DNA of 64,000 bases from Fibrobacter sp. (GCA_024398875.1 JAKSIJ010000001.1:124001-188000); one strand, 5' to 3'. Counted from the stretch's first letter, positions 1 through 64,000 are shown. Numbers and translations: made by a program. Notes: generated from the sequence alone by a model not told the origin.

Positions 1-1
1 C

Positions 2-991
2 ATCGATAAGGTCATCGGCCGTATCTACCCCATTTTCGGTGCCCTCCTGATTTTGGCGTCTGTTGCCATCCTCATTGGCATCGTTCCCCACCTGAATGTT
101 TTGGATGAATTCTGCCTTTCCGACATTGGCAGCAACTTCACGAAACACCCTGCACACCAGCCCATCATTCCCATGCTGTTTGTCACCATCGCTTGCGGCA
201 TCATCAGCGGTTTCCACAGCACCCAGAGCCCTCTGGTGGCCCGCACAGAAAAAAGCGAACGCCTTGGCCGCCAAACCTTCTATGGCATGATGATTATCGA
301 AGGCCTCATTGGCATGATTTGGGCCGCCGGTGGCATGTTCATCTACCATCAGATGCCAGAACTTCTCACTGGAGCAAGCGGCGTGAAGGTGCTGAGTGAG
401 CTCGTCTCTACCGTAATCCCCTTCGCTCCTATTTCTATCATGGTGGTGATTGGCGTGATTGTTCTTGCCATCACCAGTGGCGATACGAGCCTCCGGAGCC
501 TCCGCCTCACCATCGCGGAACTTTTCAACCTGGATCAGAAGGACCCCAAAAAGCGCCTCGCTCTCACCGTCCCCATGTTCGCTATCTGCCTTGGCATCAT
601 CTTCTGGAGCAATCTGAACCCGGAAGGATTCAACGTGCTGTGGAACTATTTCAGCTGGAGTAACCAACTCATGGCCGTCTGCAGCCTCTGCGTCACGGTG
701 GTTTACCTCCGCAGCAAAAAGAAGAACTACCTCATCGGGCTTATCCCCTGCATGTTCATGTCTTTCATCTGCTTCGATTACATTTTCTGGGTGAGTCCCA
801 CCAACATGAAGGGCGCTCCTCTCGGCTTTGGCTTGGATTACAACACCGCCATCGTCATTGCTCTCATCTGCGCCATCGCCCTGGGCTTCCTACTATGCGT
901 TCGCGGTAAGATTCTCTCCAAGATGGAGGGTTTTGACCCGGACAAGTGGGATTACTCAATTGACGAGAAGAACAATTACAAAGCGAAATAG
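2..991 (+). CDS. cstA: CstA-family peptide/pyruvate transporter, C-terminal part
   Basis: The reading frame is open from the left edge, so the 5' end lies outside the window and 329 residues are visible. The protein is strongly hydrophobic with several membrane segments. It contains the block SGFHSTQSPLVARTEKSE, the signature of carbon starvation protein CstA, an inner-membrane transporter linked to uptake of peptides or pyruvate under nutrient limitation. The tail after the last membrane segment is short and charged. prfA follows after about 50 bases in the same direction but has its own promoter-like hexamer, so co-transcription is uncertain. Family assignment is firm; the substrate is not readable from sequence. 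Confidence 0.85.
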   Translation: MDKVIGRIYPIFGALLILASVAILIGIVPHLNVLDEFCLSDIGSNFTKHPAHQPIIPMLFVTIACGIISGFHSTQSPLVARTEKSERLGRQTFYGMMIIEGLIGMIWAAGGMFIYHQMPELLTGASGVKVLSELVSTVIPFAPISIMVVIGVIVLAITSGDTSLRSLRLTIAELFNLDQKDPKKRLALTVPMFAICLGIIFWSNLNPEGFNVLWNYFSWSNQLMAVCSLCVTVVYLRSKKKNYLIGLIPCMFMSFICFDYIFWVSPTNMKGAPLGFGLDYNTAIVIALICAIALGFLLCVRGKILSKMEGFDPDKWDYSIDEKNNYKAK

Positions 992-1028
992 CGGAACGCA
1001 GCATCGGCGGCATCCACCACTATTTTGC

Positions 1029-1034
1029 TAAATT
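1029..1034 (+). promoter_or_regulatory. extended -10 hexamer before prfA
   Basis: TAAATT is preceded by TGC, giving an extended -10 form. It ends 8 bases before ATG 1043. If used, the transcript would start at or next to the start codon. This placement argues for ATG 1043 over the in-frame TTG at 1025, which would lie inside the promoter. Confidence 0.4.
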
Positions 1035-1042
1035 ATACAGCG

Positions 1043-2104
1043 ATGAAAGATAAAGCGCGCAAACTGATTGAAAAGTACGAAGAATTGGAATCTGAACTGG
1101 GGAATCCTGATGTCCTTGCAGACCAGGCCCGCTATAACAAGATTCACAAGCAGTACAAGGGCATTGAGAAGGCTGTCATCAAAGCGAAGGAATTCCTGAA
1201 GATGAACGCCGACCTGGAGGAATGCAAAGCCGCCCTGGGCGATAGCGATGCAGAAATCGTGGCCATGGCGAAGGAAGAAATCTCCACCATCGAGCACGCC
1301 CTCCCCGCCCTCACGGAAGAACTGCAAATTCTCATGGTCCCCAAGGACCCGTGGGATTACCGCAACGCCACGCTGGAAATCCGCGGCGGCACCGGCGGCG
1401 ACGAATCCGCCCTCTTTGCAGGCGACTTGTTCCGCATGTACCGCGGCTATTGCGACAAGATGGGTTGGAAGATGACCATCCAGGATGCAAGCGAAGGAAC
1501 CGTAGGCGGCTATAAGGAAATCCGCGTCTTCATTGAAGGCGATAGCGTCTATGGAACATTAAAGTTTGAAAGTGGTGTTCACCGCGTGCAGCGCGTGCCT
1601 GAAACGGAAACTCAGGGCCGCGTGCATACCTCTGCAGCAACAGTTGCAATCCTGCCGGAAGCTGAAGAAGTGGACGTAGAAATTCGTGAAGCGGACATCC
1701 ACATGGACACCTACCGCAGTAGTGGCGCTGGTGGCCAGTACATCAACAAGACGGACTCCGCCGTGCGCCTCACCCACATTCCCACTGGCGTGGTGGTGAG
1801 CTGCCAAACAGAACGTTCCCAGCTGCAGAACCGCCTGCACGCTATGGAAATGCTCCGCTCCAAGATTTTGGATGCCGTGATTGCGAAGAAGGAACAGGAA
1901 GAAGCCGCCAGCCGTAAGGCTTTAGTGGGCACTGGCGACCGCTCCGCAAAAATCCGCACCTACAACTATCCGCAGAACCGCGTCACCGATCACCGCATCG
2001 GCCTCACGCTCTACAACCTGGACAAGGTGGTTACCGGAGACCTGGATGAAGTCATAGCAGGCCTCCAGATGGCTAACGCCCAAGAAAAATTGGGGAAACT
2101 CTAA
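1043..2104 (+). CDS. prfA: Peptide chain release factor 1
   Basis: Class I release factor that reads UAA and UAG in the ribosomal A site and triggers peptidyl-tRNA hydrolysis. From ATG 1043 it has 353 residues, close to the usual 355-360. The codon-recognition P-x-T motif is PET at residues 186-188, and the catalytic GGQ is at 230-232 in the context GAGGQYINKTDSAVRLTH, which is RF1-type. The N-terminal third is the helical domain. An in-frame TTG at 1025 would add six residues, but it overlaps a -10-like hexamer. The gene for the methylase that modifies the GGQ glutamine follows after 3 bases, so the two form an operon. Confidence 0.97.
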   Translation: MKDKARKLIEKYEELESELGNPDVLADQARYNKIHKQYKGIEKAVIKAKEFLKMNADLEECKAALGDSDAEIVAMAKEEISTIEHALPALTEELQILMVPKDPWDYRNATLEIRGGTGGDESALFAGDLFRMYRGYCDKMGWKMTIQDASEGTVGGYKEIRVFIEGDSVYGTLKFESGVHRVQRVPETETQGRVHTSAATVAILPEAEEVDVEIREADIHMDTYRSSGAGGQYINKTDSAVRLTHIPTGVVVSCQTERSQLQNRLHAMEMLRSKILDAVIAKKEQEEAASRKALVGTGDRSAKIRTYNYPQNRVTDHRIGLTLYNLDKVVTGDLDEVIAGLQMANAQEKLGKL

Positions 2105-2107
2105 TCC

Positions 2108-2986
2108 ATGGCAAACGGACAGCAGACAGTTCTCGACATTCTAAACAAGACTACCGCCTTCTTCCAGAAGAAGGGTGTTCCGGACCCGCGGCTGGATGCG
2201 CAGTACATTCTGGCCCATGGTCTCGGCATGAAGAACCGCATGGACCTCTACCTGAATTTCGAGAAGCCCCTGACTGCGGCAGAACTGGATGTCTTGCGCC
2301 CGCTGGTAGCACGCCGTGCAAACCGCGAGCCCCTGCAGCATATTGTGGGCGACACGAGCTTTAGAGGTTTCCGCATCAAGTGCGACCCTCGGGCATTGAT
2401 TCCTCGGCCGGAAACTGAGGAGCTGGTGGATCTCGCGAAAGCCCGCCTTGAGGGAATCGAGAATCCATTCATTGTTGAAGTTGGGACAGGCACAGGCGCC
2501 ATTGCCATTTCTTGCGCGAAGGAAATCGCAGGTGCCCACGTACTTGCAACTGACATATCCGCCGATGCCCTCGCTCTCGCAAAAGAGAATGCGGAAATCA
2601 ACCAGCTGACAGATACAACAAGCCCCCTGCAGTTCACTCAGGGAGACCTGCTGGACGCAGTCACTACAGATTCAAAAATTCATTGCTTGATTGCAAACCT
2701 TCCCTATATCCCCGATGGAGAAAAAGAAAAGCTCCAGCCGGAAGTAGGAAACTTCGACCCCGCCCTCGCCCTTTTTGGCGGTGCTGACGGCCTTGATTTG
2801 GTCCGCAAGCTTCTGACCCAGACGGAAAACCGTCTCGCTTCAGGCGCCCCAATCCTTCTGGAAATCGGGTCCGAGCAAGCCGCCTTGCTAGAAGCAGAGG
2901 CCGCAAACTATCCCTGGCTAAAGTTCATCGCCAGCCATAAGGACTACTGCGGCAACATCCGTTTTGTGGAATATAAAGCGGTTTAA
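2108..2986 (+). CDS. prmC: Release factor glutamine methyltransferase PrmC
   Basis: SAM-dependent N5-glutamine methyltransferase that modifies the GGQ glutamine of RF1 and RF2 in the cytoplasm. It has 292 residues, normal for the family. The N-terminal helical domain contains the family block LIPRPETEELVD. The SAM-binding motif I is VGTGTGAIAI, near residues 120-130. The substrate-binding tetrapeptide, usually NPPY, is NLPY here (N197-Y200). The Asn and the following Pro-Tyr are kept, so activity is likely. The gene starts 3 bases after prfA. Its stop overlaps by 4 bases the stop of a convergent small gene. Confidence 0.95.
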   Translation: MANGQQTVLDILNKTTAFFQKKGVPDPRLDAQYILAHGLGMKNRMDLYLNFEKPLTAAELDVLRPLVARRANREPLQHIVGDTSFRGFRIKCDPRALIPRPETEELVDLAKARLEGIENPFIVEVGTGTGAIAISCAKEIAGAHVLATDISADALALAKENAEINQLTDTTSPLQFTQGDLLDAVTTDSKIHCLIANLPYIPDGEKEKLQPEVGNFDPALALFGGADGLDLVRKLLTQTENRLASGAPILLEIGSEQAALLEAEAANYPWLKFIASHKDYCGNIRFVEYKAV

Positions 2987-3180
2987 GAAAAACAACCTGC
3001 AGCACTAAGAACGAAAGTTTCGCTTTCGCCGCTACGGTAATACTTCAATAAATCCGTATCGTCAATGCTATCGTAAGAGAGCCCGTTCAGTTGCAACTGC
3101 TCACCAATGCGGCGCTTGAAAATGGAAAATCCCGAATCCCAGGGAGACTGTTCGGGAAATTCAATGTTTTGACGATTCAT
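2983..3180 (-). CDS. Small uncharacterised protein (65 aa)
   Basis: I do not recognise this protein. The chosen ATG (3180) has a good SD, AGAGG, five bases upstream. A strong promoter (TTGACA, 16 bp, TATAGT) lies about 50 bases further up, which is the main reason to call it a gene. The product is soluble and mixed-charge, with the segment SGFSIFKRRIGEQLQLNG and an acidic stretch YDSIDDTDLLKYY. It has no signal peptide or membrane segment. The frame stays open further upstream, but that part runs through the promoter. Its stop codon overlaps that of prmC (convergent). Confidence 0.6.
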   Translation of the reverse strand: MNRQNIEFPEQSPWDSGFSIFKRRIGEQLQLNGLSYDSIDDTDLLKYYRSGESETFVLSAAGCFS

Positions 3181-3226
3181 ATTTACCTCTTCTTTCAAAA
3201 GGAACACAACTAGTGTCCTTGCGTGC

Positions 3227-3254
3227 ACTATAATATAGAAACACAAAATGTCAA
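3227..3254 (-). promoter_or_regulatory. Sigma-70-type promoter for the small gene
   Basis: On the minus strand, TTGACA (3249-3254) is followed by a 16-bp spacer and TATAGT (3227-3232). Transcription would begin near 3220, giving a leader of about 40 bases that contains the SD of the 65-residue gene. It is one of the closest matches to the sigma-70 consensus in the window. Confidence 0.65.
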
Positions 3255-3263
3255 AATTTGACA
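3249..3263. promoter_or_regulatory. Palindrome over the -35 element
   Basis: TGTCAAA-A-TTTGACA is a perfect inverted repeat with 7-base arms around one central base. It covers the -35 of the minus-strand promoter and lies about 90 bases upstream of the divergent transporter gene. The position fits a repressor operator; no regulator can be named. Confidence 0.4.
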
Positions 3264-3344
3264 ATTCACAACATCTACAAAAACTTTCCTAAAAAACGTT
3301 CACAAAGCGCCCCACCCCATTTATATGTTTTTTTCGAATATTAC

Positions 3345-3350
3345 TATATT
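3345..3350 (+). promoter_or_regulatory. -10 hexamer directly before the DMT transporter gene
   Basis: TATATT ends 6 bases before ATG 3357, with no SD between. Transcription would begin at the start codon (leaderless). No good -35 is seen at normal spacing. Confidence 0.45.
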
Positions 3351-3356
3351 GAAAAT

Positions 3357-4337
3357 ATGTGGATTTTCTTGGTCTTATTGTCATTTCTGGCCTACTCCTT
3401 CTCTTCCATTTATGAAAAGAAAGGAGCCAGCATTCATGAAGACCACACTTCCATCAAAATGGTTATCTGGATTGGGTTCTTCTGGGGGCTAGTTGCCCTC
3501 GGTCTCACAATTCTCGGTTTGAGGGAAACCTCCTCACTCATGGTAGAAATGGTGGCAGAGACTCCGGCAATCCTTGCCTCCCCTATATTCTTCGCCCTAG
3601 CACTTTTATTCAACTTCTTCGCCTTTAAGCTCATCCCGCTTTCCATCGCATCGCCCATCTGCAATACAGAAGGCGTTTTTGAGTTTATCGGAGTCATCGT
3701 CTTATTTTTCATTCTCGGGAAATCCGGCGAACTCGAAGAATCATTGTCTGGATGGAAGTTCATCCTCATCGTTCTCATTCTTCTTCTAACCATCATCCTC
3801 ACCTCCATCAGAAACAAAAACGAAAACCAGGAAAGCAGTCGTGCTCTCGCCCGCGGGCGCTTTCTCATCAAGAACGGGCACTTTGCAATCATAGGCGTCT
3901 GCTCTGCATTCCTATTCGCCATTTTTGATGCGGCCAGTTCCCTTGTGGACATCTACTTTCTTGGAGAACTGGGAAACGACGCCGTCATAAAATCGATGGA
4001 CTATCTCTACGCCCAAAGCATGGTCTACTTCTGCATTTCAGTCGTCCTCTATTTTTTCTTATGGTTCCTGGAGAAGAAACCCTACAATCCCTTCCAAAAG
4101 CATGAACGCTCGCGAATTCTGGGAGCAGGCCTAGACACCGTCGCCACCGTCACATGGATGCTTGCCGTAGCACTGAATCAGATTTACACAAACATCATCA
4201 TAAACACCTACTGCATCATGACCCTGATTCTTTCCAGAATATTGCTGAAGGAAAAATTTGGACGAAAAGAGACAACTCTTATCATTGCCATCATCATTTC
4301 TGTGGTGTCGTTTCTCACTATTGAGGAACTACTGTAG
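3357..4337 (+). CDS. EamA/DMT-type integral membrane transporter
   Basis: The protein has 326 residues with about ten hydrophobic segments, beginning MWIFLVLLSFLAYSFSSIYE. The two-half layout and the pattern of short loops fit the drug/metabolite transporter (EamA) superfamily, whose members export or import metabolites. The start was set at ATG 3357 because the family usually begins directly with a membrane segment, and because TATATT sits 6 bases upstream. An open frame of 33 more codons upstream is polar and crosses the promoter. The gene converges on the NRPS gene with a 14-base gap. Like the NRPS and MATE genes it is more AT-rich than the prfA region, so the three may share an origin. 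The substrate is unknown. Confidence 0.75.
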   Translation: MWIFLVLLSFLAYSFSSIYEKKGASIHEDHTSIKMVIWIGFFWGLVALGLTILGLRETSSLMVEMVAETPAILASPIFFALALLFNFFAFKLIPLSIASPICNTEGVFEFIGVIVLFFILGKSGELEESLSGWKFILIVLILLLTIILTSIRNKNENQESSRALARGRFLIKNGHFAIIGVCSAFLFAIFDAASSLVDIYFLGELGNDAVIKSMDYLYAQSMVYFCISVVLYFFLWFLEKKPYNPFQKHERSRILGAGLDTVATVTWMLAVALNQIYTNIIINTYCIMTLILSRILLKEKFGRKETTLIIAIIISVVSFLTIEELL

Positions 4338-4341
4338 GTCA

Positions 4342-4369
4342 CCTCTAAGCGCTAAAAGAGGATTTTTTT
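4342..4369 (+). terminator. Rho-independent terminator after the DMT transporter
   Basis: CCTCT (4342-4346) pairs with AGAGG (4357-4361) and is followed by A and a run of seven T. It lies just after the transporter stop and overlaps the 3' end of the convergent NRPS gene. Confidence 0.5.
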
Positions 4370-7174
4370 CAAATACGCTGCCTTCGCTACTATAAGGTTG
4401 CAGAATTTTTCCATGGATTCTTGCCCGTATATGGCGGAATCATATTCAGCAAATAACATACTCCGGTTTCCAACCTTTACCACGTTGATATCCAGCGTGT
4501 TCTCCGCCTTTTCATATCCAAACCGGGAATATGTCTTAAACGCATTCTGTCCAAAAAACAGGGCACTACCCAAATTAGATTGGTAAATCAAGGCGCACCC
4601 GTACTCCACTACCGAGCAATAAGGGCCCCTCCCATCCTTTTGCATAGAGGCAACCAATTCCTCAAACAACTCTCGTTCAGTCTTACCATGAATATCAAGA
4701 GCATACATGGAATCCATGAGGAAGTTTCCGCAAGAGGTCTTACTTCGCACATCATTTTTCCCGCTCAACGTTACAACAAGTGCAACTTTTTCACAACCAT
4801 TGTACTCCGCAAGAGCCAATAAATAAGACAGCGCATAAAATTCCGTAGGATGTTCCACAACCTGCACTATCTCTCTTTCGGGAACAATACGCGACAAGCC
4901 CAAAAATCCATCAAAATCTGGTTTTGGATCTGTGCAGAAATTCCTGAAAAAACAAGCCGTTTTTTCTTTATGCTTCTTCCGTATTTGAGTAATGAGTTCT
5001 CGTTTTTCCTCACTACTGAAATCCTTGACAATCTCCCGATAATAATCCCGGGCTATTTTCTCCCCAAAATAAATCCGCTCCACATCCTTTAAAAAAAGAG
5101 CAGCCGAAGTACCATCCATATTCGCATGGTTGGCGCAGAACATCATGTGGGACGTATTCTCTGTCTGTACAATTTCGACACGATACTGAATCGATTCAAA
5201 AAGTTCAAAGGGCCTGAAGAAATTTTTCTCATATTCGGGGAAATCGGATTCCCTGCAGAAGCGAATTTTGGTCGGTTGAAACAAATCCGGGCGAAAACAT
5301 TGCTTGTATTCCCCACTGGATTTTGTGTACACGAAAAGGAGTGCTGGATGTACCTGAATCGCCGAATCCAAGGCTTTTGCCAGCCGGTTCAAATCAACAT
5401 CCTGCGGAAGTTCAACGGCAACAGGGAACAAAATGTATCCGATTTGAAAATTATCCTGCTCCGCTTCCAGCATATCCTGCTGCATGGCGAACAAATCCAG
5501 AGGTTCGTTCGCTTGGGCTGCCGGCATTTCCACCGGTGACGAAATTGCGCCACTTTTCTTGGCAAGCGATTCCGCAAGAGAGCCTGCTGTAAAACCGCCC
5601 GGCATATCCTGGAGAGACGGCGAATATTTGTCTAGACACACCAGCAATTCCGCCACCGAAATTGAATCGCCCCCTAGCAATTCAAAACTATCTTCCAAGC
5701 CCACATTTTCCACATTCAAAGCTTTCTCGAATGCTTCACAGACATCCCGCTGAATTTCTGTTTCTGGTTCCACGTAAACAGGGCGAAAAGCATGAAAATC
5801 TGGTAATTTCAAAGCACGGCGGTTCAATTTTCCATTCGGAAAAGTTGGCAAGGATTCCTGCTCCACAAAAAAACGGGGAACCATATAATCCGGGAGTTCT
5901 TCCAAAAGACGTTTCTTCATTTCCAGCGAAGATGGAAGAGAAGCCGTTCCCTTTTCATAGTACAACACCAGTGTCTGAGACAAGCCTATCTGGAAAGCCT
6001 TTACCACAGCCTTCTCTATTCCAAAAACTCGTTTAAAGGCGTACTCGATTTCACTAGGCTCCACACGATTGCCTCGGATCTTCACCATATCGTCTAGGCG
6101 ACCAACTATTTCAAGATTACCTTCGTTTGTCCAGCGTGCAGCATCACGAGATCTGTAAATATTTCCTGGCCAGAAACTTTTCTGCGTTAGGTTATCATCG
6201 TGAATGTACCCACGGAAATAGGGGTTATAAAAACAAAGTTCTCCGATATTCCCTTTCGGAACAGGGCGTCCCGACTCATCCAGAATCTGAACTTTGTACA
6301 CATCTCTTGGTATACCGATGGTGGCTTTCTCTCCCTTTCCAATAGGGAAGATATTCAAGAGAAACGTACATTCAGAACAAGCGTAAGCATTGTAGATTTT
6401 TTCACTATTATAGACATTATCCCATCTCTCTCCAACAACAGCTACAAGCTCAACAAACGGCAAATCTATAACGTAAGGAACAAGGCTCAATGGCAAGGGA
6501 ATTTCACGAATATCATAACGCTCCATAAACTGCCGCAGCTGTTTTGGATTTTTCACTACAGACAAAGGAACTATTCCCAAAGAGCCGCCTGCAGAAAAAC
6601 GTTCAAAAAAAGAAATTACGCTCATGGCCATATTCAAAGGCGCTACAAGCGCAGAATTTTTCCCGTTCGTCACCGGATAGCTTTTTGATTCCGCATTGTC
6701 TACACAAAAATCAATGCCCCCTCTTTCGTGAAGCACGCCCTTAGGCTTTCCAGAGGATCCACTTGTATAAACCGCAAAGGCCAAATTATGTGCTGAAACA
6801 GATTGATCAAATCCCGATTCAGTACGGTAAGATCGTATCTCCTTCAAGACGGATTCATCTATTACGAACTTGCAGCAGCAATCCCTCTTGATGAATTCCA
6901 CGCGCTCAAGAGGAACAGAATCCGTATCCAGGGAAACAAAGGCGCTACCATTCCGGAGAATGCCCTCCTGACAAATCAAAGTCTCGGCACAACGCGGCAA
7001 CTGTATGCCTACAAAATCATCGACTCCAAGATGTTTATCTTTAAGATAGGCATAAATCTTCCCCGCCAATTCATCATATTCACGCCAGTTATATGAATGT
7101 TTTTCATCATAAATGGCCAACGCCTCAGGAATTATCTTTATCCATTCTTGGATTTTTTCTAAAAAACGCTGCAT
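4352..7174 (-). CDS. Single-module NRPS: adenylation, carrier, condensation
   Basis: The protein has 940 residues in the order A-T-C. The adenylation domain (about 1-460) has YTSGSSGKPKGV at 136-147, the A8 block from 358 (GRLDDMVKIRGNR) and the A10 lysine in PNGKLNRRAL (K449). The carrier site is LGGDSISVAEL with Ser504 for phosphopantetheine. The condensation-like domain (about 560-940) has NHANMDG at 682-688. The first His of HHxxxDG is Asn, but the catalytic second His and Asp are kept. The enzyme should activate and load one amino or aryl acid, then join it to an acceptor. There is no thioesterase or reductase, so the C domain may release the product. It starts 4 bases after the MATE gene, without its own SD, so it is probably translationally coupled. 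The substrate code was not assigned. Confidence 0.85.
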   Translation of the reverse strand: MQRFLEKIQEWIKIIPEALAIYDEKHSYNWREYDELAGKIYAYLKDKHLGVDDFVGIQLPRCAETLICQEGILRNGSAFVSLDTDSVPLERVEFIKRDCCCKFVIDESVLKEIRSYRTESGFDQSVSAHNLAFAVYTSGSSGKPKGVLHERGGIDFCVDNAESKSYPVTNGKNSALVAPLNMAMSVISFFERFSAGGSLGIVPLSVVKNPKQLRQFMERYDIREIPLPLSLVPYVIDLPFVELVAVVGERWDNVYNSEKIYNAYACSECTFLLNIFPIGKGEKATIGIPRDVYKVQILDESGRPVPKGNIGELCFYNPYFRGYIHDDNLTQKSFWPGNIYRSRDAARWTNEGNLEIVGRLDDMVKIRGNRVEPSEIEYAFKRVFGIEKAVVKAFQIGLSQTLVLYYEKGTASLPSSLEMKKRLLEELPDYMVPRFFVEQESLPTFPNGKLNRRALKLPDFHAFRPVYVEPETEIQRDVCEAFEKALNVENVGLEDSFELLGGDSISVAELLVCLDKYSPSLQDMPGGFTAGSLAESLAKKSGAISSPVEMPAAQANEPLDLFAMQQDMLEAEQDNFQIGYILFPVAVELPQDVDLNRLAKALDSAIQVHPALLFVYTKSSGEYKQCFRPDLFQPTKIRFCRESDFPEYEKNFFRPFELFESIQYRVEIVQTENTSHMMFCANHANMDGTSAALFLKDVERIYFGEKIARDYYREIVKDFSSEEKRELITQIRKKHKEKTACFFRNFCTDPKPDFDGFLGLSRIVPEREIVQVVEHPTEFYALSYLLALAEYNGCEKVALVVTLSGKNDVRSKTSCGNFLMDSMYALDIHGKTERELFEELVASMQKDGRGPYCSVVEYGCALIYQSNLGSALFFGQNAFKTYSRFGYEKAENTLDINVVKVGNRSMLFAEYDSAIYGQESMEKFCNLIVAKAAYLKKILF

Positions 7175-7178
7175 TATT

Positions 7179-8888
7179 TTAAATTGGCAATGTAAACATC
7201 TGGCGATTAAAGCCAGAGGTCATCAGATACTGTCTAGAGTTGATTTTAGACATCATGGCATAGACAACATTGCTACGGAACGATGTAATTTGTCCATCAG
7301 CGTCCGTCACGTCAAAAATGGGGCCGTTATTTCTAAAAACAAGGGTAAAGTCCTTCTCCCTAAAAGTAAGGCTCACCTCCGCAATCAACTTCTTTTCAGG
7401 ATTTTTTTCCAACGTCAAAAGAATTGTATCTTCTATCAAAAGTTTCGCCTGGAACAGGCTTTTGGAGCACACGTGTTTTTTATCCAAAAGAGTTCCAATC
7501 TCTTCACGCAGATTTACTACCGACTCCGGCGAGACGTCAATATCAAAATTATGGATTTCGTAAGAGTCCTTTACCAGCCAAGGGAATTTTCCACACTTTC
7601 GATGAGCAAATCCATAAAAATGCATGACAACTAAAGCCACCAAAGGCGTAATAGCGCAACCCCACCAAAGCCCCTCCATGCCCAGCCACAGACATAGAAG
7701 AATAGGGAGAATTGTCATAAGCACAAGGTTCTGCAAAAAAGTTATGAAAGACGCAAAGTTCTCCCTGCCAGTAGCAACATAGTGACTTGTCCAAAAAAAC
7801 AATATGGAAGAAAACAGTAATGAAGGCGAAAGAATGCGAATGGCCTTAGCACTCATGGAAACGAGTTCAGGATCATTCACATCGTACAGCCCTGGAATAT
7901 GATTGGCAAAGATAAAGCACAATGCAGATGCCAGGATTCCTTCCAACAAGGCCCACTTCTGCGCATAATTCGCGAGTCCACTCTCACGGCTAAAATTGTT
8001 TTCACCTACATACACGTTTGCTAGTGGCATGAAGGCGGCTCCAACACCATCAAACACCAAAATCAATTCAATGATATTCTGCACAATGGTCACAACAGGG
8101 AGTACTCCATCTCCAAAACGGGAGATGGAAAATTTCGTCATAATCAAAAAGGCCACACCCAGGCATAAATAGATAATGGAATCATTCAGAGCAAATTTGA
8201 TAAAGCGTTTTAAATCCTTAAAAGAAAAGTGTTTTACAAAATGAAGGGAATTGATTTTCCGCAAAAAATGAACGCATAAAATGGAAATGGACAAAACAGA
8301 ACCAATCAATGATCCAAGGCTAGCCCCCTCAGTTCCCAACAAATTACACGCAATGATGGAGAAAGCAATATTTCCAACTACCTGGCAGATGTTGGACAAA
8401 GTACAAACCCATTCATCTCCATCAGCGAAAACCATTTCGGAAAGCAGAAAAAAAACGGGACCAAGTAAAACCACAAACTGTTCATACTTCCAATAATTGA
8501 CCGCCTCTATCCGCACCTCCTGAGAAACATCCATAATATCCAAATAAAAGTCCCTCAACAAAAGCATCAAGATGCACGCAACTACGCCAAAAGCTATAGC
8601 CAGAATCAAAGACATTCCCCAAATTCTATCCGCATGGTCTTTGTCCATTTTCCCCATGGCATTCTGGTAGGAGTATACCGCCCCCATTCCGACAATACCA
8701 GAAAAAAAGGCAACCACAGCATACAAGGGGGTCACCAACGCAATTCCAGAAATTCCGTTAGTTCCTACAATATTCCCTACAATCAGCGTATCCGAAAGAA
8801 GGACCAAAAAAGTGATTACAGAAGTAAAGCTTCCCGCTAAAAGTAACGAGTGAAATTGTTTCTTGGAGAAATAAGCACGATAAGACAA
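7179..8888 (-). CDS. MATE-family transporter fused to a HATPase-like domain
   Basis: The protein has 569 residues. Residues 1-430 form about twelve membrane segments of MATE type (early LLSDTLIVGNIVG, with an internal repeat of the two six-helix bundles). Residues about 445-569 form a cytoplasmic domain resembling the anti-sigma-type histidine-kinase-like ATPase fold. The N-box region reads LLIEDTILLTLEKN and the G1-like region FRNNGPIFDV. The usual N-box Asn is Leu490 and the usual G1 Asp is Asn, so ATP binding may be lost. A TTG start is chosen because AGGGGA lies 8 bases upstream and no ATG is near. The NRPS gene follows after 4 bases, which suggests this protein exports its product and that the extra domain senses or gates. 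Confidence 0.8.
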   Translation of the reverse strand: MSYRAYFSKKQFHSLLLAGSFTSVITFLVLLSDTLIVGNIVGTNGISGIALVTPLYAVVAFFSGIVGMGAVYSYQNAMGKMDKDHADRIWGMSLILAIAFGVVACILMLLLRDFYLDIMDVSQEVRIEAVNYWKYEQFVVLLGPVFFLLSEMVFADGDEWVCTLSNICQVVGNIAFSIIACNLLGTEGASLGSLIGSVLSISILCVHFLRKINSLHFVKHFSFKDLKRFIKFALNDSIIYLCLGVAFLIMTKFSISRFGDGVLPVVTIVQNIIELILVFDGVGAAFMPLANVYVGENNFSRESGLANYAQKWALLEGILASALCFIFANHIPGLYDVNDPELVSMSAKAIRILSPSLLFSSILFFWTSHYVATGRENFASFITFLQNLVLMTILPILLCLWLGMEGLWWGCAITPLVALVVMHFYGFAHRKCGKFPWLVKDSYEIHNFDIDVSPESVVNLREEIGTLLDKKHVCSKSLFQAKLLIEDTILLTLEKNPEKKLIAEVSLTFREKDFTLVFRNNGPIFDVTDADGQITSFRSNVVYAMMSKINSRQYLMTSGFNRQMFTLPI

Positions 8889-8900
8889 TTCAAATTTCCC

Positions 8901-9464
8901 CTACTCTATAACGGTTGCAGTAACCTGAGCGTGGCCCACTTTATCTAACCCAATATCCTTCCCTGCCGCAACGCTCAAATCGATAATGCGGCCATCCACA
9001 TAAGGGCCGCGGTCATTGACGCGAACCACTACACTCTTACCATTGTCTACACGGGTCACCTTAAGTTTTGTACCAAAGGGAAGACTTTTGTGAGCGCAGG
9101 TGTAATCATCCTGGTCAAAAACTTCACCGCTAGCAGTGAGCTTTCCGTCAAATCCGGGGCCGTAATAACTGGCTTCCCCCGTCAGTTTCATGCCAATTTC
9201 CGCCTTCTCATTGCTGGCATAAACCTTCTCTGGGTTCCGGACAAACCCCTTGCGAGCAGAAATGCTGGCCTTGCCCGCACAACCCGACATGCAAAGCAAC
9301 AGAGCGAATAACGCAACCGCAAGAATACAACGCCTTAGATTGCCACGGGCTACGCCCTCGCAATGACGTTTTGATAAAGCATCGCCCTCGCAATGACGTT
9401 CGGAAGAATAATAGCCGCTACTCAAAATCATACATGCTGTTATAGGTATTTTCCAGAATTTCAT
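8901..9464 (-). CDS. rlpA: RlpA-like double-psi beta-barrel lipoprotein
   Basis: The C-terminal part has the RlpA barrel: GEASYYGPGFDGKLTASGE, then SLPFGTKLKV, then NDRGPY with the conserved Asp, then RIIDLS. RlpA proteins are outer-membrane lipoproteins, some of which cleave septal peptidoglycan. There is no SPOR domain. A hydrophobic stretch ending LLCMSGC gives a plausible lipobox. The N-terminus is odd. The only in-frame starts (ATG 9464, ATG 9431, TTG 9425) lie upstream of two copies of a dispersed repeat (9334-9401), so the repeat is translated as about 25 residues before the signal peptide. The start overlaps the preceding lipoprotein gene by 47 bases. The stop is 12 bases before the MATE start. 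Domain call firm, start uncertain. Confidence 0.8.
   Translation of the reverse strand: MKFWKIPITACMILSSGYYSSERHCEGDALSKRHCEGVARGNLRRCILAVALFALLLCMSGCAGKASISARKGFVRNPEKVYASNEKAEIGMKLTGEASYYGPGFDGKLTASGEVFDQDDYTCAHKSLPFGTKLKVTRVDNGKSVVVRVNDRGPYVDGRIIDLSVAAGKDIGLDKVGHAQVTATVIE
9334..9401. repeat. Dispersed repeat, one full and one partial copy
   Basis: The full copy (9334-9372) runs from CTTAGATTGCCACG through GCTACGCCCTCGC to AATGACGTTTT. A partial copy (9381-9401) repeats ATCGCCCTCGCAATGACGTTC. A related copy in the opposite orientation is at 41317-41355. Both copies lie inside the 5' coding part of the rlpA-like gene. Confidence 0.7.
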
Positions 9465-11337
9465 CTTCCTTGCTCTTCACCTCGGCCTGCTTTTCTTCAG
9501 GCTTCTTCTGGAGTTCCTCATTGTACTGGCTAGAAAGTTTATCGATATGCTCCACGCTCTGCTTTACGCGTTTACGCAAGCGTTCTATTTCATCATCGCT
9601 AATTGTAAGTCTGCGATTCAGCAACTTTCGTGCCTGCTCGCCCCAAGGCGTTTTAGGGTATTTCTGCAAAAGGGTGTTGTAGGTGGTCGCAGTACTGTCG
9701 CCCCGCTCCGGATCCATCTGGAAATAAATGGCCTTCATATAGAGAGCCTGTGCTCCCGCGTTGGTATTGGGATACTGCTGATAAACGCTATCAAAAGCCA
9801 TAAATGCCGTAGCATAAGCGGAATCCACCAAATCCATCTGGTCCGGCGGTATTTCGGAAGCAACCGTCCACAGGCTTTCTGCCACCATGTACTTTTCCCG
9901 AGCCAAATCCTCTTCCGTCTTCACCGTCACGCGCATTCCCAAGTTCACCTGCGCCTGCTTGGCATATTCCGTATTGGGATACTTCTCGATAATCTGCTTG
10001 TAAATTTCCTCCGCCTTATCGGCATCCCCCATGTATTCGTCATAGATGAAGGCCTGAGCGTAAGTGGCTCGAAGAACAATGGCACTATCAGGCGAGCTTT
10101 CTATAATGCCCGAAAGTCTAGCCACGGCGCTATCCACTTCTGACAATTTGAAAAGGAACAGTTCCGCAATTTGGAATTCCGTCCCGAAGAAATTTTTTGC
10201 ATTGGGAATAGAATCCCGATTGAGGCTATCGTTCTTACCCCGCATGGCGAGGAGTTTTCTCAACGCCTCCGCACGTTCCTGACTTTTTTGGCTCCATTCG
10301 CAGCCATATTTAGACACATAGCTGCTATCGTAATAGACAACGGCCTGTTCATAGTTCAACGTTTTAGATTGTTCGTAATCACCTAAAGCAAAGTAACTGC
10401 GAGAAGCATACTCCGATTTTGCATAATCCGTATTAACCTTCTGTAATACGATAATGGCATCAGGGTACCGCTCACCTAAAAGTGTGATTTCTCCAATGCG
10501 CACAAGGTATTCCGGATGTTTTAACTCAAATTCCTTATTCTTGAAAAGTTCCTTATATTCATCAGCCGCAGGCAGGTAGATTTTCTTGTTCACCAGGCAT
10601 TCCGCAGCCTGTTCCCCTGCGGTCTCCCTGTCACGCACATTCAAAAGTTCAATCTCTTTTGCCTTGTAATGCTCGCGAGATTTATCCCAGTTTTCCTTTT
10701 TGTAGTAAAGTCCCGCCAAGCGGAAATGTGCCTTTCCTCGCATGTAAGGGGAACCCGAAGTATCGGCTAGTACCGCCTCCAATGCGGCGATAGCCTGGTC
10801 TGGAGCTTCCGACTGTTCATCCAGAAGAGAAAGGAGATTTAATCCCTGGAAATAGTAGGGATGATCCTTGTTCTCGATGACTGGTTCCAGAGCAAAGCGG
10901 CTGATGTTGTATTCGTGATTGCGATAGAGGCAATAGGCCCGCTCATATTCCACCGCCACGATGGAATCGAAGTCCGAGAAGTAGCGTTCATACTCATCGT
11001 ACTTGGTAATGGCCTTGCTCCATTCTCCCTTGTGACGATAGGATTCGGCAATGAGGAAAACGGCCTCCGCCGTGCGCTTGCGATTTTTGGGGAAGCGTTC
11101 CAAAACATGAGAACCCTTCTCGATGACCTTGTCATATTTTTTTGCTTCGTCACCAGAGGGTGTCGAAGCCGTTTCATCGGGAACACTATCCAGGCGAGCC
11201 TCACGCATTTCACCAGCTTCGTCATAAAGCCGTTCCGCATTAAACATGTGGTTCAAGTAAGCGCAGCAGGTGCAACCCTCCAAAAGGAAGATTCCGCAGA
11301 CAAGCAAAAACAGCGCTGTTAAACGGCTCTTAAACAT
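9418..11337 (-). CDS. TPR-rich outer-membrane lipoprotein
   Basis: The protein has 639 residues from ATG 11337. The signal peptide ends in the lipobox LLEGC, so it is a predicted lipoprotein. The rest is helical with many TPR or YfgC/BamD-like motifs, for example AEEIYKQIIEKYPNTEYAKQA and TPWGEQARKLL. The C-terminal 70 residues are highly charged and probably coiled. Such proteins often scaffold envelope complexes; no specific role is readable. An upstream in-frame start is rejected because TATATT with an extended TGC sits 8 bases before ATG 11337. It is the first gene of a minus-strand series running into rlpA, MATE and NRPS, and overlaps rlpA. Confidence 0.8.
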   Translation of the reverse strand: MFKSRLTALFLLVCGIFLLEGCTCCAYLNHMFNAERLYDEAGEMREARLDSVPDETASTPSGDEAKKYDKVIEKGSHVLERFPKNRKRTAEAVFLIAESYRHKGEWSKAITKYDEYERYFSDFDSIVAVEYERAYCLYRNHEYNISRFALEPVIENKDHPYYFQGLNLLSLLDEQSEAPDQAIAALEAVLADTSGSPYMRGKAHFRLAGLYYKKENWDKSREHYKAKEIELLNVRDRETAGEQAAECLVNKKIYLPAADEYKELFKNKEFELKHPEYLVRIGEITLLGERYPDAIIVLQKVNTDYAKSEYASRSYFALGDYEQSKTLNYEQAVVYYDSSYVSKYGCEWSQKSQERAEALRKLLAMRGKNDSLNRDSIPNAKNFFGTEFQIAELFLFKLSEVDSAVARLSGIIESSPDSAIVLRATYAQAFIYDEYMGDADKAEEIYKQIIEKYPNTEYAKQAQVNLGMRVTVKTEEDLAREKYMVAESLWTVASEIPPDQMDLVDSAYATAFMAFDSVYQQYPNTNAGAQALYMKAIYFQMDPERGDSTATTYNTLLQKYPKTPWGEQARKLLNRRLTISDDEIERLRKRVKQSVEHIDKLSSQYNEELQKKPEEKQAEVKSKEDEILENTYNSMYDFE

Positions 11338-11345
11338 ACGAGAAC

Positions 11346-11351
11346 AATATA
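11346..11351 (-). promoter_or_regulatory. Extended -10 before the TPR lipoprotein gene
   Basis: On the minus strand TGC-TATATT ends 8 bases before ATG 11337, with no SD in between. This suggests a leaderless transcript and separates this gene from the TPR/sigma genes upstream. Confidence 0.45.
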
Positions 11352-11376
11352 GCAATGTAAGGGGACAAAAACCCGT

Positions 11377-13089
11377 CTAGAACTCGTTCAGATACTGAGC
11401 GTAGTCGCAGAGTTTAAGGCCTGGCGGGAGGGCGTTCTTGTCAAAACGGACCATCCGGACTTCGGCGGACTGGCCAACGATACGGGCCAGTATTTCAAAG
11501 TTGTCCTGAGTCTCCCAGACGGCGGCATCCATAATGAGGCCGTCACCGCAATCAGTTTCACCCGTGCTGTTGCCAATGCCAGAAATTCTGGAATTCTGCT
11601 TCAAGAGGCGGGAGAAGATTTCGGGAGCAACACCCAAGTGGTTGGATTTTGCAGAAGAATCAAACACGACCACGTGAACTTCCCTAAAATGATTCAGAGA
11701 ATCAAACACTACCGTATAGGTGTGCTTGTAAGGAGGTTCATAGAAGGATTCCTGCCACACATTGGTCTTGATGGGCCGGAAATTACCCACAGCATACTTC
11801 TTAAAGAATTCGCCGGGCGTCGCGCCATAGCGGACCAGGTAATGCCCTAGCATCGTCGTGAAGTCGTGCTTTGTGGCGGGTTCCATGGCTTCACGCAGGC
11901 TGTCTACGGCACGGTTGAGATCGTCCGCCAAGCCTTCAGACCTTACCACTGCAGGCTTCGTAGCAATGGATTCCTGAATGCGCTGCTGGATGTCGGGATA
12001 TTCCGGATCCCGAGTCTGAATTTCGCGGAACTGCGCTCGGGCGAGATCGAATTCGCGACCCTTCAAGTAGGCAAGTCCCAAGGCCTCCCGAAGCGGAAGA
12101 TTCTCTGGATATTTTTCTACCAGCGGTTCCAGGATGTCGCAGGCCACCTGAGAGCGATCTTTAGGCGTGAGGGCAACACCAGTACCTGTACCTGGAGGAG
12201 ATTTTTCACCCAAGGTGGCAAGGGCCTGAGCAGCAGCGGCATTGTCTGGCAAGAAGGCCAGTATGCGCTGGTAGATTTTCTCTGCCGCATCAAAGTGGCC
12301 CTTATACTCCGAAAGGAAGCCTTGCAGCAAAAGAAGTTCAGCATCTACAGGATATTGCGAGAGGGCATATTCCACCACTGCAGAGCAACTGTCCAACAAG
12401 CCCTGGTCATGATAGAGTTTAGCAAGAGCGTCATAAGCCGCCGCAGAGTTCCCTGCAGACAAACTAATCGCCATCTTGGCTTCGGCAACGGCTTGAGAAA
12501 CGCGAGCATTTTCCGTCAAAAGTTTGGAGTACCACAAGCGAGTTTCATACAGCGCTGCCGCCTGCTCGCTTGCTTTTTGAGCCAATTCCAAAGCAGCCGC
12601 AGTATTCTTTGCCTTGTAGGCACGACGGCTATCCAAATAAAGTGCGATGCCAGAACCCGGAAACTTTCCCTGGAGCTTCCCCACCAGCAGATTCAAGCGG
12701 TTCTGTTCCAATTCCGTCAAGGAATCCATTGCAAACAAAGTATTCACCTCATTCCACTGGGCATACGCTAAATCAGGATAGAGAAGTGTCACGGCCTCAT
12801 AAAGTTCGTAGGCCGCCTGGTAAGAACCACTGCGGAACAAATCCATTGCGCGACGTATATCCGCCTGGGTTTGAGCCGGCAGTTGAGAAAGTTCCGCCTT
12901 CATGTCGGGAACATCGCCCGCCAATACCGATGTGCCCGCCGGCACACCGAAGGGAACGCTTGCTACCGAAATTTTGGAAGGTCCCATTTCTTGATAAATG
13001 CGGAACCCGGCAAAAGCGATTACCGCACCACAGCAAATGGCTAAAAACGTATATGCAGCTTTACGAGCAGTTGTACTGGAAATCGCCAT
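11377..13089 (-). CDS. Membrane-anchored TPR protein
   Basis: The protein has 570 residues. A single N-terminal membrane segment (AAYTFLAICCGAVIAFAGF) is followed by a long TPR region, with motifs such as AAYELYEAVTLLYPDLAYAQW and AEKIYQRILAFLPDNAAAAQAL. The last 170 residues form a separate domain that I do not recognise. It starts 11 bases after the sigma-factor gene. AAGGG sits 6 bases before ATG 13089 but directly abuts the ATG at 13095, so the second ATG is preferred. The close coupling suggests co-expression with the sigma factor, but no anti-sigma motif is seen. Confidence 0.75.
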   Translation of the reverse strand: MAISSTTARKAAYTFLAICCGAVIAFAGFRIYQEMGPSKISVASVPFGVPAGTSVLAGDVPDMKAELSQLPAQTQADIRRAMDLFRSGSYQAAYELYEAVTLLYPDLAYAQWNEVNTLFAMDSLTELEQNRLNLLVGKLQGKFPGSGIALYLDSRRAYKAKNTAAALELAQKASEQAAALYETRLWYSKLLTENARVSQAVAEAKMAISLSAGNSAAAYDALAKLYHDQGLLDSCSAVVEYALSQYPVDAELLLLQGFLSEYKGHFDAAEKIYQRILAFLPDNAAAAQALATLGEKSPPGTGTGVALTPKDRSQVACDILEPLVEKYPENLPLREALGLAYLKGREFDLARAQFREIQTRDPEYPDIQQRIQESIATKPAVVRSEGLADDLNRAVDSLREAMEPATKHDFTTMLGHYLVRYGATPGEFFKKYAVGNFRPIKTNVWQESFYEPPYKHTYTVVFDSLNHFREVHVVVFDSSAKSNHLGVAPEIFSRLLKQNSRISGIGNSTGETDCGDGLIMDAAVWETQDNFEILARIVGQSAEVRMVRFDKNALPPGLKLCDYAQYLNEF

Positions 13090-13100
13090 AGCCATCCCTT

Positions 13101-13949
13101 TTACAATTCCAGGAAGTCGGCAAGTTTTTCCTTGTGTTCCTTGCTCTTCTGCAAACGACGGAGAGTCTTGTTCTTGATTTGACGAACGCGCTCACGGCTC
13201 AGGCGCAAATCTTCACCGATGTCCTTGAGCGTAGTATCCTCGGAAGTATCCAGACCATAAAACATACGGAGGATTTCTTCCTCACGGCGCGGAAGGGAGG
13301 CAAGCGTTTCTTGAATTAGTTTCTTACGCTCTTCTTTTTCCAAGTCATCATTCTGACGGCCATCGGTTCCCAGCACATCCATCAAAGTACTTACGGAATC
13401 AGCGCTGCTACCGCCCACATCGTCGCCAATAGGGGCATCCAGAGAAATGTCCACAATCTTTTCCATCACTTCCACGATGTCCTTTTCGAAGGGAGCGAAT
13501 TCACTCATGGAAATGGTCTTATCGTAATCGCCGCCATTCAGCATAAGCTGCCTCTTGAAGCGATTTACCAGGGCGAGCTTGTTAGGCGGAATGCGAACCG
13601 AGCCCACCTGTTCAAAAAGCGCTTTTTGAATAGACTGGCGAATCCACCACACGGCGTAAGAGATGAACTTCACGTCCTTCTCCATATCAAAGCGCTTGGC
13701 AGCCTTGAAAAGTCCCAGGTTCCCTTCGTTAATGAGGTCCAGAAGGGAGAGCCCGCGCCCCTGGTACTTGCGGGCAACGCTTACCACAAAGCGGAGGTTA
13801 CCACGAATGAGGCGTTGGAGAGCAGATTTGCGGATTTCCTCCGTATCTCCCTTCCGGATAATCGTCAAAAGCGCAGCCTCCTCCTGAGGAGACAGCGTGG
13901 GGAAACGATTCAAGTCCCGAAAGTATAGAGCTTCGTTGAAATCACTCAT
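13101..13949 (-). CDS. rpoD: Sigma-70 family RNA polymerase sigma factor, primary type
   Basis: The protein has 282 residues with regions 1.2 to 4 but no region 1.1 or long non-conserved insert. This is the short form typical of primary sigma factors in Bacteroidota and relatives. Region 2 has GNLRFVVSVARKYQGRGL, then LLDLINEGNLGL and the aromatic-rich VKFISYAVWWIRQSIQKAL. Region 3 begins VRIPPNKLALVNRF. Region 4 has LPRREEEILRMFYGL and the helix-turn-helix LSRERVRQIKNKTLRRL. Family assignment is firm. Whether it is the housekeeping factor or a group 2 paralogue cannot be told from this window. Confidence 0.85.
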   Translation of the reverse strand: MSDFNEALYFRDLNRFPTLSPQEEAALLTIIRKGDTEEIRKSALQRLIRGNLRFVVSVARKYQGRGLSLLDLINEGNLGLFKAAKRFDMEKDVKFISYAVWWIRQSIQKALFEQVGSVRIPPNKLALVNRFKRQLMLNGGDYDKTISMSEFAPFEKDIVEVMEKIVDISLDAPIGDDVGGSSADSVSTLMDVLGTDGRQNDDLEKEERKKLIQETLASLPRREEEILRMFYGLDTSEDTTLKDIGEDLRLSRERVRQIKNKTLRRLQKSKEHKEKLADFLEL

Positions 13950-13981
13950 ACAAATCGCCTATTTTGCCCAAATATGGCTTT

Positions 13982-14278
13982 TTATACGGTTCCCGTCAAT
14001 TCCTTCAGTTTTTCGTAGGGGTAAATTCCCGAACGGTGGCCATCGCTGAATGACAATCCAACCGCATAGCGACCGATGGATTGTACCCGTTCCAACTTTA
14101 TATCGTCAGAAACCGTAGAATCGTCAAGCAACTTTTTCCCGGTCTGTTCATCCACACATAGAGCGCAAGGACAGGCGCAGCGGAGAGCGCGAATGGTGTA
14201 TATACTGCGGGTGCCATCGTTCCAATCAAAGCCCACACGGCCATCGGTTGTTCGAAATACTTTCTTCGGCTGGATCAT
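13982..14278 (-). CDS. DUF971 (GBBH-like) domain protein
   Basis: A protein of 98 residues with the DUF971 pattern: VGFDWNDGTRSIYTIRALRC followed by CPCALCVDEQTGKKLL and ending YPYEKLKEL. The three cysteines (C-x-C-x2-C) resemble a metal or Fe-S site. The gene overlaps mrp by ATGA (4 bases), so translation is coupled. DUF971 genes commonly sit beside mrp/apbC, which fits a part in Fe-S cluster handling; that role is inferred from context. Confidence 0.85.
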   Translation of the reverse strand: MIQPKKVFRTTDGRVGFDWNDGTRSIYTIRALRCACPCALCVDEQTGKKLLDDSTVSDDIKLERVQSIGRYAVGLSFSDGHRSGIYPYEKLKELTGTV

Positions 14279-15396
14279 ACCACCTCCACCGGCAATTCCG
14301 AAAAATCGAAATTGAAGTTTTTCAAGACGCCATCGCCCTCTTTTGCAAAAACGCTGAGGGTGCGAACCATTTCATCAGCAGCCTGCATAAAGGCCTTTGC
14401 CGATTCCGAGTTGGGATAGCGAAGTACTGCAGGCGTCCCCAAGTCTCCACAATCTGCCACAGCCGGTTCCAAAGGAACCTTGGCGATGAGAGGAACGCCG
14501 AGGCTATCGGCAATGCGTTTACCACCGCCTTCGCGGAAGATGTGATGGGCCTTGCCGCACTCATCACAGACAAAGTAACTCATGTTCTCCACAATGCCAA
14601 TGACGGGGACGCTTACCGCATCAAACATGGCAAGACCCTTGCGGCAATCTGCCAAGGCGACCTCTTGCGGTGTAGTGACAACCACAGCGCCCGCCATGGG
14701 GCAGTTCTGGGTGAGAGTCAACTGAATATCGCCCGTTCCTGGAGGGAAATCCACCAGCAGGTAATCCAGCTTCCCCCAGCGCACGCGGTTGAGGAAGTGC
14801 TGTATCATCTGACTTGCCATGGGGCCGCGCCAGATGGTGGCTTTCTCGGAGCCCGCAAACATGCACATGCTGACGATGCTCACTCCGCCCTTGGCTTCTA
14901 CAGGAGCGATGGAGTTGTCTTCAAAAACTTCAGGATCTTTGTCAATGCCAAACATGAGGCCCATGCTGGGACCATAAATATCTGCATCAAGGATACCAAC
15001 GCGGGCGCCAGAGAGGCTCAAAGCCATTGCGAGATTTGCTGTGACCGTAGATTTTCCTACACCGCCCTTACCGCTGGCCACCCCCACAATGTGGGAGACT
15101 TCGCTCAAAAAGTTGGGCTGTGCCTCTGCAGCAGGAGCGTCACCTACGCGACCCTGGCTAGATGTAAGCGTCACATCCACCTGAGTGGCACCCAGGCTCT
15201 TCACGATAGCGATGCATTGGTCCTTGAACTTGTCGCGAATGGGGCATGCAGGGGTCGTGAGTTTCAAATCGAAAGACACATGAGTCTCTTCAATCTTCAA
15301 GTTCTGCACAAAACCAAGTTCCACAATATTCTTGTGGAGGTCCGGGTCCTGGACCGCCTGCAGGGCACGCAAAATATTTTCTTCATTCAATTGCAT
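14275..15396 (-). CDS. mrp: Mrp/ApbC-type Fe-S cluster carrier ATPase
   Basis: A protein of 373 residues. The N-terminal MIP18/DUF59 domain (about 1-80) is followed by a deviant Walker A, GKGGVGKS, at about 109-116, then DADIYGPS, VDFPPGTGD and the C-x-x-C motif FVCDECG used to bind a bridging cluster. Mrp proteins are cytoplasmic dimers that carry 4Fe-4S clusters to apo-enzymes. ATG 15396 is chosen as the start. An upstream in-frame GTG would lie inside crcB and add nine residues before the usual beginning. It overlaps the DUF971 gene and follows crcB by 8 bases. Confidence 0.93.
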   Translation of the reverse strand: MQLNEENILRALQAVQDPDLHKNIVELGFVQNLKIEETHVSFDLKLTTPACPIRDKFKDQCIAIVKSLGATQVDVTLTSSQGRVGDAPAAEAQPNFLSEVSHIVGVASGKGGVGKSTVTANLAMALSLSGARVGILDADIYGPSMGLMFGIDKDPEVFEDNSIAPVEAKGGVSIVSMCMFAGSEKATIWRGPMASQMIQHFLNRVRWGKLDYLLVDFPPGTGDIQLTLTQNCPMAGAVVVTTPQEVALADCRKGLAMFDAVSVPVIGIVENMSYFVCDECGKAHHIFREGGGKRIADSLGVPLIAKVPLEPAVADCGDLGTPAVLRYPNSESAKAFMQAADEMVRTLSVFAKEGDGVLKNFNFDFSELPVEVV

Positions 15397-15404
15397 TTTT
15401 ATTC

Positions 15405-15767
15405 TCAACTTCTCATTAACCACAAGCCGGCGGCACAGGCGGCAAGGCCCACCACAAAACTTGTCAGCGCATAAACCACAAACATTCCCACCTTGCCACT
15501 CTGAAGGAGTGCGATGTTCTCATTTGCAAAAGTGCTGAAGGTGGTAAAGCCACCGCAAAATCCCGTAATCAAGAAGAGCTTCAGATTCGGAGAGAACCCG
15601 CCGCACTTCATAAAGAGTCCGGAGAAAATTCCAATGAGGAGGCAGCCGCAAACATTGGCGATGAACGTAGGCCACGGAAAGCCCGCCACCTTTGGAATCA
15701 CGAGGGAAAGAAGGTAGCGAAGAAGGCTACCCACCGCACCGCCTAACGCAACAAACAAGACACTCAT
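15405..15767 (-). CDS. crcB: Fluoride channel CrcB/Fluc
   Basis: A protein of 120 residues with four membrane segments. It has GGAVGSLLRYLLS near the start, the conserved Asn block FIANVCGCLLIG, and FCGGFTTFSTFANE with the phenylalanines that line the Fluc pore. Fluc channels are dual-topology dimers that let fluoride leave the cell; one gene suffices. The start overlaps the upstream ABC gene by one base (TGATG). No fluoride riboswitch is apparent before it, as expected for an internal operon gene. Confidence 0.95.
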   Translation of the reverse strand: MSVLFVALGGAVGSLLRYLLSLVIPKVAGFPWPTFIANVCGCLLIGIFSGLFMKCGGFSPNLKLFLITGFCGGFTTFSTFANENIALLQSGKVGMFVVYALTSFVVGLAACAAGLWLMRS

Positions 15768-17188
15768 CAGGCCTCACTCGAAGTTAAAGAGAACTTGGGC
15801 ATGCGAAGAAGATGGGTCATACAGGGGGGCCATTCCTCTTCGTAGTGGCTCACGAGAATAATAGTTGTTTCGCCAGCCAAGAGTTCCAGCAGGTGGAAAA
15901 TCTTTTCCCGATATTCGCCCTTGAGGCCCTGGGTGGGCTCATCCAGCAGAAGCACTTTTGGCGGGCGGATGGCGGCGCGGGCCATAAGGATGAGGCGCTT
16001 GTCGATGGGAGAAAGTTTGCGGAACCGCGCCGCCGAGTCGTCAAAACCGAGATAGCGGAGCCATTCCCGCGCCTTGGCTTTCTCTTCCCAAGTGGTGTTT
16101 TCCGCCTTGCAGAGGCCCGTAGTGAATCCCGTGCAGAGGACCTCGCAGAGGTCCAAATCTTCGCGGTACTGGAGGGCTAGTTCCGGAGAGAAGAATCCCA
16201 GTTTTGCCTTATGGTCCCACACATTGAGGCCATGGCCCGGACGTTCGCCCAAGAGGGTGATGTCGTTGCCGTAGATTTGCGGATGGTCGGCAGTGAGAAG
16301 CCCGAGAAGAGTGCTTTTACCGGCACCATTCTCCCCCATGACCGCCCAATGTTCGCCCTTGCGCACGGTCCAGCTGAGATTTTTAAGAACGTCGGTATCG
16401 CCGAAACGGACATTCACGTTTTTGAGGTCAAAGAGGATTTCTGCAGAAGCGTCGCGGGCAGTTTTATCGCAAGATGTTACTTCGCGGGCCCCTTTCAAAG
16501 GCACGATTTCGTAATCCTTCAACTCCGCCTTGGTGAATTTGGGTTTGGCGGTGGTTGCGGGGAGGGCGCCTTCGTAGGTGAAAAAGGTTTTGTTGGCGTA
16601 GACAAATGCGGGGATTTCCGGAATGAGTTCATCTTCGCGGGCGAGGCGCACCACGATGTTCACGCTGGATTTTTTCGTGAGGTCCAGCACGCAGTTGGCC
16701 AGGTGATTGCGGTATTCTGGATCAAGTCCGCCGAACAAATCGTTGAAGTAAATCCATTCAGGCGTTTCCATCCAGAGGCGGGCCAGAAGAACGCGGCGGA
16801 GTTCGCCATTGGAGAGGCTCAGCAATTTCCGGTCCAGAATGCCTTCGCTCAAATCGGCAATGCGGAGGGCTTCCTCCAGTTTGTCGGGATTGGTCTGCGG
16901 AAAAGGCACGTCGTCCACATAGCGGTCCGTCTGGAGGAAGAACTTCTTGTTCAAAAGGAGATTCCGCACCAGCGGGGCTTCGGCATCGTGCAGGCTGATG
17001 AATCGCTGTTGCCAGAAGGGAGCCAGCGCCTGCTGGATTTTCCGCTGCATGGCTTCGCTCATGGTGGAGACGTTTTCACGCTGGGCTAGAAAATGGGAAA
17101 TAACCCTGTCCAAATCTTCCCCTTCGGCGCTAAAAATCTGGACCTGAGGGAACTTTTCAATCAAAGCCTCAAAACGACCGAAATTCAT
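15767..17188 (-). CDS. ModF-like tandem ABC ATPase
   Basis: A protein of 473 residues with two ABC halves and no membrane segment. The second half has Walker A GENGAGKST (about 284-292), Walker B VLLLDEPTQG and the H-loop ILVSHYEEEW. Its GLNVWDHKAKLGFFSPEL block closely resembles ModF. The first half lacks Walker A but keeps a signature motif, LSNGELRRVLLARLW (from about 122), whereas the second half has LSPIDKR in place of LSGGQ. One complete composite ATP site would therefore form between the halves. ATG 17188 is used; it lies 6 bases after an extended -10 (TGC-TAAGGT). The function of ModF-type proteins is poorly known, with possible roles in metal handling or repair. Confidence 0.8.
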   Translation of the reverse strand: MNFGRFEALIEKFPQVQIFSAEGEDLDRVISHFLAQRENVSTMSEAMQRKIQQALAPFWQQRFISLHDAEAPLVRNLLLNKKFFLQTDRYVDDVPFPQTNPDKLEEALRIADLSEGILDRKLLSLSNGELRRVLLARLWMETPEWIYFNDLFGGLDPEYRNHLANCVLDLTKKSSVNIVVRLAREDELIPEIPAFVYANKTFFTYEGALPATTAKPKFTKAELKDYEIVPLKGAREVTSCDKTARDASAEILFDLKNVNVRFGDTDVLKNLSWTVRKGEHWAVMGENGAGKSTLLGLLTADHPQIYGNDITLLGERPGHGLNVWDHKAKLGFFSPELALQYREDLDLCEVLCTGFTTGLCKAENTTWEEKAKAREWLRYLGFDDSAARFRKLSPIDKRLILMARAAIRPPKVLLLDEPTQGLKGEYREKIFHLLELLAGETTIILVSHYEEEWPPCMTHLLRMPKFSLTSSEA

Positions 17189-17194
17189 AATCAA

Positions 17195-17203
17195 ACCTTA
17201 GCA
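17195..17203 (-). promoter_or_regulatory. Extended -10 before the ModF-like gene
   Basis: On the minus strand TGC-TAAGGT ends 6 bases before ATG 17188. It sits in the short gap after azlD and may start an internal leaderless transcript. Confidence 0.35.
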
Positions 17204-17205
17204 AA

Positions 17206-17526
17206 TTAAAAGAGCATGGGAATGAACCCGTCGATGCAAAGCACGGTGCAGCAGGAGACAATTGCCGCAATCACGAGACCGCCACCAAAACAGGCGGCAA
17301 TCACCGTAGTGACGAGGGCGAGAATTCCCGAAAGTCTGGATTCCGTGGCATAGAAAATGGAGGGCACCGTCATGGCCGCCAAAACCGTGTAGGGAATGTA
17401 CGCCAAAAAGGATTTCAGGAATGGGCTTTGCAGCTGCTTCTTCATGAGCACAAAAGGCACTGCGCGAAGCACGTAAGTCACACCAGTCATCACCAATAAA
17501 AAGCAGAAATAGTCTCTCAAGTTCAT
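17206..17526 (-). CDS. azlD: Branched-chain amino acid exporter small subunit AzlD
   Basis: A protein of 106 residues with three to four membrane segments. It has the AzlD pattern TYVLRAVPFVLMKK near the start and FLAYIPYTVLAAMTVPSIFY in the middle. AzlD pairs with AzlC to export branched-chain amino acids or analogues. It overlaps azlC by four bases (ATGA), so the two subunits are coupled. Confidence 0.9.
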   Translation of the reverse strand: MNLRDYFCFLLVMTGVTYVLRAVPFVLMKKQLQSPFLKSFLAYIPYTVLAAMTVPSIFYATESRLSGILALVTTVIAACFGGGLVIAAIVSCCTVLCIDGFIPMLF

Positions 17527-18221
17527 TCGTCATCCTCCACTTTCACGGGGAAGAAGTAGGCCGCAATGAGGGACGCCACCACAGAACAGATGATGATTGC
17601 AAAGCCGAAGGTGACTTTATTCAAGACAGGAGCGTACTTGAAGGCAAAACTGAGGGCCACCGCCATAAGGACCGCAATGAGCGTGGGCCGATGTTCCTTC
17701 ATGGGCGGCACGAAAATAGCGATGAACATGCCGTAGAGAGCGACGCCCAAGGCATTGGTCACAAAGGCCGGGAGGATTTCGCCGCAGATGGCGCCGGTCA
17801 TGGTGCCGCCTGTCCAGCCGATGTAGGGAAGCGTACAGAGACCGAGGAAATAGAGCGGGCGAATGCGACCCTTGCGGCTCATGGAAACGGCGTAGATTTC
17901 ATCCGTGATGCCCATGGCGAGAAGGAGTCGCTTTACCGTCCCGAAGGAGGGTTTCACCTTCTGCGAAAGAGATATGGCCATCAGTGAATAGCGAAGGTTG
18001 ATGAAGAAGGTGGCGATGGCCATCTCGATGAGAGTGCCCGCGGCATCATTCATGATTTGGAGCCCGGCGAACTGGCCAGCAGAAGTGATGTTTGTGGCGG
18101 AGATGAGCGTCACCCAAATCCAGGAGAGGAATTTGGAACCTGCAATACCAAAAGAGAAGGAGACGGCGAAGTAGCCGATTCCTATAGGGAGACCATCTCT
18201 TAAGCCTTTCAAATAAACCAC
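17523..18221 (-). CDS. azlC: Branched-chain amino acid exporter large subunit AzlC
   Basis: A protein of 232 residues with the AzlC pattern LRDGLPIGIGYFAVSFSFGI, then TNITSAGQFAGLQIM, FFINLRYSLMAISLSQK and GITDEIYAVS. It forms an inner-membrane export complex with AzlD. The start is GTG 18221, with TATATT ending 7 bases upstream and no SD, so it may be leaderless. It heads the minus-strand block that ends with the sigma-factor and TPR genes. Confidence 0.93.
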   Translation of the reverse strand: MVYLKGLRDGLPIGIGYFAVSFSFGIAGSKFLSWIWVTLISATNITSAGQFAGLQIMNDAAGTLIEMAIATFFINLRYSLMAISLSQKVKPSFGTVKRLLLAMGITDEIYAVSMSRKGRIRPLYFLGLCTLPYIGWTGGTMTGAICGEILPAFVTNALGVALYGMFIAIFVPPMKEHRPTLIAVLMAVALSFAFKYAPVLNKVTFGFAIIICSVVASLIAAYFFPVKVEDDE

Positions 18222-18228
18222 GGGGCCA

Positions 18229-18234
18229 AATATA
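18229..18234 (-). promoter_or_regulatory. -10 hexamer before azlC
   Basis: TATATT on the minus strand ends 7 bases before the GTG start of azlC. It lies directly downstream of the terminator hairpin of the giant gene. Confidence 0.45.
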
Positions 18235-18260
18235 GAAAAGCCCGCAGGCGTTTGCCTGCG
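18235..18260 (-). terminator. Terminator of the giant repeat-protein gene
   Basis: On the minus strand, CGCAGGC-AAAC-GCCTGCG is a perfect 7-bp stem followed by GG, C and four T. It lies about 50 bases after the giant gene's stop. The T-run is short, so strength is moderate. Confidence 0.5.
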
Positions 18261-18312
18261 AACTTTAAATCTTAATATAGTGCTGTGTCGCGCGATACTA
18301 GCGCGGGGCTAG

Positions 18313-21300
18313 TTAGCGCACGTTGACGCGGTTCACCTGGTTGTTCACGCGGACCACATAGCTGCCGGCCTTTGCCAGGTCAACGCGCGTGGTGCCGTTT
18401 TCAACAATACCCTGAGCAACCATGCGGCCGCTCATGTCGAACACGGCAATCTTTGCGCCCATCTTGGCACCGCTGATTTCAAGTGTGCGGCCAGAGACCA
18501 TCACATGGAAGTTTGCGATAGCGCGATGGTTGATGCCTGTCTTCTCGGTGTATTCAGCCGTGTAAACGCCGTTCTTTTCAACCCACTTGCTGAAGGTGTA
18601 GGTCACGCCAGATTCGTCATAATCTGCAGGACGCACACCAGCAAGCGTTCTCTCGATGGCATTCACCACGTCTTCATCGTAAATCACAGAAATCACACCA
18701 GATTCATCGCGAGTGCTGTAACGCAAATCCTTCTGGAACATCGGATAGAGAACCTTCTTACCAACGTCCTTCTTCGTGATTTCCTTTGTACGTTCACCGA
18801 TAAAGCCTTCGTCCGCATACCAGCCCATGAACATCCAGTCCTTATCACCCTTGATGCTTGCCGTGGGAAGCACGGTGCCGACACCATAAGTGTAAGTCTT
18901 GATTTCCTTGGACAGAGCGGCAGCCTTAGGCATCATGTAGACAATCTTGTATTCGCGACCTGTGGGCTTGAATACCGGCGTCACCTTGCCTGTTTCCATA
19001 TCGTATTCATACTTCTCGAACTCGTAAGAATACTTGGAATCGGCAGGCTTTGTAGGATCCTTAATGCCAGCGTCACGGATGGCTTCCGTCACCTTGTTGT
19101 CCACGCTATCCTTGGAATCGTTATTGTCGATGACAACCGTGATGGTGGTGTCGGCAATTTCAACATCCAGTTCCTTCGTGAAGAACGGATAGATGGCGGT
19201 GTCGCCGTAGACGTCAGCGCCAATAGTCTTGATGGCATCGCCCTGGCCATTTTCGTTATCGAACCAGCCCTGGAATTCCCAAGTAGAGTCAACCTTGCCC
19301 GTCTTGGTGTCAACAACGTTGGCCGTCGGCAGGATGGTTTCTTCGCCATACTTGTGAGTAATGGTGGTGTCGCCAGTCTTCGGGTCTACCGTGCAGCCGT
19401 TGGAATTCGTGCAATCCAGCTTGATGCTATCCGGCAGGTTGATAACCACGTCGTAGGTGATGGCGGTAGAATCGAAGATTGCTTCGCAGAGGTACTTGTC
19501 TTCCTTCAGCTCGCATTCGTATTCACCGCTATAGGTGTATTCATACGGTTCCTTCACATAGCTTTCCGGATTCGGCTTGATAGGCGGATTGCTGTTTTCA
19601 GCAGCTTCCTTCACCTTAGCCTCGATGCTATCTTTCGTGTCGTTGTTGTCAATGACCACAGGAATTGTGGTAGAATCGCCAATCACAACTTCGATAGTCT
19701 TTTCGAAGAACGGATAGATGACTACAGGATCCGTTTCGGCGGCATCAATCTTCGTCACCTCAGGTTCGATGCCGTCCTCATTTTCAAACCAGCCCTGGAA
19801 ATGCCATGTCGTGTCAACTGCACCGGTAGTCACATCCACAATCACAGCACCCGGCAGCGGAGAAGTTTCTTCGCCATAGGTGTGATCGATGGACTTGCCA
19901 TCTTCCGTGCAGTTTTCAGCGCCAGTTGCGCCTTCGGTGCAAACCAGCTGTACAGAATCAGCCAGAACAACGGTAACAACAGGACTGATGGTGAATACAC
20001 CATTCGTGAAGCTTACAGTATAGTTGCCCTGAATTGCGTCGCCGCTAGCGGTAATCACATACTTGCCAGCAGTTTCGCCAGTGGCACGGGCGAGCGTGTA
20101 TTCGACCTTGTCGTCACCGACGAGGCCGTCAACATTCGCGGTGAACGTCGGATCGATTTCGCCGAACACCTTCTGGTTGTCGTTGGCAGCGACAGTCACA
20201 GCCTTCTTCTCAATGGCGACGGTGTAGCTGTCTTCGACCATCTGGTAATTGCTATTCACAGCCTTCACCTTCACGTCAACAGTATCGGCGTCAGTGAATG
20301 TCGGGACATCTGTCGTCCAAGTGGTTCCGTCGTCAACGCTGTAGCTGACTGTGGAGCCTTCGGTGACGCTCGGCGTCGCCGTGCCGCTATGAGCAACACC
20401 GTCATAGGTGCCAGTATAGCCTGCAACAACGAGTGTCATCGTAGCCGGGGTAATCGTCACCGTGGCGGAGCCCTTCACATCAGTATAGCCTTCCTGAGAA
20501 GCCTTATAGTAAACCGTGTACTCACCCGCATCAGCGTAAGTGAGGGTGGCAACATAAGAACCATTTTCAGCGTCGCTATATGTTACAGTAGCGCCTTCCG
20601 GAGCGGTAACGGTAATGCCGTGAGCATTGCCATCGTAGACGCCCTCATAGCCTGTAGCCTGGACATCCATATTCCAGCTGGCAGTAATCGTGAGGTTTTC
20701 CGCAGGCATGGTGTCCGGGATTTCCTTATCCCAACCAGCGAACAGGTAACCCATCCTGGCCGGATTTTCCGGAGCCGTCACCGCGGTACCATAGTTCTGG
20801 GTAATCGGAGCAACTTCAGACCCACCCTTCGTATCGAAGGTAATGGTGTACTGGTTCACAGTCCACTTCGCATAGAGATGGGCTCCGTGCAAAGGCATGG
20901 TCGTGGATTCAAACTTATTTTGGAAATCCACATCATCCGTAAACCAGCCATCAAATGTGTAGCCTTCCCATTCCGGGGTAGGAATTGAAATTTCCGTCTC
21001 ATAACCAGCAGCAAGGTCTGGTACATCCGGACCACCATTGCTATGGAACTTGATGACATAGGTGGTGGGAGTCCACTTGGCATACAGGTTCACCTTGCCT
21101 GTAGAACCCTTCGGGATGGTTTTGATTACATCGCCGTCAAACAGGCGGTTGCCATACCAGCCTTTGAAGTCATAACCTGTCCTTTTCGGGGCCACAAGGG
21201 TGATGGTCTCCGTCTCAATGGTGTAGGAGGCAGGGTTGGAAAGATCGTCCTTGCCACCATTCAAGAAGTAGGCAATGTCATACACGATTGCAGTCCACTT

Positions 21301-24300
21301 CGCATAGAGATGGGCTCCGTGCAAAGGCATGGTCGTGGATTCAAACTTATTTTGGAAATCCACATCATCCGTAAACCAGCCATCAAATGTGTAGCCTTCC
21401 CATTCCGGGGTAGGAATTGAAATTTCCGTCTCATAACCAGCAGCAAGGTCTGGTACATCCGGACCACCATTGCTATGGAACTTGATGACATAGGTGGTGG
21501 GAGTCCACTTGGCATACAGGTTCACCTTGCCTGTAGAACCCTTCGGGATGGTTTTGATTACATCGCCGTCAAACAGGCGGTTGCCATACCAGCCTTTGAA
21601 GTCATAACCTGTCCTTGTCGGGGCCACAAGGGTGATGGTCTCCGTTTCAATGGTGTAGGAGGCAGGGTTGGAAAGATCGTCCTCGCCGCCATTCAGGAAA
21701 TAGGCAATGTCATACACGACTGCAGTCCACTTGGCGTAGAGATGGGCTCCGTGCAAAGGCATGGTCGTGGATTCAAACTTATTTTGGAAATCCACATCAT
21801 CCGTAAACCAGCCATCAAATGTGTAGCCTTCCCATTCCGGGGTAGGAATTGAAATTTCCGTCTCATAACCAGCAGCAAGGTCTGGTACATCCGGACCACC
21901 ATTGCTATGGAACTTGATGACATAGGTGGTGGGAGTCCACTTGGCATACAGGTTCACCTTGCCTGTAGAACCCTTCGGGATGGTTTTGATTACATCGCCG
22001 TCAAACAGGCGGTTGCCATACCAGCCTTTGAAGTCATAACCTGTCCTTGTCGGGGCCACAAGGGTGATGGTCTCCGTTTCAATGGTGTAGGAGGCAGGGT
22101 TGGAGAGATCGTCCTCGCCACCATTCAGGAAGTAGGCAATTTCATACACGATTGCAGTCCACTTCGCGTAGAGAGTCGTATTCGCGGTCACGGCGCTATT
22201 GAAGTCATAGGCACTGACAAAGGTGCCGTCATCCGTAAACCAGCCATCAAACGTGTAACCCGTTTCCGATGGATCTTCAGGAGCGGTAGCCTTTTCGCCA
22301 GTAAGCACTTCCTGTCTGTCCACCTGCGTGCCATGACCGTTCATCACGAACGTCACCACAGGATCAACAGTGAGGGTGCCGTTGACCAGCGTAAAGTCGT
22401 AGTTGTCATCGCTAGCAGGGCTATTCATGCTGACAGTAAACGTATTCTCGCTGGAGCCAGCCTCCGTCTGGGATCCAGTGAAGGTATACTTCGGGGTTTC
22501 ACCATTTGCGAAGGAGCCATCAACGGTGATTCCATCGTTCGTCAGGGCCATGCCGTCATAGAATTTCTGGGCGGAGCCAGAAGTGAGCTTCACTGCACGC
22601 TTTGCGATGGCAACAGCATAGTCATCCGTTACTGTTTCATAGTTGTCGTTTTCAGCCTTCACCTTCACGTCAACAGTACCGGCATTAGTGAATGTCGGGA
22701 CATCTGTCGTCCAAGTGGTTCCATTGTCAACGCTGTAGCTGATAGTCGTGCCAGTCGTCACACTCGGAGTTGCCGTACCGCTATGAGCGATGCCGTCATA
22801 GGTGCCGGTATAGCCAGCAACAACGAGCGTCATCGTAGCCGGTGTAATCGTCACCGTGGCAGAACCCTTCACATCAGCGTAGCCTTCCTGAGAAGCCTTA
22901 TAGTAAACCGTGTACGTTCCCACATCGGCGTAAGTGAGGGCGGCGACATAAGAACCATCTTCAGCGTCGCTATATGTTACAGTAGCGCCTTCCGGAGCGG
23001 TAACGGTAATGCCGTGAGCATTGCCATCGTAGACGCCCGTATAGCCTGTAGCCTTGACATCCATATTCCAGTTGGCAGAAATCGTGATGTTTTCCGCAGG
23101 CATTACGGCCGGAATTTCCTTGTCCCAGCCAGCGAACAGGTAGTCCGTCCTGGTCGGATCTTCCGGAGCCGTCACAGCAGTGTTGTAATCCTGCGTAATG
23201 GCATCAATAGCACTGCCGCCCTTCGTATCGAAGGTAATGGTGTACTGGGTGATGGTCCACTTGGGATAGAAATTCATGTTCTTTGCAGGAACATTCATCG
23301 GGAACGTCTGGACACTCTCGCAAGTTTGTGCATCGGCGCACCAGCCTACGAATGTATAGCCCGTCTTGGTCGGAACAGTGGGAGCCTTGACCTTGAAGTT
23401 TTCAGATTCGTCATAGCCATAGTACAACGGCTGTGCATCCCACTGTTCCCATCCCGATTCACCTTCGGTATAGAACGTGAACGTGAATTCGTTATGCTCA
23501 ACACGAACTTCAACAATAGTAGATCCATCTCTAGCGATTTTGTCTGTGAAGTAGGATTTATTATGTTCTTGGCCATTGATGTACACAAGCTCATAACTGT
23601 AGCCGTCGCCGAAATTCTTCCATGAGATGTGGTCTATTATAAGTGCATCGGCAGGGCCTTGGAGAATTTCTTCAGCCATGGTTTTTTCCACCGTACCAGT
23701 CAAACCGTAAAGTTTATACACTACCTTAAAGTCAACATTCTTGGGAGACCATTTTGCAACAATCGTCGTATCGCCAGTAGAACCCTTCGCAATACCCGTC
23801 ACCTTATCTTCGCCAATGTACCAGCCATCGAAATTATAGCCGGTGCTATCAGACGGATTCACAAGAACGATTGCATCTTCCACAGTGTACGTAGCCGGGT
23901 TTTCATGGGTCATATCACCCAGACCCTCATAAGCAATTTCGTATGTAATAACACTCCACTTGGCATAGAACTTCTTGTTACCGAAGGACCCCGCAGCAAC
24001 CTTCGTCACCGCAGAGCCACTGAGGCCTTCGTTGTCGAACCAACCACCGAAATCATAACCAGTACGCGTCGGAGTAGGCAGCATAACATCTGCGCTTTCG
24101 ATAGTGTAACTGGAACTGGATATAGCATTGCCGCCATTGGTTTCGTAGACGATGTCGTACGTCAGCAAAGCCCAGTTTGCATTGAGCGTCACGGCCTTTG
24201 CCGGCATAGTGAAGGAGTAGTCGTCAGCCAGATCGACATCGCTCGTTGTCCAACCAGTGAAATCGTAACCATCCTTTGTCGGAGCTGTCGTCGGTGCACT

Positions 24301-27300
24301 GACCTTCGCATCATAGGCAACGGAGGAAGAACTGAAGGTTTCTTCGCCGTTTTTCCAAGCCACATCGTAATGGTTGATGGAGTAAGAGCCCGTCACCTCG
24401 ACCGCATTGTCAGGCATAGTCGCGGGCAATCCGCTCCAGCCACTGAACGTATAGCCTTCCTTGGTCATATCCGTCGTAATGAGAGAAAGCTCCGTTCCAT
24501 AAGCAACATTCTCCGTCACATTAAAGGCGTCGTCAGCAAAATAGCTGCCGGTCACCTTGTACGTAATAGAATACTTGTGCACGGTGGAAGTCGCAGTAAG
24601 TTCCACATCGGCAGCAGGCATCGCAAACTTGCCATCCGTAATTGTCACAGATGACGTCCAATCAGAAATGTCGTAGCCAGTCTTGGTTTCCGGTTCACGA
24701 ACAGTAACCTCTGTTCCATAGGTGTAAGTTTCTGGGTCGCCTACCTGGTCATCATCAAGCTTATACTTCACGAAATACTTGTAAGCGCCGGAAATATTCA
24801 CGGCCTTGGCCGGCATCACAAACTTGTGTCCACCAGTCACAGCTTCGAAGGTGACGCCTTCCGTCTCCATGACCCAGCCGGCAAATTCATGGTCATCCTT
24901 TGTGGCAGAATCAAGAACCGTAATCTCCGTTCCTTCCAAAACTGCAGAACGGGTTTCAATGTCAACGCCATCCAACGTGAATGTCAAGCTGAAAGCGCCC
25001 GTCCACTTTGCAAACAGTTCCATGGACTCCGTAACCGGGTCGTCAAAGTTCCAACTCTGAGTGCATGCGGCATCCTTGAACCAACCACCAAAGATATAGT
25101 TCTGAGCCATGGGTGCAGTCGGCTCGACGGCCTTTTCATTCTTATCCAGCAACTGACTTGCCGGAGCAGTTCCGTGGCCCTGGACGTTGAAGGACACGAC
25201 AAGCTGTTCAGTCCAGAGAGCCTTAAAGGTAGCGTCCTCAGCAGGCATCGTGGAAACTTCTGGAGTCCAACCTGTAAAGGTGAAGCCTTCCTTCGTGACA
25301 ACCGGAGCCACCAATTCCGTTCCATAGGCAACCTGGCCGGCGGCAGTATAGGCATCTTCTGCGCTAGTAATGGTTCCGCCATCCGTATCCCAAGTCAACG
25401 TATACTTGTTCGGTACCGGCGTGAACTTGGCTATATAAGTCTGCGAACCTTCAACTGTAGCGGGAACGGCGGGATCCCACTTGTCAAATTCATAGGTATA
25501 CTCATCTGTCGCTTCGCGAGTAGGATTGCTCGGTGCTTCGAGGGCGTCTCCGTAGTGGAAATCTTCCTTGTCAAAAAGAACCACATTGGCATCGGTCTTG
25601 AAGGCAATATGGTAATTCTTGTATGTCGGAGTGTAGGTGGCCTTATAAGTGGCCACACCCGTCACAGCGGCAAGTTCCGGAGACCAGCCTGCAAATGCAT
25701 AGGTGTAGGTATTGTCCTCGGCCTTGGTGGGAGTCTCGGGAATTTCAATGTCAGCGACCGCAGTACCATAGTCATAGTCCTTAGAGGCCAAAACGGTTTC
25801 GCCGTCCTCATCCACGAAAGTCACCATGTACTTTTTCACTGTCCACTTGGCGTAAAGTGTCGTATTCGCAGTCACTTCAGTGTCAAAATCGTAGGCATTC
25901 GCGAAGGTGCCGTCGTCCGTGAACCATCCGCCGAAGGTGTATCCCTCTGTGGAAGGTTCGGCAGGTTCAGAGGCCTTTTCACCAGTGAGCACGTTCTGCG
26001 CAGTCACCTGAGTGCCGTGACCGTTCATCACGAACGTCACCACAGGATCCACTATCAACTTGCCCTTCTCAAGGGTCACTTCGTAGTTGCCGACCTTGGC
26101 GCTAGAGGCGCTGGACGTTGCACTGTAAGTAAATTCGTTGTCGCTTTCACCGACATCGGTCTGGCTTCCGGTCACATTATACTGGAAACTTTCACCATCT
26201 GCATAGGAGCCTTCGCTAACGGTAACGGCGCCAGCCGTGAGGGCAGTGCCATCGTAGAACTTGCGGGCAGAGGCAGAAACAAGCGTAATGGCGCGTTTCG
26301 TCACCTTGAGTACGTAGGTATTCGTTGCGGTCGTGTAGTTCGCATTCTCGGCTTTCACGTTGACAGAGATTTCGCCGACATTGGTGATCGTCGGGACAGT
26401 CGCGGACCAGTTCGTGCCTCCATCCGTGCTGTAGCTGACGGTCGTGCCTTCCGTGACGCTGGCAGTCGCCGCTACACCATGTGTTTCTCCGTCATAGGCA
26501 CCTTCGTAGTTCGTGCCGGCGACAGTGAATGAGGCTGGGGCAATAGTAAACTTTCCAGTCTTGAACGTTACGGAGTAATTGCCCTGCGTAGCGGCGCCGG
26601 ATGCGGTGATAGTGTATTCGCCGACGTTCTCGCCAGTTGCGCGGGAGAGCGTGTATTCCACCTTGTCTTCGCCGACAGTTCCCGTCACCGTCGCGGTGAG
26701 CGTCGGATCAGTTCCGCCATAAGTCTTCTGCTTGTCATCGGCGGTCACGGTCACGGCGGCCGGAATCACTTCGAGCGTTCCGAGCGTGGAGGAAATCTTG
26801 TAGTTGGCAAGTTTCGCGGTACCCCAGTTCATGGTGAACGTATTCTGGCTCGTGCCCACGTCGGTCTGGGCGCCGGTGAGTGTAATCGTCGCCGTTTCGT
26901 CGTTCACGAGGCCGCTCTTGATGGAGCCGCTAGCGGTGAGCGCTTCGCCGTTGTAGGCGCGCTTCGCGCTTTCCGTCTCGACGACAATCGTCGCCTGCGC
27001 GATGGAGAACGCCTTCGTCAGGCCGGACTCCGGAAGCGCGTAGTTGGAGTTGTCCAATGCGGTCGCAGTCGCGGTATAGTTGCCCACATCCGTGCCTGCG
27101 CCATCGATAGTCACAGTACATTCGTCGCCATCGACGAGGTTCGAGACAGTCGCCGTCGGAACCTGCGCCACGCCCGTGTAGGTGAATTCGGCAGAACCCC
27201 AGGCAAGAGTCGCGACCTTCGGATTGATGGTTACATAGCCATCTTCAGCAATTTCAAAAGTCACCTTGCTGAAGTTAGCGTCCGTGCTGGAGAACTTGGT

Positions 27301-30300
27301 TTCATCCAAGTTCATTGCCACAGTACCAACATTCTTGGCCGTGACACTCGACGTGCCATCGTAAGAAACAGAGCCCTTATCAAACCCCTTGTTGCTGGCA
27401 GAAATTTCGTAACCCGTGGCGGTCTTTTCCGTTCCATCATAAGTTTCGGTAACGCCGTGACCCGTAATCGTCACAACCACTTCAGCACGGAGGACTTCCA
27501 AGTAACCATCCGTCACATCGAATGTAGCTGTGATGTTTGCGTCATCGTAGGAGAAGTCGGTCGGCTTGAGGCCCATAAACGTCTTGCCGGCATTTGTCCG
27601 TGCTACGACTGTAGAACCGCTAAACTTGACTTTTGATCTATCGAAGAGGGGACTTTCGCTGTTCATCGTGTAACCGCTAGTTTTCCACTCTCCGCCATTG
27701 AACTTGATGGATAAAGTGGAGCCCTCAACCTTCACGGTAATGGCTGCCTCGTTGATGGTAAGCGTTGCAGAGCCTTCAGCCGTATTGCTGTAGTTCGGGT
27801 TCGTGGCACGCACGTTCACGGTGTAGGTGCCGGCGGCAACCTTCGTGAGGCTCGCGAGAGTCGCCGTCCATTCCGCATCACCATCAAATTGGTACTCGAT
27901 TGCCGTCGTTCCCGTCACGGCATTCGTCGTAGCGGCAGTCGACAACGCATGAGCAGCCGCATCGTAAGTGAACGTTGCGCCGTCAAACTTAGAAATAGCC
28001 AAATCTGCAGCCTGATTGATGGTCACCGTAGAGGAGCCCTTCACATCGGCATAGCCCGTCTGGCTCGCCTTATAGTAAACCGTATAAGCACCGGCTTCCG
28101 TATAGGTGATTGCATCGCCATAAGTGCCGTCCGCAGCCGTGCTGTAGGTTACCGTTGCGCCCGCAGGAGCGGTAACAGTAATGCCGTGAGGCTCGCCATC
28201 GTAAGTTCCCGTGAAGGCCGTAGCCTGCACAGCCATATCCCACTTGGCATACAATGTCGCACCGTTCAGAGGCATCGTGGAGAATGTGAACTCATTCGCA
28301 AACGTTCCGTTGTCTGTAAACCAGCCAACGAACGTGTAACCATCTCTTGTCGGAGCAGCCGGAGCGGCAACCGTGGCACCATAGTCGGCGACGATCGGGG
28401 AGACTTCGCTGCCGCCGTTGCTGTTGAACGAAATCGTGTACTGGTTCGGAGCCCATGTAGCCGTCAGTGTCAAATTATTGGCCGGCATAGTTGTCGGAGC
28501 TTCAGGACTCCAGCCCTGGAATCCATAGCCTTCCTTCTCCATCTCAGGAATTTCAAGAGTCGTTCCGTAAGGAACCTGGCCAGCAGCAGTGTATGCGCTC
28601 TTTGCCGTACCGCCGGCAAAATCCCAAGTCAAGGTGTAGGAGACCGGCGTCGGCGTAAACTGCGCCGTGTAGGTCGCCGTTCCAGTGACTTCGGTGATTG
28701 TCTGGCTCCAACCCGCAAAGGCGTAAGTGTACTGTGCGTCTGCGGCCTTGGTAGGTGTCGCAGCGGAATACACAGGAATTGCGCCATACAAGAAATCGCT
28801 TTCCTGAAGCAGTGCGTTGTCATAGTTCACGAAGGTGATGGTGTAAGCAATGCGCTTGATGTACACGCTCAAAGCGAGGCTTCCGTCAGCTGCGACAGTT
28901 CCCGTAAGCGTAGATTTTCCATCATCTAGTTCAAAGCCCGTATCAAAGGATTCAGGAGTTGCATCCGCCGTGGATTCAGTGAAGCCCTTCTTCGTTACCG
29001 TAGAGCACTTGCTTTCATCATAAGTGCTATCGGTTTCCATGGTGCAGGTCTTCACCGTGTAATTCACTTCTGCCGGAGTCCACTTAGCATACAGCGTGTA
29101 AGTCTTGGCAGGCATGGTGGCAGGAATCGTTACGGCAGTGCCAGAAAGATCCTGATTTTCGAACCAACCGTCGAACGTGTAGCCCGTCTTTGTGGGATTA
29201 GCGCGAGTCTGAATCGTAGTACCGTATTCCTGAGTAATCGGGCTCGCGCCTGTTCCGAGCGTACCGCCATTGGCATTCAACGTGATGGTGTACTGGTTCA
29301 CTTGCCATACAGCGTAAATCGTCACACCCTCGGTGCTATTCATGGTGCCGAGATTTTCAGCAGCGGCAGTAGCATCGGACGTAAGAGCCCAGCCTTTGAA
29401 TGCGTAGCCTTCACGAGTGGGTTCCGTAATGTCCGTAGCGGTAATCGCGGCATCATAGGCAACCTGCTTCGTCGCTGTCGTCACGCCCTCGCTAAATTCA
29501 CCACCATTGGCATTGAAGGTTGCCGTGTAGCTGTTGACTTCATATTCCGCATCAACAACAACAGCTTCATCAATCATGGTAAATGTTGCGTTATTTGCAC
29601 TCCATTCCACCTGACTGCTGTTCCACTGTTTAAAGGTATAGCCTGTTTTTGTGGGCGCGGCTGGAGGAGTCACTGTCGCATGGTATTCCGCGGAAGAGGA
29701 TGACCAAACTTCGCCATCAACCCTATACTGGACAGTATGAGAATTAATAGTCCATACTGGATAAAGTGTAATAGCAGCATCTATCGTATATGAGCCACCA
29801 AGAGCGTAGGCCTGAGCGCCACCATCTGTGGTAGCCCAACCCGTCTGCGTATAGCCCGTGCGAGTGAACGTCTTATCGCTCAAGGTATAAGCAACACCAT
29901 AAGTCTTGGTGCCAGCAGGAATGGAACCCGTGCCATTTGCACCCTTGTTATAGGTAATGATGTATGTCGAAGGCGAATAGGTAACAATTACATTGATATC
30001 GCTCGTGCCCATGATTCCAGAAACAACAGTTTTGTCGGGAGTATAGCCCGTTACTTCAGGGGTAGTTATGCTATATGTTTCACCCGGCTTCTTGCTTGTG
30101 GTAGTGGTATCCGTCTTAGATCCGTCCGAATACGTATAGATAACAGTCACTGTATGCCGCCTAAAACCATTGGGCATTGGGACCCCATCCACAATATCCC
30201 ATGGATCTCCCAGTTTGTCCATAACCAACTCAGAAATCAAATCCGCAGTAGTTTTCCCGGAATTAGTTTTTTCACCAGTAATTGTTCCTTGGTTATTACC

Positions 30301-31146
30301 CGTAACTGTCGCACCAGGAAGTTTTTCCGAATCGAAAAAACAATTTTGAATAGTCACTTTACCATATAAACAACCAACAATCGCGCCACCATCACGATTC
30401 TCCCCCACATTGACACCGGATCCGTCATATACGCATCTTTGAATTGTTGGGTTGTTTGTCCCCCCCTGCAAAAAGCCTACAATGCCACCCAAATTTGAAC
30501 GGGTACTATTTATTCCCTCAACAGCAACGAGGCTCAGGCAATCAGAAATCGTTCCTCCTTCCATGTACCCAGCAACACCTCCAGCATCAGTTCTGAGACT
30601 AGCGTTACTTTGCGTCGACTTAACGGTTCCCGAAACGAGACAGTTAGAAATCGCCCCTGATTTCAAATAGGCGACCAATCCACCCGCATAAATTTTATCT
30701 GTAGTGCCTGTGTTCGTTTGAGTTATCGCCACATCCACAGAAACATTTTTTATTGTCGCTCCATTGACATAGCCAAACAGACCCGCATAAGTGGAGTTCG
30801 TGTTCAACGTAAACCCGGTAATAGAATACCCGTCACCATCGAAGGAACCATGGAAGTAGTAATTTTGATTGGTGGTGTTGGTCCCATTTCCTATAGGGGT
30901 CAGGCCAGTTGTTCCGGAACAGTCGATGTCCTGGGTAAGCACCACACTAGCTGCGGCACAACGAGTAGTTGAAGTGTATCCAGTCATAGAACTTATTCTC
31001 TTTCCATTATTAACGCACGTAGCAAAGGCCTGCAATTCCGCACATGTTTTGATGGAAACATCAGCAGCGAAGCCCTGCCCCACAAAGGCGAACAGGCATA
31101 GGAGGGCTGTCGCTAACTTCTTGATAGAGAATATGTTACGCTTCAT
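18313..31146 (-). CDS. Giant T9SS-secreted InlB/MBG repeat protein (4277 aa)
   Basis: ATG 31146 has SD AAGGAG at good spacing. A signal peptide follows (MKRNIFSIKKLATALLCLFA, cleavage after GFA). The N-terminal 300 residues hold GLUG-like beta-helix motifs such as AGLFGYVNGATIKNVSV. About thirty InlB-type (Listeria-Bacteroides) repeats then follow, each with a core like GYTFDGWFTDDGTF and ending LYAKW, interrupted by blocks of MBG-type beta-grasp domains (about residues 970-1700, 2700-2935 and 3500-3720). Residues about 2998-3429 are three near-identical 144-residue units. The last 70 residues form a T9SS sorting tail (IAVFDMSGRMV ... GSYVVRVNNQ). It is likely a cell-surface adhesin or fibre; ligand and function are unknown. 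The open frame upstream of ATG 31146 is not signal-like. Confidence 0.85.
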   Translation of the reverse strand: MKRNIFSIKKLATALLCLFAFVGQGFAADVSIKTCAELQAFATCVNNGKRISSMTGYTSTTRCAAASVVLTQDIDCSGTTGLTPIGNGTNTTNQNYYFHGSFDGDGYSITGFTLNTNSTYAGLFGYVNGATIKNVSVDVAITQTNTGTTDKIYAGGLVAYLKSGAISNCLVSGTVKSTQSNASLRTDAGGVAGYMEGGTISDCLSLVAVEGINSTRSNLGGIVGFLQGGTNNPTIQRCVYDGSGVNVGENRDGGAIVGCLYGKVTIQNCFFDSEKLPGATVTGNNQGTITGEKTNSGKTTADLISELVMDKLGDPWDIVDGVPMPNGFRRHTVTVIYTYSDGSKTDTTTTSKKPGETYSITTPEVTGYTPDKTVVSGIMGTSDINVIVTYSPSTYIITYNKGANGTGSIPAGTKTYGVAYTLSDKTFTRTGYTQTGWATTDGGAQAYALGGSYTIDAAITLYPVWTINSHTVQYRVDGEVWSSSSAEYHATVTPPAAPTKTGYTFKQWNSSQVEWSANNATFTMIDEAVVVDAEYEVNSYTATFNANGGEFSEGVTTATKQVAYDAAITATDITEPTREGYAFKGWALTSDATAAAENLGTMNSTEGVTIYAVWQVNQYTITLNANGGTLGTGASPITQEYGTTIQTRANPTKTGYTFDGWFENQDLSGTAVTIPATMPAKTYTLYAKWTPAEVNYTVKTCTMETDSTYDESKCSTVTKKGFTESTADATPESFDTGFELDDGKSTLTGTVAADGSLALSVYIKRIAYTITFVNYDNALLQESDFLYGAIPVYSAATPTKAADAQYTYAFAGWSQTITEVTGTATYTAQFTPTPVSYTLTWDFAGGTAKSAYTAAGQVPYGTTLEIPEMEKEGYGFQGWSPEAPTTMPANNLTLTATWAPNQYTISFNSNGGSEVSPIVADYGATVAAPAAPTRDGYTFVGWFTDNGTFANEFTFSTMPLNGATLYAKWDMAVQATAFTGTYDGEPHGITVTAPAGATVTYSTAADGTYGDAITYTEAGAYTVYYKASQTGYADVKGSSTVTINQAADLAISKFDGATFTYDAAAHALSTAATTNAVTGTTAIEYQFDGDAEWTATLASLTKVAAGTYTVNVRATNPNYSNTAEGSATLTINEAAITVKVEGSTLSIKFNGGEWKTSGYTMNSESPLFDRSKVKFSGSTVVARTNAGKTFMGLKPTDFSYDDANITATFDVTDGYLEVLRAEVVVTITGHGVTETYDGTEKTATGYEISASNKGFDKGSVSYDGTSSVTAKNVGTVAMNLDETKFSSTDANFSKVTFEIAEDGYVTINPKVATLAWGSAEFTYTGVAQVPTATVSNLVDGDECTVTIDGAGTDVGNYTATATALDNSNYALPESGLTKAFSIAQATIVVETESAKRAYNGEALTASGSIKSGLVNDETATITLTGAQTDVGTSQNTFTMNWGTAKLANYKISSTLGTLEVIPAAVTVTADDKQKTYGGTDPTLTATVTGTVGEDKVEYTLSRATGENVGEYTITASGAATQGNYSVTFKTGKFTIAPASFTVAGTNYEGAYDGETHGVAATASVTEGTTVSYSTDGGTNWSATVPTITNVGEISVNVKAENANYTTATNTYVLKVTKRAITLVSASARKFYDGTALTAGAVTVSEGSYADGESFQYNVTGSQTDVGESDNEFTYSATSSASSAKVGNYEVTLEKGKLIVDPVVTFVMNGHGTQVTAQNVLTGEKASEPAEPSTEGYTFGGWFTDDGTFANAYDFDTEVTANTTLYAKWTVKKYMVTFVDEDGETVLASKDYDYGTAVADIEIPETPTKAEDNTYTYAFAGWSPELAAVTGVATYKATYTPTYKNYHIAFKTDANVVLFDKEDFHYGDALEAPSNPTREATDEYTYEFDKWDPAVPATVEGSQTYIAKFTPVPNKYTLTWDTDGGTITSAEDAYTAAGQVAYGTELVAPVVTKEGFTFTGWTPEVSTMPAEDATFKALWTEQLVVSFNVQGHGTAPASQLLDKNEKAVEPTAPMAQNYIFGGWFKDAACTQSWNFDDPVTESMELFAKWTGAFSLTFTLDGVDIETRSAVLEGTEITVLDSATKDDHEFAGWVMETEGVTFEAVTGGHKFVMPAKAVNISGAYKYFVKYKLDDDQVGDPETYTYGTEVTVREPETKTGYDISDWTSSVTITDGKFAMPAADVELTATSTVHKYSITYKVTGSYFADDAFNVTENVAYGTELSLITTDMTKEGYTFSGWSGLPATMPDNAVEVTGSYSINHYDVAWKNGEETFSSSSVAYDAKVSAPTTAPTKDGYDFTGWTTSDVDLADDYSFTMPAKAVTLNANWALLTYDIVYETNGGNAISSSSYTIESADVMLPTPTRTGYDFGGWFDNEGLSGSAVTKVAAGSFGNKKFYAKWSVITYEIAYEGLGDMTHENPATYTVEDAIVLVNPSDSTGYNFDGWYIGEDKVTGIAKGSTGDTTIVAKWSPKNVDFKVVYKLYGLTGTVEKTMAEEILQGPADALIIDHISWKNFGDGYSYELVYINGQEHNKSYFTDKIARDGSTIVEVRVEHNEFTFTFYTEGESGWEQWDAQPLYYGYDESENFKVKAPTVPTKTGYTFVGWCADAQTCESVQTFPMNVPAKNMNFYPKWTITQYTITFDTKGGSAIDAITQDYNTAVTAPEDPTRTDYLFAGWDKEIPAVMPAENITISANWNMDVKATGYTGVYDGNAHGITVTAPEGATVTYSDAEDGSYVAALTYADVGTYTVYYKASQEGYADVKGSATVTITPATMTLVVAGYTGTYDGIAHSGTATPSVTTGTTISYSVDNGTTWTTDVPTFTNAGTVDVKVKAENDNYETVTDDYAVAIAKRAVKLTSGSAQKFYDGMALTNDGITVDGSFANGETPKYTFTGSQTEAGSSENTFTVSMNSPASDDNYDFTLVNGTLTVDPVVTFVMNGHGTQVDRQEVLTGEKATAPEDPSETGYTFDGWFTDDGTFVSAYDFNSAVTANTTLYAKWTAIVYEIAYFLNGGEDDLSNPASYTIETETITLVAPTRTGYDFKGWYGNRLFDGDVIKTIPKGSTGKVNLYAKWTPTTYVIKFHSNGGPDVPDLAAGYETEISIPTPEWEGYTFDGWFTDDVDFQNKFESTTMPLHGAHLYAKWTAVVYDIAYFLNGGEDDLSNPASYTIETETITLVAPTRTGYDFKGWYGNRLFDGDVIKTIPKGSTGKVNLYAKWTPTTYVIKFHSNGGPDVPDLAAGYETEISIPTPEWEGYTFDGWFTDDVDFQNKFESTTMPLHGAHLYAKWTAIVYDIAYFLNGGKDDLSNPASYTIETETITLVAPKRTGYDFKGWYGNRLFDGDVIKTIPKGSTGKVNLYAKWTPTTYVIKFHSNGGPDVPDLAAGYETEISIPTPEWEGYTFDGWFTDDVDFQNKFESTTMPLHGAHLYAKWTVNQYTITFDTKGGSEVAPITQNYGTAVTAPENPARMGYLFAGWDKEIPDTMPAENLTITASWNMDVQATGYEGVYDGNAHGITVTAPEGATVTYSDAENGSYVATLTYADAGEYTVYYKASQEGYTDVKGSATVTITPATMTLVVAGYTGTYDGVAHSGTATPSVTEGSTVSYSVDDGTTWTTDVPTFTDADTVDVKVKAVNSNYQMVEDSYTVAIEKKAVTVAANDNQKVFGEIDPTFTANVDGLVGDDKVEYTLARATGETAGKYVITASGDAIQGNYTVSFTNGVFTISPVVTVVLADSVQLVCTEGATGAENCTEDGKSIDHTYGEETSPLPGAVIVDVTTGAVDTTWHFQGWFENEDGIEPEVTKIDAAETDPVVIYPFFEKTIEVVIGDSTTIPVVIDNNDTKDSIEAKVKEAAENSNPPIKPNPESYVKEPYEYTYSGEYECELKEDKYLCEAIFDSTAITYDVVINLPDSIKLDCTNSNGCTVDPKTGDTTITHKYGEETILPTANVVDTKTGKVDSTWEFQGWFDNENGQGDAIKTIGADVYGDTAIYPFFTKELDVEIADTTITVVIDNNDSKDSVDNKVTEAIRDAGIKDPTKPADSKYSYEFEKYEYDMETGKVTPVFKPTGREYKIVYMMPKAAALSKEIKTYTYGVGTVLPTASIKGDKDWMFMGWYADEGFIGERTKEITKKDVGKKVLYPMFQKDLRYSTRDESGVISVIYDEDVVNAIERTLAGVRPADYDESGVTYTFSKWVEKNGVYTAEYTEKTGINHRAIANFHVMVSGRTLEISGAKMGAKIAVFDMSGRMVAQGIVENGTTRVDLAKAGSYVVRVNNQVNRVNVR
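20859..22154. repeat. Three tandem 432-bp near-identical coding repeats
   Basis: Units begin at 20859, 21291 and 21723, and the shared flank recurs at 22155. Each encodes 144 residues made of two InlB-type repeats (one with FKGWYGNRLF, the next with FDGWFTDDVDF). Copies differ by only a few bases, so the expansion is recent or is kept uniform by gene conversion. Confidence 0.9.
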
Positions 31147-31410
31147 ATTTCTTCTCCTTGCAAGGCACACCAAACCATTTTTGTACCAATTACAAAATAC
31201 AGCATGCCTCGCATACTTTTTTTTACGCCCCAAATTTAGAAAAATGCCCAAATTTTCCAAGAAAATGGGTTCCGTTTCATACAATTATGTGACGAAGCGC
31301 AATTATTTGGGACGAAAGGCCCCTGTTTTTCGCACATTTATAAATTTATCTTTACAAACGTGTATTAGTACGCTGATTACCCCGTGCCGAATACGCCAAT
31401 TTCCACATAC

Positions 31411-31434
31411 AAAAAAGCCACCCCAAAAGGTGGC
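31411..31434 (-). terminator. Rho-independent terminator
   Basis: On the minus strand GCCACC pairs with GGTGGC across a 6-base loop and is followed by six T. It is the second terminator after the DASS gene stop and would also shield the giant gene from read-through. Confidence 0.6.
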
Positions 31435-31452
31435 AAATGTCAAAACCGCTAG

Positions 31453-31473
31453 ATCCCCGATCGGGTCGGGGAT
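31453..31473. repeat. Palindromic repeat element
   Basis: ATCCCCGA and TCGGGGAT form 8-bp arms around a 5-base loop, followed by GACGAGG. The layout (AGAT, inverted core, ATGACG) resembles the dispersed repeat at 9334 and 41317, with a different core. Confidence 0.45.
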
Positions 31474-31489
31474 GACGAGGGAGAGGCAC

Positions 31490-31521
31490 AAAAAACGCCC
31501 GGATTTAATTCCGAGCGTTTT
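31490..31521. terminator. Bidirectional terminator after the DASS gene
   Basis: CGCCCGG (31496-31502) pairs with CCGAGCG (31511-31517) with one mismatch, flanked by an A-run on one side and a T-run on the other. It lies 30 bases after the minus-strand DASS stop. Confidence 0.65.
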
Positions 31522-31551
31522 CAATTTTCTTTTGCGAAAACTTCTGAGCGA

Positions 31552-32985
31552 TTAGCCGAAGAAGTTCATCTTGGAGAGGGCGAACATCATGACCCAAGAG
31601 AGCACGAGGCCGCCAATACCCATCACAAGGCCGGTAATAGCCATGCCGCGGGTATCCGTGTAGCCCGTCGCGTGGGCCAAGGCGTTAGGCGGCGTAGAAA
31701 TGGGGAGGCACATACCGAGGGAGCTTGCGAATGCCACAGCCACCATGAGGGAGGTAACACCACCGAGAGGAGCGAGGAGATCCTTGCAGCTCACAGCCAC
31801 CACGATGAAGATAGGCACGAGGAGGCTTGCGGTAGAAGTATGGCTCATGAAGTTTGCCATGAAGAGGCAGATGAATCCGCAACCAATCATGAGGGCAAAC
31901 GGAGACCAGGAACTGAACGGGATGGTGTTGATGAGGTGCTTGGCAAGACCAGTGCTCTGGAGGCCAAGACCGAGGGCAAAGCCACCAGCCACGAGCCAAA
32001 GCACATCCCAGCTCATGTCATTCAAATCCTTCTTACCAATCACGCCTGTCAAAGCAAACACAGCCATAGGAATCATGGCAATCACGTTATCGTTGATGCC
32101 GTGGACCTTGTTGCCGGTCACCCAGAGGAGCACGCAAACTGCGAAAGTCACATACACGATGATGGCGCGGGGGCTCTTGTCAAAACCATTGGCACCATCG
32201 ATGTTCAGGTTCATTTCCTTCATCTTGATAGGGTAAATCTTGAGGAGGAGGAGCCATGCAATGACCATCAAAATAATCACGTAGGGAACGCCGAATTCCA
32301 TCCACTGGCCAAAGGAAATGTTGAAGCCGTTGTTCTGGAGGGCGGCAAGGGCGATGGCGTTAGGAGGAGTACCGATAGGAGTACCCATACCACCAATGTT
32401 TGCGCCAAGAGGAATGGCGAGAGCGAATGCTGCTTTACCGCGGTCGTTTGCATCAAAGAGCTTGAGCACCGGGCCCAGGATGGCGAGCATCATGGCGGCG
32501 GTAGCGGTGTTACTCATGAACATGGAGAACACGGCGGTGATAATCATGAGGCCGAGGAGCACGAACTTGGGGTTGTGTCCAAAAGGCTTCAGGAGCACGC
32601 GGGCCAGGTTCTTGTCCATGTTGTACTTGCAGGCAGCGGAAGCCAGGAAGAATCCGCCGAGGAACAGCATGATGACCGGGTCTGCGAAGGTGGCCATGAT
32701 GGCCTTGAAAGGAATGGGGTCAACACCTTCCACGCGGAACGGAATCAAGGCCGAGTTGGAAAGGGTGAGGATCATCAAGACGATGACGAACATGGAGGTT
32801 GACCAAATCGGGAACGGTTGAAGAATCCAGTAAAGGGCGGCCATCACGAAGATTGCGATGACGCGGATTTCCAGAGGGTTCAACGCATTGTCGCCGACGA
32901 ATCCGAGAGCTTCGTACGGGACGAACAGGGCCGCGATGGCGAGCACCGAGGCAATGATGAGTTTGATGAATTTAGCTTTTGTCAT
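31552..32985 (-). CDS. DASS (SLC13) family dicarboxylate transporter
   Basis: A protein of 477 residues from ATG 32985, with about eleven membrane segments. It carries the two family repeats. The first hairpin has SNTATAAMMLAI (near residue 157) followed by GTPIGTPPNAIA. The second has SHTSTASLLVPI (near 380) followed by PISTPPNALA. In the second site the usual SNT is SHT. These motifs bind Na+ and carboxylate in DASS transporters, so uptake or exchange of C4-dicarboxylates or citrate is likely. The start at 32985 removes 13 residues that would lie across a -10-like TATCTT. It stands alone between the two giant secreted proteins. Confidence 0.9.
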   Translation of the reverse strand: MTKAKFIKLIIASVLAIAALFVPYEALGFVGDNALNPLEIRVIAIFVMAALYWILQPFPIWSTSMFVIVLMILTLSNSALIPFRVEGVDPIPFKAIMATFADPVIMLFLGGFFLASAACKYNMDKNLARVLLKPFGHNPKFVLLGLMIITAVFSMFMSNTATAAMMLAILGPVLKLFDANDRGKAAFALAIPLGANIGGMGTPIGTPPNAIALAALQNNGFNISFGQWMEFGVPYVIILMVIAWLLLLKIYPIKMKEMNLNIDGANGFDKSPRAIIVYVTFAVCVLLWVTGNKVHGINDNVIAMIPMAVFALTGVIGKKDLNDMSWDVLWLVAGGFALGLGLQSTGLAKHLINTIPFSSWSPFALMIGCGFICLFMANFMSHTSTASLLVPIFIVVAVSCKDLLAPLGGVTSLMVAVAFASSLGMCLPISTPPNALAHATGYTDTRGMAITGLVMGIGGLVLSWVMMFALSKMNFFG

Positions 32986-33046
32986 AACGGGCCCAAAGAT
33001 AGCTCTTTTGAGAGCCCGTGGCAATTAATTTCATCGGCTAAAAATG

Positions 33047-36000
33047 CTATTTCACGACAATTTTGCCGGATGTTTGGGCGCTCCCCGCACGCACGCGGAG
33101 CATGTAGAGGCCGCCTGCGGGAGCAGTCAAAGTTGCGGAATTTGCGCCAGAAACAGCATTTCCGACGGTGCGAGCCGCAACCTTACCCTTCAAATCCAGA
33201 ACTTCGACAGTCAGGCCCGAGCCAGCGAGGCCATCGCTTGCCATAAACGTCACGTTCAGGAGGCTGCCGGACTGAACCATCCGGAGACCGCCCAAGGCAT
33301 AAGTAAGCGTCTTCCGCGGCTCGGCAGCCACGCGCACGGTAGCCGTCTTCGCAAGACTGGTGAGCGGAACCTCCACAGCGGAGCCCGCGGCAACTTCCTG
33401 CGTGAAGCCGTCCACCGTCACAAACACACGGTAGCCCAGCTTGCCGATGGCGTCCAGGCCCTCGAAACTCAGATAGCCCATGCGTGCGGTAGAAGCGCTC
33501 AGCTCCACCTGCCATTCATAAGCATTGTCCGCGGCCGTTGCCTTGGAAGCATTAGCCGTCTTCACGCTCTTGGCCAGGGAACGTTTGCCATCCATGATGG
33601 AGAGGTTCACATGGTTGCCCATGCCTGCAGGAGGTTCTTCCCAAGCCACATTCCGGGCGCCGACGCCCAGCACGTTCCAGGAATCCCGCTTGCCGTTACC
33701 GTCGGAAAGAATCGCCCGAATAGACCACTCCATAGTATTAGCGGCCTTGGCGAGAGACTTGCCGGCATCATCACCGGAGCCAGTGCCAGTACTATCCACC
33801 TTCCCAGCATAGCCGCCATCCTCCGGTTTCTTGGACTTGGCAGGAGGCAGAGGCACAGACTTGCCCTCAAACTTCAAGGTGGGCATATCTCCAGGATTTT
33901 CGTTTGAGTTCGCAACCTTTTCCTTCTTGAATTCAAGTTCCGTAATTACGACATTCTCGCCAAACACAGGTTCTACATTCAGGGACCACTTCACAGCGCC
34001 ACCGACCTTGGCCCAAACCGCTTCGTAGGGACCCACAGAAGTGGCACGTTCATATTCTGCAGTTTCTGCATTCCAGCGCCAGAAGGTGACGTCGGCATCG
34101 TCGGAAACGCCCAAATCAATTTCCCAGCCAAAGGGATTGGAGACCAGATTCCAGCCGCTGTTGAGGCTATCCAGAGCCCATTCCAACTTGAAGCCATCCT
34201 TCGGGATTTCTACGGAATCCTTCAGCGGGAGGGCGCGACCGGAGAGAGAGCTGTACCAGTAGCCGCGACCATTTTCGAATGCGGAAAGGTCCGTCAAAGT
34301 GTAGTACTGCCAGAACTCGCCATAGTTCTTGGATTCGTTCCACCAGAAGAAGCGGACGTCATCATCCATCACCACAGAATCTGCATCCACCGCATTCAGG
34401 CCCACCATCTGCCAGGAGTCCTTACCCGGAGAAGCAATGGTGGCCACAACTTCGAAGTCCCCTTCCACAGAGGAATTCGGCACAAAGCCCCGCAAAGCCA
34501 CCGCCTTGAAGTGGTACTTGCCCGGCGTCAGCGGGTGCAATTCCCAACCGCGGTTGCAAGTTTCTTCGCTAGCAAGTTTCAAAGAAGTTGTTCCAGCGAT
34601 GGGGCCATCCAGAGTAATGCGAATCACCGTCTCTTCCGTTTCACTGCAATGCTTCACGCCGTAAGCAAAGAGAAGCGCATTGCCAGAAACCTCGAGATGA
34701 GTATTCTCGGCAAACTCCGGCAGAGAATCGATTGTCAGAGGAGGCAGCGGTGGCTGAGGCTCCAGTTTCCGGAATACGCCGGTAAAGGCCACATCTTTCT
34801 TTCCAAGGATAATCTCATCTCCAGATTGAATCATGGTCATTTCGCCCGCAAGGGACATGGTAAGACCATCCCAAATAATACTGTCTTTCGCAACAACCTT
34901 CACCGTGAAGGGGAAGCCCTCATCCACCTGCGGAATCAGCACATCTTCCGCGCCGACCACGATATCGTAATCCACGCCGTTCACTGTACGCGTCAAGGTC
35001 ACCACGGCGGCGGTATCGTCCAAGAACCTCACGCGAACATTGCTCACTTCGCAGTACTCGCCCGTGCTATCCCATAAAGCGACCATGGTCACAGAATCCT
35101 TCCCCAGTTCTTCCATCTGGTTGTACCAGATTTCTTGCAGAGGGACGACATCTTCCGCGGCAGGGGTGCCTTCATTTTCGATGATCCAGCCCGCAAGGCA
35201 GGCATCCGTGCGGTACAGGCCTCTCGGCATTCTCAAGCCACGGTCTTCCGTAGTGAAGGAATCCTGGGGCGCCCATTTCGACGTGTAGTAGAGAATTTCA
35301 TCTTCCGCTTCAAGTTTATAACTCACGTAGTACGTGCGGTTGCCCGTAAAGTGGGGTTCCAGAGCCACTGGGCGTTCAAGCACCAATTCGTCAGCCCCAC
35401 GCAGAGTGTCCCGAACATCATAGCCACCCGCATCATTTTCCGTGAGGACAACCACATAATCCAGCGCATAGCCTTCCGCTGGCATGGGCTTGATTTGGAA
35501 GTGCAGCCATCTGCCCGCATAAGGAACGTTCACGATAGAATTCCCAGTGCCATCATCCACAAACTCATGAGCGATGGTATCCAAGCCAAATTCGCTTTCC
35601 TCGCTACCCACAACCTGAGTCAACGCAATGGTGCCGAAGCCCTCCACCGGGTTGCCGTCGCCACCCAAAGCTAATTTCACAGGCACCGCAATCACCTCTT
35701 CGGAGCACTCGCCCACAACAGGCATCAACACTAGAGGCGTTTCCGCTTCTACAAGTTCCAAAGACCAGTCAAAGTAGGTATGGCGGCTGTCCTCATTTTC
35801 AGGGTCCAAACTCCACTCGTAGCAGAAAGCATTCCCATCAGCACTCATCCCGTAAACCACAGGGAAGTTCATCTCCTCCACATCCAGCGAATAACTGCGG
35901 TCGTCACTCCAGGCGCCATCCACAAGCCAGTCCTCGGCATAGAAGACGCTATCGCCGGCGATATGCCTGAAGGAAACAGCGTAATCCGTATGGGTGAAGT

Positions 36001-39000
36001 TTCCTTCGAATGTGGCATCAAGCGACCCAAGCCTGATTTCACTACCCACAGCAATAGTATCCGTAATTCCGTCCACAGTCATGTACAACGTATCATTATG
36101 GGCATAGCCGGCATTCAACGCTAAACCAACCGTAAAGGGAAGCATAGTTCCATACCTTTCCACATTGGGAATCAAGGCTCCATCGGAGCCAACCTTCGTT
36201 ACGTAAGTCTTCCCTTCCACCGTCTGGGTCAAGGTCACAGAACCCACGGAATCATTCAGGAACACCACCTCATTAAGGTACACGTCTTCACCAGTGGCCT
36301 CTGTCCAGAGAGCCGTAAGATCCAGTGTGTCACCGTGTCCAAACTCCTCCACATCCGAATATCCAATATACGACCATCCATGCTCTTTCCCCGGCTCATC
36401 CATAGATCCGCCATCATCTGCCCTCATGCCATAATCTTCACCCCTACCAAAAGTCCATCCAGCAAAGGCGCTGTCAGCACGGAAAATATGGGGCAATTCC
36501 AGTTCGTTATCTGCGGTAGTGAATGTCTTCACCAGATTGAAGTCTTCCCCGAAGTAGAAGACGGTTTCTTCATCTCCACCGAAATCGTAGGTAATGTAGT
36601 AGGTGCGGTTCTCGCGGAAGCGGGGTGCCAGAACTACATTCTGTCCCTGATTCAGAACAAAGGTCGCAGTTTGCCCATCTAGGTAGTACAGCGTGTCATA
36701 AGCGGCAGAGCCCTCGGCTCCATCAGCAGACTCCTGCAAAACAAAGACGTTCTCCAGAACATAACCCTCATTCGGCTTCGAACCTACTCTGAAATACATT
36801 CTTCCGGCATCTTCCATAGGAACATCGATGGAAAATTTGTTGTCAGCATCCAACGTAAACTCGTGAGCCACCGTATCGTAGCCCGATTCCTCTGTCCCTA
36901 TAATCTGCCACAGTTCCAGAGTTCCACCAGCATCCGCAGGTTCGCCCTCACCATCAGACAAGAGTTCTACCCGCGTCGGATAGATGTCACATTCCGACGC
37001 TGCCGGATAGAGGATGTTCTTCTCATCCGGATTAAAGGCCATCGCTGCATCATCACCAAACGCATAAAAGACGGGTTCCGCCATAGTGGTATCCAACCGC
37101 CAACTATCGTAGCAAACAAATTCTCCTATACTCTCGTCATAGCCATACATTTTGGGGAAATACGGATTTTCGGACTCCACATTATATATTCGATCAGCAT
37201 ACCATCCATATACATCGAGCAAATCCTCGCCATAGAAGAGTTTCTTCGCTACCGCAGGGAAGAAGGACACCTGATAGTCTATAGGAGTTATGTACGGAGA
37301 AATAGAAATGGAAGCCTTCGATTCACGTCCTTTGATTCTCTTTACGTTGGATAGAGCCACGAACAGAGAATCCATCACCAACGTTTCATCAGCGGAAATA
37401 CGGAAATACCAAGTACCTGTCATCTTTTTGTCTTGGTCAAAGAAATCCTGCAGTTCCCTAACCGAGCCAAACATATCTCCTACGGAAGCCTCAGAACCAT
37501 CTGGATAAAAATCCCGACTGTCACTAGAGCTAGCATCTGGATACACGACCACTTCCAATGTGATCTCCAGACTATCCACCTGGTGACCCGGGTCGGCATT
37601 GAAGCCCAACTCATAGGCATGGGCATACGGTGCGTATGTAACATCGGCATCCGAATAAACTATGGGAGAGTTGATGGGCACCACTTTGGAGAAATCATCG
37701 GCAGCATAACCCAGGGGCCGAATCCAGGCACCCTCACTTGCTATCTGCATACGTTCCGAGCCATAATCGCTGGTAGCCGTATAGTACAAGTACAAGGTAT
37801 CGCCAATGTCCGACATAGCAACGTCATCAGGCCATAAGCCCGAAAGGTTGGACAAAGGCTCACCCTCCATCGCATCAACACTTTGAAGGGTCTTTTCTCC
37901 CGAGCCATCCATATTCACTGAAATTGCAGCAGAGTTCAACACAAAATAGAGGAGCGTATCTGCATTACCTGCCATAAAAGACGGCGCCAGCACCTGCTCA
38001 AAATTTTTGGTTTCATAGTCATCCAGAATGTGGACCTTGAAATTTGGTACAAAACCGAAATAGGGGGTAAAGCCATCCAAATCCGTTCCTGCGAACTTGT
38101 CCAGTGTCACAGCCTCGCCACCCCATTGGGCTAGCGGCACAACCACAACCTCTTTATCGCCGTACAAACTATAGCCTGCATTTTTATCAAAAACTTTATC
38201 CGCAGTAAACGTGCCATATTCATTGCTATTCCAAGCATATCCTTGCTCCATAACGTAGATGATGGTATCCAGCGCAGCACCAGAAGGTACACCCTTATTA
38301 TCCGTATACACATTGAGCGTAACTTCGCCGTCAAATTCGTCCCCGTTGCGGGCCAGTTTTGCACTCAATTCCGACGGCAAATTTTCCCTGACATAGGAAC
38401 TCACGCTGAACGAAACCTGAAAAGAAACCCTAGAACCCGAAACCTCTTCTGCAAAGTACGGCAGGCCATCGGCAACATCATCGCCTCTGGACCATGGAGG
38501 ATTGTCATAAATAGTACTGTTCAGTGCATAGGCGAACATGTTCGAATGCATCTCGTCAGAGGTCAAGACTCCTGTGCTAGCAAACGGTCGACCATCATAC
38601 ATGCCATACGGGTCTTCGTTCTTCACGCTACCTGTAGAGGCTAGCGTGCCCACAGCATTGCGGTACATTCCATTGAAGATAGACTGGAGTTCTTCTGTTA
38701 TCTCATCCTGAATTTCCCCTCCGTAATAGAAACTGCTCGCAAAATCGGGAGCCGATTCGGACTCGCCAAAATAGTAGATGGACTGGAATACACCGTACAT
38801 GTCCTCATCAACGTGAGTTTCACCAGTTACATAGCCCACAGCATCGGACGCATTCACCGAAGACACATTGCCTCTGATGTAAGCCTCGCTAATGAAGTCG
38901 CGACCATCATAATCGTTTTGAGTAAAAGCGCTGGAGCCGGCAAAGCCACCCACATAGGCAGGCCAATCATCTCCTGCAGAATTTTTCAAACCCGCAACCT

Positions 39001-39952
39001 TATTCTGCACATCCACATACTTCAAGCCAACGTGTTTAGCGGAACTTACACCATTAGTGCCACTTCCATCAAAATTGCCAACAACGCCACCCAGGGAAGG
39101 GCTCACAGCATCCAAGGACGCAACAGGATTCTCGCTAGCGAACACGTCCTTTGTCAAATAGACCTTCAGGCCATCCGCCATCAGGTTCGTCATTTCACCA
39201 TCCTGCGCAAGTCCAACAAAACCGCCCGCAACAGGAGCCTGGACCATGGCGTTGGAAATAGATATATCACGCAAATAGGATTGATCGACATGGCCAACTA
39301 CAACGCCTGCATAAACGGTCAACGGAGAATCATCCGGCACGTTCACCACCTTCACGTAAGGGCTCTCGAAATGCAAGTACTGAACCGCAGACCAGTAAGA
39401 AATTTCACCAAAGAAACCGGCATAAACCTCATCTGAGGCAGAAGCATCCGCAATGTAGCAGAAGTTCTTGATTTTGTAGAGTTCCTGTGTATCCGGATTC
39501 TGACCCAGGAACGTCATCCCTTGCTGCGTCAAGGAAATGGGCTTGAAGGGGTTCACACAGGCGGTACTGTCTTCATTCAATCCGCCAAAATCCAAATTGG
39601 AAGCCAGAACTACTATGGCGCCAGGACCAAATGCACTCATCCTCTCCTGCAACTTGGATTGCGCATCATACGGGACAACGCTCGGGAGGTCCTTCGATGC
39701 AGCCTCCGCCACCGGGTCGTACCATTTTTCGAAGCATTGATAGTCGTAAGAAATGTACCCCCACTCGTCGCTAGCATAATAGTGGTAAAAGCCATCGCTG
39801 GATTCATAATTCACGAGGTCAGCCGAAACCTGCAGCAGCCTTATACTACCGCTATAGCCGTCATCATAGACGCAAAAGTATGATTCCGTAGCGGCAAAAG
39901 CGGAACACGCCGCCCAGAGGAGCACAACCAAAAACAGACTCGTCTTTTTCAT
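33047..39952 (-). CDS. Large T9SS-secreted surface protein (2301 aa)
   Basis: ATG 39952 has SD GAGG five bases upstream. The signal peptide is MKKTSLFLVVLLWAACSAFA. Residues about 100-350 contain GLUG-like beta-helix motifs (YAGFFGEISYWSAVQYLHF, VAGGFVGLAQDGEMTNL). Residues about 890-1750 hold a divergent tandem duplication of about 431 residues (DYQVSFFP matches DYAVSFRH; NRTYYITY matches NRTYYVSY). A Trp-rich region near 1850-1980 (GRGYWYSSLSGRALPL) precedes the T9SS tail (VEVLDLKGKVAAR ... GGLYMLRVRAG). No catalytic domain is recognised. It resembles the N-terminal plan of the 4277-residue protein, so both are probably surface-displayed. Function is unknown. Confidence 0.8.
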   Translation of the reverse strand: MKKTSLFLVVLLWAACSAFAATESYFCVYDDGYSGSIRLLQVSADLVNYESSDGFYHYYASDEWGYISYDYQCFEKWYDPVAEAASKDLPSVVPYDAQSKLQERMSAFGPGAIVVLASNLDFGGLNEDSTACVNPFKPISLTQQGMTFLGQNPDTQELYKIKNFCYIADASASDEVYAGFFGEISYWSAVQYLHFESPYVKVVNVPDDSPLTVYAGVVVGHVDQSYLRDISISNAMVQAPVAGGFVGLAQDGEMTNLMADGLKVYLTKDVFASENPVASLDAVSPSLGGVVGNFDGSGTNGVSSAKHVGLKYVDVQNKVAGLKNSAGDDWPAYVGGFAGSSAFTQNDYDGRDFISEAYIRGNVSSVNASDAVGYVTGETHVDEDMYGVFQSIYYFGESESAPDFASSFYYGGEIQDEITEELQSIFNGMYRNAVGTLASTGSVKNEDPYGMYDGRPFASTGVLTSDEMHSNMFAYALNSTIYDNPPWSRGDDVADGLPYFAEEVSGSRVSFQVSFSVSSYVRENLPSELSAKLARNGDEFDGEVTLNVYTDNKGVPSGAALDTIIYVMEQGYAWNSNEYGTFTADKVFDKNAGYSLYGDKEVVVVPLAQWGGEAVTLDKFAGTDLDGFTPYFGFVPNFKVHILDDYETKNFEQVLAPSFMAGNADTLLYFVLNSAAISVNMDGSGEKTLQSVDAMEGEPLSNLSGLWPDDVAMSDIGDTLYLYYTATSDYGSERMQIASEGAWIRPLGYAADDFSKVVPINSPIVYSDADVTYAPYAHAYELGFNADPGHQVDSLEITLEVVVYPDASSSDSRDFYPDGSEASVGDMFGSVRELQDFFDQDKKMTGTWYFRISADETLVMDSLFVALSNVKRIKGRESKASISISPYITPIDYQVSFFPAVAKKLFYGEDLLDVYGWYADRIYNVESENPYFPKMYGYDESIGEFVCYDSWRLDTTMAEPVFYAFGDDAAMAFNPDEKNILYPAASECDIYPTRVELLSDGEGEPADAGGTLELWQIIGTEESGYDTVAHEFTLDADNKFSIDVPMEDAGRMYFRVGSKPNEGYVLENVFVLQESADGAEGSAAYDTLYYLDGQTATFVLNQGQNVVLAPRFRENRTYYITYDFGGDEETVFYFGEDFNLVKTFTTADNELELPHIFRADSAFAGWTFGRGEDYGMRADDGGSMDEPGKEHGWSYIGYSDVEEFGHGDTLDLTALWTEATGEDVYLNEVVFLNDSVGSVTLTQTVEGKTYVTKVGSDGALIPNVERYGTMLPFTVGLALNAGYAHNDTLYMTVDGITDTIAVGSEIRLGSLDATFEGNFTHTDYAVSFRHIAGDSVFYAEDWLVDGAWSDDRSYSLDVEEMNFPVVYGMSADGNAFCYEWSLDPENEDSRHTYFDWSLELVEAETPLVLMPVVGECSEEVIAVPVKLALGGDGNPVEGFGTIALTQVVGSEESEFGLDTIAHEFVDDGTGNSIVNVPYAGRWLHFQIKPMPAEGYALDYVVVLTENDAGGYDVRDTLRGADELVLERPVALEPHFTGNRTYYVSYKLEAEDEILYYTSKWAPQDSFTTEDRGLRMPRGLYRTDACLAGWIIENEGTPAAEDVVPLQEIWYNQMEELGKDSVTMVALWDSTGEYCEVSNVRVRFLDDTAAVVTLTRTVNGVDYDIVVGAEDVLIPQVDEGFPFTVKVVAKDSIIWDGLTMSLAGEMTMIQSGDEIILGKKDVAFTGVFRKLEPQPPLPPLTIDSLPEFAENTHLEVSGNALLFAYGVKHCSETEETVIRITLDGPIAGTTSLKLASEETCNRGWELHPLTPGKYHFKAVALRGFVPNSSVEGDFEVVATIASPGKDSWQMVGLNAVDADSVVMDDDVRFFWWNESKNYGEFWQYYTLTDLSAFENGRGYWYSSLSGRALPLKDSVEIPKDGFKLEWALDSLNSGWNLVSNPFGWEIDLGVSDDADVTFWRWNAETAEYERATSVGPYEAVWAKVGGAVKWSLNVEPVFGENVVITELEFKKEKVANSNENPGDMPTLKFEGKSVPLPPAKSKKPEDGGYAGKVDSTGTGSGDDAGKSLAKAANTMEWSIRAILSDGNGKRDSWNVLGVGARNVAWEEPPAGMGNHVNLSIMDGKRSLAKSVKTANASKATAADNAYEWQVELSASTARMGYLSFEGLDAIGKLGYRVFVTVDGFTQEVAAGSAVEVPLTSLAKTATVRVAAEPRKTLTYALGGLRMVQSGSLLNVTFMASDGLAGSGLTVEVLDLKGKVAARTVGNAVSGANSATLTAPAGGLYMLRVRAGSAQTSGKIVVK

Positions 39953-40130
39953 AAGGACCTCGTCTATAGACACACTTGGAGACACCACAACAATCTCCAC
40001 CCCGTATGTAAAAAATAACATTTTGGATTGGAAGGCGGGCGTCGGGGAGGCCTCAGGAACGTCCAATTTGGGTTATTTGGGGCAAAAACCGCGCCGGCAG
40101 GGTGTATTTAAGTCCAAAAGCATCAAGGAC

Positions 40131-40159
40131 TTGCATTCTTATGGAATTTTATGTATATT
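40131..40159 (+). promoter_or_regulatory. Promoter of argF
   Basis: TTGCAT (40131-40136), a 17-bp spacer and TATATT (40154-40159) give a good sigma-70 promoter. Transcription would start near 40166 and leave an 85-base leader with a terminator-like hairpin. Confidence 0.65.
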
Positions 40160-40182
40160 TGTACTTTCTTGGAAGAAATTCC

Positions 40183-40223
40183 GGCCATTCGGGGCACTCT
40201 CCGAATAGCCTTTTTCTTTTTTT
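40183..40223 (+). terminator. Terminator hairpin in the argF leader (possible attenuator)
   Basis: GGC-C-ATTCGG (40183-40192) pairs with CCGAAT-A-GCC (40201-40210): nine pairs with one mismatch, followed directly by TTTTTCTTTTTTT. It lies between the argF promoter and SD, with no plus-strand gene upstream. A smaller hairpin, GGAA-GAAA-TTCC, precedes it. Position and form suggest regulated termination. Confidence 0.55.
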
Positions 40224-40250
40224 GATAAAGTTTACTCGAAAGGACGAAAA

Positions 40251-41195
40251 ATGATCGATCGCAACAAGCATTTCCTCCGCCTCCAGGACTGGAGCGAAGA
40301 ACGCATTCTGGAAACTGTTGACATTGCCAGCCGCCTCAAGGAAGAGGTCCACGCCGGCAAGGTTTCTGACCGACTCCACGGCCAGAACATCGGCATGTTC
40401 TTTGAAAAGCCCTCGCTCCGCACCATCACCACCTTCCAGGTGGGCATGAACCAGCTGGGTGGTCACGCGGTGCTCCTCGCCCCCGATTCCATCGGGCTTG
40501 GCAAGCGAGAGAGCGTGAAGGACGTGGCCCGCTGCCTCAGCCGCTGGGTGAACGCCATCGTTGTCCGCTGCTTTAAGCAGGAATTGATTGAACAGCTGGC
40601 GGAATACGGCTCCATCCCGGTTGTGAACGCTTTGACCGACGATTACCACCCCTGCCAGGCCATCGCCTTCGCGCAGACGATTAAGGAAAACTTGGGCGGT
40701 TTCAAAGGAAAGACTGTCGCCTTCATCGGTGACGGAAATAATGTGGCTAACAGCTTCCTCTCCCTCGCAAGCAAGGTCGGGATGAACTTCACCCTCGCCT
40801 GCCCCAAGGGCTACGAACAGCCCGCCAAGGTTGTGGAAGAAGCCGCCGAAGGCCTCAAGAAGCACGGCTGCAAGTACCGCGTGTTCAACGACCCGAAGGA
40901 AGCCGTGAAGGATGCCGACATTCTTTATAGTGACGTCTGGGTCAGCATGGGCCAGGAAGGCGAAAAGGCCGAAAAGCAGAGCCACTTCCTCCCCTTCCAA
41001 ATCAATGACGAACTTTTGAAGTTTGCTCCGGCACACTGCAAGGTTTCGCATTGCCTGCCGGCTCACCGCGGCGAAGAAATCACGGACTCCGTGATGGACA
41101 ACCTCAAGGTGAACATGAGCTATGAAGAGGCCGAAAACCGCCTGCACGCTCACAAGGCAGTGCTGTGGCAGGTGATGGAAGCAAGCAAAAATTAA
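40251..41195 (+). CDS. argF: Ornithine carbamoyltransferase
   Basis: Transfers the carbamoyl group of carbamoyl phosphate to ornithine, making citrulline in arginine synthesis. The 314-residue length is typical. The carbamoyl-phosphate site is KPSLRT (about 54-58), HPCQ is at 133-136, and the ornithine-binding region has DVWVSMGQE and HCLPAHRGEEI (H267). Variations from the family pattern are SLRT-I (usual second Arg is Ile) and HPCQAIAFA (usual LAD is IAF). SD AAGGA lies 7 bases before the ATG. It is a single-gene unit with its own promoter, leader terminator and downstream terminator. Confidence 0.93.
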   Translation: MIDRNKHFLRLQDWSEERILETVDIASRLKEEVHAGKVSDRLHGQNIGMFFEKPSLRTITTFQVGMNQLGGHAVLLAPDSIGLGKRESVKDVARCLSRWVNAIVVRCFKQELIEQLAEYGSIPVVNALTDDYHPCQAIAFAQTIKENLGGFKGKTVAFIGDGNNVANSFLSLASKVGMNFTLACPKGYEQPAKVVEEAAEGLKKHGCKYRVFNDPKEAVKDADILYSDVWVSMGQEGEKAEKQSHFLPFQINDELLKFAPAHCKVSHCLPAHRGEEITDSVMDNLKVNMSYEEAENRLHAHKAVLWQVMEASKN

Positions 41196-41199
41196 TGCA

Positions 41200-41300
41200 G
41201 AATGCTGAATTTTGTCGAGGCGAGTGCAGCGGGACTGCTTGCAGGCACGTTGCCGAGCCGATGTCAAAATGAGTGCGAAGCACTAATGCAGAATGATGAA
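41200..41300. repeat. Dispersed repeat, copy A
   Basis: It matches 42160-42277 with scattered substitutions, including an identical stretch of about 35 bases ending in AATGCAGAATGATGAAT. The two copies lie in the same orientation on either side of the NlpC/P60 gene. Confidence 0.75.
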
Positions 41301-41316
41301 TGATGAGATGCATCAG

Positions 41317-41355
41317 AAACGTCATCGCGAGCCCTTTAGGGCGTGGCGATCTAAG
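41317..41355. repeat. Dispersed repeat related to the rlpA insert
   Basis: Read on the minus strand it runs CTTAGATCGCCACG, then an inverted GCCC/GGGC core, then TCGCGATGACGTTT. It matches the element at 9334-9372 apart from the core. Confidence 0.65.
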
Positions 41356-41454
41356 AATGATGAATGATGAATGCAGAATGATGAATGCAGAATGATGAAT
41401 TAACCGCGGGCGGGAACTGCGGGCAATTTAAAATTCAGAATTGATAATTAATTT

Positions 41455-41481
41455 CGGGCGCTTTAAGCGTCCGTTTTTTTT
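41455..41481 (+). terminator. Rho-independent terminator of argF
   Basis: CGGGCGCTTTAAGCGTCCG folds into a stem of about eight pairs (one G-T) and is followed by eight T. Confidence 0.7.
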
Positions 41482-41513
41482 GTTTTGAAATCTGCACGGA
41501 TTGTTTTTTTGAT

Positions 41514-41519
41514 TACATT
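41514..41519 (+). promoter_or_regulatory. -10 hexamer before the NlpC/P60 gene
   Basis: TACATT lies 4 bases before GTG 41524 and 7 before GTG 41527. No SD is present, consistent with a leaderless start at one of the two GTG codons. Confidence 0.35.
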
Positions 41520-41523
41520 TAAC

Positions 41524-42156
41524 GTGGTGCACGGTTTAAAAAACATCTCCCTTATTTGCGTGGGCACGGCAATCGCCATGCTTTTTGCGAGTTGCGCCTT
41601 CCCGACGCGTACCGGGTACGACAGGAGTATTGGCGGATATAAATCCACCGCAACCACCGGCTCGGAAAGTGCTGCTGGCTCTAACAGTACCGCAGGCACA
41701 AACGTTGCGGGCAAGCAAACATCCGCAGGAGCACAAAAGTCTGCCGCAACACAAAAGATGGCAGCCACAAACGCGCCCGCACAGCGCTCCTCCACATCTC
41801 TGGAAGCCATGGCCAAAAGCTGGCAGGGAACGCCCTATGTGTATGGCGGCAGTTCCCGCTCTGGCACGGACTGCTCCGGCTATGTGCTGAACATCTACAA
41901 AGATTTATACGACATCACCCTCCCCCGCACCGCTGCCGACATGTATAAGGACAGTCGCGGTTCCAGCGTAAGCCGCGGAAGTTTGAAGGAAGGAGACCTT
42001 GTCTTTTTCGGAAGTTTTTGGAAAATTGACCATGTGGGCGTCTACATGAATGGCGACAAGTTCACTCATGCAAGTTCCAGCCAGGGCGTGACCATCACAC
42101 CCATGAGCAACAGTTATTGGGCTCCAAAATATCAAGGGGCGAGAAGGTTTAGGTGA
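41524..42156 (+). CDS. NlpC/P60 cell-wall endopeptidase, lipoprotein
   Basis: A protein of 210 residues. A short N-terminus and hydrophobic core end in the lipobox LFASC. A linker of about 65 residues rich in Ala, Thr, Ser and Gln follows. The NlpC/P60 domain then has catalytic Cys117 in SGTDCSGYV, His170 in DHVGVYMNG and His182 in THASS. Such enzymes cut the D-Glu/diaminopimelate bond of peptidoglycan stems. GTG 41524 (or 41527) is used because upstream codons run into the argF terminator. The gene stands alone between two copies of a dispersed repeat. Confidence 0.88.
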   Translation: MVHGLKNISLICVGTAIAMLFASCAFPTRTGYDRSIGGYKSTATTGSESAAGSNSTAGTNVAGKQTSAGAQKSAATQKMAATNAPAQRSSTSLEAMAKSWQGTPYVYGGSSRSGTDCSGYVLNIYKDLYDITLPRTAADMYKDSRGSSVSRGSLKEGDLVFFGSFWKIDHVGVYMNGDKFTHASSSQGVTITPMSNSYWAPKYQGARRFR

Positions 42157-42159
42157 ATG

Positions 42160-42277
42160 CTGAATTATGAATGCTGAATGCGGAATTTTGTCAAGACGAG
42201 AGCAACGTGACTGCTTGCAGGCACACTGCTGAGCCGAAGTCAAAATGAGTGCGAAGCACTAATGCAGAATGATGAAT
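42160..42277. repeat. Dispersed repeat, copy B
   Basis: Direct-orientation partner of 41200-41300. It includes the shared TGCTTGCAGGCAC segment and ends with the same AATGCAGAATGATGAAT block. Both copies are later followed by TAACCGC. Confidence 0.75.
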
Positions 42278-42366
42278 TAACCGCAAACGGAAAAAAAATG
42301 TTCAACTCATAATTCGTAATTTATAATTCATAATTTATACTTGTTCTCTGGTGGAAATGGTTTGAT

Positions 42367-43230
42367 ATGAAGAAGATTGCTTTTCAGGGTCGGCGCGGAG
42401 CCTACAGCGAAAGTGCAGCGCTCCACTTGTTCGGAGAGGGCGTTGAAGTTGTCCCCATGAACACTTTTGAAGAAGTTTTCCGGAGCGTGGAATCCGGAGC
42501 TGTGGATGGCGGCGCCATTCCCATCGAAAATTCCACTGCGGGTTCCGTGTATGAGAATTTTGATTTGTCGTACAAATGGCGCCTCCCCATTGTGGCGGAA
42601 CTCTTCCTGCAGATTTCCCACTGCCTGTGTGTAGTCCCGGGCACGAAAATCGAGGACCTTCGCGAGGTGCTGAGCCACCCGCAGGGACTTGCCCAATGCA
42701 GCAGGTTCTTTGGGCGGCACCCGCACATCAAGAGCACCGCGTTTTTTGACACTGCGGGCAGCGCCGAAGAAGTGGCTCGCCGCGGAGACAAATCCGTAGG
42801 CGCCATCGCCAGCGCTTATGCCGCCAAATACTACGGACTGGAAGTTTTAGCCGAGGGAATCGAGAACATTCCCGGTGTGAACTACACGCTGTTCTACGCC
42901 ATACAGAAAGAAGCCGCTCCCTTAAATAGTGAGTGCGCGAGCCCCGTGAAAACGGCACTCATCTTCACGCTGCAAGATTCCGGGAAATCCGGCGCCCTCT
43001 ACGAGGCCCTGGGCTGCTTTGCCAAGCGGAACCTGAACCTGCTACGCATCGAAAGCAGGCCCCACCCTGATAGGCCTTGGGAATTCATCTTCTACTTGTC
43101 TTTTGAAGGGAACCCGAAGGACCCCGTTGTAATTGAGGCCTTGCAGGAACTGCAGAACGTATGCGATTTCGTGTATCGGCTAGGCAGTTTCTACGAAGGC
43201 AAAACCGTGAAGCTGAGCTATAAAAATTAG
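42367..43230 (+). CDS. pheA: Prephenate dehydratase with ACT domain
   Basis: Converts prephenate to phenylpyruvate in phenylalanine synthesis. The 287 residues cover a periplasmic-binding-like catalytic domain (IAFQGRRGAYSESAA at the start, then PIENSTAGSVYENFDL) and a C-terminal ACT domain with the Phe-sensing ESRP in RIESRPHPDRPWEF. There is no chorismate mutase domain. The normally invariant catalytic T-R-F is T-L-F here (T174-F176, in VNYTLFYAI), so the arginine is missing. A TTATAC hexamer (42335-42340) is a likely -10. Identity as a family member is firm; full activity is less certain. Confidence 0.88.
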   Translation: MKKIAFQGRRGAYSESAALHLFGEGVEVVPMNTFEEVFRSVESGAVDGGAIPIENSTAGSVYENFDLSYKWRLPIVAELFLQISHCLCVVPGTKIEDLREVLSHPQGLAQCSRFFGRHPHIKSTAFFDTAGSAEEVARRGDKSVGAIASAYAAKYYGLEVLAEGIENIPGVNYTLFYAIQKEAAPLNSECASPVKTALIFTLQDSGKSGALYEALGCFAKRNLNLLRIESRPHPDRPWEFIFYLSFEGNPKDPVVIEALQELQNVCDFVYRLGSFYEGKTVKLSYKN

Positions 43231-43241
43231 AGCACTTATTG

Positions 43242-43261
43242 TATATTTTTTGAAAAAGAGG
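43242..43261 (+). promoter_or_regulatory. -10 hexamer and SD of rph
   Basis: TATATT (43242-43247) is followed by SD AAGAGG (43256-43261), five bases before ATG 43267. The predicted leader is about 13 bases, just long enough to hold the SD. Confidence 0.5.
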
Positions 43262-43266
43262 ATATT

Positions 43267-43992
43267 ATGGCATACGAACGTACCGATAGAAAATTTGACG
43301 AATTTCGCAACCTCAAGATGACCACCGGCTTCATTAGCAGCGCCGATGGTTCCGTGCTCATCGAGATGGGCCGCACCCGCGTGATTTGCAACGCAACCCT
43401 TTTGCCGAAAGTGCCCGACTGGCTCGCCGGACGCGGCACCGGATGGATTACCGCCGAATACAGCCTGCTGCCTCAGAGCACGGGCAAGCGCGTGGAGCGC
43501 GAGCGCAAGGGCGCGAGCGGCCGCACGCAGGAGATTCAACGCCTGGTGGGCCGCTCGCTTCGCGGCGCAGCCAACCTGGCAGCACTGGGCGAGAACGCCA
43601 TCGTGGTTGACTGCGACGTGATCGAAGCCGACGGCGGGACGCGTACCGCAAGCATCATCGGCGGCTTCGTGGCCCTTGCGATTGCCCTCAAGAAAATCAA
43701 AGCTCGCCTCGGCATCACCGAACAAATCCTCCAGCACGGCATCACCGCAATCTCCGTCGGCGTTGTTGCCGGCAAGCCCCTCTGCGACCTCTGCTATGTG
43801 GAAGATTCCGCTGCCGATGTGGATATGAACGTTGTGATGCAAGATGCCAAGAACTTCATCGAAGTCCAGGGCACCGGCGAACACGCAAGCTTTGACCGCA
43901 ACATGCTCAACACGCTCCTCGACCTGGGCGAAAACGCCTGCAAGGAGATTTTCAAGCGACAGATGGAGCTGATTGGCGGAGAATTGCCGTAA
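43267..43992 (+). CDS. rph: Ribonuclease PH
   Basis: A phosphorolytic 3'-5' exoribonuclease that trims tRNA 3' ends. The 241 residues match the family length. Phosphate- and RNA-binding blocks are visible: GRTQEIQRLVGRSLR near residue 85, DCDVIEADGGTRTASI near 120, and the late DVDMNVVM with the catalytic-site Asp residues. SD AAGAGG sets the start. No RdgB-like fusion is present. Confidence 0.97.
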   Translation: MAYERTDRKFDEFRNLKMTTGFISSADGSVLIEMGRTRVICNATLLPKVPDWLAGRGTGWITAEYSLLPQSTGKRVERERKGASGRTQEIQRLVGRSLRGAANLAALGENAIVVDCDVIEADGGTRTASIIGGFVALAIALKKIKARLGITEQILQHGITAISVGVVAGKPLCDLCYVEDSAADVDMNVVMQDAKNFIEVQGTGEHASFDRNMLNTLLDLGENACKEIFKRQMELIGGELP

Positions 43993-44052
43993 AAAGCAAC
44001 CATCATCCAACCCATTTTATTTTTAGGCACCCATTTTACTTATTTTCAAAGT

Positions 44053-45186
44053 ATGATTCGGATTCCTTTCAACAAACCGCCTTTTATCGGTTCTGAAATC
44101 GATTACGTCCGCGCCGCAGTGGAAAGCGGACGGATTTGTGGCGATGGGGAATTCAATCAAAAATGCCACGCCTGGTTGCGCGAAAAAACGGGAACCGCAA
44201 AGGCCCTCCTCACCACCAGCTGCACCCATGCACTGGAAATGGCCGCAGCCCTTTGCAACATCCAACCCGGCGATGAAGTCATCATGCCCTCATTCACCTT
44301 CGTGAGCACGGCAGACGCTTTTGCCATGCGTGGCGCCAAATGCATTTTTGTGGACATCCGCCCAGACACCATGAATCTGGACGAGAAGTTGGTGGAAGCG
44401 GCGATTACCGAAAAGACCCGCGCGATTGTGCCGGTGCATTACGCCGGTGTGGCTTGCGAAATGGATGCCATAAACGCCATCGCCAAAAAACACAATCTTT
44501 TTGTGGTGGAAGATGCCGCCCAGGGAATGATGGCGACCTACAAAGGCAAGGCCCTCGGCACCCTCGGCGATTTCGGATGCTACAGCTATCACGAAACCAA
44601 GAACTACAGCATGGGCGAAGGCGGCGCGCTTCTAATTGCAGACTCCAAGTATGCCGACCGCGCAGAAATCATCCGGGAAAAAGGCACCAACCGCTGTCAA
44701 TTCCACCGCGGCGAAGTGGACAAATACACCTGGGTGGAACTGGGCTCCAGCTACCTCCCCAGCGAACTGAATGCAGCCTACCTCTATGCAGAACTGGAAA
44801 AGGCCGACATGATTTTGCAGAACCGTTTGGACAGCTGGAACGCCTACCGCGAACGCCTGCAGGATTTGGAAAAAAGGGGTTGGCTGGAACTGCCGAAAAT
44901 TCCAGCGGAATGCGCCCACAACGGCCACATGTTCTACATCAAGATGCCGGATTTAGAAGGCCGCACCAAGATGATTAAGCACCTGGTTGAAAACGGGATT
45001 CTCGCCGTATTCCACTACGTGCCCCTGCACACGGCCCCTGCAGGCAAACGATTTGGCGAGTTCCGCGGCGAAGACCGCTACACCACCAGCGAAAGCAACC
45101 GATTGCTGCGCCTTCCGCTGTTTTACGGGCTAGGCCGCGACCAGCTGGATTTTGTGTGCGACAAAGTGCAGGAATTTTTTAAGTAG
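44053..45186 (+). CDS. wecE: dTDP-4-amino-4,6-dideoxygalactose transaminase (WecE-like)
   Basis: A DegT/AHBA-type PLP aminotransferase of 377 residues. It matches E. coli WecE closely over long blocks: PGDEVIMPSFTFVSTADAF, IVPVHYAGVACEMD, VVEDAAQG and AVFHYVPLH. The PLP lysine is K183 in HETKNYS. The enzyme makes dTDP-Fuc4N (from dTDP-4-keto-6-deoxyglucose), a sugar used in surface polysaccharides. It is the first gene of the glycan locus, with ATP-grasp and dehydrogenase genes close downstream. No clear SD is seen; a TTATTT lies about 9 bases upstream. Confidence 0.92.
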   Translation: MIRIPFNKPPFIGSEIDYVRAAVESGRICGDGEFNQKCHAWLREKTGTAKALLTTSCTHALEMAAALCNIQPGDEVIMPSFTFVSTADAFAMRGAKCIFVDIRPDTMNLDEKLVEAAITEKTRAIVPVHYAGVACEMDAINAIAKKHNLFVVEDAAQGMMATYKGKALGTLGDFGCYSYHETKNYSMGEGGALLIADSKYADRAEIIREKGTNRCQFHRGEVDKYTWVELGSSYLPSELNAAYLYAELEKADMILQNRLDSWNAYRERLQDLEKRGWLELPKIPAECAHNGHMFYIKMPDLEGRTKMIKHLVENGILAVFHYVPLHTAPAGKRFGEFRGEDRYTTSESNRLLRLPLFYGLGRDQLDFVCDKVQEFFK

Positions 45187-45198
45187 GGCGCCGTCTCG

Positions 45199-46452
45199 AT
45201 GAAAAGACTTCTCCTTCTGGGCGGTGGACATGCGGAAATTCCTCTGATACAAGCCGCACAAGCCTTGGGCTACTACGTCATCACTACAGGCAATGCCCGC
45301 GAAGGCCTCGGGCACCCATACGCCGACAAGAATGTCTTCGCCGACTTTAGCGATAAAGACGCCATGCTGGAACTGGCCCGCAGCGAAAATGTGGATGCAG
45401 TTTGTTCCGGATGTAATGATTTCGCCTTGCTGAGTACGGCTTATGTGTGCGAAAAACTGGGGCTTCCGGGGCATGACAGTTTTGAAACCGCCCTGCAGAT
45501 TCATCACAAGGATAAATACCGCGCCCTAGCAGAGAAATTGGGTATCGCGACACCGCACGCCGTCACTGTAAAGACTTGCGCGGACGAGGCTTTCGCCCGA
45601 GCAGTGGCGCCCCTCACCTACCCCATCATCGTAAAGCCCGTGGACCTCACCGGCGGAAAAGGAATTTTGCGCGCCAACAACTTGGAAGAGGCAATCGCCG
45701 CCTACAAAAACGCCTGCAGCCGCACCCGTGAAGACCACATCGTGGTGGAGGAATTCGTGGAGGGATCAAACCACGGATTTTCCGCATTCCTCATCGGCGG
45801 GAAAGTGACGTTCTGCTTCGCAGACAACGAGCAGTATTTTTTGAACAAGTACATGGTCTCCGGTGCGAACACGCCAAGTACCACCGCACCCGCGGGCATC
45901 GCCCAACTGGTGCGGGATTCCGAGAAGCTGGCGGCTCACCTCCATCTGGTAGATGGCATTCTCCACATCCAGTACATCGAGCGGGCTGATGGCACGCCGG
46001 TAATCATCGAGATTTGCAGGCGCGCGCCCGGCGATTTGTACATCAAGTTCGTGAAGTATGCCACCGGCGTGGACTACCCGAAAATGATTGTGTCGGCAGA
46101 GACCGGTGCGACGGTTTGCGTGCCCGAAACCGCGAGCAGCAGCGCACCCGAGGTAAGCTGCGGCGGGCCCGAGACAAACTGCGGCGGACCCGCGGCTCGT
46201 GTAAAGCCTTTCCTCCGGCACTGCATTATGGCGGAGCGCGAAGGCACCGTACATGACGTCGTTTTCACTCCAGAAATCCAGAAGAACATCGTGGAGAAAT
46301 TCCTGTGGTTCAAAGCCGGCGAGAAAACCGGCGACCCGCTGTACTACAAGGCGGGAATCGTGTTCCTGCAATTCGATTCCATCACCGAGATGGCAGAAAA
46401 AACCGCCAAAATGACGAACTACATCTACATTGAAATGTCCGACCCAAACTAA
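45199..46452 (+). CDS. ATP-grasp ligase of the glycan locus
   Basis: A protein of 417 residues with an N-terminal Rossmann-like domain (LLLGGGHAEIPLIQAA), an ATP-grasp core (YPIIVKPVDLTGGKGI, then IVVEEFVEG) and metal-binding residues near VIIEICRRAPGDLY. It resembles the biotin carboxylase/CarB-like subfamily that joins an amine to a carboxylate using ATP. In this context it may attach an acyl or amino-acid group to an amino sugar made by the WecE-like enzyme; that is inference. A loop at about 308-332 holds a tandem repeat of ETxCGGP-type residues. It starts 12 bases after wecE. Confidence 0.8.
   Translation: MKRLLLLGGGHAEIPLIQAAQALGYYVITTGNAREGLGHPYADKNVFADFSDKDAMLELARSENVDAVCSGCNDFALLSTAYVCEKLGLPGHDSFETALQIHHKDKYRALAEKLGIATPHAVTVKTCADEAFARAVAPLTYPIIVKPVDLTGGKGILRANNLEEAIAAYKNACSRTREDHIVVEEFVEGSNHGFSAFLIGGKVTFCFADNEQYFLNKYMVSGANTPSTTAPAGIAQLVRDSEKLAAHLHLVDGILHIQYIERADGTPVIIEICRRAPGDLYIKFVKYATGVDYPKMIVSAETGATVCVPETASSSAPEVSCGGPETNCGGPAARVKPFLRHCIMAEREGTVHDVVFTPEIQKNIVEKFLWFKAGEKTGDPLYYKAGIVFLQFDSITEMAEKTAKMTNYIYIEMSDPN
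46123..46200. repeat. Short tandem repeat inside the ATP-grasp gene
   Basis: Two imperfect units of about 24 bases share CCCGAG-n-TAAnCTGCGGCGG-type sequence and encode the SCGGPETNCGGP loop. The unit length is a multiple of three, so copy-number change would keep the frame. Confidence 0.6.
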
Positions 46453-46458
46453 CGAATG

Positions 46459-46464
46459 TATATT
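46459..46464 (+). promoter_or_regulatory. -10 hexamer before the Gfo/Idh/MocA gene
   Basis: TATATT ends 6 bases before ATG 46471. It overlaps the alternative ATG at 46456, which argues for the later start and a leaderless transcript. Confidence 0.45.
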
Positions 46465-46470
46465 AACCAC

Positions 46471-47598
46471 ATGCAGCAAGAACCTTTCAAGATTGCTTTT
46501 ATTGGCGGTGGTGTTAATTCCGCCATTGGCGAAGTCCACAAGGCCGCAAGCCAGATGGACGGTCATTTTCAGCTGGTGGCAGGCGCATTCAGCACTCACG
46601 CCGATGTGAATGCCGAAACAGGCCGCGTTTGGGGAGTAGCCCAAGACCGGATTTATGCCAACTACAAGGATCTCCTGGCTAATGAAAAGGGTCGGCTGGA
46701 TGCCGTCGTGGTTCTCGCGCCTACAGATTTTCATAAGGACATCATCATTGATGCCCTCCATGCAGGTTTTGCCGTCATCAGCGAGAAATCTCTTGCTACA
46801 AGCGTTGCAGAAGGCGAAGAGATTGCGAAAGCGGTGGCCGAGACCAAGGGATTTTTCTGCACAACGTACAACTACACCGGCTACCCCATGATTCGCGAAC
46901 TGAAGCAGTTCATCGCCGACGGAAAACTGGGAAAAATCCAGCAGGTGCAGGTGGAAATGCCCCAGGAAGGATTCATGCGGCTCGGCGCCGCGGGTGAGCC
47001 GCCCAAGCCCCAGGCCTGGCGACTTCACGACACCGTCATCCCCAAGATTTCACTGGACCTGGGCAGTCACCTCCACAACATGGTGTATTTTTTGACGGGC
47101 GAAAAACCGACCCGCATCGTGGCGGACCAAGCCACCTTCGGGCTCTTCCCGCAAATCGTAGACAATGTTGGCGCACTGGTGCAGTACACCAACAACGTCC
47201 GCTCTCAGGTGTGGTTCAGCAAGACCGCCCTCGGGAACCGCAACGGCCTTCGCATCCGTGTGTACGGCAGCGAAGGCAGCGCGGAATGGTTCCAGCTGGA
47301 GCCGGAGACGCTCAAGACCTGCGACCTCAAGGGCAGCGTAAGCCTCCGGGACCGTACCGGCGACGTGAAGATTGCAAACCAGCCGCGATACAACCGCTTC
47401 AAGGCGGGCCACCCTGCGGGATTCATCGAAGCTTTCGCCAACTACTATCAGGATATTGCCGATTGCCTCACGCAGTTCCGCGCCACAGGGAGTTTCGTGA
47501 GCCCGTACGTTTGCGACATCAACACCTCTCTGGAAGGCCTCACCATGATGGAAGCCGCCGCAAAATCCGCACAGAGCGGCAAGTGGGAAAACATCTAA
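46471..47598 (+). CDS. Gfo/Idh/MocA-family oxidoreductase
   Basis: A protein of 375 residues with an N-terminal NAD(P)-binding Rossmann fold (FKIAFIGGGVNSAIGEVHKAA) and the motif AVISEKSLATS, where the usual EKP is EKS. The C-terminal beta-sheet domain includes DLGSHLHNMVYFL with the conserved GxHxxD-like His. Members oxidise or epimerise sugars, often nucleotide sugars. In this locus it probably acts on a sugar of the surface glycan. ATG 46471 is chosen over 46456 because TATATT lies between them. Confidence 0.85.
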   Translation: MQQEPFKIAFIGGGVNSAIGEVHKAASQMDGHFQLVAGAFSTHADVNAETGRVWGVAQDRIYANYKDLLANEKGRLDAVVVLAPTDFHKDIIIDALHAGFAVISEKSLATSVAEGEEIAKAVAETKGFFCTTYNYTGYPMIRELKQFIADGKLGKIQQVQVEMPQEGFMRLGAAGEPPKPQAWRLHDTVIPKISLDLGSHLHNMVYFLTGEKPTRIVADQATFGLFPQIVDNVGALVQYTNNVRSQVWFSKTALGNRNGLRIRVYGSEGSAEWFQLEPETLKTCDLKGSVSLRDRTGDVKIANQPRYNRFKAGHPAGFIEAFANYYQDIADCLTQFRATGSFVSPYVCDINTSLEGLTMMEAAAKSAQSGKWENI

Positions 47599-47658
47599 AT
47601 CAATAGTTTTGCCCCGCCGGCTTTAATCGCATCGTAAAAAAAGCATAATTATCTCTAC

Positions 47659-47674
47659 GCCAAAATGGTTTGGC
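47659..47674. promoter_or_regulatory. Inverted repeat before the recombinase gene
   Basis: GCCAAA-ATGG-TTTGGC is a perfect inverted repeat with 6-base arms. It ends about 18 bases before the start codon of the recombinase, just upstream of its SD, so it could be an operator, an RNA hairpin or part of a recombination site. Confidence 0.3.
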
Positions 47675-47691
47675 TTAACAAGGAGATGATT

Positions 47692-48534
47692 ATGTTGTTT
47701 GTAGAAACCGCTGTAAAATACCTGCATGAAAATTCCGAGGAGCTTGCGCCTCTCACCCTCAAAACCTATCACTGGAACATCCACAAGGTTCTCAAATTTG
47801 CTCCCAATTTACAGTGCGAAGACTTGACCGCAGATTTTGTCCGTAGGTATCGCAGCCACTTGATTGAGTGCGGCAACAAGGAAAACACCATCAACAAAGC
47901 GCTGACGGTGCTCCGCATTTTTTGCAAGAAATTTCACGAAGACGGGATTATCCCTTCCAACCCCTTTGAAAAAATCAAAATCCACCGTGTCTACACCACC
48001 CGCGGGTTCCTCACCATCAAGGAGCTCAGGCTCCTATACTTCCTATTCCTGGACAATGGAAGCGTCCTCACCCATGGCGAACAGGAAACCCTCCGCACCT
48101 TCCTCTTTTCCTGCTTTACCGGGCTACGCTACAGCGATTTGAAAAGTCTAACTCCCAACGAGATTTTTGATTACAAGATTCGTAAGAAAACCCACAAAAC
48201 CGGGGAACTGGTCTACATTCCCATACCGGCCCAGGCAAGGCTTCTCATCAACCAGAAAGGCTGCGCAAAAGACGGTCCCATTTTCAAGGTGACCAACAAC
48301 TCCTACTTCAACAAGTGCCTCCGCAAAGCCGCCAAAAAGCTGGGGTTCCACAAGCACCTCCATTGCCATTTGGCTAGGCACACCTTTGCCACCACCTGCA
48401 TCACGCTCGGCATCCCCCTCCCCGCCACCAGCAAGCTCCTCGGGCACCGCAACCTGGACACCACCCTGATTTACGCCAAATATGTGGACACTTTTTTGGA
48501 CAAGGAGATGACAAAATTCAATCGGTTGCGGTAA
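47692..48534 (+). CDS. Tyrosine recombinase (integrase)
   Basis: A protein of 280 residues with an N-terminal SAM-like core-binding domain and a catalytic domain that keeps every key residue: R146 in TGLRYSDL, H226 and R229 in HLARH, H252 in LGHRNL and Y261 in LIYAKY. The start is ATG 47692 because AAGGAG lies 6 bases upstream; an earlier in-frame ATG abuts the SD. It resembles the Bacteroides-type recombinases found near capsule loci. It could invert promoters in the glycan locus or be left over from an integrated element. No att sites were identified. Confidence 0.88.
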   Translation: MLFVETAVKYLHENSEELAPLTLKTYHWNIHKVLKFAPNLQCEDLTADFVRRYRSHLIECGNKENTINKALTVLRIFCKKFHEDGIIPSNPFEKIKIHRVYTTRGFLTIKELRLLYFLFLDNGSVLTHGEQETLRTFLFSCFTGLRYSDLKSLTPNEIFDYKIRKKTHKTGELVYIPIPAQARLLINQKGCAKDGPIFKVTNNSYFNKCLRKAAKKLGFHKHLHCHLARHTFATTCITLGIPLPATSKLLGHRNLDTTLIYAKYVDTFLDKEMTKFNRLR

Positions 48535-48540
48535 AATTGC

Positions 48541-48546
48541 TAACTT
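48541..48546 (+). promoter_or_regulatory. Extended -10 before the GtrB-like gene
   Basis: TGC-TAACTT ends 6 bases before ATG 48553 and starts 6 bases after the recombinase stop. It suggests a separate leaderless start. Confidence 0.4.
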
Positions 48547-48552
48547 GGAAGT

Positions 48553-49524
48553 ATGGCCAAAATCAGTTTTGTCATTCCCTGCTACAGGAGCGAAGGCACC
48601 ATCCGCAAGGTAGTGGATGAAATCCGCGATACCGTAAGCGCCCATAACGGCGCGGTTTCTGCAAGCGCGGTTTCTAGCTCCGCAGTTGACGACTACGAAA
48701 TCGTCCTGGTGAACGACTGTAGCCCCGACGGGGTTTGGAATGAAATCAAGACTTTGGCGGCAGAGGATCCCAACATCAAGGGGATTTGTCTCGCCAAGAA
48801 CTTCGGGCAGCATTCCGCCCTGATGGCAGGTTACGCCAACGCCACCGGCGACTACATCGTGAGTCTGGATGACGACGGGCAGACACCCGCCTGCGAAACC
48901 TACAAGCTGGTGGAAAAACTGGAGGAAGGTTTCGACGTGGTGTACGGCTACTACAACCATGCCGCGCAGCACCTCTTTCGCAGACTTGGCAGCTGGACCA
49001 ACAAGAAGATGGCGGAAGCCATCATCGGGCAGCCCAAAACGCTGAACACCACCAGCTTCTTCATCATGCGGAAGTTCATCGCCGAAGAGATTGTGCGGTA
49101 CCCGCACCCCTTCCCCTACATCAGCGGGCTCGTTTTCCGGGCCACCAAGAACCTGGGAAACGTTTACGTGGGTCACCGGAAACGTCTGGAAGGCAAATCC
49201 GGATATACCCTCAGCGGCCTCATCAGCCTCTGGGTGAACGGCTTCACCGCATTCTCCGTAAAGCCACTCCGGGCGGCGACCTTCATCGGCATCATTTGCG
49301 CATTGGTGGGCTTTGTGGCGGGACTCTTCGTGGTGTACGAAAAATTCATGAACCCCCAGGTGCCCATCGGCTACACAAGCCTCCTCGCAACGCTCCTTTT
49401 TGTGGGTGGCATGATAATGCTCCTCCTCGGGCTCATCGGCGAATACGTGGGCCGCATCTACATCAGCATCAACCAGAGCCCGCAATACGTTGTCCGGGAA
49501 CGCACCCAGCCCCGCGAAGGCTAG
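48553..49524 (+). CDS. GtrB/DPM1-like polyprenyl-phosphate glycosyltransferase
   Basis: A GT2-family enzyme of 323 residues with FVIPCYRSEGTIRKVV at the start, EIVLVNDCSPDGV, the metal-binding SLDDDGQ, and two C-terminal membrane segments (FIGIICALVGFVAGLFVVY and ATLLFVGGMIMLLLGLIGEY). Such enzymes load a sugar onto undecaprenyl phosphate for periplasmic transfer to a glycan. A low-complexity insert, AVSASAVSSSAV, lies at about 34-45 between the first two strands. The gene is followed by the export permease after 3 bases. Confidence 0.88.
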   Translation: MAKISFVIPCYRSEGTIRKVVDEIRDTVSAHNGAVSASAVSSSAVDDYEIVLVNDCSPDGVWNEIKTLAAEDPNIKGICLAKNFGQHSALMAGYANATGDYIVSLDDDGQTPACETYKLVEKLEEGFDVVYGYYNHAAQHLFRRLGSWTNKKMAEAIIGQPKTLNTTSFFIMRKFIAEEIVRYPHPFPYISGLVFRATKNLGNVYVGHRKRLEGKSGYTLSGLISLWVNGFTAFSVKPLRAATFIGIICALVGFVAGLFVVYEKFMNPQVPIGYTSLLATLLFVGGMIMLLLGLIGEYVGRIYISINQSPQYVVRERTQPREG

Positions 49525-49527
49525 AAC

Positions 49528-50376
49528 ATGGCAGAAAAGTGGACCACCGTCATCAAGCCGAAATCTAGCCTCCTGAGCGTGGACTTCGGGGAAATCTGGC
49601 AGTACCGTGATTTGTACCGCATGTTCGTAAAGCGCGACATCGTCACCTGGTACAAACAAACTATCCTCGGCCCCCTGTGGTTCTTTATCCAGCCCATCAT
49701 GACCACCATCATGTTCATGGTGGTGTTCGGTGGCATTGCGGGCATCAGCACCGACGGGCTCCCGCAACCGCTGTTCTATTTGGCGGGCATCTGCCTGTGG
49801 ACCTATTTTTCGGAATGCCTGAACCAAACCAGCAAAACTTTCATCGACAACGCGAATGTTTTCGGGAAGGTGTACTTTCCGCGGCTGGTGGTGCCCATGG
49901 CGACGGTCACCAGCAACCTGGTAAGGCTCGCCATACAACTGGGGCTGTTCCTCATCGTGTTCGCCTACTACATGATTTTCACCGATGCGCCGCTGCACCC
50001 GAGCCTCTACGTGCTCCTCACGCCAGTGCTCATCCTGATGCTCGCGGGCCTCGCCCTCGGTTTTGGCATCCTCTTCAGCAGCCTCACCACCAAATACCGC
50101 GACCTGACCTTCCTCCTCACCTTCATAGTGCAGCTGTGGATGTACGCGACACCCGTGATTTACCCGCTATCGACCATCGAGAACCCAAAACTCAAATTCA
50201 TGATGCAACTGAACCCCATCACCAGCATCGTCGAGACGTTCAAGTTCGCAATGCTAGGGGTTGGCGAGTTCAGCTGGGCAGCCCTCGGCTACAGCGCAGG
50301 CTTCATGGCAGTGATTCTCGCCCTCGGCATCATCGTGTTCAACCGCATCCAAAAAACCTTCATGGATACGGTGTAA
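49528..50376 (+). CDS. wzm: Polysaccharide ABC exporter permease (Wzm)
   Basis: A protein of 282 residues of the ABC-2 permease family with six membrane segments. The N-terminal amphipathic region includes IWQYRDLYRMFVKRDIVTWY, followed by QTILGPLWFFIQPIMTTIMF, a typical Wzm/TagG start. It pairs with the Wzt ATPase to move lipid-linked O-antigen or capsule across the inner membrane. Its partner gene is 6.6 kb downstream instead of adjacent, because of an inserted block. Its 3' end overlaps the convergent hipA gene by 17 bases. Confidence 0.92.
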   Translation: MAEKWTTVIKPKSSLLSVDFGEIWQYRDLYRMFVKRDIVTWYKQTILGPLWFFIQPIMTTIMFMVVFGGIAGISTDGLPQPLFYLAGICLWTYFSECLNQTSKTFIDNANVFGKVYFPRLVVPMATVTSNLVRLAIQLGLFLIVFAYYMIFTDAPLHPSLYVLLTPVLILMLAGLALGFGILFSSLTTKYRDLTFLLTFIVQLWMYATPVIYPLSTIENPKLKFMMQLNPITSIVETFKFAMLGVGEFSWAALGYSAGFMAVILALGIIVFNRIQKTFMDTV

Positions 50377-51460
50377 TTTTCTTAACGGAATCCAAAATTT
50401 TCACACAAGTAGCCTTTTGCAAGCCACAATAATTGGCAACCGCAAGCATATCGTCTTCTGAAGGATTCCCATTTCCGTTCACAGTCATTTCATGTTCTGC
50501 CTTATCAACAGTCTTCGTTATATCATAGGCGGGAGACAATTTGTAGGAACGAGCAGACTCATCATAAAGGAACGCAAAATTCTTTCCGTGATCATCTTTA
50601 TTTCCGTAGAAAACATTAAAAGCCATTCTACGAAATGCCTCATACATGTCAGACTGATCTTGGCATATTTTCTGCACAACCTGAAATAAATGACTGTAAT
50701 CTAAATTCGGAATTCGATGGGAGGTTTCAAGCATGGATGACAAAGAAACCATGTGAATTCTATTCGCCCCCTCTCGGTCAAAACGCTTTGCGCCAAAAAA
50801 TCCCCCATATTTCTTTGACAGGAAAAGTTTGAACTCATTCACATTTATGCCGGCATCTCGAGCCAACTTATTGGCTTCAAATTCCCTTTTCCCAGTATTC
50901 CTTGAATCATGAGAACATGGGAATTTTACAATCCAGCAATCTTCGCCCACCTTAATATGAGCCTTTGGCCTTGCACCACCACTTGAACCACCTAAGCGAT
51001 AGACTTCGTCTAGATTGACATTTTCCATTTCATCATTCCAAATCTTATCGGCTTCCGCGGCAAGCATTTCAAGATTAAAGCGTTCCGGTGTTGACATTTC
51101 CGAAACACTAGGCTCATACTGCAACCCGCCCATACCATAATCGTTTACCAAAGCGAGTCGGGTCAGTGGAGAAACGCGTTCTGCATTAATCCCCTGTCGA
51201 GCAAGCATCCTGCGAAAAAGAAGTTCGCCCCAGCCATCTGGCAAAGAATCTGCAAACACCCCGTAAAGGCCGTTAAACATTTTCTTATGATTAACAAAAA
51301 CCTTATTCGTCAACGGAAGAGAAAATGGAGATAAGGGGAAGCCATCTTTCAGCCACACCTCGTCATACTGAAAACCAATTTCACCTGACAAGTCAGCCAA
51401 ATAGCCAACAACTCTCCCGTTGTATTTTACCGTCAGTTTTTTTACAACAGTCAGTTCCAT
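50360..51460 (-). CDS. hipA: HipA-family serine/threonine kinase toxin
   Basis: A protein of 366 residues. The N-subdomain (VKYNGRVVGYLADLSGEIGF ... GLYGVFADSLPDGWGELL) is followed by the phosphate-binding loop GGSSGGARPKA, the lysine strand WIVKFPC, the catalytic NKDDHGKNFAFL (about 287-298) and LSPAYDI. HipA kinases phosphorylate aminoacyl-tRNA synthetases and induce dormancy. All kinase motifs are present, so it looks active. hipB lies upstream and overlaps by one base (TAATG). The gene converges on wzm, which it overlaps by 17 bases. Confidence 0.92.
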   Translation of the reverse strand: MELTVVKKLTVKYNGRVVGYLADLSGEIGFQYDEVWLKDGFPLSPFSLPLTNKVFVNHKKMFNGLYGVFADSLPDGWGELLFRRMLARQGINAERVSPLTRLALVNDYGMGGLQYEPSVSEMSTPERFNLEMLAAEADKIWNDEMENVNLDEVYRLGGSSGGARPKAHIKVGEDCWIVKFPCSHDSRNTGKREFEANKLARDAGINVNEFKLFLSKKYGGFFGAKRFDREGANRIHMVSLSSMLETSHRIPNLDYSHLFQVVQKICQDQSDMYEAFRRMAFNVFYGNKDDHGKNFAFLYDESARSYKLSPAYDITKTVDKAEHEMTVNGNGNPSEDDMLAVANYCGLQKATCVKILDSVKKITPYP

Positions 51461-51744
51461 TATAAGTCCTTCAAATTGGTAACTGCGGGCAACCTAAAAA
51501 GCATATTAAAATCCTCTAGGCAATCTAAAGCCATTGCAATTTTTAGCAAAGACTGCAAAGATATTTCACCCAGCAGTTCAAATCGCCGAACAGAGGCGTA
51601 ACTAACCCCCGATCGGGAAGCTAAATCCTTCTGGGTAATATTCATAGACTGTCTACGAGCCCTCATTCGCGCCACAAGAGCCTCGGTTGCCGCAGGAATC
51701 GTCAAGGAATCTACAAAATCGCCAATATCAAATCTCGTTTTCAT
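51460..51744 (-). CDS. hipB: HipB-like XRE-family antitoxin
   Basis: A protein of 94 residues with an XRE helix-turn-helix: RRQSMNITQKDLASRSGVSY and VRRFELLGEISLQSLLKIA. It should bind the HipA kinase and repress the operon. A full promoter (TTGAAT, 17 bp, TATATT) lies directly before the ATG, with 8 bases between the -10 and the start, so the message is probably leaderless. A candidate operator lies at 51788-51803. Confidence 0.9.
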   Translation of the reverse strand: MKTRFDIGDFVDSLTIPAATEALVARMRARRQSMNITQKDLASRSGVSYASVRRFELLGEISLQSLLKIAMALDCLEDFNMLFRLPAVTNLKDL

Positions 51745-51752
51745 ACTACTAA

Positions 51753-51781
51753 AATATAAGCAATTTTAATGTATAATTCAA
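51753..51781 (-). promoter_or_regulatory. hipBA promoter
   Basis: On the minus strand, TTGAAT (51776-51781), a 17-bp spacer and TATATT (51753-51758), then 8 bases to ATG 51744. Transcription is expected to start within a base or two of the start codon. Confidence 0.6.
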
Positions 51782-51787
51782 TATTAT

Positions 51788-51803
51788 TGCTAATATTTTA
51801 GCA
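51788..51803. promoter_or_regulatory. Candidate HipB operator
   Basis: TGCTAA-TATT-TTAGCA is an inverted repeat with 6-base arms, just upstream of the hipBA -35 and before the stop of the next gene. Autoregulation by HipB through such palindromes is usual; the assignment is inferred. Confidence 0.4.
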
Positions 51804-51823
51804 TTTTTCATCTCAAACTAAGT

Positions 51824-52828
51824 TCAATCACCCAGCACCTCCTCAATCAACTCGTGGTAGACTTCGGGATATTCCACCTGATCCATCGTTGTCACGCGCT
51901 TTCCCGCATCTTTTGAAGAAGCACCGCAATGGAACATTTTCTCATGGTCTGTTTTGTAATCCAGCACGATGTAACGGTCATGGAATATACCGCCTGCAGG
52001 CCTCCGCTCAATATCCACATCCGGCCTAGCGGCTTTAAAGTCAGCAATCATCGCGGGCGTCAACGCACAGCCATTCCGCTGGTCGCTAAAAATCGTAACC
52101 TTAACATTCTGTGCGACACCCCGCAACAGGTCCAAAGTCTTTACGCCAACAAAGTCATCAAACACGAAAATTGACTTCTGAGCCATACCGTAAATCTGCG
52201 AGTTGGCAACATCTGCTTCAAGCTTTTGGCCGTTCAAAATCAAGTGATGCTTGTAGGTGGACGGATCGTGGAAAAATTCCATGACCTTGCCCAAGGATTC
52301 CTGAGTTTTCTGAGCCTCACCTTCCAAACGAGACACATCGGAGCGAATTTCGGAAATTTCGTGGGAATGCTGAGCCGTAAGGGTTGCTATTTGGACACAG
52401 TTTGCACAACCCAGCAACTGCTGATTTTCGGAGGCGATATAGTCCTTCATGTCCTTGAAAAGACGGACGATAGCAATGCTTTGAGCGACTGCCAAGGGCC
52501 CTTTAAGAACCGACATGAGCATATAAATGCCTTGCTCGGTGAATGCAAAAGGCATTTTTCGAACACCACCCCAACTTGAAGTCAAATTTTTTGACTTCAA
52601 GTTGACATACTCTTCATCATTTAGCTGAAACCGAAAATCCCCCGGGAATTTTTCAGCATTGTTCTTAACTTGCTGATTAAAAGCCTTGACCGAATACCCA
52701 TAAATTTCCGCCAGATCGGCATCGAGCATCACCTTTACACCACGGATGGTGTAAACCTTGCTCTTCAGCAAATTCTCGTCGATAAGGACGATTTCTTTTC
52801 CCCCAACGGGAACACCTTTCCTCTTCAT
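51824..52828 (-). CDS. ORF6N-domain protein, copy 1
   Basis: A protein of 334 residues. SD AAGGAG lies 6 bases before ATG 52828. The N-terminal ORF6N domain (VYTIRGVKVMLDADLAEIYG) is a putative DNA-binding domain known from phage and island proteins. A variable segment (about 45-105) contains the block KSKNLTSSWGGVRKMPFAF. A coiled region with CANCVQIATL follows. The C-terminal part has FHDRYIVLD and HCGASSKDAGK, resembling a degenerate phospholipase D-like (HKD) motif. It shares near-identical flanks with copies 2 and 3. Function is unknown; a sequence-specific DNA-binding or stress-response factor is possible. Confidence 0.8.
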   Translation of the reverse strand: MKRKGVPVGGKEIVLIDENLLKSKVYTIRGVKVMLDADLAEIYGYSVKAFNQQVKNNAEKFPGDFRFQLNDEEYVNLKSKNLTSSWGGVRKMPFAFTEQGIYMLMSVLKGPLAVAQSIAIVRLFKDMKDYIASENQQLLGCANCVQIATLTAQHSHEISEIRSDVSRLEGEAQKTQESLGKVMEFFHDPSTYKHHLILNGQKLEADVANSQIYGMAQKSIFVFDDFVGVKTLDLLRGVAQNVKVTIFSDQRNGCALTPAMIADFKAARPDVDIERRPAGGIFHDRYIVLDYKTDHEKMFHCGASSKDAGKRVTTMDQVEYPEVYHELIEEVLGD

Positions 52829-52998
52829 TTCAACTCCTTTTGCGTACAAACACCGGCGCACGACCACGCAAATAACAATTTTTAAGGCACGGACAAATAT
52901 AAATCGCTTCGATTGTCAGAAGATGTCATTTTGAACATTTTTTGAATTTTGGATGGTAGGCGTGGCACTCAAGATGGCACTCAAGATGGCACTCAAGG
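52829..52998. repeat. Duplicated upstream region of ORF6N copy 1
   Basis: About 110 bases (52829-52940) are nearly identical to 54025-54135, including the SD and an AT-rich -10-like TATATT. Then come three units of TGGCACTCAAGA (52973-53008), which run into the 3' end of copy 2. Confidence 0.75.
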
Positions 52999-54024
52999 CT
53001 ATACAGGCAACTGCAGCACCTTCTCAATCAACTCGTGGTAGACTTCAGGATATTCCACCAAATCCATCGTTGTCACTCTCTTCCCGGCGTCCTTACTGGA
53101 GGCACCGCAATGGAACATTTTCTCATGGTCTGTTTTGTAATCCAGCACGATGTAACGGTCATGGAATATACCGCCTGCAGGCCTCCGCTCAATATCCACA
53201 TCCGGCCTAGCGGCTTTAAAGTCAGCAATCATCGCGGGCGTCAACGCACAGCCATTCCGCTGGTCGCTAAAAATCGTAACCTTAACATTCTGTGCGACAC
53301 CCCGCAACAGGTCCAAAGTCTTTACGCCAACAAAGTCATCAAACACGAAAATTGACTTCTGAGCCATACCGTAAATCTGCGAGTTGGCAACATCTGCTTC
53401 AAGCTTTTGGCCGTTCAAAATCAAGTGATGCTTGTAGGTGGACGGATCGTGGAAAAATTCCATGACCTTGCCCAAGGATTCCTGAGTTTTCTGAGCCTCA
53501 CCTTCCAAACGAGACACATCGGAGCGAATTTCGGAAATTTCGTGGGAATGCTGAGCCGTAAGGGTTGCTATTTGGACACAGTTTGCACAACCCAGCAACT
53601 GCTGATTTTCAGAGGCGATATAGTCCTTCATGTCCTTGAAAAGACGGATGATTGCTTTACTTTGTAAAGTTGCAAGACTACCTCTAAGAACAGTCATGAG
53701 CATATAAATACCCTGTTCAGTAAAGACAAAAGGAAGTTTTCTTGTCCCGCCCCAACTTGATGTCCGATTTTTGGACATCAAGTTCATGTTTTTTATCGAA
53801 GAATACTCACTTTCAGTCAGTTGAAATCGAAAATCGGAATCAAATTTTTCAATGTTATTTTTTACTTGCTCATTGAATTTTCGAGTACTATACCCATAAA
53901 TTTCCGCCAGATCGGCATCGAGCATCACCTTCACATCGCGGATGGTGTAAACCTTGCTCTTCAGCAAATTCTCATCAATAAGGACGATTTCTTTTCCCCC
54001 AACGGGAACACCTTTCCTCTTCAT
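52999..54024 (-). CDS. ORF6N-domain protein, copy 2
   Basis: A protein of 341 residues with the same plan as copy 1 and an SD AAGGAG before ATG 54024. The N-terminal about 45 residues and the region from about 130 to the end are nearly identical to copies 1 and 3. The middle segment is clearly different (EYSSIKNMNLMSKNRTSSW, then LPFVFTEQGIYMLMTVLRGS). The last residues are VLQLPV. The divergent part covers the end of the ORF6N region, which is likely to set target specificity, whereas the C-terminal PLD-like part is constant. It is probably transcribed from its own duplicated promoter. Confidence 0.8.
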   Translation of the reverse strand: MKRKGVPVGGKEIVLIDENLLKSKVYTIRDVKVMLDADLAEIYGYSTRKFNEQVKNNIEKFDSDFRFQLTESEYSSIKNMNLMSKNRTSSWGGTRKLPFVFTEQGIYMLMTVLRGSLATLQSKAIIRLFKDMKDYIASENQQLLGCANCVQIATLTAQHSHEISEIRSDVSRLEGEAQKTQESLGKVMEFFHDPSTYKHHLILNGQKLEADVANSQIYGMAQKSIFVFDDFVGVKTLDLLRGVAQNVKVTIFSDQRNGCALTPAMIADFKAARPDVDIERRPAGGIFHDRYIVLDYKTDHEKMFHCGASSKDAGKRVTTMDLVEYPEVYHELIEKVLQLPV

Positions 54025-54143
54025 TTCAACTCCTTTTGCGTACAAACACCGGCGCACGACCACGCAAATAACAATTTTTAAGGCACGGACAAATATAAAT
54101 CGCTTCGATTGTCAGAAGATGTCATTTTTGACATCGCTCAAGG

Positions 54144-55166
54144 TTAAACAGGCAACTCCAGCACCTTCTCAATCAACTCGTGGTAGACTTCGGGATATTC
54201 CACCTGATCCATCGTTGTCACGCGCTTTCCCGCATCTTTTGAAGAAGCACCGCAATGGAACATTTTCTCATGGTCTGTTTTGTAATCCAGCACGATGTAA
54301 CGGTCATGGAATATACCGCCTGCAGGCCTCCGCTCAATATCCACATCCGGCCTAGCGGCTTTAAAGTCAGCAATCATCGCGGGCGTCAACGCACAGCCAT
54401 TCCGCTGGTCGCTAAAAATCGTAACCTTAACATTCTGTGCGACACCCCGCAACAGGTCCAAAGTCTTTACGCCAACAAAGTCATCAAACACGAAAATTGA
54501 CTTCTGAGCCATACCGTAAATCTGCGAGTTGGCAACATCTGCTTCAAGCTTTTGGCCGTTCAAAATCAAGTGATGCTTGTAGGTGGACGGATCGTGGAAA
54601 AATTCCATGACCTTGCCCAAGGATTCCTGAGTTTTCTGAGCCTCACCTTCCAAACGAGACACATCGGAGCGAATTTCGGAAATTTCGTGGGAATGCTGAG
54701 CCGTAAGGGTTGCTATTTGGACACAGTTTGCACAACCCAGCAACTGCTGATTTTCGGAGGCGATATAGTCCTTCATGTCCTTGAAAAGACGGACGATAGC
54801 AATGCTTTGAGCGACTGCCAAGGGCCCTTTAAGAACCGACATGAGCATATAAATGCCTTGTTCGGTAAACGCGTAAGGTAAATACTTGATATTATGCCCA
54901 CGTGAAATCTTCAAGGTCGTTTTTTCCGACCTTGAAAGCAATTCGGTTTCCTCTTTCGTCAACTGAAATCTAAAATCATCATCAAAGCGTTCAATATTGG
55001 CTTTAACCTGCTCATTGAAACGCTTGGTACTATACCCATAAATTTCCGCCAGATCGGCATCGAGCATCACCTTCACACCGCGGATGGTGTAAACCTTGCT
55101 CTTCAGCAAATTCTCGTCGATAAGGGTAATCTCACTCCCCACAACGGGGGCATCTTTCTTCTTCAT
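54144..55166 (-). CDS. ORF6N-domain protein, copy 3
   Basis: A protein of 340 residues from ATG 55166, with AGAAGG upstream. The middle segment is unlike both others (ETELLSRSEKTTLKISRGHN), yet from FTEQGIYMLMSVLKGPLA onward it matches copy 1 almost base for base. The N-terminus starts MKKKDAPVVGSEITLIDENL and differs more from copies 1 and 2. The upstream region is not shared, so copy 3 may be the original and copies 1 and 2 later duplicates. It is divergent from the phosphoglycerol transferase gene. Confidence 0.8.
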   Translation of the reverse strand: MKKKDAPVVGSEITLIDENLLKSKVYTIRGVKVMLDADLAEIYGYSTKRFNEQVKANIERFDDDFRFQLTKEETELLSRSEKTTLKISRGHNIKYLPYAFTEQGIYMLMSVLKGPLAVAQSIAIVRLFKDMKDYIASENQQLLGCANCVQIATLTAQHSHEISEIRSDVSRLEGEAQKTQESLGKVMEFFHDPSTYKHHLILNGQKLEADVANSQIYGMAQKSIFVFDDFVGVKTLDLLRGVAQNVKVTIFSDQRNGCALTPAMIADFKAARPDVDIERRPAGGIFHDRYIVLDYKTDHEKMFHCGASSKDAGKRVTTMDQVEYPEVYHELIEKVLELPV

Positions 55167-55235
55167 AACAAACCTTCTGCAATACAAGCAAAAAATCACA
55201 GAATATATCAAAGGCGTGGCGCACACCACGGAAAA

Positions 55236-55247
55236 GAACACGTGTTC
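55236..55247. promoter_or_regulatory. Perfect 12-bp palindrome
   Basis: GAACACGTGTTC. It lies about 30 bases upstream of a minus-strand -10-like TATATT and could be an operator for the ORF6N copy 3 promoter. Confidence 0.4.
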
Positions 55248-55332
55248 AAATTTTCACATAAACAAATGTTCACTAGCAAATATACACAAACGGACACATA
55301 CCGTCAATAGGTCGGCAGAAAATTTTTCATTT

Positions 55333-55350
55333 TGCAAACAACTGTTTGCA
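55333..55350. promoter_or_regulatory. Inverted repeat with 7-base arms
   Basis: TGCAAAC-AACT-GTTTGCA is perfect and lies about 50 bases upstream of a TATAGT hexamer for the plus-strand gene. It is a candidate regulator site. Confidence 0.4.
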
Positions 55351-55468
55351 CGCGAAAAAGCTTAAATATTTGAAGCCATTTACTTCGCAAATTTAGAGTA
55401 TAGTCACAGAACTCTCCGCTTTTTTCTACATTCAGTCTCGGTGACACTCCGTATGGGATCTCAGTGTA

Positions 55469-56974
55469 ATGAAGCAAAAATTTGCAATCGTCCTGCCAGC
55501 ACTATTTCTATTACTGGAATTATTCTGCATTGAAGGCATTCCCGTTTTAAAAAGGACATTCCCGCTTGAAAACACGGAAGCCGTATTTTTCACATTGACC
55601 CAAAACATATCTGGAACACGTGACTTTGCCATTGGACTTTTGTGCGACGCCTTGACGAAAACTTTTGCATGGTACAGCATTTGTGCAGCAATTATATTCA
55701 TCGTCTCTCTTATTTTAAGGAAAAGAAAAATAAGTTTTCAAAAGTCAATCAAAACGCTTTTGGGAATAGCATGCCTCATTTCTCTGGTTCTCCTCGGTCA
55801 TAAAGTCTACACTCAATTACCTATTTTCGATTACTACGTAGCATGGAAAAACATCTTGAGCGAGGGTGCACCAGAGCATTCAGAATTTTACCAAAAAGAG
55901 TATATAAACCCTGATTCCGTAGAAATTAAATTTAACGAGAAAAGAAATCTTATTCTCATATTTCTTGAATCTATGGAGTACAACTTCCAGGATTTTGCCA
56001 ATGGCGGAAATCTTGACAAGAATCTGATACCGGAAATCACCGACTACATAAAAGACGAGCAGAGTTTTATTCCCGGGGGCACCCAGATTTGGGGTACCGG
56101 ATGGACTATCGCCGATGCCGTTGCCAAGACTTGCGGCATTCCTCTTACATTCCCCCCTAGCATTCAGGCAAAATTTGAACCCATGAAAAACTTCTTGCCC
56201 GGGGCCATATGTCTCACAGATATCTTGAACAAAGAAGGATACAACATCGTCTTTTCAAAGGGAGCAAATCTTAAATTTTCTGGAACAGATGATTTTCTAA
56301 ACACCCACTCTGTAAAAAATTCCTATGGATTACTGCAATATATGAAGCATGAAAAGGTGAAAAAAGATACCATCTACTTCTGGGGTGTTCGAGATTCAAT
56401 ACACTATGAATTAGCGAAGGAACACATAACACGCCTAGCAAAAGAAAATAAACCTTGGGCGACATGGCTTATAACCGTTGACACCCACACTCCCTATGGA
56501 TTCCTAGATGAAAAATGTGCACCAAAAGAGAAATTTGAGGAAAAAGACCAATATCCACTAGTATTGAGCTGTGCATCAAAAATGCTAGATGATTTTATTC
56601 AATGGGCAAAAAAACAACCCTGGTATGATAGCACTACAATCGCTGTCATGGGAGACCATGCAACCATGGCGGCCCCGGAAACCATAGGTTTCAAAGAAAA
56701 GAACATGGCTCATTATTGGCTTAATTTTTTCATCAACTCATCAAAAAAGGCGAATGGAAGTAAAAGGACATTCACTTCACTGGACTTTTTCCCCACCATC
56801 CTTGAATCCATTGGTGCAGAAATTCCTAATGGCGCATTAGGTCTCGGAAGATCCCTATATTTTCCAGAACCCACTCTTATCGAAAGATACGGTATAGACT
56901 CCCTAAACAGAGCATTGAAAAAGAGAAGTATCGAATACGACTACTTTATGTACTCCACAAAAAACGTACAATAA
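55469..56974 (+). CDS. OpgB/LtaS-type phosphoglycerol transferase
   Basis: A protein of 501 residues with N-terminal membrane segments (about 5-25, 65-85, 95-115) and a large extracytoplasmic sulfatase-fold domain. Motifs are LILIFLESMEYNF (metal-site Glu), GTGWTIADAVAKTCGIPL with the nucleophile threonine (T210 or T213), VDTHTPYGF and AVMGDH. These match enzymes that move phosphoglycerol from phosphatidylglycerol to glucans or teichoic-type polymers. It probably decorates the glycan exported by Wzm/Wzt. The gene is AT-rich like the genes after wzt. It lies between the ORF6N group and wzt. Confidence 0.85.
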   Translation: MKQKFAIVLPALFLLLELFCIEGIPVLKRTFPLENTEAVFFTLTQNISGTRDFAIGLLCDALTKTFAWYSICAAIIFIVSLILRKRKISFQKSIKTLLGIACLISLVLLGHKVYTQLPIFDYYVAWKNILSEGAPEHSEFYQKEYINPDSVEIKFNEKRNLILIFLESMEYNFQDFANGGNLDKNLIPEITDYIKDEQSFIPGGTQIWGTGWTIADAVAKTCGIPLTFPPSIQAKFEPMKNFLPGAICLTDILNKEGYNIVFSKGANLKFSGTDDFLNTHSVKNSYGLLQYMKHEKVKKDTIYFWGVRDSIHYELAKEHITRLAKENKPWATWLITVDTHTPYGFLDEKCAPKEKFEEKDQYPLVLSCASKMLDDFIQWAKKQPWYDSTTIAVMGDHATMAAPETIGFKEKNMAHYWLNFFINSSKKANGSKRTFTSLDFFPTILESIGAEIPNGALGLGRSLYFPEPTLIERYGIDSLNRALKKRSIEYDYFMYSTKNVQ

Positions 56975-56984
56975 AATAAATTCT

Positions 56985-56990
56985 TATATT
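56985..56990 (+). promoter_or_regulatory. -10 hexamer before wzt
   Basis: TATATT ends 6 bases before ATG 56997, with no SD. It would give wzt a leaderless transcript separate from the upstream gene. Confidence 0.45.
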
Positions 56991-56996
56991 CAAAGC

Positions 56997-58292
56997 ATGG
57001 CTACCGCAATCGAGTTTGAGAACATCAGCAAGCAATACCGCCTGGGCTTAGTCAGCACAGGCACGCTCAGCCACGACCTCAACCGATTCTGGCAGACCAA
57101 GATCTTGCGCCGCGAAGACCCCTACCTTAAAGTGGGCGAAACCAACGACCGCGCAAGCAAGGGCAACAGCGACTACGTGTGGGCGTTGAAGGACATCAAC
57201 TTCAAGGTGGAACAAGGCGACGTGGTGGGCATCATCGGACGCAACGGCGCAGGCAAAAGCACCCTCCTCAAGCTGCTCTCCCGCGTGACCGCACCCACCA
57301 CGGGCATCATCCGCACCAAGGGCCGCATCGCAAGCCTACTGGAAGTGGGCACCGGCTTCCACCCCGAAATGACCGGCCGCGAGAACATCTACATGAACGG
57401 CGCCATCATGGGCATGACCCGCGCCGAAATCTCCCGCAAGCTGGACGAGATCGTAGACTTCAGCGGCTGCGAACGCTACCTCGACACCCCCGTCAAGCGC
57501 TACTCCAGCGGCATGACCGTCCGCCTGGGCTTCGCCATCGCCGCCCACCTGGAACCCGAAATCCTCGTGGTGGACGAAGTGCTGGCCGTAGGCGACGCCG
57601 AATTCCAGAAGAAAGCCATCGGCAAGATGCAGGACGTAAGCCGCGGAGAAGGCAGGACAGTGCTGTTCGTGAGCCATAATATGGGGGCTGTTAGGAATTT
57701 GTGTAAGACGGGGATTGTACTGAACCAGGGACAAGTTGCATTTGAAGGAAGTGCGGAAGAGGCAATTGGATTTTATACCAATTCAAATGTTCATAATTGC
57801 GCAAGAAAAGTGTTAATAAACGACAGAGACCATCGCGATTGTATTCTCCCAAAGGATCTTGAATTTATTGAAGCAGAAATGCTAAATGACGATATAGAAC
57901 ATTTAGCAACAGATGAGCCTCTAGAATTTCGTGTAAAGTTAAAACGAAATAACCCCACAATCAAAAAATTTACTATAGGAATGCATGCCGTCAGCATGAG
58001 TGGTTCCTGTGAATTCACCACGGCATCACCAATTTTCGATTGTCCTAATCGAGAGTTCTTTGATATAAATATTTCAGTAAAAAATCACTCATTGGCCAAG
58101 GGAAATTACAAAATATACTTCAACACAGGCATAAAAGATGTCGCACACGGTACGACTGATTACGACATCATCAAAAATGTTCTCTTTTGCCAAATCTTTT
58201 ACAAAAGTCAAATAACAAAAGATGCTTATAGTGGTTGGCAAAACGGCTGGGGAAATCACTATATAGACTCTGTAGATTATAGGCTGGATTAA
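56997..58292 (+). CDS. wzt: Polysaccharide ABC exporter ATPase with glycan-binding domain (Wzt)
   Basis: A protein of 431 residues. The ABC domain has Walker A GIIGRNGAGKSTLLKL (about 80-95), signature YSSGMTVRLGF, Walker B EILVVDEVLAVGD and the H-loop VSHNMGAV. Residues about 265-431 form a Wzt-type C-terminal domain that in O9a/O8 systems recognises the glycan's capped end. Base composition changes sharply near 57680, just after the H-loop. The 5' part is GC-rich with C-ending codons, and the 3' part is AT-rich like the following genes. This suggests a mosaic gene in which the glycan-specific half was exchanged together with the downstream genes. Confidence 0.92.
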   Translation: MATAIEFENISKQYRLGLVSTGTLSHDLNRFWQTKILRREDPYLKVGETNDRASKGNSDYVWALKDINFKVEQGDVVGIIGRNGAGKSTLLKLLSRVTAPTTGIIRTKGRIASLLEVGTGFHPEMTGRENIYMNGAIMGMTRAEISRKLDEIVDFSGCERYLDTPVKRYSSGMTVRLGFAIAAHLEPEILVVDEVLAVGDAEFQKKAIGKMQDVSRGEGRTVLFVSHNMGAVRNLCKTGIVLNQGQVAFEGSAEEAIGFYTNSNVHNCARKVLINDRDHRDCILPKDLEFIEAEMLNDDIEHLATDEPLEFRVKLKRNNPTIKKFTIGMHAVSMSGSCEFTTASPIFDCPNREFFDINISVKNHSLAKGNYKIYFNTGIKDVAHGTTDYDIIKNVLFCQIFYKSQITKDAYSGWQNGWGNHYIDSVDYRLD

Positions 58293-58294
58293 TT

Positions 58295-59206
58295 ATGTAT
58301 TCCTTCCAAGATTACATTAAACAAATAAAAGCCTATATCAAACGCCCGCTTTCCCTATTTGACAACTGGGCTGCTAAAGGTCGCTTAAACTGGATGCCAG
58401 ATAAGTGGTATCTCTCTTTTATGTTCAGGAGCCGTATGGGCTATTGGATGGATTGGAAAAATCCTAAAACATTTAACGAAAAACTCCAATGGTTAAAGGT
58501 CTACGACAGGAATCCGTTATACACAAAACTTGTAGATAAATACGAAGTTCGCAAATACATTGCAGAAAAAATTGGCGAAGAGTACCTCATTCCATTACTT
58601 GGTGTGTGGGACAATGTTGATGCCATTAATTTTGAAAAGCTTCCAAACCAATTTGTGCTAAAATGTACTCATGATTCGGGAAGCGTAATTATTTGCAAGA
58701 ACAAGCAGGATTTCAATATCCGCGAGGCAAAAATAAAATTATCAAAAGCGCTTAGAATCAAATACTACACACTTTCTCGTGAACGGCCATACAAAAACGT
58801 TAAGCCACGCATTATCGCAGAGCAATATCTGGAGTCAACCGATCTGAAGGATTACAAATTCCAAGTGTATAATGGAATCGTAAAAAATGGTTTCGTCTGC
58901 AGCAAACGTTTTTCAAGTGAAGGGCTGCATGTCACATTTTTTGACAGAGACTGGAAACTACTCAAATTCACAAAATTATATCCCCGAGAAAGAGAATTAT
59001 CTCCAAAACCATTATTTTTCGAGAAAATGGTAAAATCTAGCGAGATTTTAGCAGGCAACGCCCGTTTTGTTCGTGTAGATTTTTATGAGCACCATGATAA
59101 GTTATACATTGGAGAAATAACATTTTATCCCGGAGCAGGTTTTGAAAAATTTACGCCTATCATATGGGATAGAAAGTTTGGTGATTTAATCAATCTATCC
59201 AAATAG
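58295..59206 (+). CDS. TupA-like ATP-grasp protein
   Basis: A protein of 303 residues of the TupA-type ATP-grasp family. It has NPKTFNEKLQWLKVYDRNPLYT near the N-terminus in two shorter blocks (NPKTFNEKLQWLK and DRNPLYTKLVDKYEVR), FVLKCTHDSGS as the ATP-binding strand, RIIAEQYLE, and FVRVDFYEH with GEITFYPGAG near the end. Members occur in polysaccharide loci and are thought to join amino acids or similar groups to glycans. It starts 2 bases after wzt, so it is probably translated with it. Confidence 0.85.
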   Translation: MYSFQDYIKQIKAYIKRPLSLFDNWAAKGRLNWMPDKWYLSFMFRSRMGYWMDWKNPKTFNEKLQWLKVYDRNPLYTKLVDKYEVRKYIAEKIGEEYLIPLLGVWDNVDAINFEKLPNQFVLKCTHDSGSVIICKNKQDFNIREAKIKLSKALRIKYYTLSRERPYKNVKPRIIAEQYLESTDLKDYKFQVYNGIVKNGFVCSKRFSSEGLHVTFFDRDWKLLKFTKLYPRERELSPKPLFFEKMVKSSEILAGNARFVRVDFYEHHDKLYIGEITFYPGAGFEKFTPIIWDRKFGDLINLSK

Positions 59207-59223
59207 CAAAAGAAAATAGAAGT

Positions 59224-60117
59224 ATGCAAAATAAATTTGTCATCTACACTGTTATGGTCGGTGAATACGGAAGTATCCACCAACCTTTGGTTGTCGATGA
59301 CAGATTTGACTACATTCTTTTTTCAAATGATATAGCAGAAGCCTCTATAGGAATCTGGCAAGTACGAAAAATTCCTGAGGTCGTCAAAAAAGACAACAAG
59401 CGTTTATCTCGTTATCCCAAAACTCATCCACATACCTTACTAAAGGAATACCAGGCATCGCTATACTTGGACGCAAACATTCAAATTGCAGATTCTTGGG
59501 TATACGAAAGATTTATAGAACTATTCAATCAAAAAGCAGACACCGCAGGCATTCAATTACTCTTAACTGGACGAGATTGCATTTATCGACATTCCTACGA
59601 TATGTGTGCCATTCGTGCAGAACATGACTATAAAGCAATTCAACAATGCCACGAAATGATGAAAAGCGGATTTCCCGAACATTTCGGGTTAAACGAGAAT
59701 AACATTATTTTTAGAATTCATAATGATACCATGAAAAAAGTTGATGAAGAATGGTGGTGGTGGATTAAGCACTATTCTTTCAGAGATCAATTTTCATATA
59801 TGTTCTGTTTCTGGAAGCACAAAATAAAAAGAGAACTTTTTCTTCCAATTGGTGAGGATTCCCGCAATTCCCCCCATTTCAAGTTATATTCTCATAACGA
59901 GTTAAATTCCGTTTCAAAACAAAAATGGATTCATTGCGGTCTTTTTGAATGGTTGCGAAATCAAAGTAGATTACAATCAAAAGACTCTTATAACAAATAC
60001 TGTGAACAGTGGGTCACTTTGTGCAAATCTCCATTTCCGCAGTTCACTCTTTTCCTTTGGGGAATTTTCGCAAGTTTTAAAGCCTGTTTTTACGCAATCA
60101 TTCGCAGATTATTTTAA
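59224..60117 (+). CDS. DUF616-type glycosyltransferase
   Basis: A protein of 297 residues matching the DUF616 (TOD1/MUCI70-like) family: FVIYTVMVGEYGSI at the start, DYILFSND, the block RYPKTHPH followed by ASLYLDANIQI, and SFRDQFSYMF later. The family is predicted to have a GT-A-type fold. A hydrophobic C-terminal end (FTLFLWGIFASFKACFYAII) may anchor it to the membrane. It is AT-rich and sits in the glycosyltransferase run. The transferred sugar is unknown. Confidence 0.8.
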   Translation: MQNKFVIYTVMVGEYGSIHQPLVVDDRFDYILFSNDIAEASIGIWQVRKIPEVVKKDNKRLSRYPKTHPHTLLKEYQASLYLDANIQIADSWVYERFIELFNQKADTAGIQLLLTGRDCIYRHSYDMCAIRAEHDYKAIQQCHEMMKSGFPEHFGLNENNIIFRIHNDTMKKVDEEWWWWIKHYSFRDQFSYMFCFWKHKIKRELFLPIGEDSRNSPHFKLYSHNELNSVSKQKWIHCGLFEWLRNQSRLQSKDSYNKYCEQWVTLCKSPFPQFTLFLWGIFASFKACFYAIIRRLF

Positions 60118-60132
60118 AAAACACTATATTCT

Positions 60133-60801
60133 ATGAATATAGGGAATAGTATGGCTATTGCAGAGACATTATACAACATTGTCGTAAAAATCGGTTCGTT
60201 TTTCTACTCAAGAAAACGACACGAACATATGCTACAAAGAATTAACTATATAAGAACTTTAAGGGTCAAGCCCCTATTCAAAGCGTTGGGTCAAAACTCA
60301 TCATTTCAAAGGATAGACCTTTTAAAAGGCCCCGAATATATTACCATTGGTGACCATACTTCCTTTGAAAAGGATCTTTATCTGACTGCATGGGATTCTT
60401 ACCAGACCAACAGCGGTATTCAACAATTCACTCCAGAAATCAGGATTGGTTCCAATTGTCATTTCGGAGCATTCAACCACATTACAGCCATAAATTCTAT
60501 TGAAATCGGCGACAATCTTTTAACAGGGAAAAACGTCACCATAACGGACAATTCCCATGGATCCACAGACTTCGAACATCTTTCTGTGGAGCCAACCCTT
60601 CGCCCCTTAGTCTCAAAGGGTCCTGTCAAAATCGGAAAGAACGTTTGGATCGGCGACAAGGCCTCCATTCTCCCTAACGTTACCATTGGAGACGGCGCGG
60701 TCATCGCGGCAAATGCCGTAGTAACAAAAGACGTTCCTGCTTACAGCGTAGCTGCCGGCAATCCAGCAAAGGTCATCAAAAATGGAAGTCCAACAAGATA
60801 A
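60133..60801 (+). CDS. Hexapeptide-repeat acyltransferase
   Basis: A protein of 222 residues with a left-handed beta-helix: [44 protein letters not shown] with the catalytic-type His, [19 protein letters not shown], and a closing [20 protein letters not shown]. It is a maltose/galactoside O-acetyltransferase-like enzyme, probably acetylating a glycan sugar. ATG 60133 is used; an ATG at 60151 preceded by AGGGA is an alternative. The 3' end overlaps the next gene by 20 bases. Confidence 0.85.
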
Positions 60802-61900
60802 GCCATTCATCATCGCCTATTACCTTCCCCAGTATCATCCCATTCCCGAAAATGACGAATGGTGGGGCAATGGATTTACCGAATGGACCAATGTAGCCAA
60901 AGCCAAGCCTTTGTTCAAAGGTCATTATCAGCCTAGAATTCCCGCAGACCTCGGATTCTACGATTTACGAGTTCCTGAAGTACGCGAACAACAAGCCGAA
61001 CTAGCTCGCGAAGCTGGAGTTGATGGTTTTTGTTACTGGCATTATTGGTTTGGCAACGGAAAGGAGCTTCTTGAGCGTCCATTTAAGGAAGTTGTTGAAT
61101 CAGGAAAGCCTGATTTTCCATTTTGCCTTGGTTGGGCAAATGAAGATTGGCAGGCTAAAGTGTGGAATGTAAACGGAACACATCATACAAAACAAACCCT
61201 TATAAAGCAAAGCCCTCCGAACACTGCGGATAATGAAAGACACTTTTACAGATATCTTAAGGCTTTTAGAGATGATAGATATATTCGCTCAAATGGACGT
61301 CCAATATTTGTAATCTACAAACCATTTTTAGATGGAATACCCCAATTCATTTCTGATTGGAATCGTTTAGCCCAAAAAGAGGGACTTTCCGATGGTTTTT
61401 ACTTCATAGGTACTGCAGAAAACGAAAGTGAATCTGAATCCATTACAAAAATGGGATTTTCTGCAGTTACATTGAACGTAAACAACCGTATGTGTTCGCC
61501 GTACAAAAAAAGGCCCTTCTTTATTCAAAAAATAAACGAGTACCTACACTGGAAATTAAAGAAGCCCGTCATTATTGATTATTTAAAAAGTTCTAATTTT
61601 CTTTGGAATGCAGAATTTGATGTTCAAGAAAATTTCATTCCAACAATACTCCCCAACTGGGACCACTCACCCAGAAGCGGAAAAAACGCAATCATATTAA
61701 AAAATGCAACTCCAGAGTCATTCAAAAAATTGTGTTTAAAAACATTTTGTGGCATACAACAAAAAAGAAATAAAATTATTTTCCTAAAATCTTGGAATGA
61801 ATGGGGGGAAGGCAACTATATGGAGCCAGATCTCAAATATGGAAAACAATACATTAAAGCTCTGTACTCTGCAATAATGGAATCTTCAAAAAGTGACTAA
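60782..61900 (+). CDS. WbsX-like glycan enzyme (GH99-like)
   Basis: A protein of 372 residues of the WbsX family: [20 protein letters not shown] at the start, [35 protein letters not shown] and [17 protein letters not shown] near the end. WbsX-like proteins are common in O-antigen loci and have a GH99-like TIM barrel. Whether they act as transferases or hydrolases is unsettled. It overlaps the acyltransferase gene upstream and the GT2 gene downstream (8 bases), so the genes are tightly coupled. Confidence 0.85.
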
Positions 61901-62918
61901 AATTTCAATAATTATTCCAACTTATAAAACACCCATCCATTTTCTCCAAGAATGTCTAAAATCTCTTCAATCTCAGAAAATGAACGAGTGTGAATTCATC
62001 ATTATTTCTGACGGAGCAACAGCAGAAGAATGCAAACTATGCATTGACTTTTCCAAAAATGATTCTCGTTTTCTTTTTTTTGACAATGCACATTCAGGCG
62101 TTTCTTCGGCTAGAAATATTGGTATACAGCATGCTTCTGGAGAATACATCACTTTTTTAGATGCTGATGACTGGATAGATTCAACAACATGTTTAGAAAT
62201 ATATAACAACGCAAAGCAAAACAAAGCAGATTTGTTATTCTGGGATTGCGTTTTTCACAAAGAAAACTCATTTAAGCATACGTGTTTCTCTCAACATTCA
62301 ATAGAACAATTGTCCGATTCAGAAATAGAAACGTTCAAAAAAAATATAATACATGTTTCTCAGCAACAACTATTGATTCCTGCAATCACCGTATGTAAAC
62401 TATTTAGAACATCAATCATAAAACAAAATAAACTCTACTATAATGAGAGTCTCGTATCCGGGGAAGATCGCGTTTTCAATTTACAATTCGTAAAATACGC
62501 AAAAAACTTTTCCTATTTAAACAAAGCATTCTACCATTATCGAATTCACAATCAATCATTCACCAACAAATTCAACAAAAACTATTTACACAACGCATTT
62601 GAGTACATAGGACAATTGGAGAAATCAACAAACAATCTTTACAAAGTTGAAATAGCAAACGAATTATTTGAAGCGTACTGTATTGCATGGAATAAGTGTT
62701 ACTGCAATAAAGAAAACACAGATACTTTCAGCAACCAGATGCGTTCTTTAACAGAGTTTCTTCAGGAACACAATTTCTTTTCGAGAATACAATTTGCTTC
62801 AGTAAAGGGAGTACAATCAATAGAATGGTTCTTTCTAAAAAGGAAACAAACATTCATCATTTGGCTCCATGGTTTAATAAAAAACATATTATTAAACACA
62901 ATCTTCCCCAAACATTAA
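61893..62918 (+). CDS. GT2-family glycosyltransferase
   Basis: A protein of 341 residues beginning at GTG 61893. The GT-A nucleotide-binding start is ISIIIPTYKTPIHFLQECL, followed by FIIISDGATAEE, GVSSARNIGIQHASGEYITF and the metal-binding DADDW. A late GEDRVFN block is the usual GT2 acceptor-site E-D motif. It adds a sugar to the surface glycan; the donor is not readable. Very AT-rich. Its 3' end overlaps the convergent GT4 gene by 27 bases. Confidence 0.88.
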   Translation: MTKISIIIPTYKTPIHFLQECLKSLQSQKMNECEFIIISDGATAEECKLCIDFSKNDSRFLFFDNAHSGVSSARNIGIQHASGEYITFLDADDWIDSTTCLEIYNNAKQNKADLLFWDCVFHKENSFKHTCFSQHSIEQLSDSEIETFKKNIIHVSQQQLLIPAITVCKLFRTSIIKQNKLYYNESLVSGEDRVFNLQFVKYAKNFSYLNKAFYHYRIHNQSFTNKFNKNYLHNAFEYIGQLEKSTNNLYKVEIANELFEAYCIAWNKCYCNKENTDTFSNQMRSLTEFLQEHNFFSRIQFASVKGVQSIEWFFLKRKQTFIIWLHGLIKNILLNTIFPKH

Positions 62919-64000
62919 TTTAATCATTTTCTTTGAAGTTCTTTCCCAAGAAAATAGTTTACTTCGAGCAATTACTTTTTCACGAATATTTTTTTTCTGC
63001 ATCTCAGACATATTGTACAACGTCTCATAAGCATTTACATGCTGTTCTACACTATTCCAATCAATCACAATTCCTGCATCACCCACGACTTCCGGCAAAG
63101 ATGAATTGTTACTAGTGATCACGGGACAGCCGCATTGCATTGCTTCGAGAACTGGTAAACCAAAGCCTTCATACTGGCTTGTAAAAACGAACCAAGCAGC
63201 GAAACTGTACATCAAAGGGAGATCTCGGTCATCAATATAGCCCACATTAAAAACATATCTATTATACTGCATCTCAGTCATACCATTTTCAAGAAGATTT
63301 GTGCGCAAGTTTTTTGATGAACCTCCCCCCACAACAAGAACCAAATCCTCAATGGAGTTTTTTTCAACAAATTCCACCAACGAAATAGCGATTCGAACTA
63401 AATTCTTTCGGGGTTCTAATGAACCAAGCGCAAAGACGAATTTCTTTTGATATGGGATACCATATTTTTTTTGAAGGGCTTTCTTTTCTTGCGAACTTTC
63501 ATGAGGATAAAATGACTGTTCTGCGGCTAAGTATATCGTAACAATTTTTCGTTCATCAATTTTCTTTGAAAACGATATAAAATCTTTTTTTGTCGTATCC
63601 GAATTTGCAAAATAAACATCATTTTTATTAATAGTTCTCATCAAATACCCAAACCATCCCCAATACTTTAAAGAGTTATTTTGAGGAAATAAATATGGAA
63701 TCAAATCATGGAGAACAACGTATTTTTTTATGTTCTTATTGCGATTAATAAACCATGGAGCCGAAGTCCTTGGTGAAAAGAAAACATATTCATCAGTCAA
63801 GCGAAAGGCACAATTTCTAAAAAAATACAATATCGAAGATATAATTGAAAAGAATAAAATACCAAGCGCCCACATTTTTCGAAAGAAAGGCCTATTTGTA
63901 TTGTCCATTCTTTTTCTTCTAAAAAAAAGCACAATTTTATAAAAAAATATCGACAATTTTAATACTGGCCGATAATATTCATTATCGAGTTCCAACACAT
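62892..64000 (-). CDS. GT4-family glycosyltransferase, possibly incomplete at 5' end
   Basis: At least 368 residues are visible and the frame stays open to the window edge, so the start may lie outside. The C-terminal GT-B half has [16 protein letters not shown], then [17 protein letters not shown] and [20 protein letters not shown], the E-x7-E donor-binding motif of GT4. The N-terminal half has [17 protein letters not shown] and [10 protein letters not shown], typical of mannosyl/glucosyltransferases of this class. A hydrophobic stretch (about 45-65) may be a membrane segment, which is unusual. It is convergent with the GT2 gene. Confidence 0.85.

Follow-up and report, generated by a model that had tools for sequence, protein, structure and literature searches.

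Each of three tandem ORF6N genes in a Fibrobacter genome carries a long palindrome of its own within the coding sequence, and the bases of this palindrome are predicted by the recognition helix that the same gene encodes. The genes c1 (51824-52831, 335 aa), c2 (52999-54027, 342 aa) and c3 (54144-55166, 340 aa) lie on the minus strand of the window, that is, of the whole 64-kb stretch of DNA that was analysed. Open reading frame and Pfam analysis identified c1 as a protein with an ORF6N domain of the helix-turn-helix (HTH) type and a PLD-like part, and c2 and c3 are its paralogs by open reading frame, Pfam and alignment evidence. We propose that such genes are self-addressed: an ORF6N dimer would read the palindrome residing in the same cassette, which would result in copy-specific autoregulation of a protein with a PLD-like effector. 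Taken as a whole, this reading seems to us rather probable.

The tandem copies repeat at spacings of 1181 and 1145 nt, which together with their level of identity is far beyond chance. A hipB-hipA-like pair (50360-51744, minus strand; open reading frame and Pfam evidence) is located directly downstream of c1, and a similar pair is also directly downstream of ORF6N copies in the related genome G009; the neighbours of c1-c3 consist of hipBA and polysaccharide genes. Two more close ORF6N paralogs are found on other contigs of the same genome.

The ORF6N domain (PF10543) matches residues 24-108 of all three proteins with 104.6-108.8 bits at a gathering cut-off of 27.8 (E-values from 1e-30 to 1e-31). 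Pfam, AlphaFold and Foldseek place the ORF6N domain at the N-terminus and the PLD-superfamily fold at the C-terminus, with a helical region between them. The AlphaFold (AF2) model of c1 has a mean pLDDT of 74.5, and its ORF6N part includes a helix-turn-helix formed by H37-44 and H48-57. The latter is the predicted recognition helix, encoded on the minus strand by codons 48-57 at 52661-52690 in c1 and, by alignment with c1, at 53857-53886 in c2 and 54996-55025 in c3. The PLD-superfamily domain of c1 (residues ~196-333; 51833-52246, minus strand) was recognized by Foldseek comparison with the PDB; its best match is phospholipase D 7e0m (E = 8.5e-4, probability 1.00, low TM-score), and other matches are Tdp1, NucT and FAM83. 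The PLD-like motif H284-x-R286-x4-D291 is invariant in 40 homologs, with arginine replacing the lysine of the catalytic HxK(x4)D motif. A sequence search for a solved ORF6N structure found none.

The earlier note had described the three genes as a mosaic of constant flanks and divergent middles, and the alignment bears this out. Codons 1-45 are 87-96% identical among the copies, as expected from the claimed similarity of 5' starts, and codons 46-99 are only 50-61% identical, with the left edge of the divergent middle at codon 45/46 (52694 in c1). The near-identical 3' parts contain a constant block of 509 nt, the same in all copies (51921-52429 in c1, 53102-53610 in c2 and 54247-54755 in c3, minus strand). 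Two sets of markers inside the common 3' part (52226, 53407 and 54552; 51929, 53110 and 54255) are separated by a constant 297 nt, and thus there are no indels between them. As noted earlier, c1 and c3 match further into the middle than c2: they are identical over 693 nt from c1 position 52534 to 51842, and c2 joins them at 52467/52429, so the right-hand junctions differ. Mapping of breakpoints showed sharp edges on both sides of the middle, and a smooth divergence profile across the copies was rejected. Beyond these edges, c1 and c2 have ~100 nt of upstream flank in common (98% identity), where c3 diverges (45%), and c2 diverges again near the stop codon, its last ~35 codons being 80% identical.

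The main feature overlooked in that description is that each divergent middle holds a different long palindrome. The palindrome of c1, CAACTTGAAGTCAAA-aaa-TTTGACTTCAAGTTG, has 15-bp arms and is located at 52572-52604 within the ORF6N coding region. Those of c2 (AACTTGATGTCC-aaaaatc-GGACATCAAGTT, 12-bp arms, 53754-53784) and c3 (TTCAAGGTCG-gaaaaaa-CGACCTTGAA, 10-bp arms, 54910-54936) also lie in the divergent middle; all three are given without strand. They lie ~230-260 nt into the gene, ~70-80 nt downstream of the helix. Only four inverted repeats with perfect arms of at least 10 bp and a loop of at most 9 are present in the 64-kb window, and three of them are these palindromes. In the AF2 model of c1, the stretch encoded by the palindrome is a loop with pLDDT below 50, predicted to be disordered, so this sequence could be free to serve as a DNA site.

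Palindromes at the same position, with arms that vary in sequence and compensate each other, were found in the other members of the genus that we examined. Of 149 non-redundant ORF6N genes, taken from Fibrobacter, Bacteroidota, Firmicutes, Spirochaetes, an archaeal MAG and viral contigs, nearly all have them too. The median length of the longest perfect arm is 12 bp, compared to 5.4 bp in synonymous-codon resamples, and some ORF6N genes have two to four palindrome units. In the open-licence literature we found neither a published description of embedded palindromes in these genes nor a description of what ORF6N binds.

The core of the palindrome follows the helix. In the following, GT-N3N4-N5-A denotes the half-site and (X-3)-F-N-X-Q-V-K-Z-N the helix. 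All 109 single-site ORF6N genes obey the code for N3N4: glutamine at X with A, S or V at X-3 corresponds to CA (half-site GTCA, 43/43), arginine at X to GC (GTGC, 30/30), glutamate at X to CG when R is at X-3 (GTCG, 29/29) and to CC when K is at X-3 (GTCC, 5/5), and lysine at X to TC (2/2). The base N5 depends on Z: asparagine corresponds to A, arginine to C (34 of 36), and Y, C, T or A to G. Hence the predicted half-sites are GTCAA for c1 (helix AFNQQVKNN; X=Q, Z=N), GTCCA for c2 (KFNEQVKNN; X-3=K, X=E) and GTCGG for c3 (RFNEQVKAN; X-3=R, X=E, Z=A). The pairings Gln-A and Arg-G that occur in the code are chemically usual ones between residues and bases.

These counts were obtained with a strict finder that requires the half-site T as well as symmetry and takes no account of the helix. 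It missed imperfect palindromes in 22 of the 149 genes (~15%), the cores of which agree with the code by eye. With an automatic relaxed finder taking one best window per gene, 136/149 and 35/36 agree with the code.

In a mutual-information scan over all domain columns, with the palindrome-coded columns masked, position X accounts for 1.59 of the 1.85 bits of N3N4 and X-3 for 1.28, and all other columns for at most 0.20. In the AF2 model X-3, X and Z occupy positions i, i+3 and i+7 of the predicted recognition helix, and the corresponding residues of c1 (A50, Q53 and N57) are on one helix face. The code, fixed beforehand, was applied to a hold-out set of further genes, drawn from plasmids, viral contigs and additional genomes, some of these genes being close to the training set. 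Where a site could be detected and the helix parsed, it was correct for N3N4 in 28/28 genes (mean 13.4 and maximum 23 in 20,000 shuffles) and for N5 in 26/26. Shared descent was controlled on a tree of the 109 sequences built without the helix and palindrome columns, on which X changes at least 43 times. All independent contrasts for X agree with the code (Q-CA 15/15, R-GC 9/9, E-CG/CC 9/9); the contrast for N5 and Z is too small to be significant by itself. The code is also factorial, X and Z acting largely independently, which is not expected from common descent of a few cassettes. The predicted helix-to-site code is thus near-deterministic and survives both the tree control and the hold-out. 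Since the rule holds in ORF6N genes of many phyla, each protein seems to read a site in the very gene that encodes it.

The c1 and c2 sites are specific to their genes. In an exact-core pattern search of the 2.78-Mb genome, the core of c1, GTCAAAnnnTTTGAC, occurs only once, inside its own gene, and the same holds for the core of c2. Outside ORF6N coding regions only two such palindromes were found in ~1.1 Mb of sequence, a figure that includes overlapping loci, and both are just downstream of ORF6N-PLD genes. Among genes with a second, non-cognate site, a matching reader is encoded in the same genome in only ~3 of 9 cases. Cross-regulation by family members is not supported as the reason for the extra sites, and a simple regulatory network thus fails to explain them. 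Nor do the copies within one genome always differ in their cores, as G001 has four CAA genes; among the 17 tandem sets listed, some of which are windows on one array, only 2 are single-class, and this class diversity is suggestive only.

Reader and site seem to move together on a constant backbone. Among 47 members of the genus, identity in the middle (codons 73-113) and identity in the C-terminus are uncorrelated (Spearman 0.02), one middle variant is found on different backbones, and a tree of the C-terminal part requires 17-20 or more switches of the specificity class. A different picture emerges from the nearest strain, a MAG (L113), in which all three middles are 100% identical to those of c1-c3 and hipBA is 99.7% identical to that of the window. 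The constant part of the window and of L113 is 99.4-100% identical between paralogs and 96.4% between orthologs, and the short stretch that follows the middle (codons 118-122) is of the c2 type in every copy of L113 and, in the window, in c2 alone. Because the middles are identical and the constant part is homogenised in each strain, the recent process is probably gene conversion around stable cassettes. This looks like concerted evolution, in which conversion evens out the constant part while the cassettes stay distinct; the exchange of cassettes would be older or rarer.

The earlier suggestion that recombination keeps the effector and swaps the reader therefore holds in part. The middle behaves as an exchangeable module with the DNA-recognition helix next to a constant PLD-like C-terminal part, and across the genus middles are decoupled from backbones; it fits the most recent events less well, since comparison with the nearest strain points to conversion of the constant part around unchanged middles. 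The proposed analogy with type I restriction S subunits, in which DNA-recognition parts are exchanged modularly on a constant backbone, applies to the principle of effector kept and reader swapped. It does not extend to the cassette, which here also holds the cognate palindrome of the reader; we know of no S subunit carrying its target inside the coding sequence of the recognition domain. Unlike S subunits, c1-c3 combine ORF6N with a PLD-like domain and have no R or M partner.

In the mechanism that we propose, the ORF6N coding region of each self-addressed gene holds both the HTH recognition helix and the matching palindromic site, and the two would travel as one cassette on the constant PLD-like effector backbone, so that a single swap would bring in a new specificity along with the site that goes with it. 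An ORF6N dimer would bind the palindrome in double-stranded DNA, and the helix-to-site code argues strongly for binding by each protein to its own palindrome. With less certainty, the bound dimer could act as a transcription roadblock in the gene, each copy repressing only itself, which would amount to copy-specific autoregulation; we infer this use of the palindrome rather than another one. Also with less certainty, the PLD-like domain may serve as effector in what would be a candidate phage-defence protein. Individual cases are known in which a DNA-binding protein has its site in coding sequence, namely the intragenic operators of autoregulated repressors. The c1 and c2 sites, each found once in 2.78 Mb and predicted to be bound, resemble them in being specific to their own gene, whereas the ORF6N site is family-wide and belongs to a readable and swappable code within the same cassette. 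Rickettsia palindromic elements are mobile repeats of ~100-150 bp inside coding regions of unrelated genes; in contrast, the ORF6N palindromes occupy one fixed position in homologous domains and their arms covary with the protein.

The palindrome is probably a self-addressed operator, and the main rival is self-immunity of the type described for BstA/aba. BstA is a prophage defence protein with cognate self-immunity and an N-terminal KilA-N-like domain (Owen et al. 2021, PMC8585504). The aba element is a short DNA element in bstA, cognate to the protein variant, and the variants are not cross-immune (PMC8585504). By analogy, ORF6N-PLD proteins would attack foreign replicating DNA, and the palindrome in their own gene would switch the protein off on the carrier element. 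Here, too, an own-gene DNA element is cognate to the encoded variant, as judged from sequence covariation only. Over its full length (residues 13-332, E = 9.4e-103) c1 matches PDC-S05 of PADLOC, a candidate single-gene defence family, in keeping with this rival, and the extra non-cognate sites could provide immunity to other variants. PDC-S05 has been reported to be abundant in rumen genomes (PMC13356809), and the literature passages that mention the family give neither a mechanism nor an embedded palindrome. However, aba, located where bstA begins, is a 63-bp element with terminal direct repeats of CCCGCC and not a palindrome, whereas the ORF6N palindrome is located ~230-260 nt into the gene. 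No helix-to-base code is described for BstA, in contrast to the ORF6N/KilA-N feature, which spans many phyla and is known from sequence. Moreover, palindrome and code are likewise seen with short ORF6N proteins, for example L083 with an ORF of 191 aa, in which little room remains for an effector domain. We consider self-immunity unlikely as the function of the palindromes, although it deserves to be kept in mind.

Two further explanations are very improbable. According to the first of them, the palindromes are mRNA hairpins for translation control or processing, and strong hairpins are indeed predicted for the three copies (-29.1, -18.0 and -16.6 kcal/mol; z-scores of -8.7, -5.2 and -3.2). However, the arms contain few of the G-T mismatches that an RNA stem would tolerate (4, compared to 20 A-C), which disfavours a hairpin, the residues that the code ties to the bases belong to a DNA-type recognition helix, and L154 has its palindrome, predicted core included, outside the gene, 8 bp after the stop codon. 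The other explanation, to which we give equally little credence, is that the palindromes owe their retention to a role in cassette exchange, which they would drive as hotspots of recombination or breakage. They do reside inside the exchanged middle, and both gene conversion and decoupling of middles from backbones are seen, but a hotspot predicts neither the helix-to-base code nor the hold-out success, and the observed breakpoints are ~40-140 nt away from the palindromes.

The least credible explanation is that there is no DNA site at all, the protein motif LxSKxxTS, which belongs to the ORF6N domain, mimicking a palindrome and the helix correlation reflecting the descent of cassettes that move as units; yet synonymous resampling yields arms of 5.4 bp and not 12, every tree contrast for X agrees, the palindrome and the code persist in a different coding register (L112, L218) or with the motif lost or the register different (L242, L264, L274, L278, L279 and L292, plasmid and viral genes among them), and one site lies past the stop codon. 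Synonymous resampling, shifted registers and out-of-gene sites rule out both chance and the protein motif as the origin of the palindromes.

Under the self-addressed operator reading, the embedded palindrome is a predicted DNA target for each ORF6N gene, obtained from its own sequence. If right, this reading shows how a DNA-binding protein could change specificity without losing self-recognition, reader and site moving together, and it would put many orthogonal protein-site pairs on offer. One exchange would be enough to create mutually blind specificities, and for many uncharacterised phage and bacterial proteins the specificity could be read directly from the gene. It would also make the generality of the BstA/aba self-immunity logic in the KilA-N/ORF6N superfamily testable, and it warns that conserved protein-family "motifs" can be DNA sites in disguise.

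We speculate that a new class of genes, encoding regulators or defence proteins, extends across the ORF6N/KilA-N superfamily, in which the coding sequence of the DNA-binding domain holds a unique palindromic address for the protein itself, and reader and address recombine as one cassette. This generalisation is tentative, a serious possibility that we would not yet call probable. KilA-N genes, taken as a negative control for embedded palindromes, proved positive; Phage_pRha, also sought as a control, was not found in the phylum. In all 53 non-redundant KilA-N genes, a set chosen by a protein pattern (motif match), a palindrome is centred at one fixed codon position, and its arms agree at 9-12 of 12 positions. 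The bases of this palindrome vary together with residues in the preceding helix; for example, K-N before Trp is accompanied by GGT in 13/13 genes. One such KilA-N gene is present in the genome of c1-c3 itself, where it adjoins another ORF6N paralog.

Some ORF6N genes (loci L055, L040, L065, L033, L101, L098, L142 and L145) contain two to four in-frame palindromes. One palindrome per gene fits the gene's own helix; the remaining ones fit other specificity classes, and for most of these the same genome encodes no reader with the corresponding helix. The ORF6N gene of locus L269, with leucine as the specificity residue X, includes two units with a previously unseen core (GTTGC/GTTTC) and possibly represents a further specificity class. 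Palindromes of this family also occur shortly after the end of ORF6N-PLD genes, 8 bp past the stop codon in L154:2441, where the core is as predicted, and about 55 bp past it in L134:3494.

The KilA-N (PF04383) genes of loci L293–L318 and L342–L421 contain an embedded palindrome, TTAA-N6-GAATTC-N6'-TTAA, at a fixed codon position. Its arms covary with the helix encoded just before it. One of these KilA-N genes belongs to the own genome (G000:C88:26908-27300, locus L313).

The array is adjoined by a hipB-hipA-like pair (window 50360-51744) that is 99.7% identical to its counterpart in the nearest strain (L113). A tyrosine-recombinase-like integrase gene (47665-48534; PHROG integrase match) lies approximately 3–4 kb from the array among genes of a surface-polysaccharide cluster.

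A hipB-hipA-like pair also adjoins the ORF6N copies of the related genome G009, and a second hipBA pair is found between two ORF6N-PLD copies there (L043, 5817-10000). Both copies, located beside RNA-ligase-like gene fragments, have apparently lost their normal 5' ends, and one is broken near the 3' end. In the nearest strain, the c3 copy (L113:1-457) has an internal deletion that removed most of the C-terminal half; its helix and palindrome are retained.
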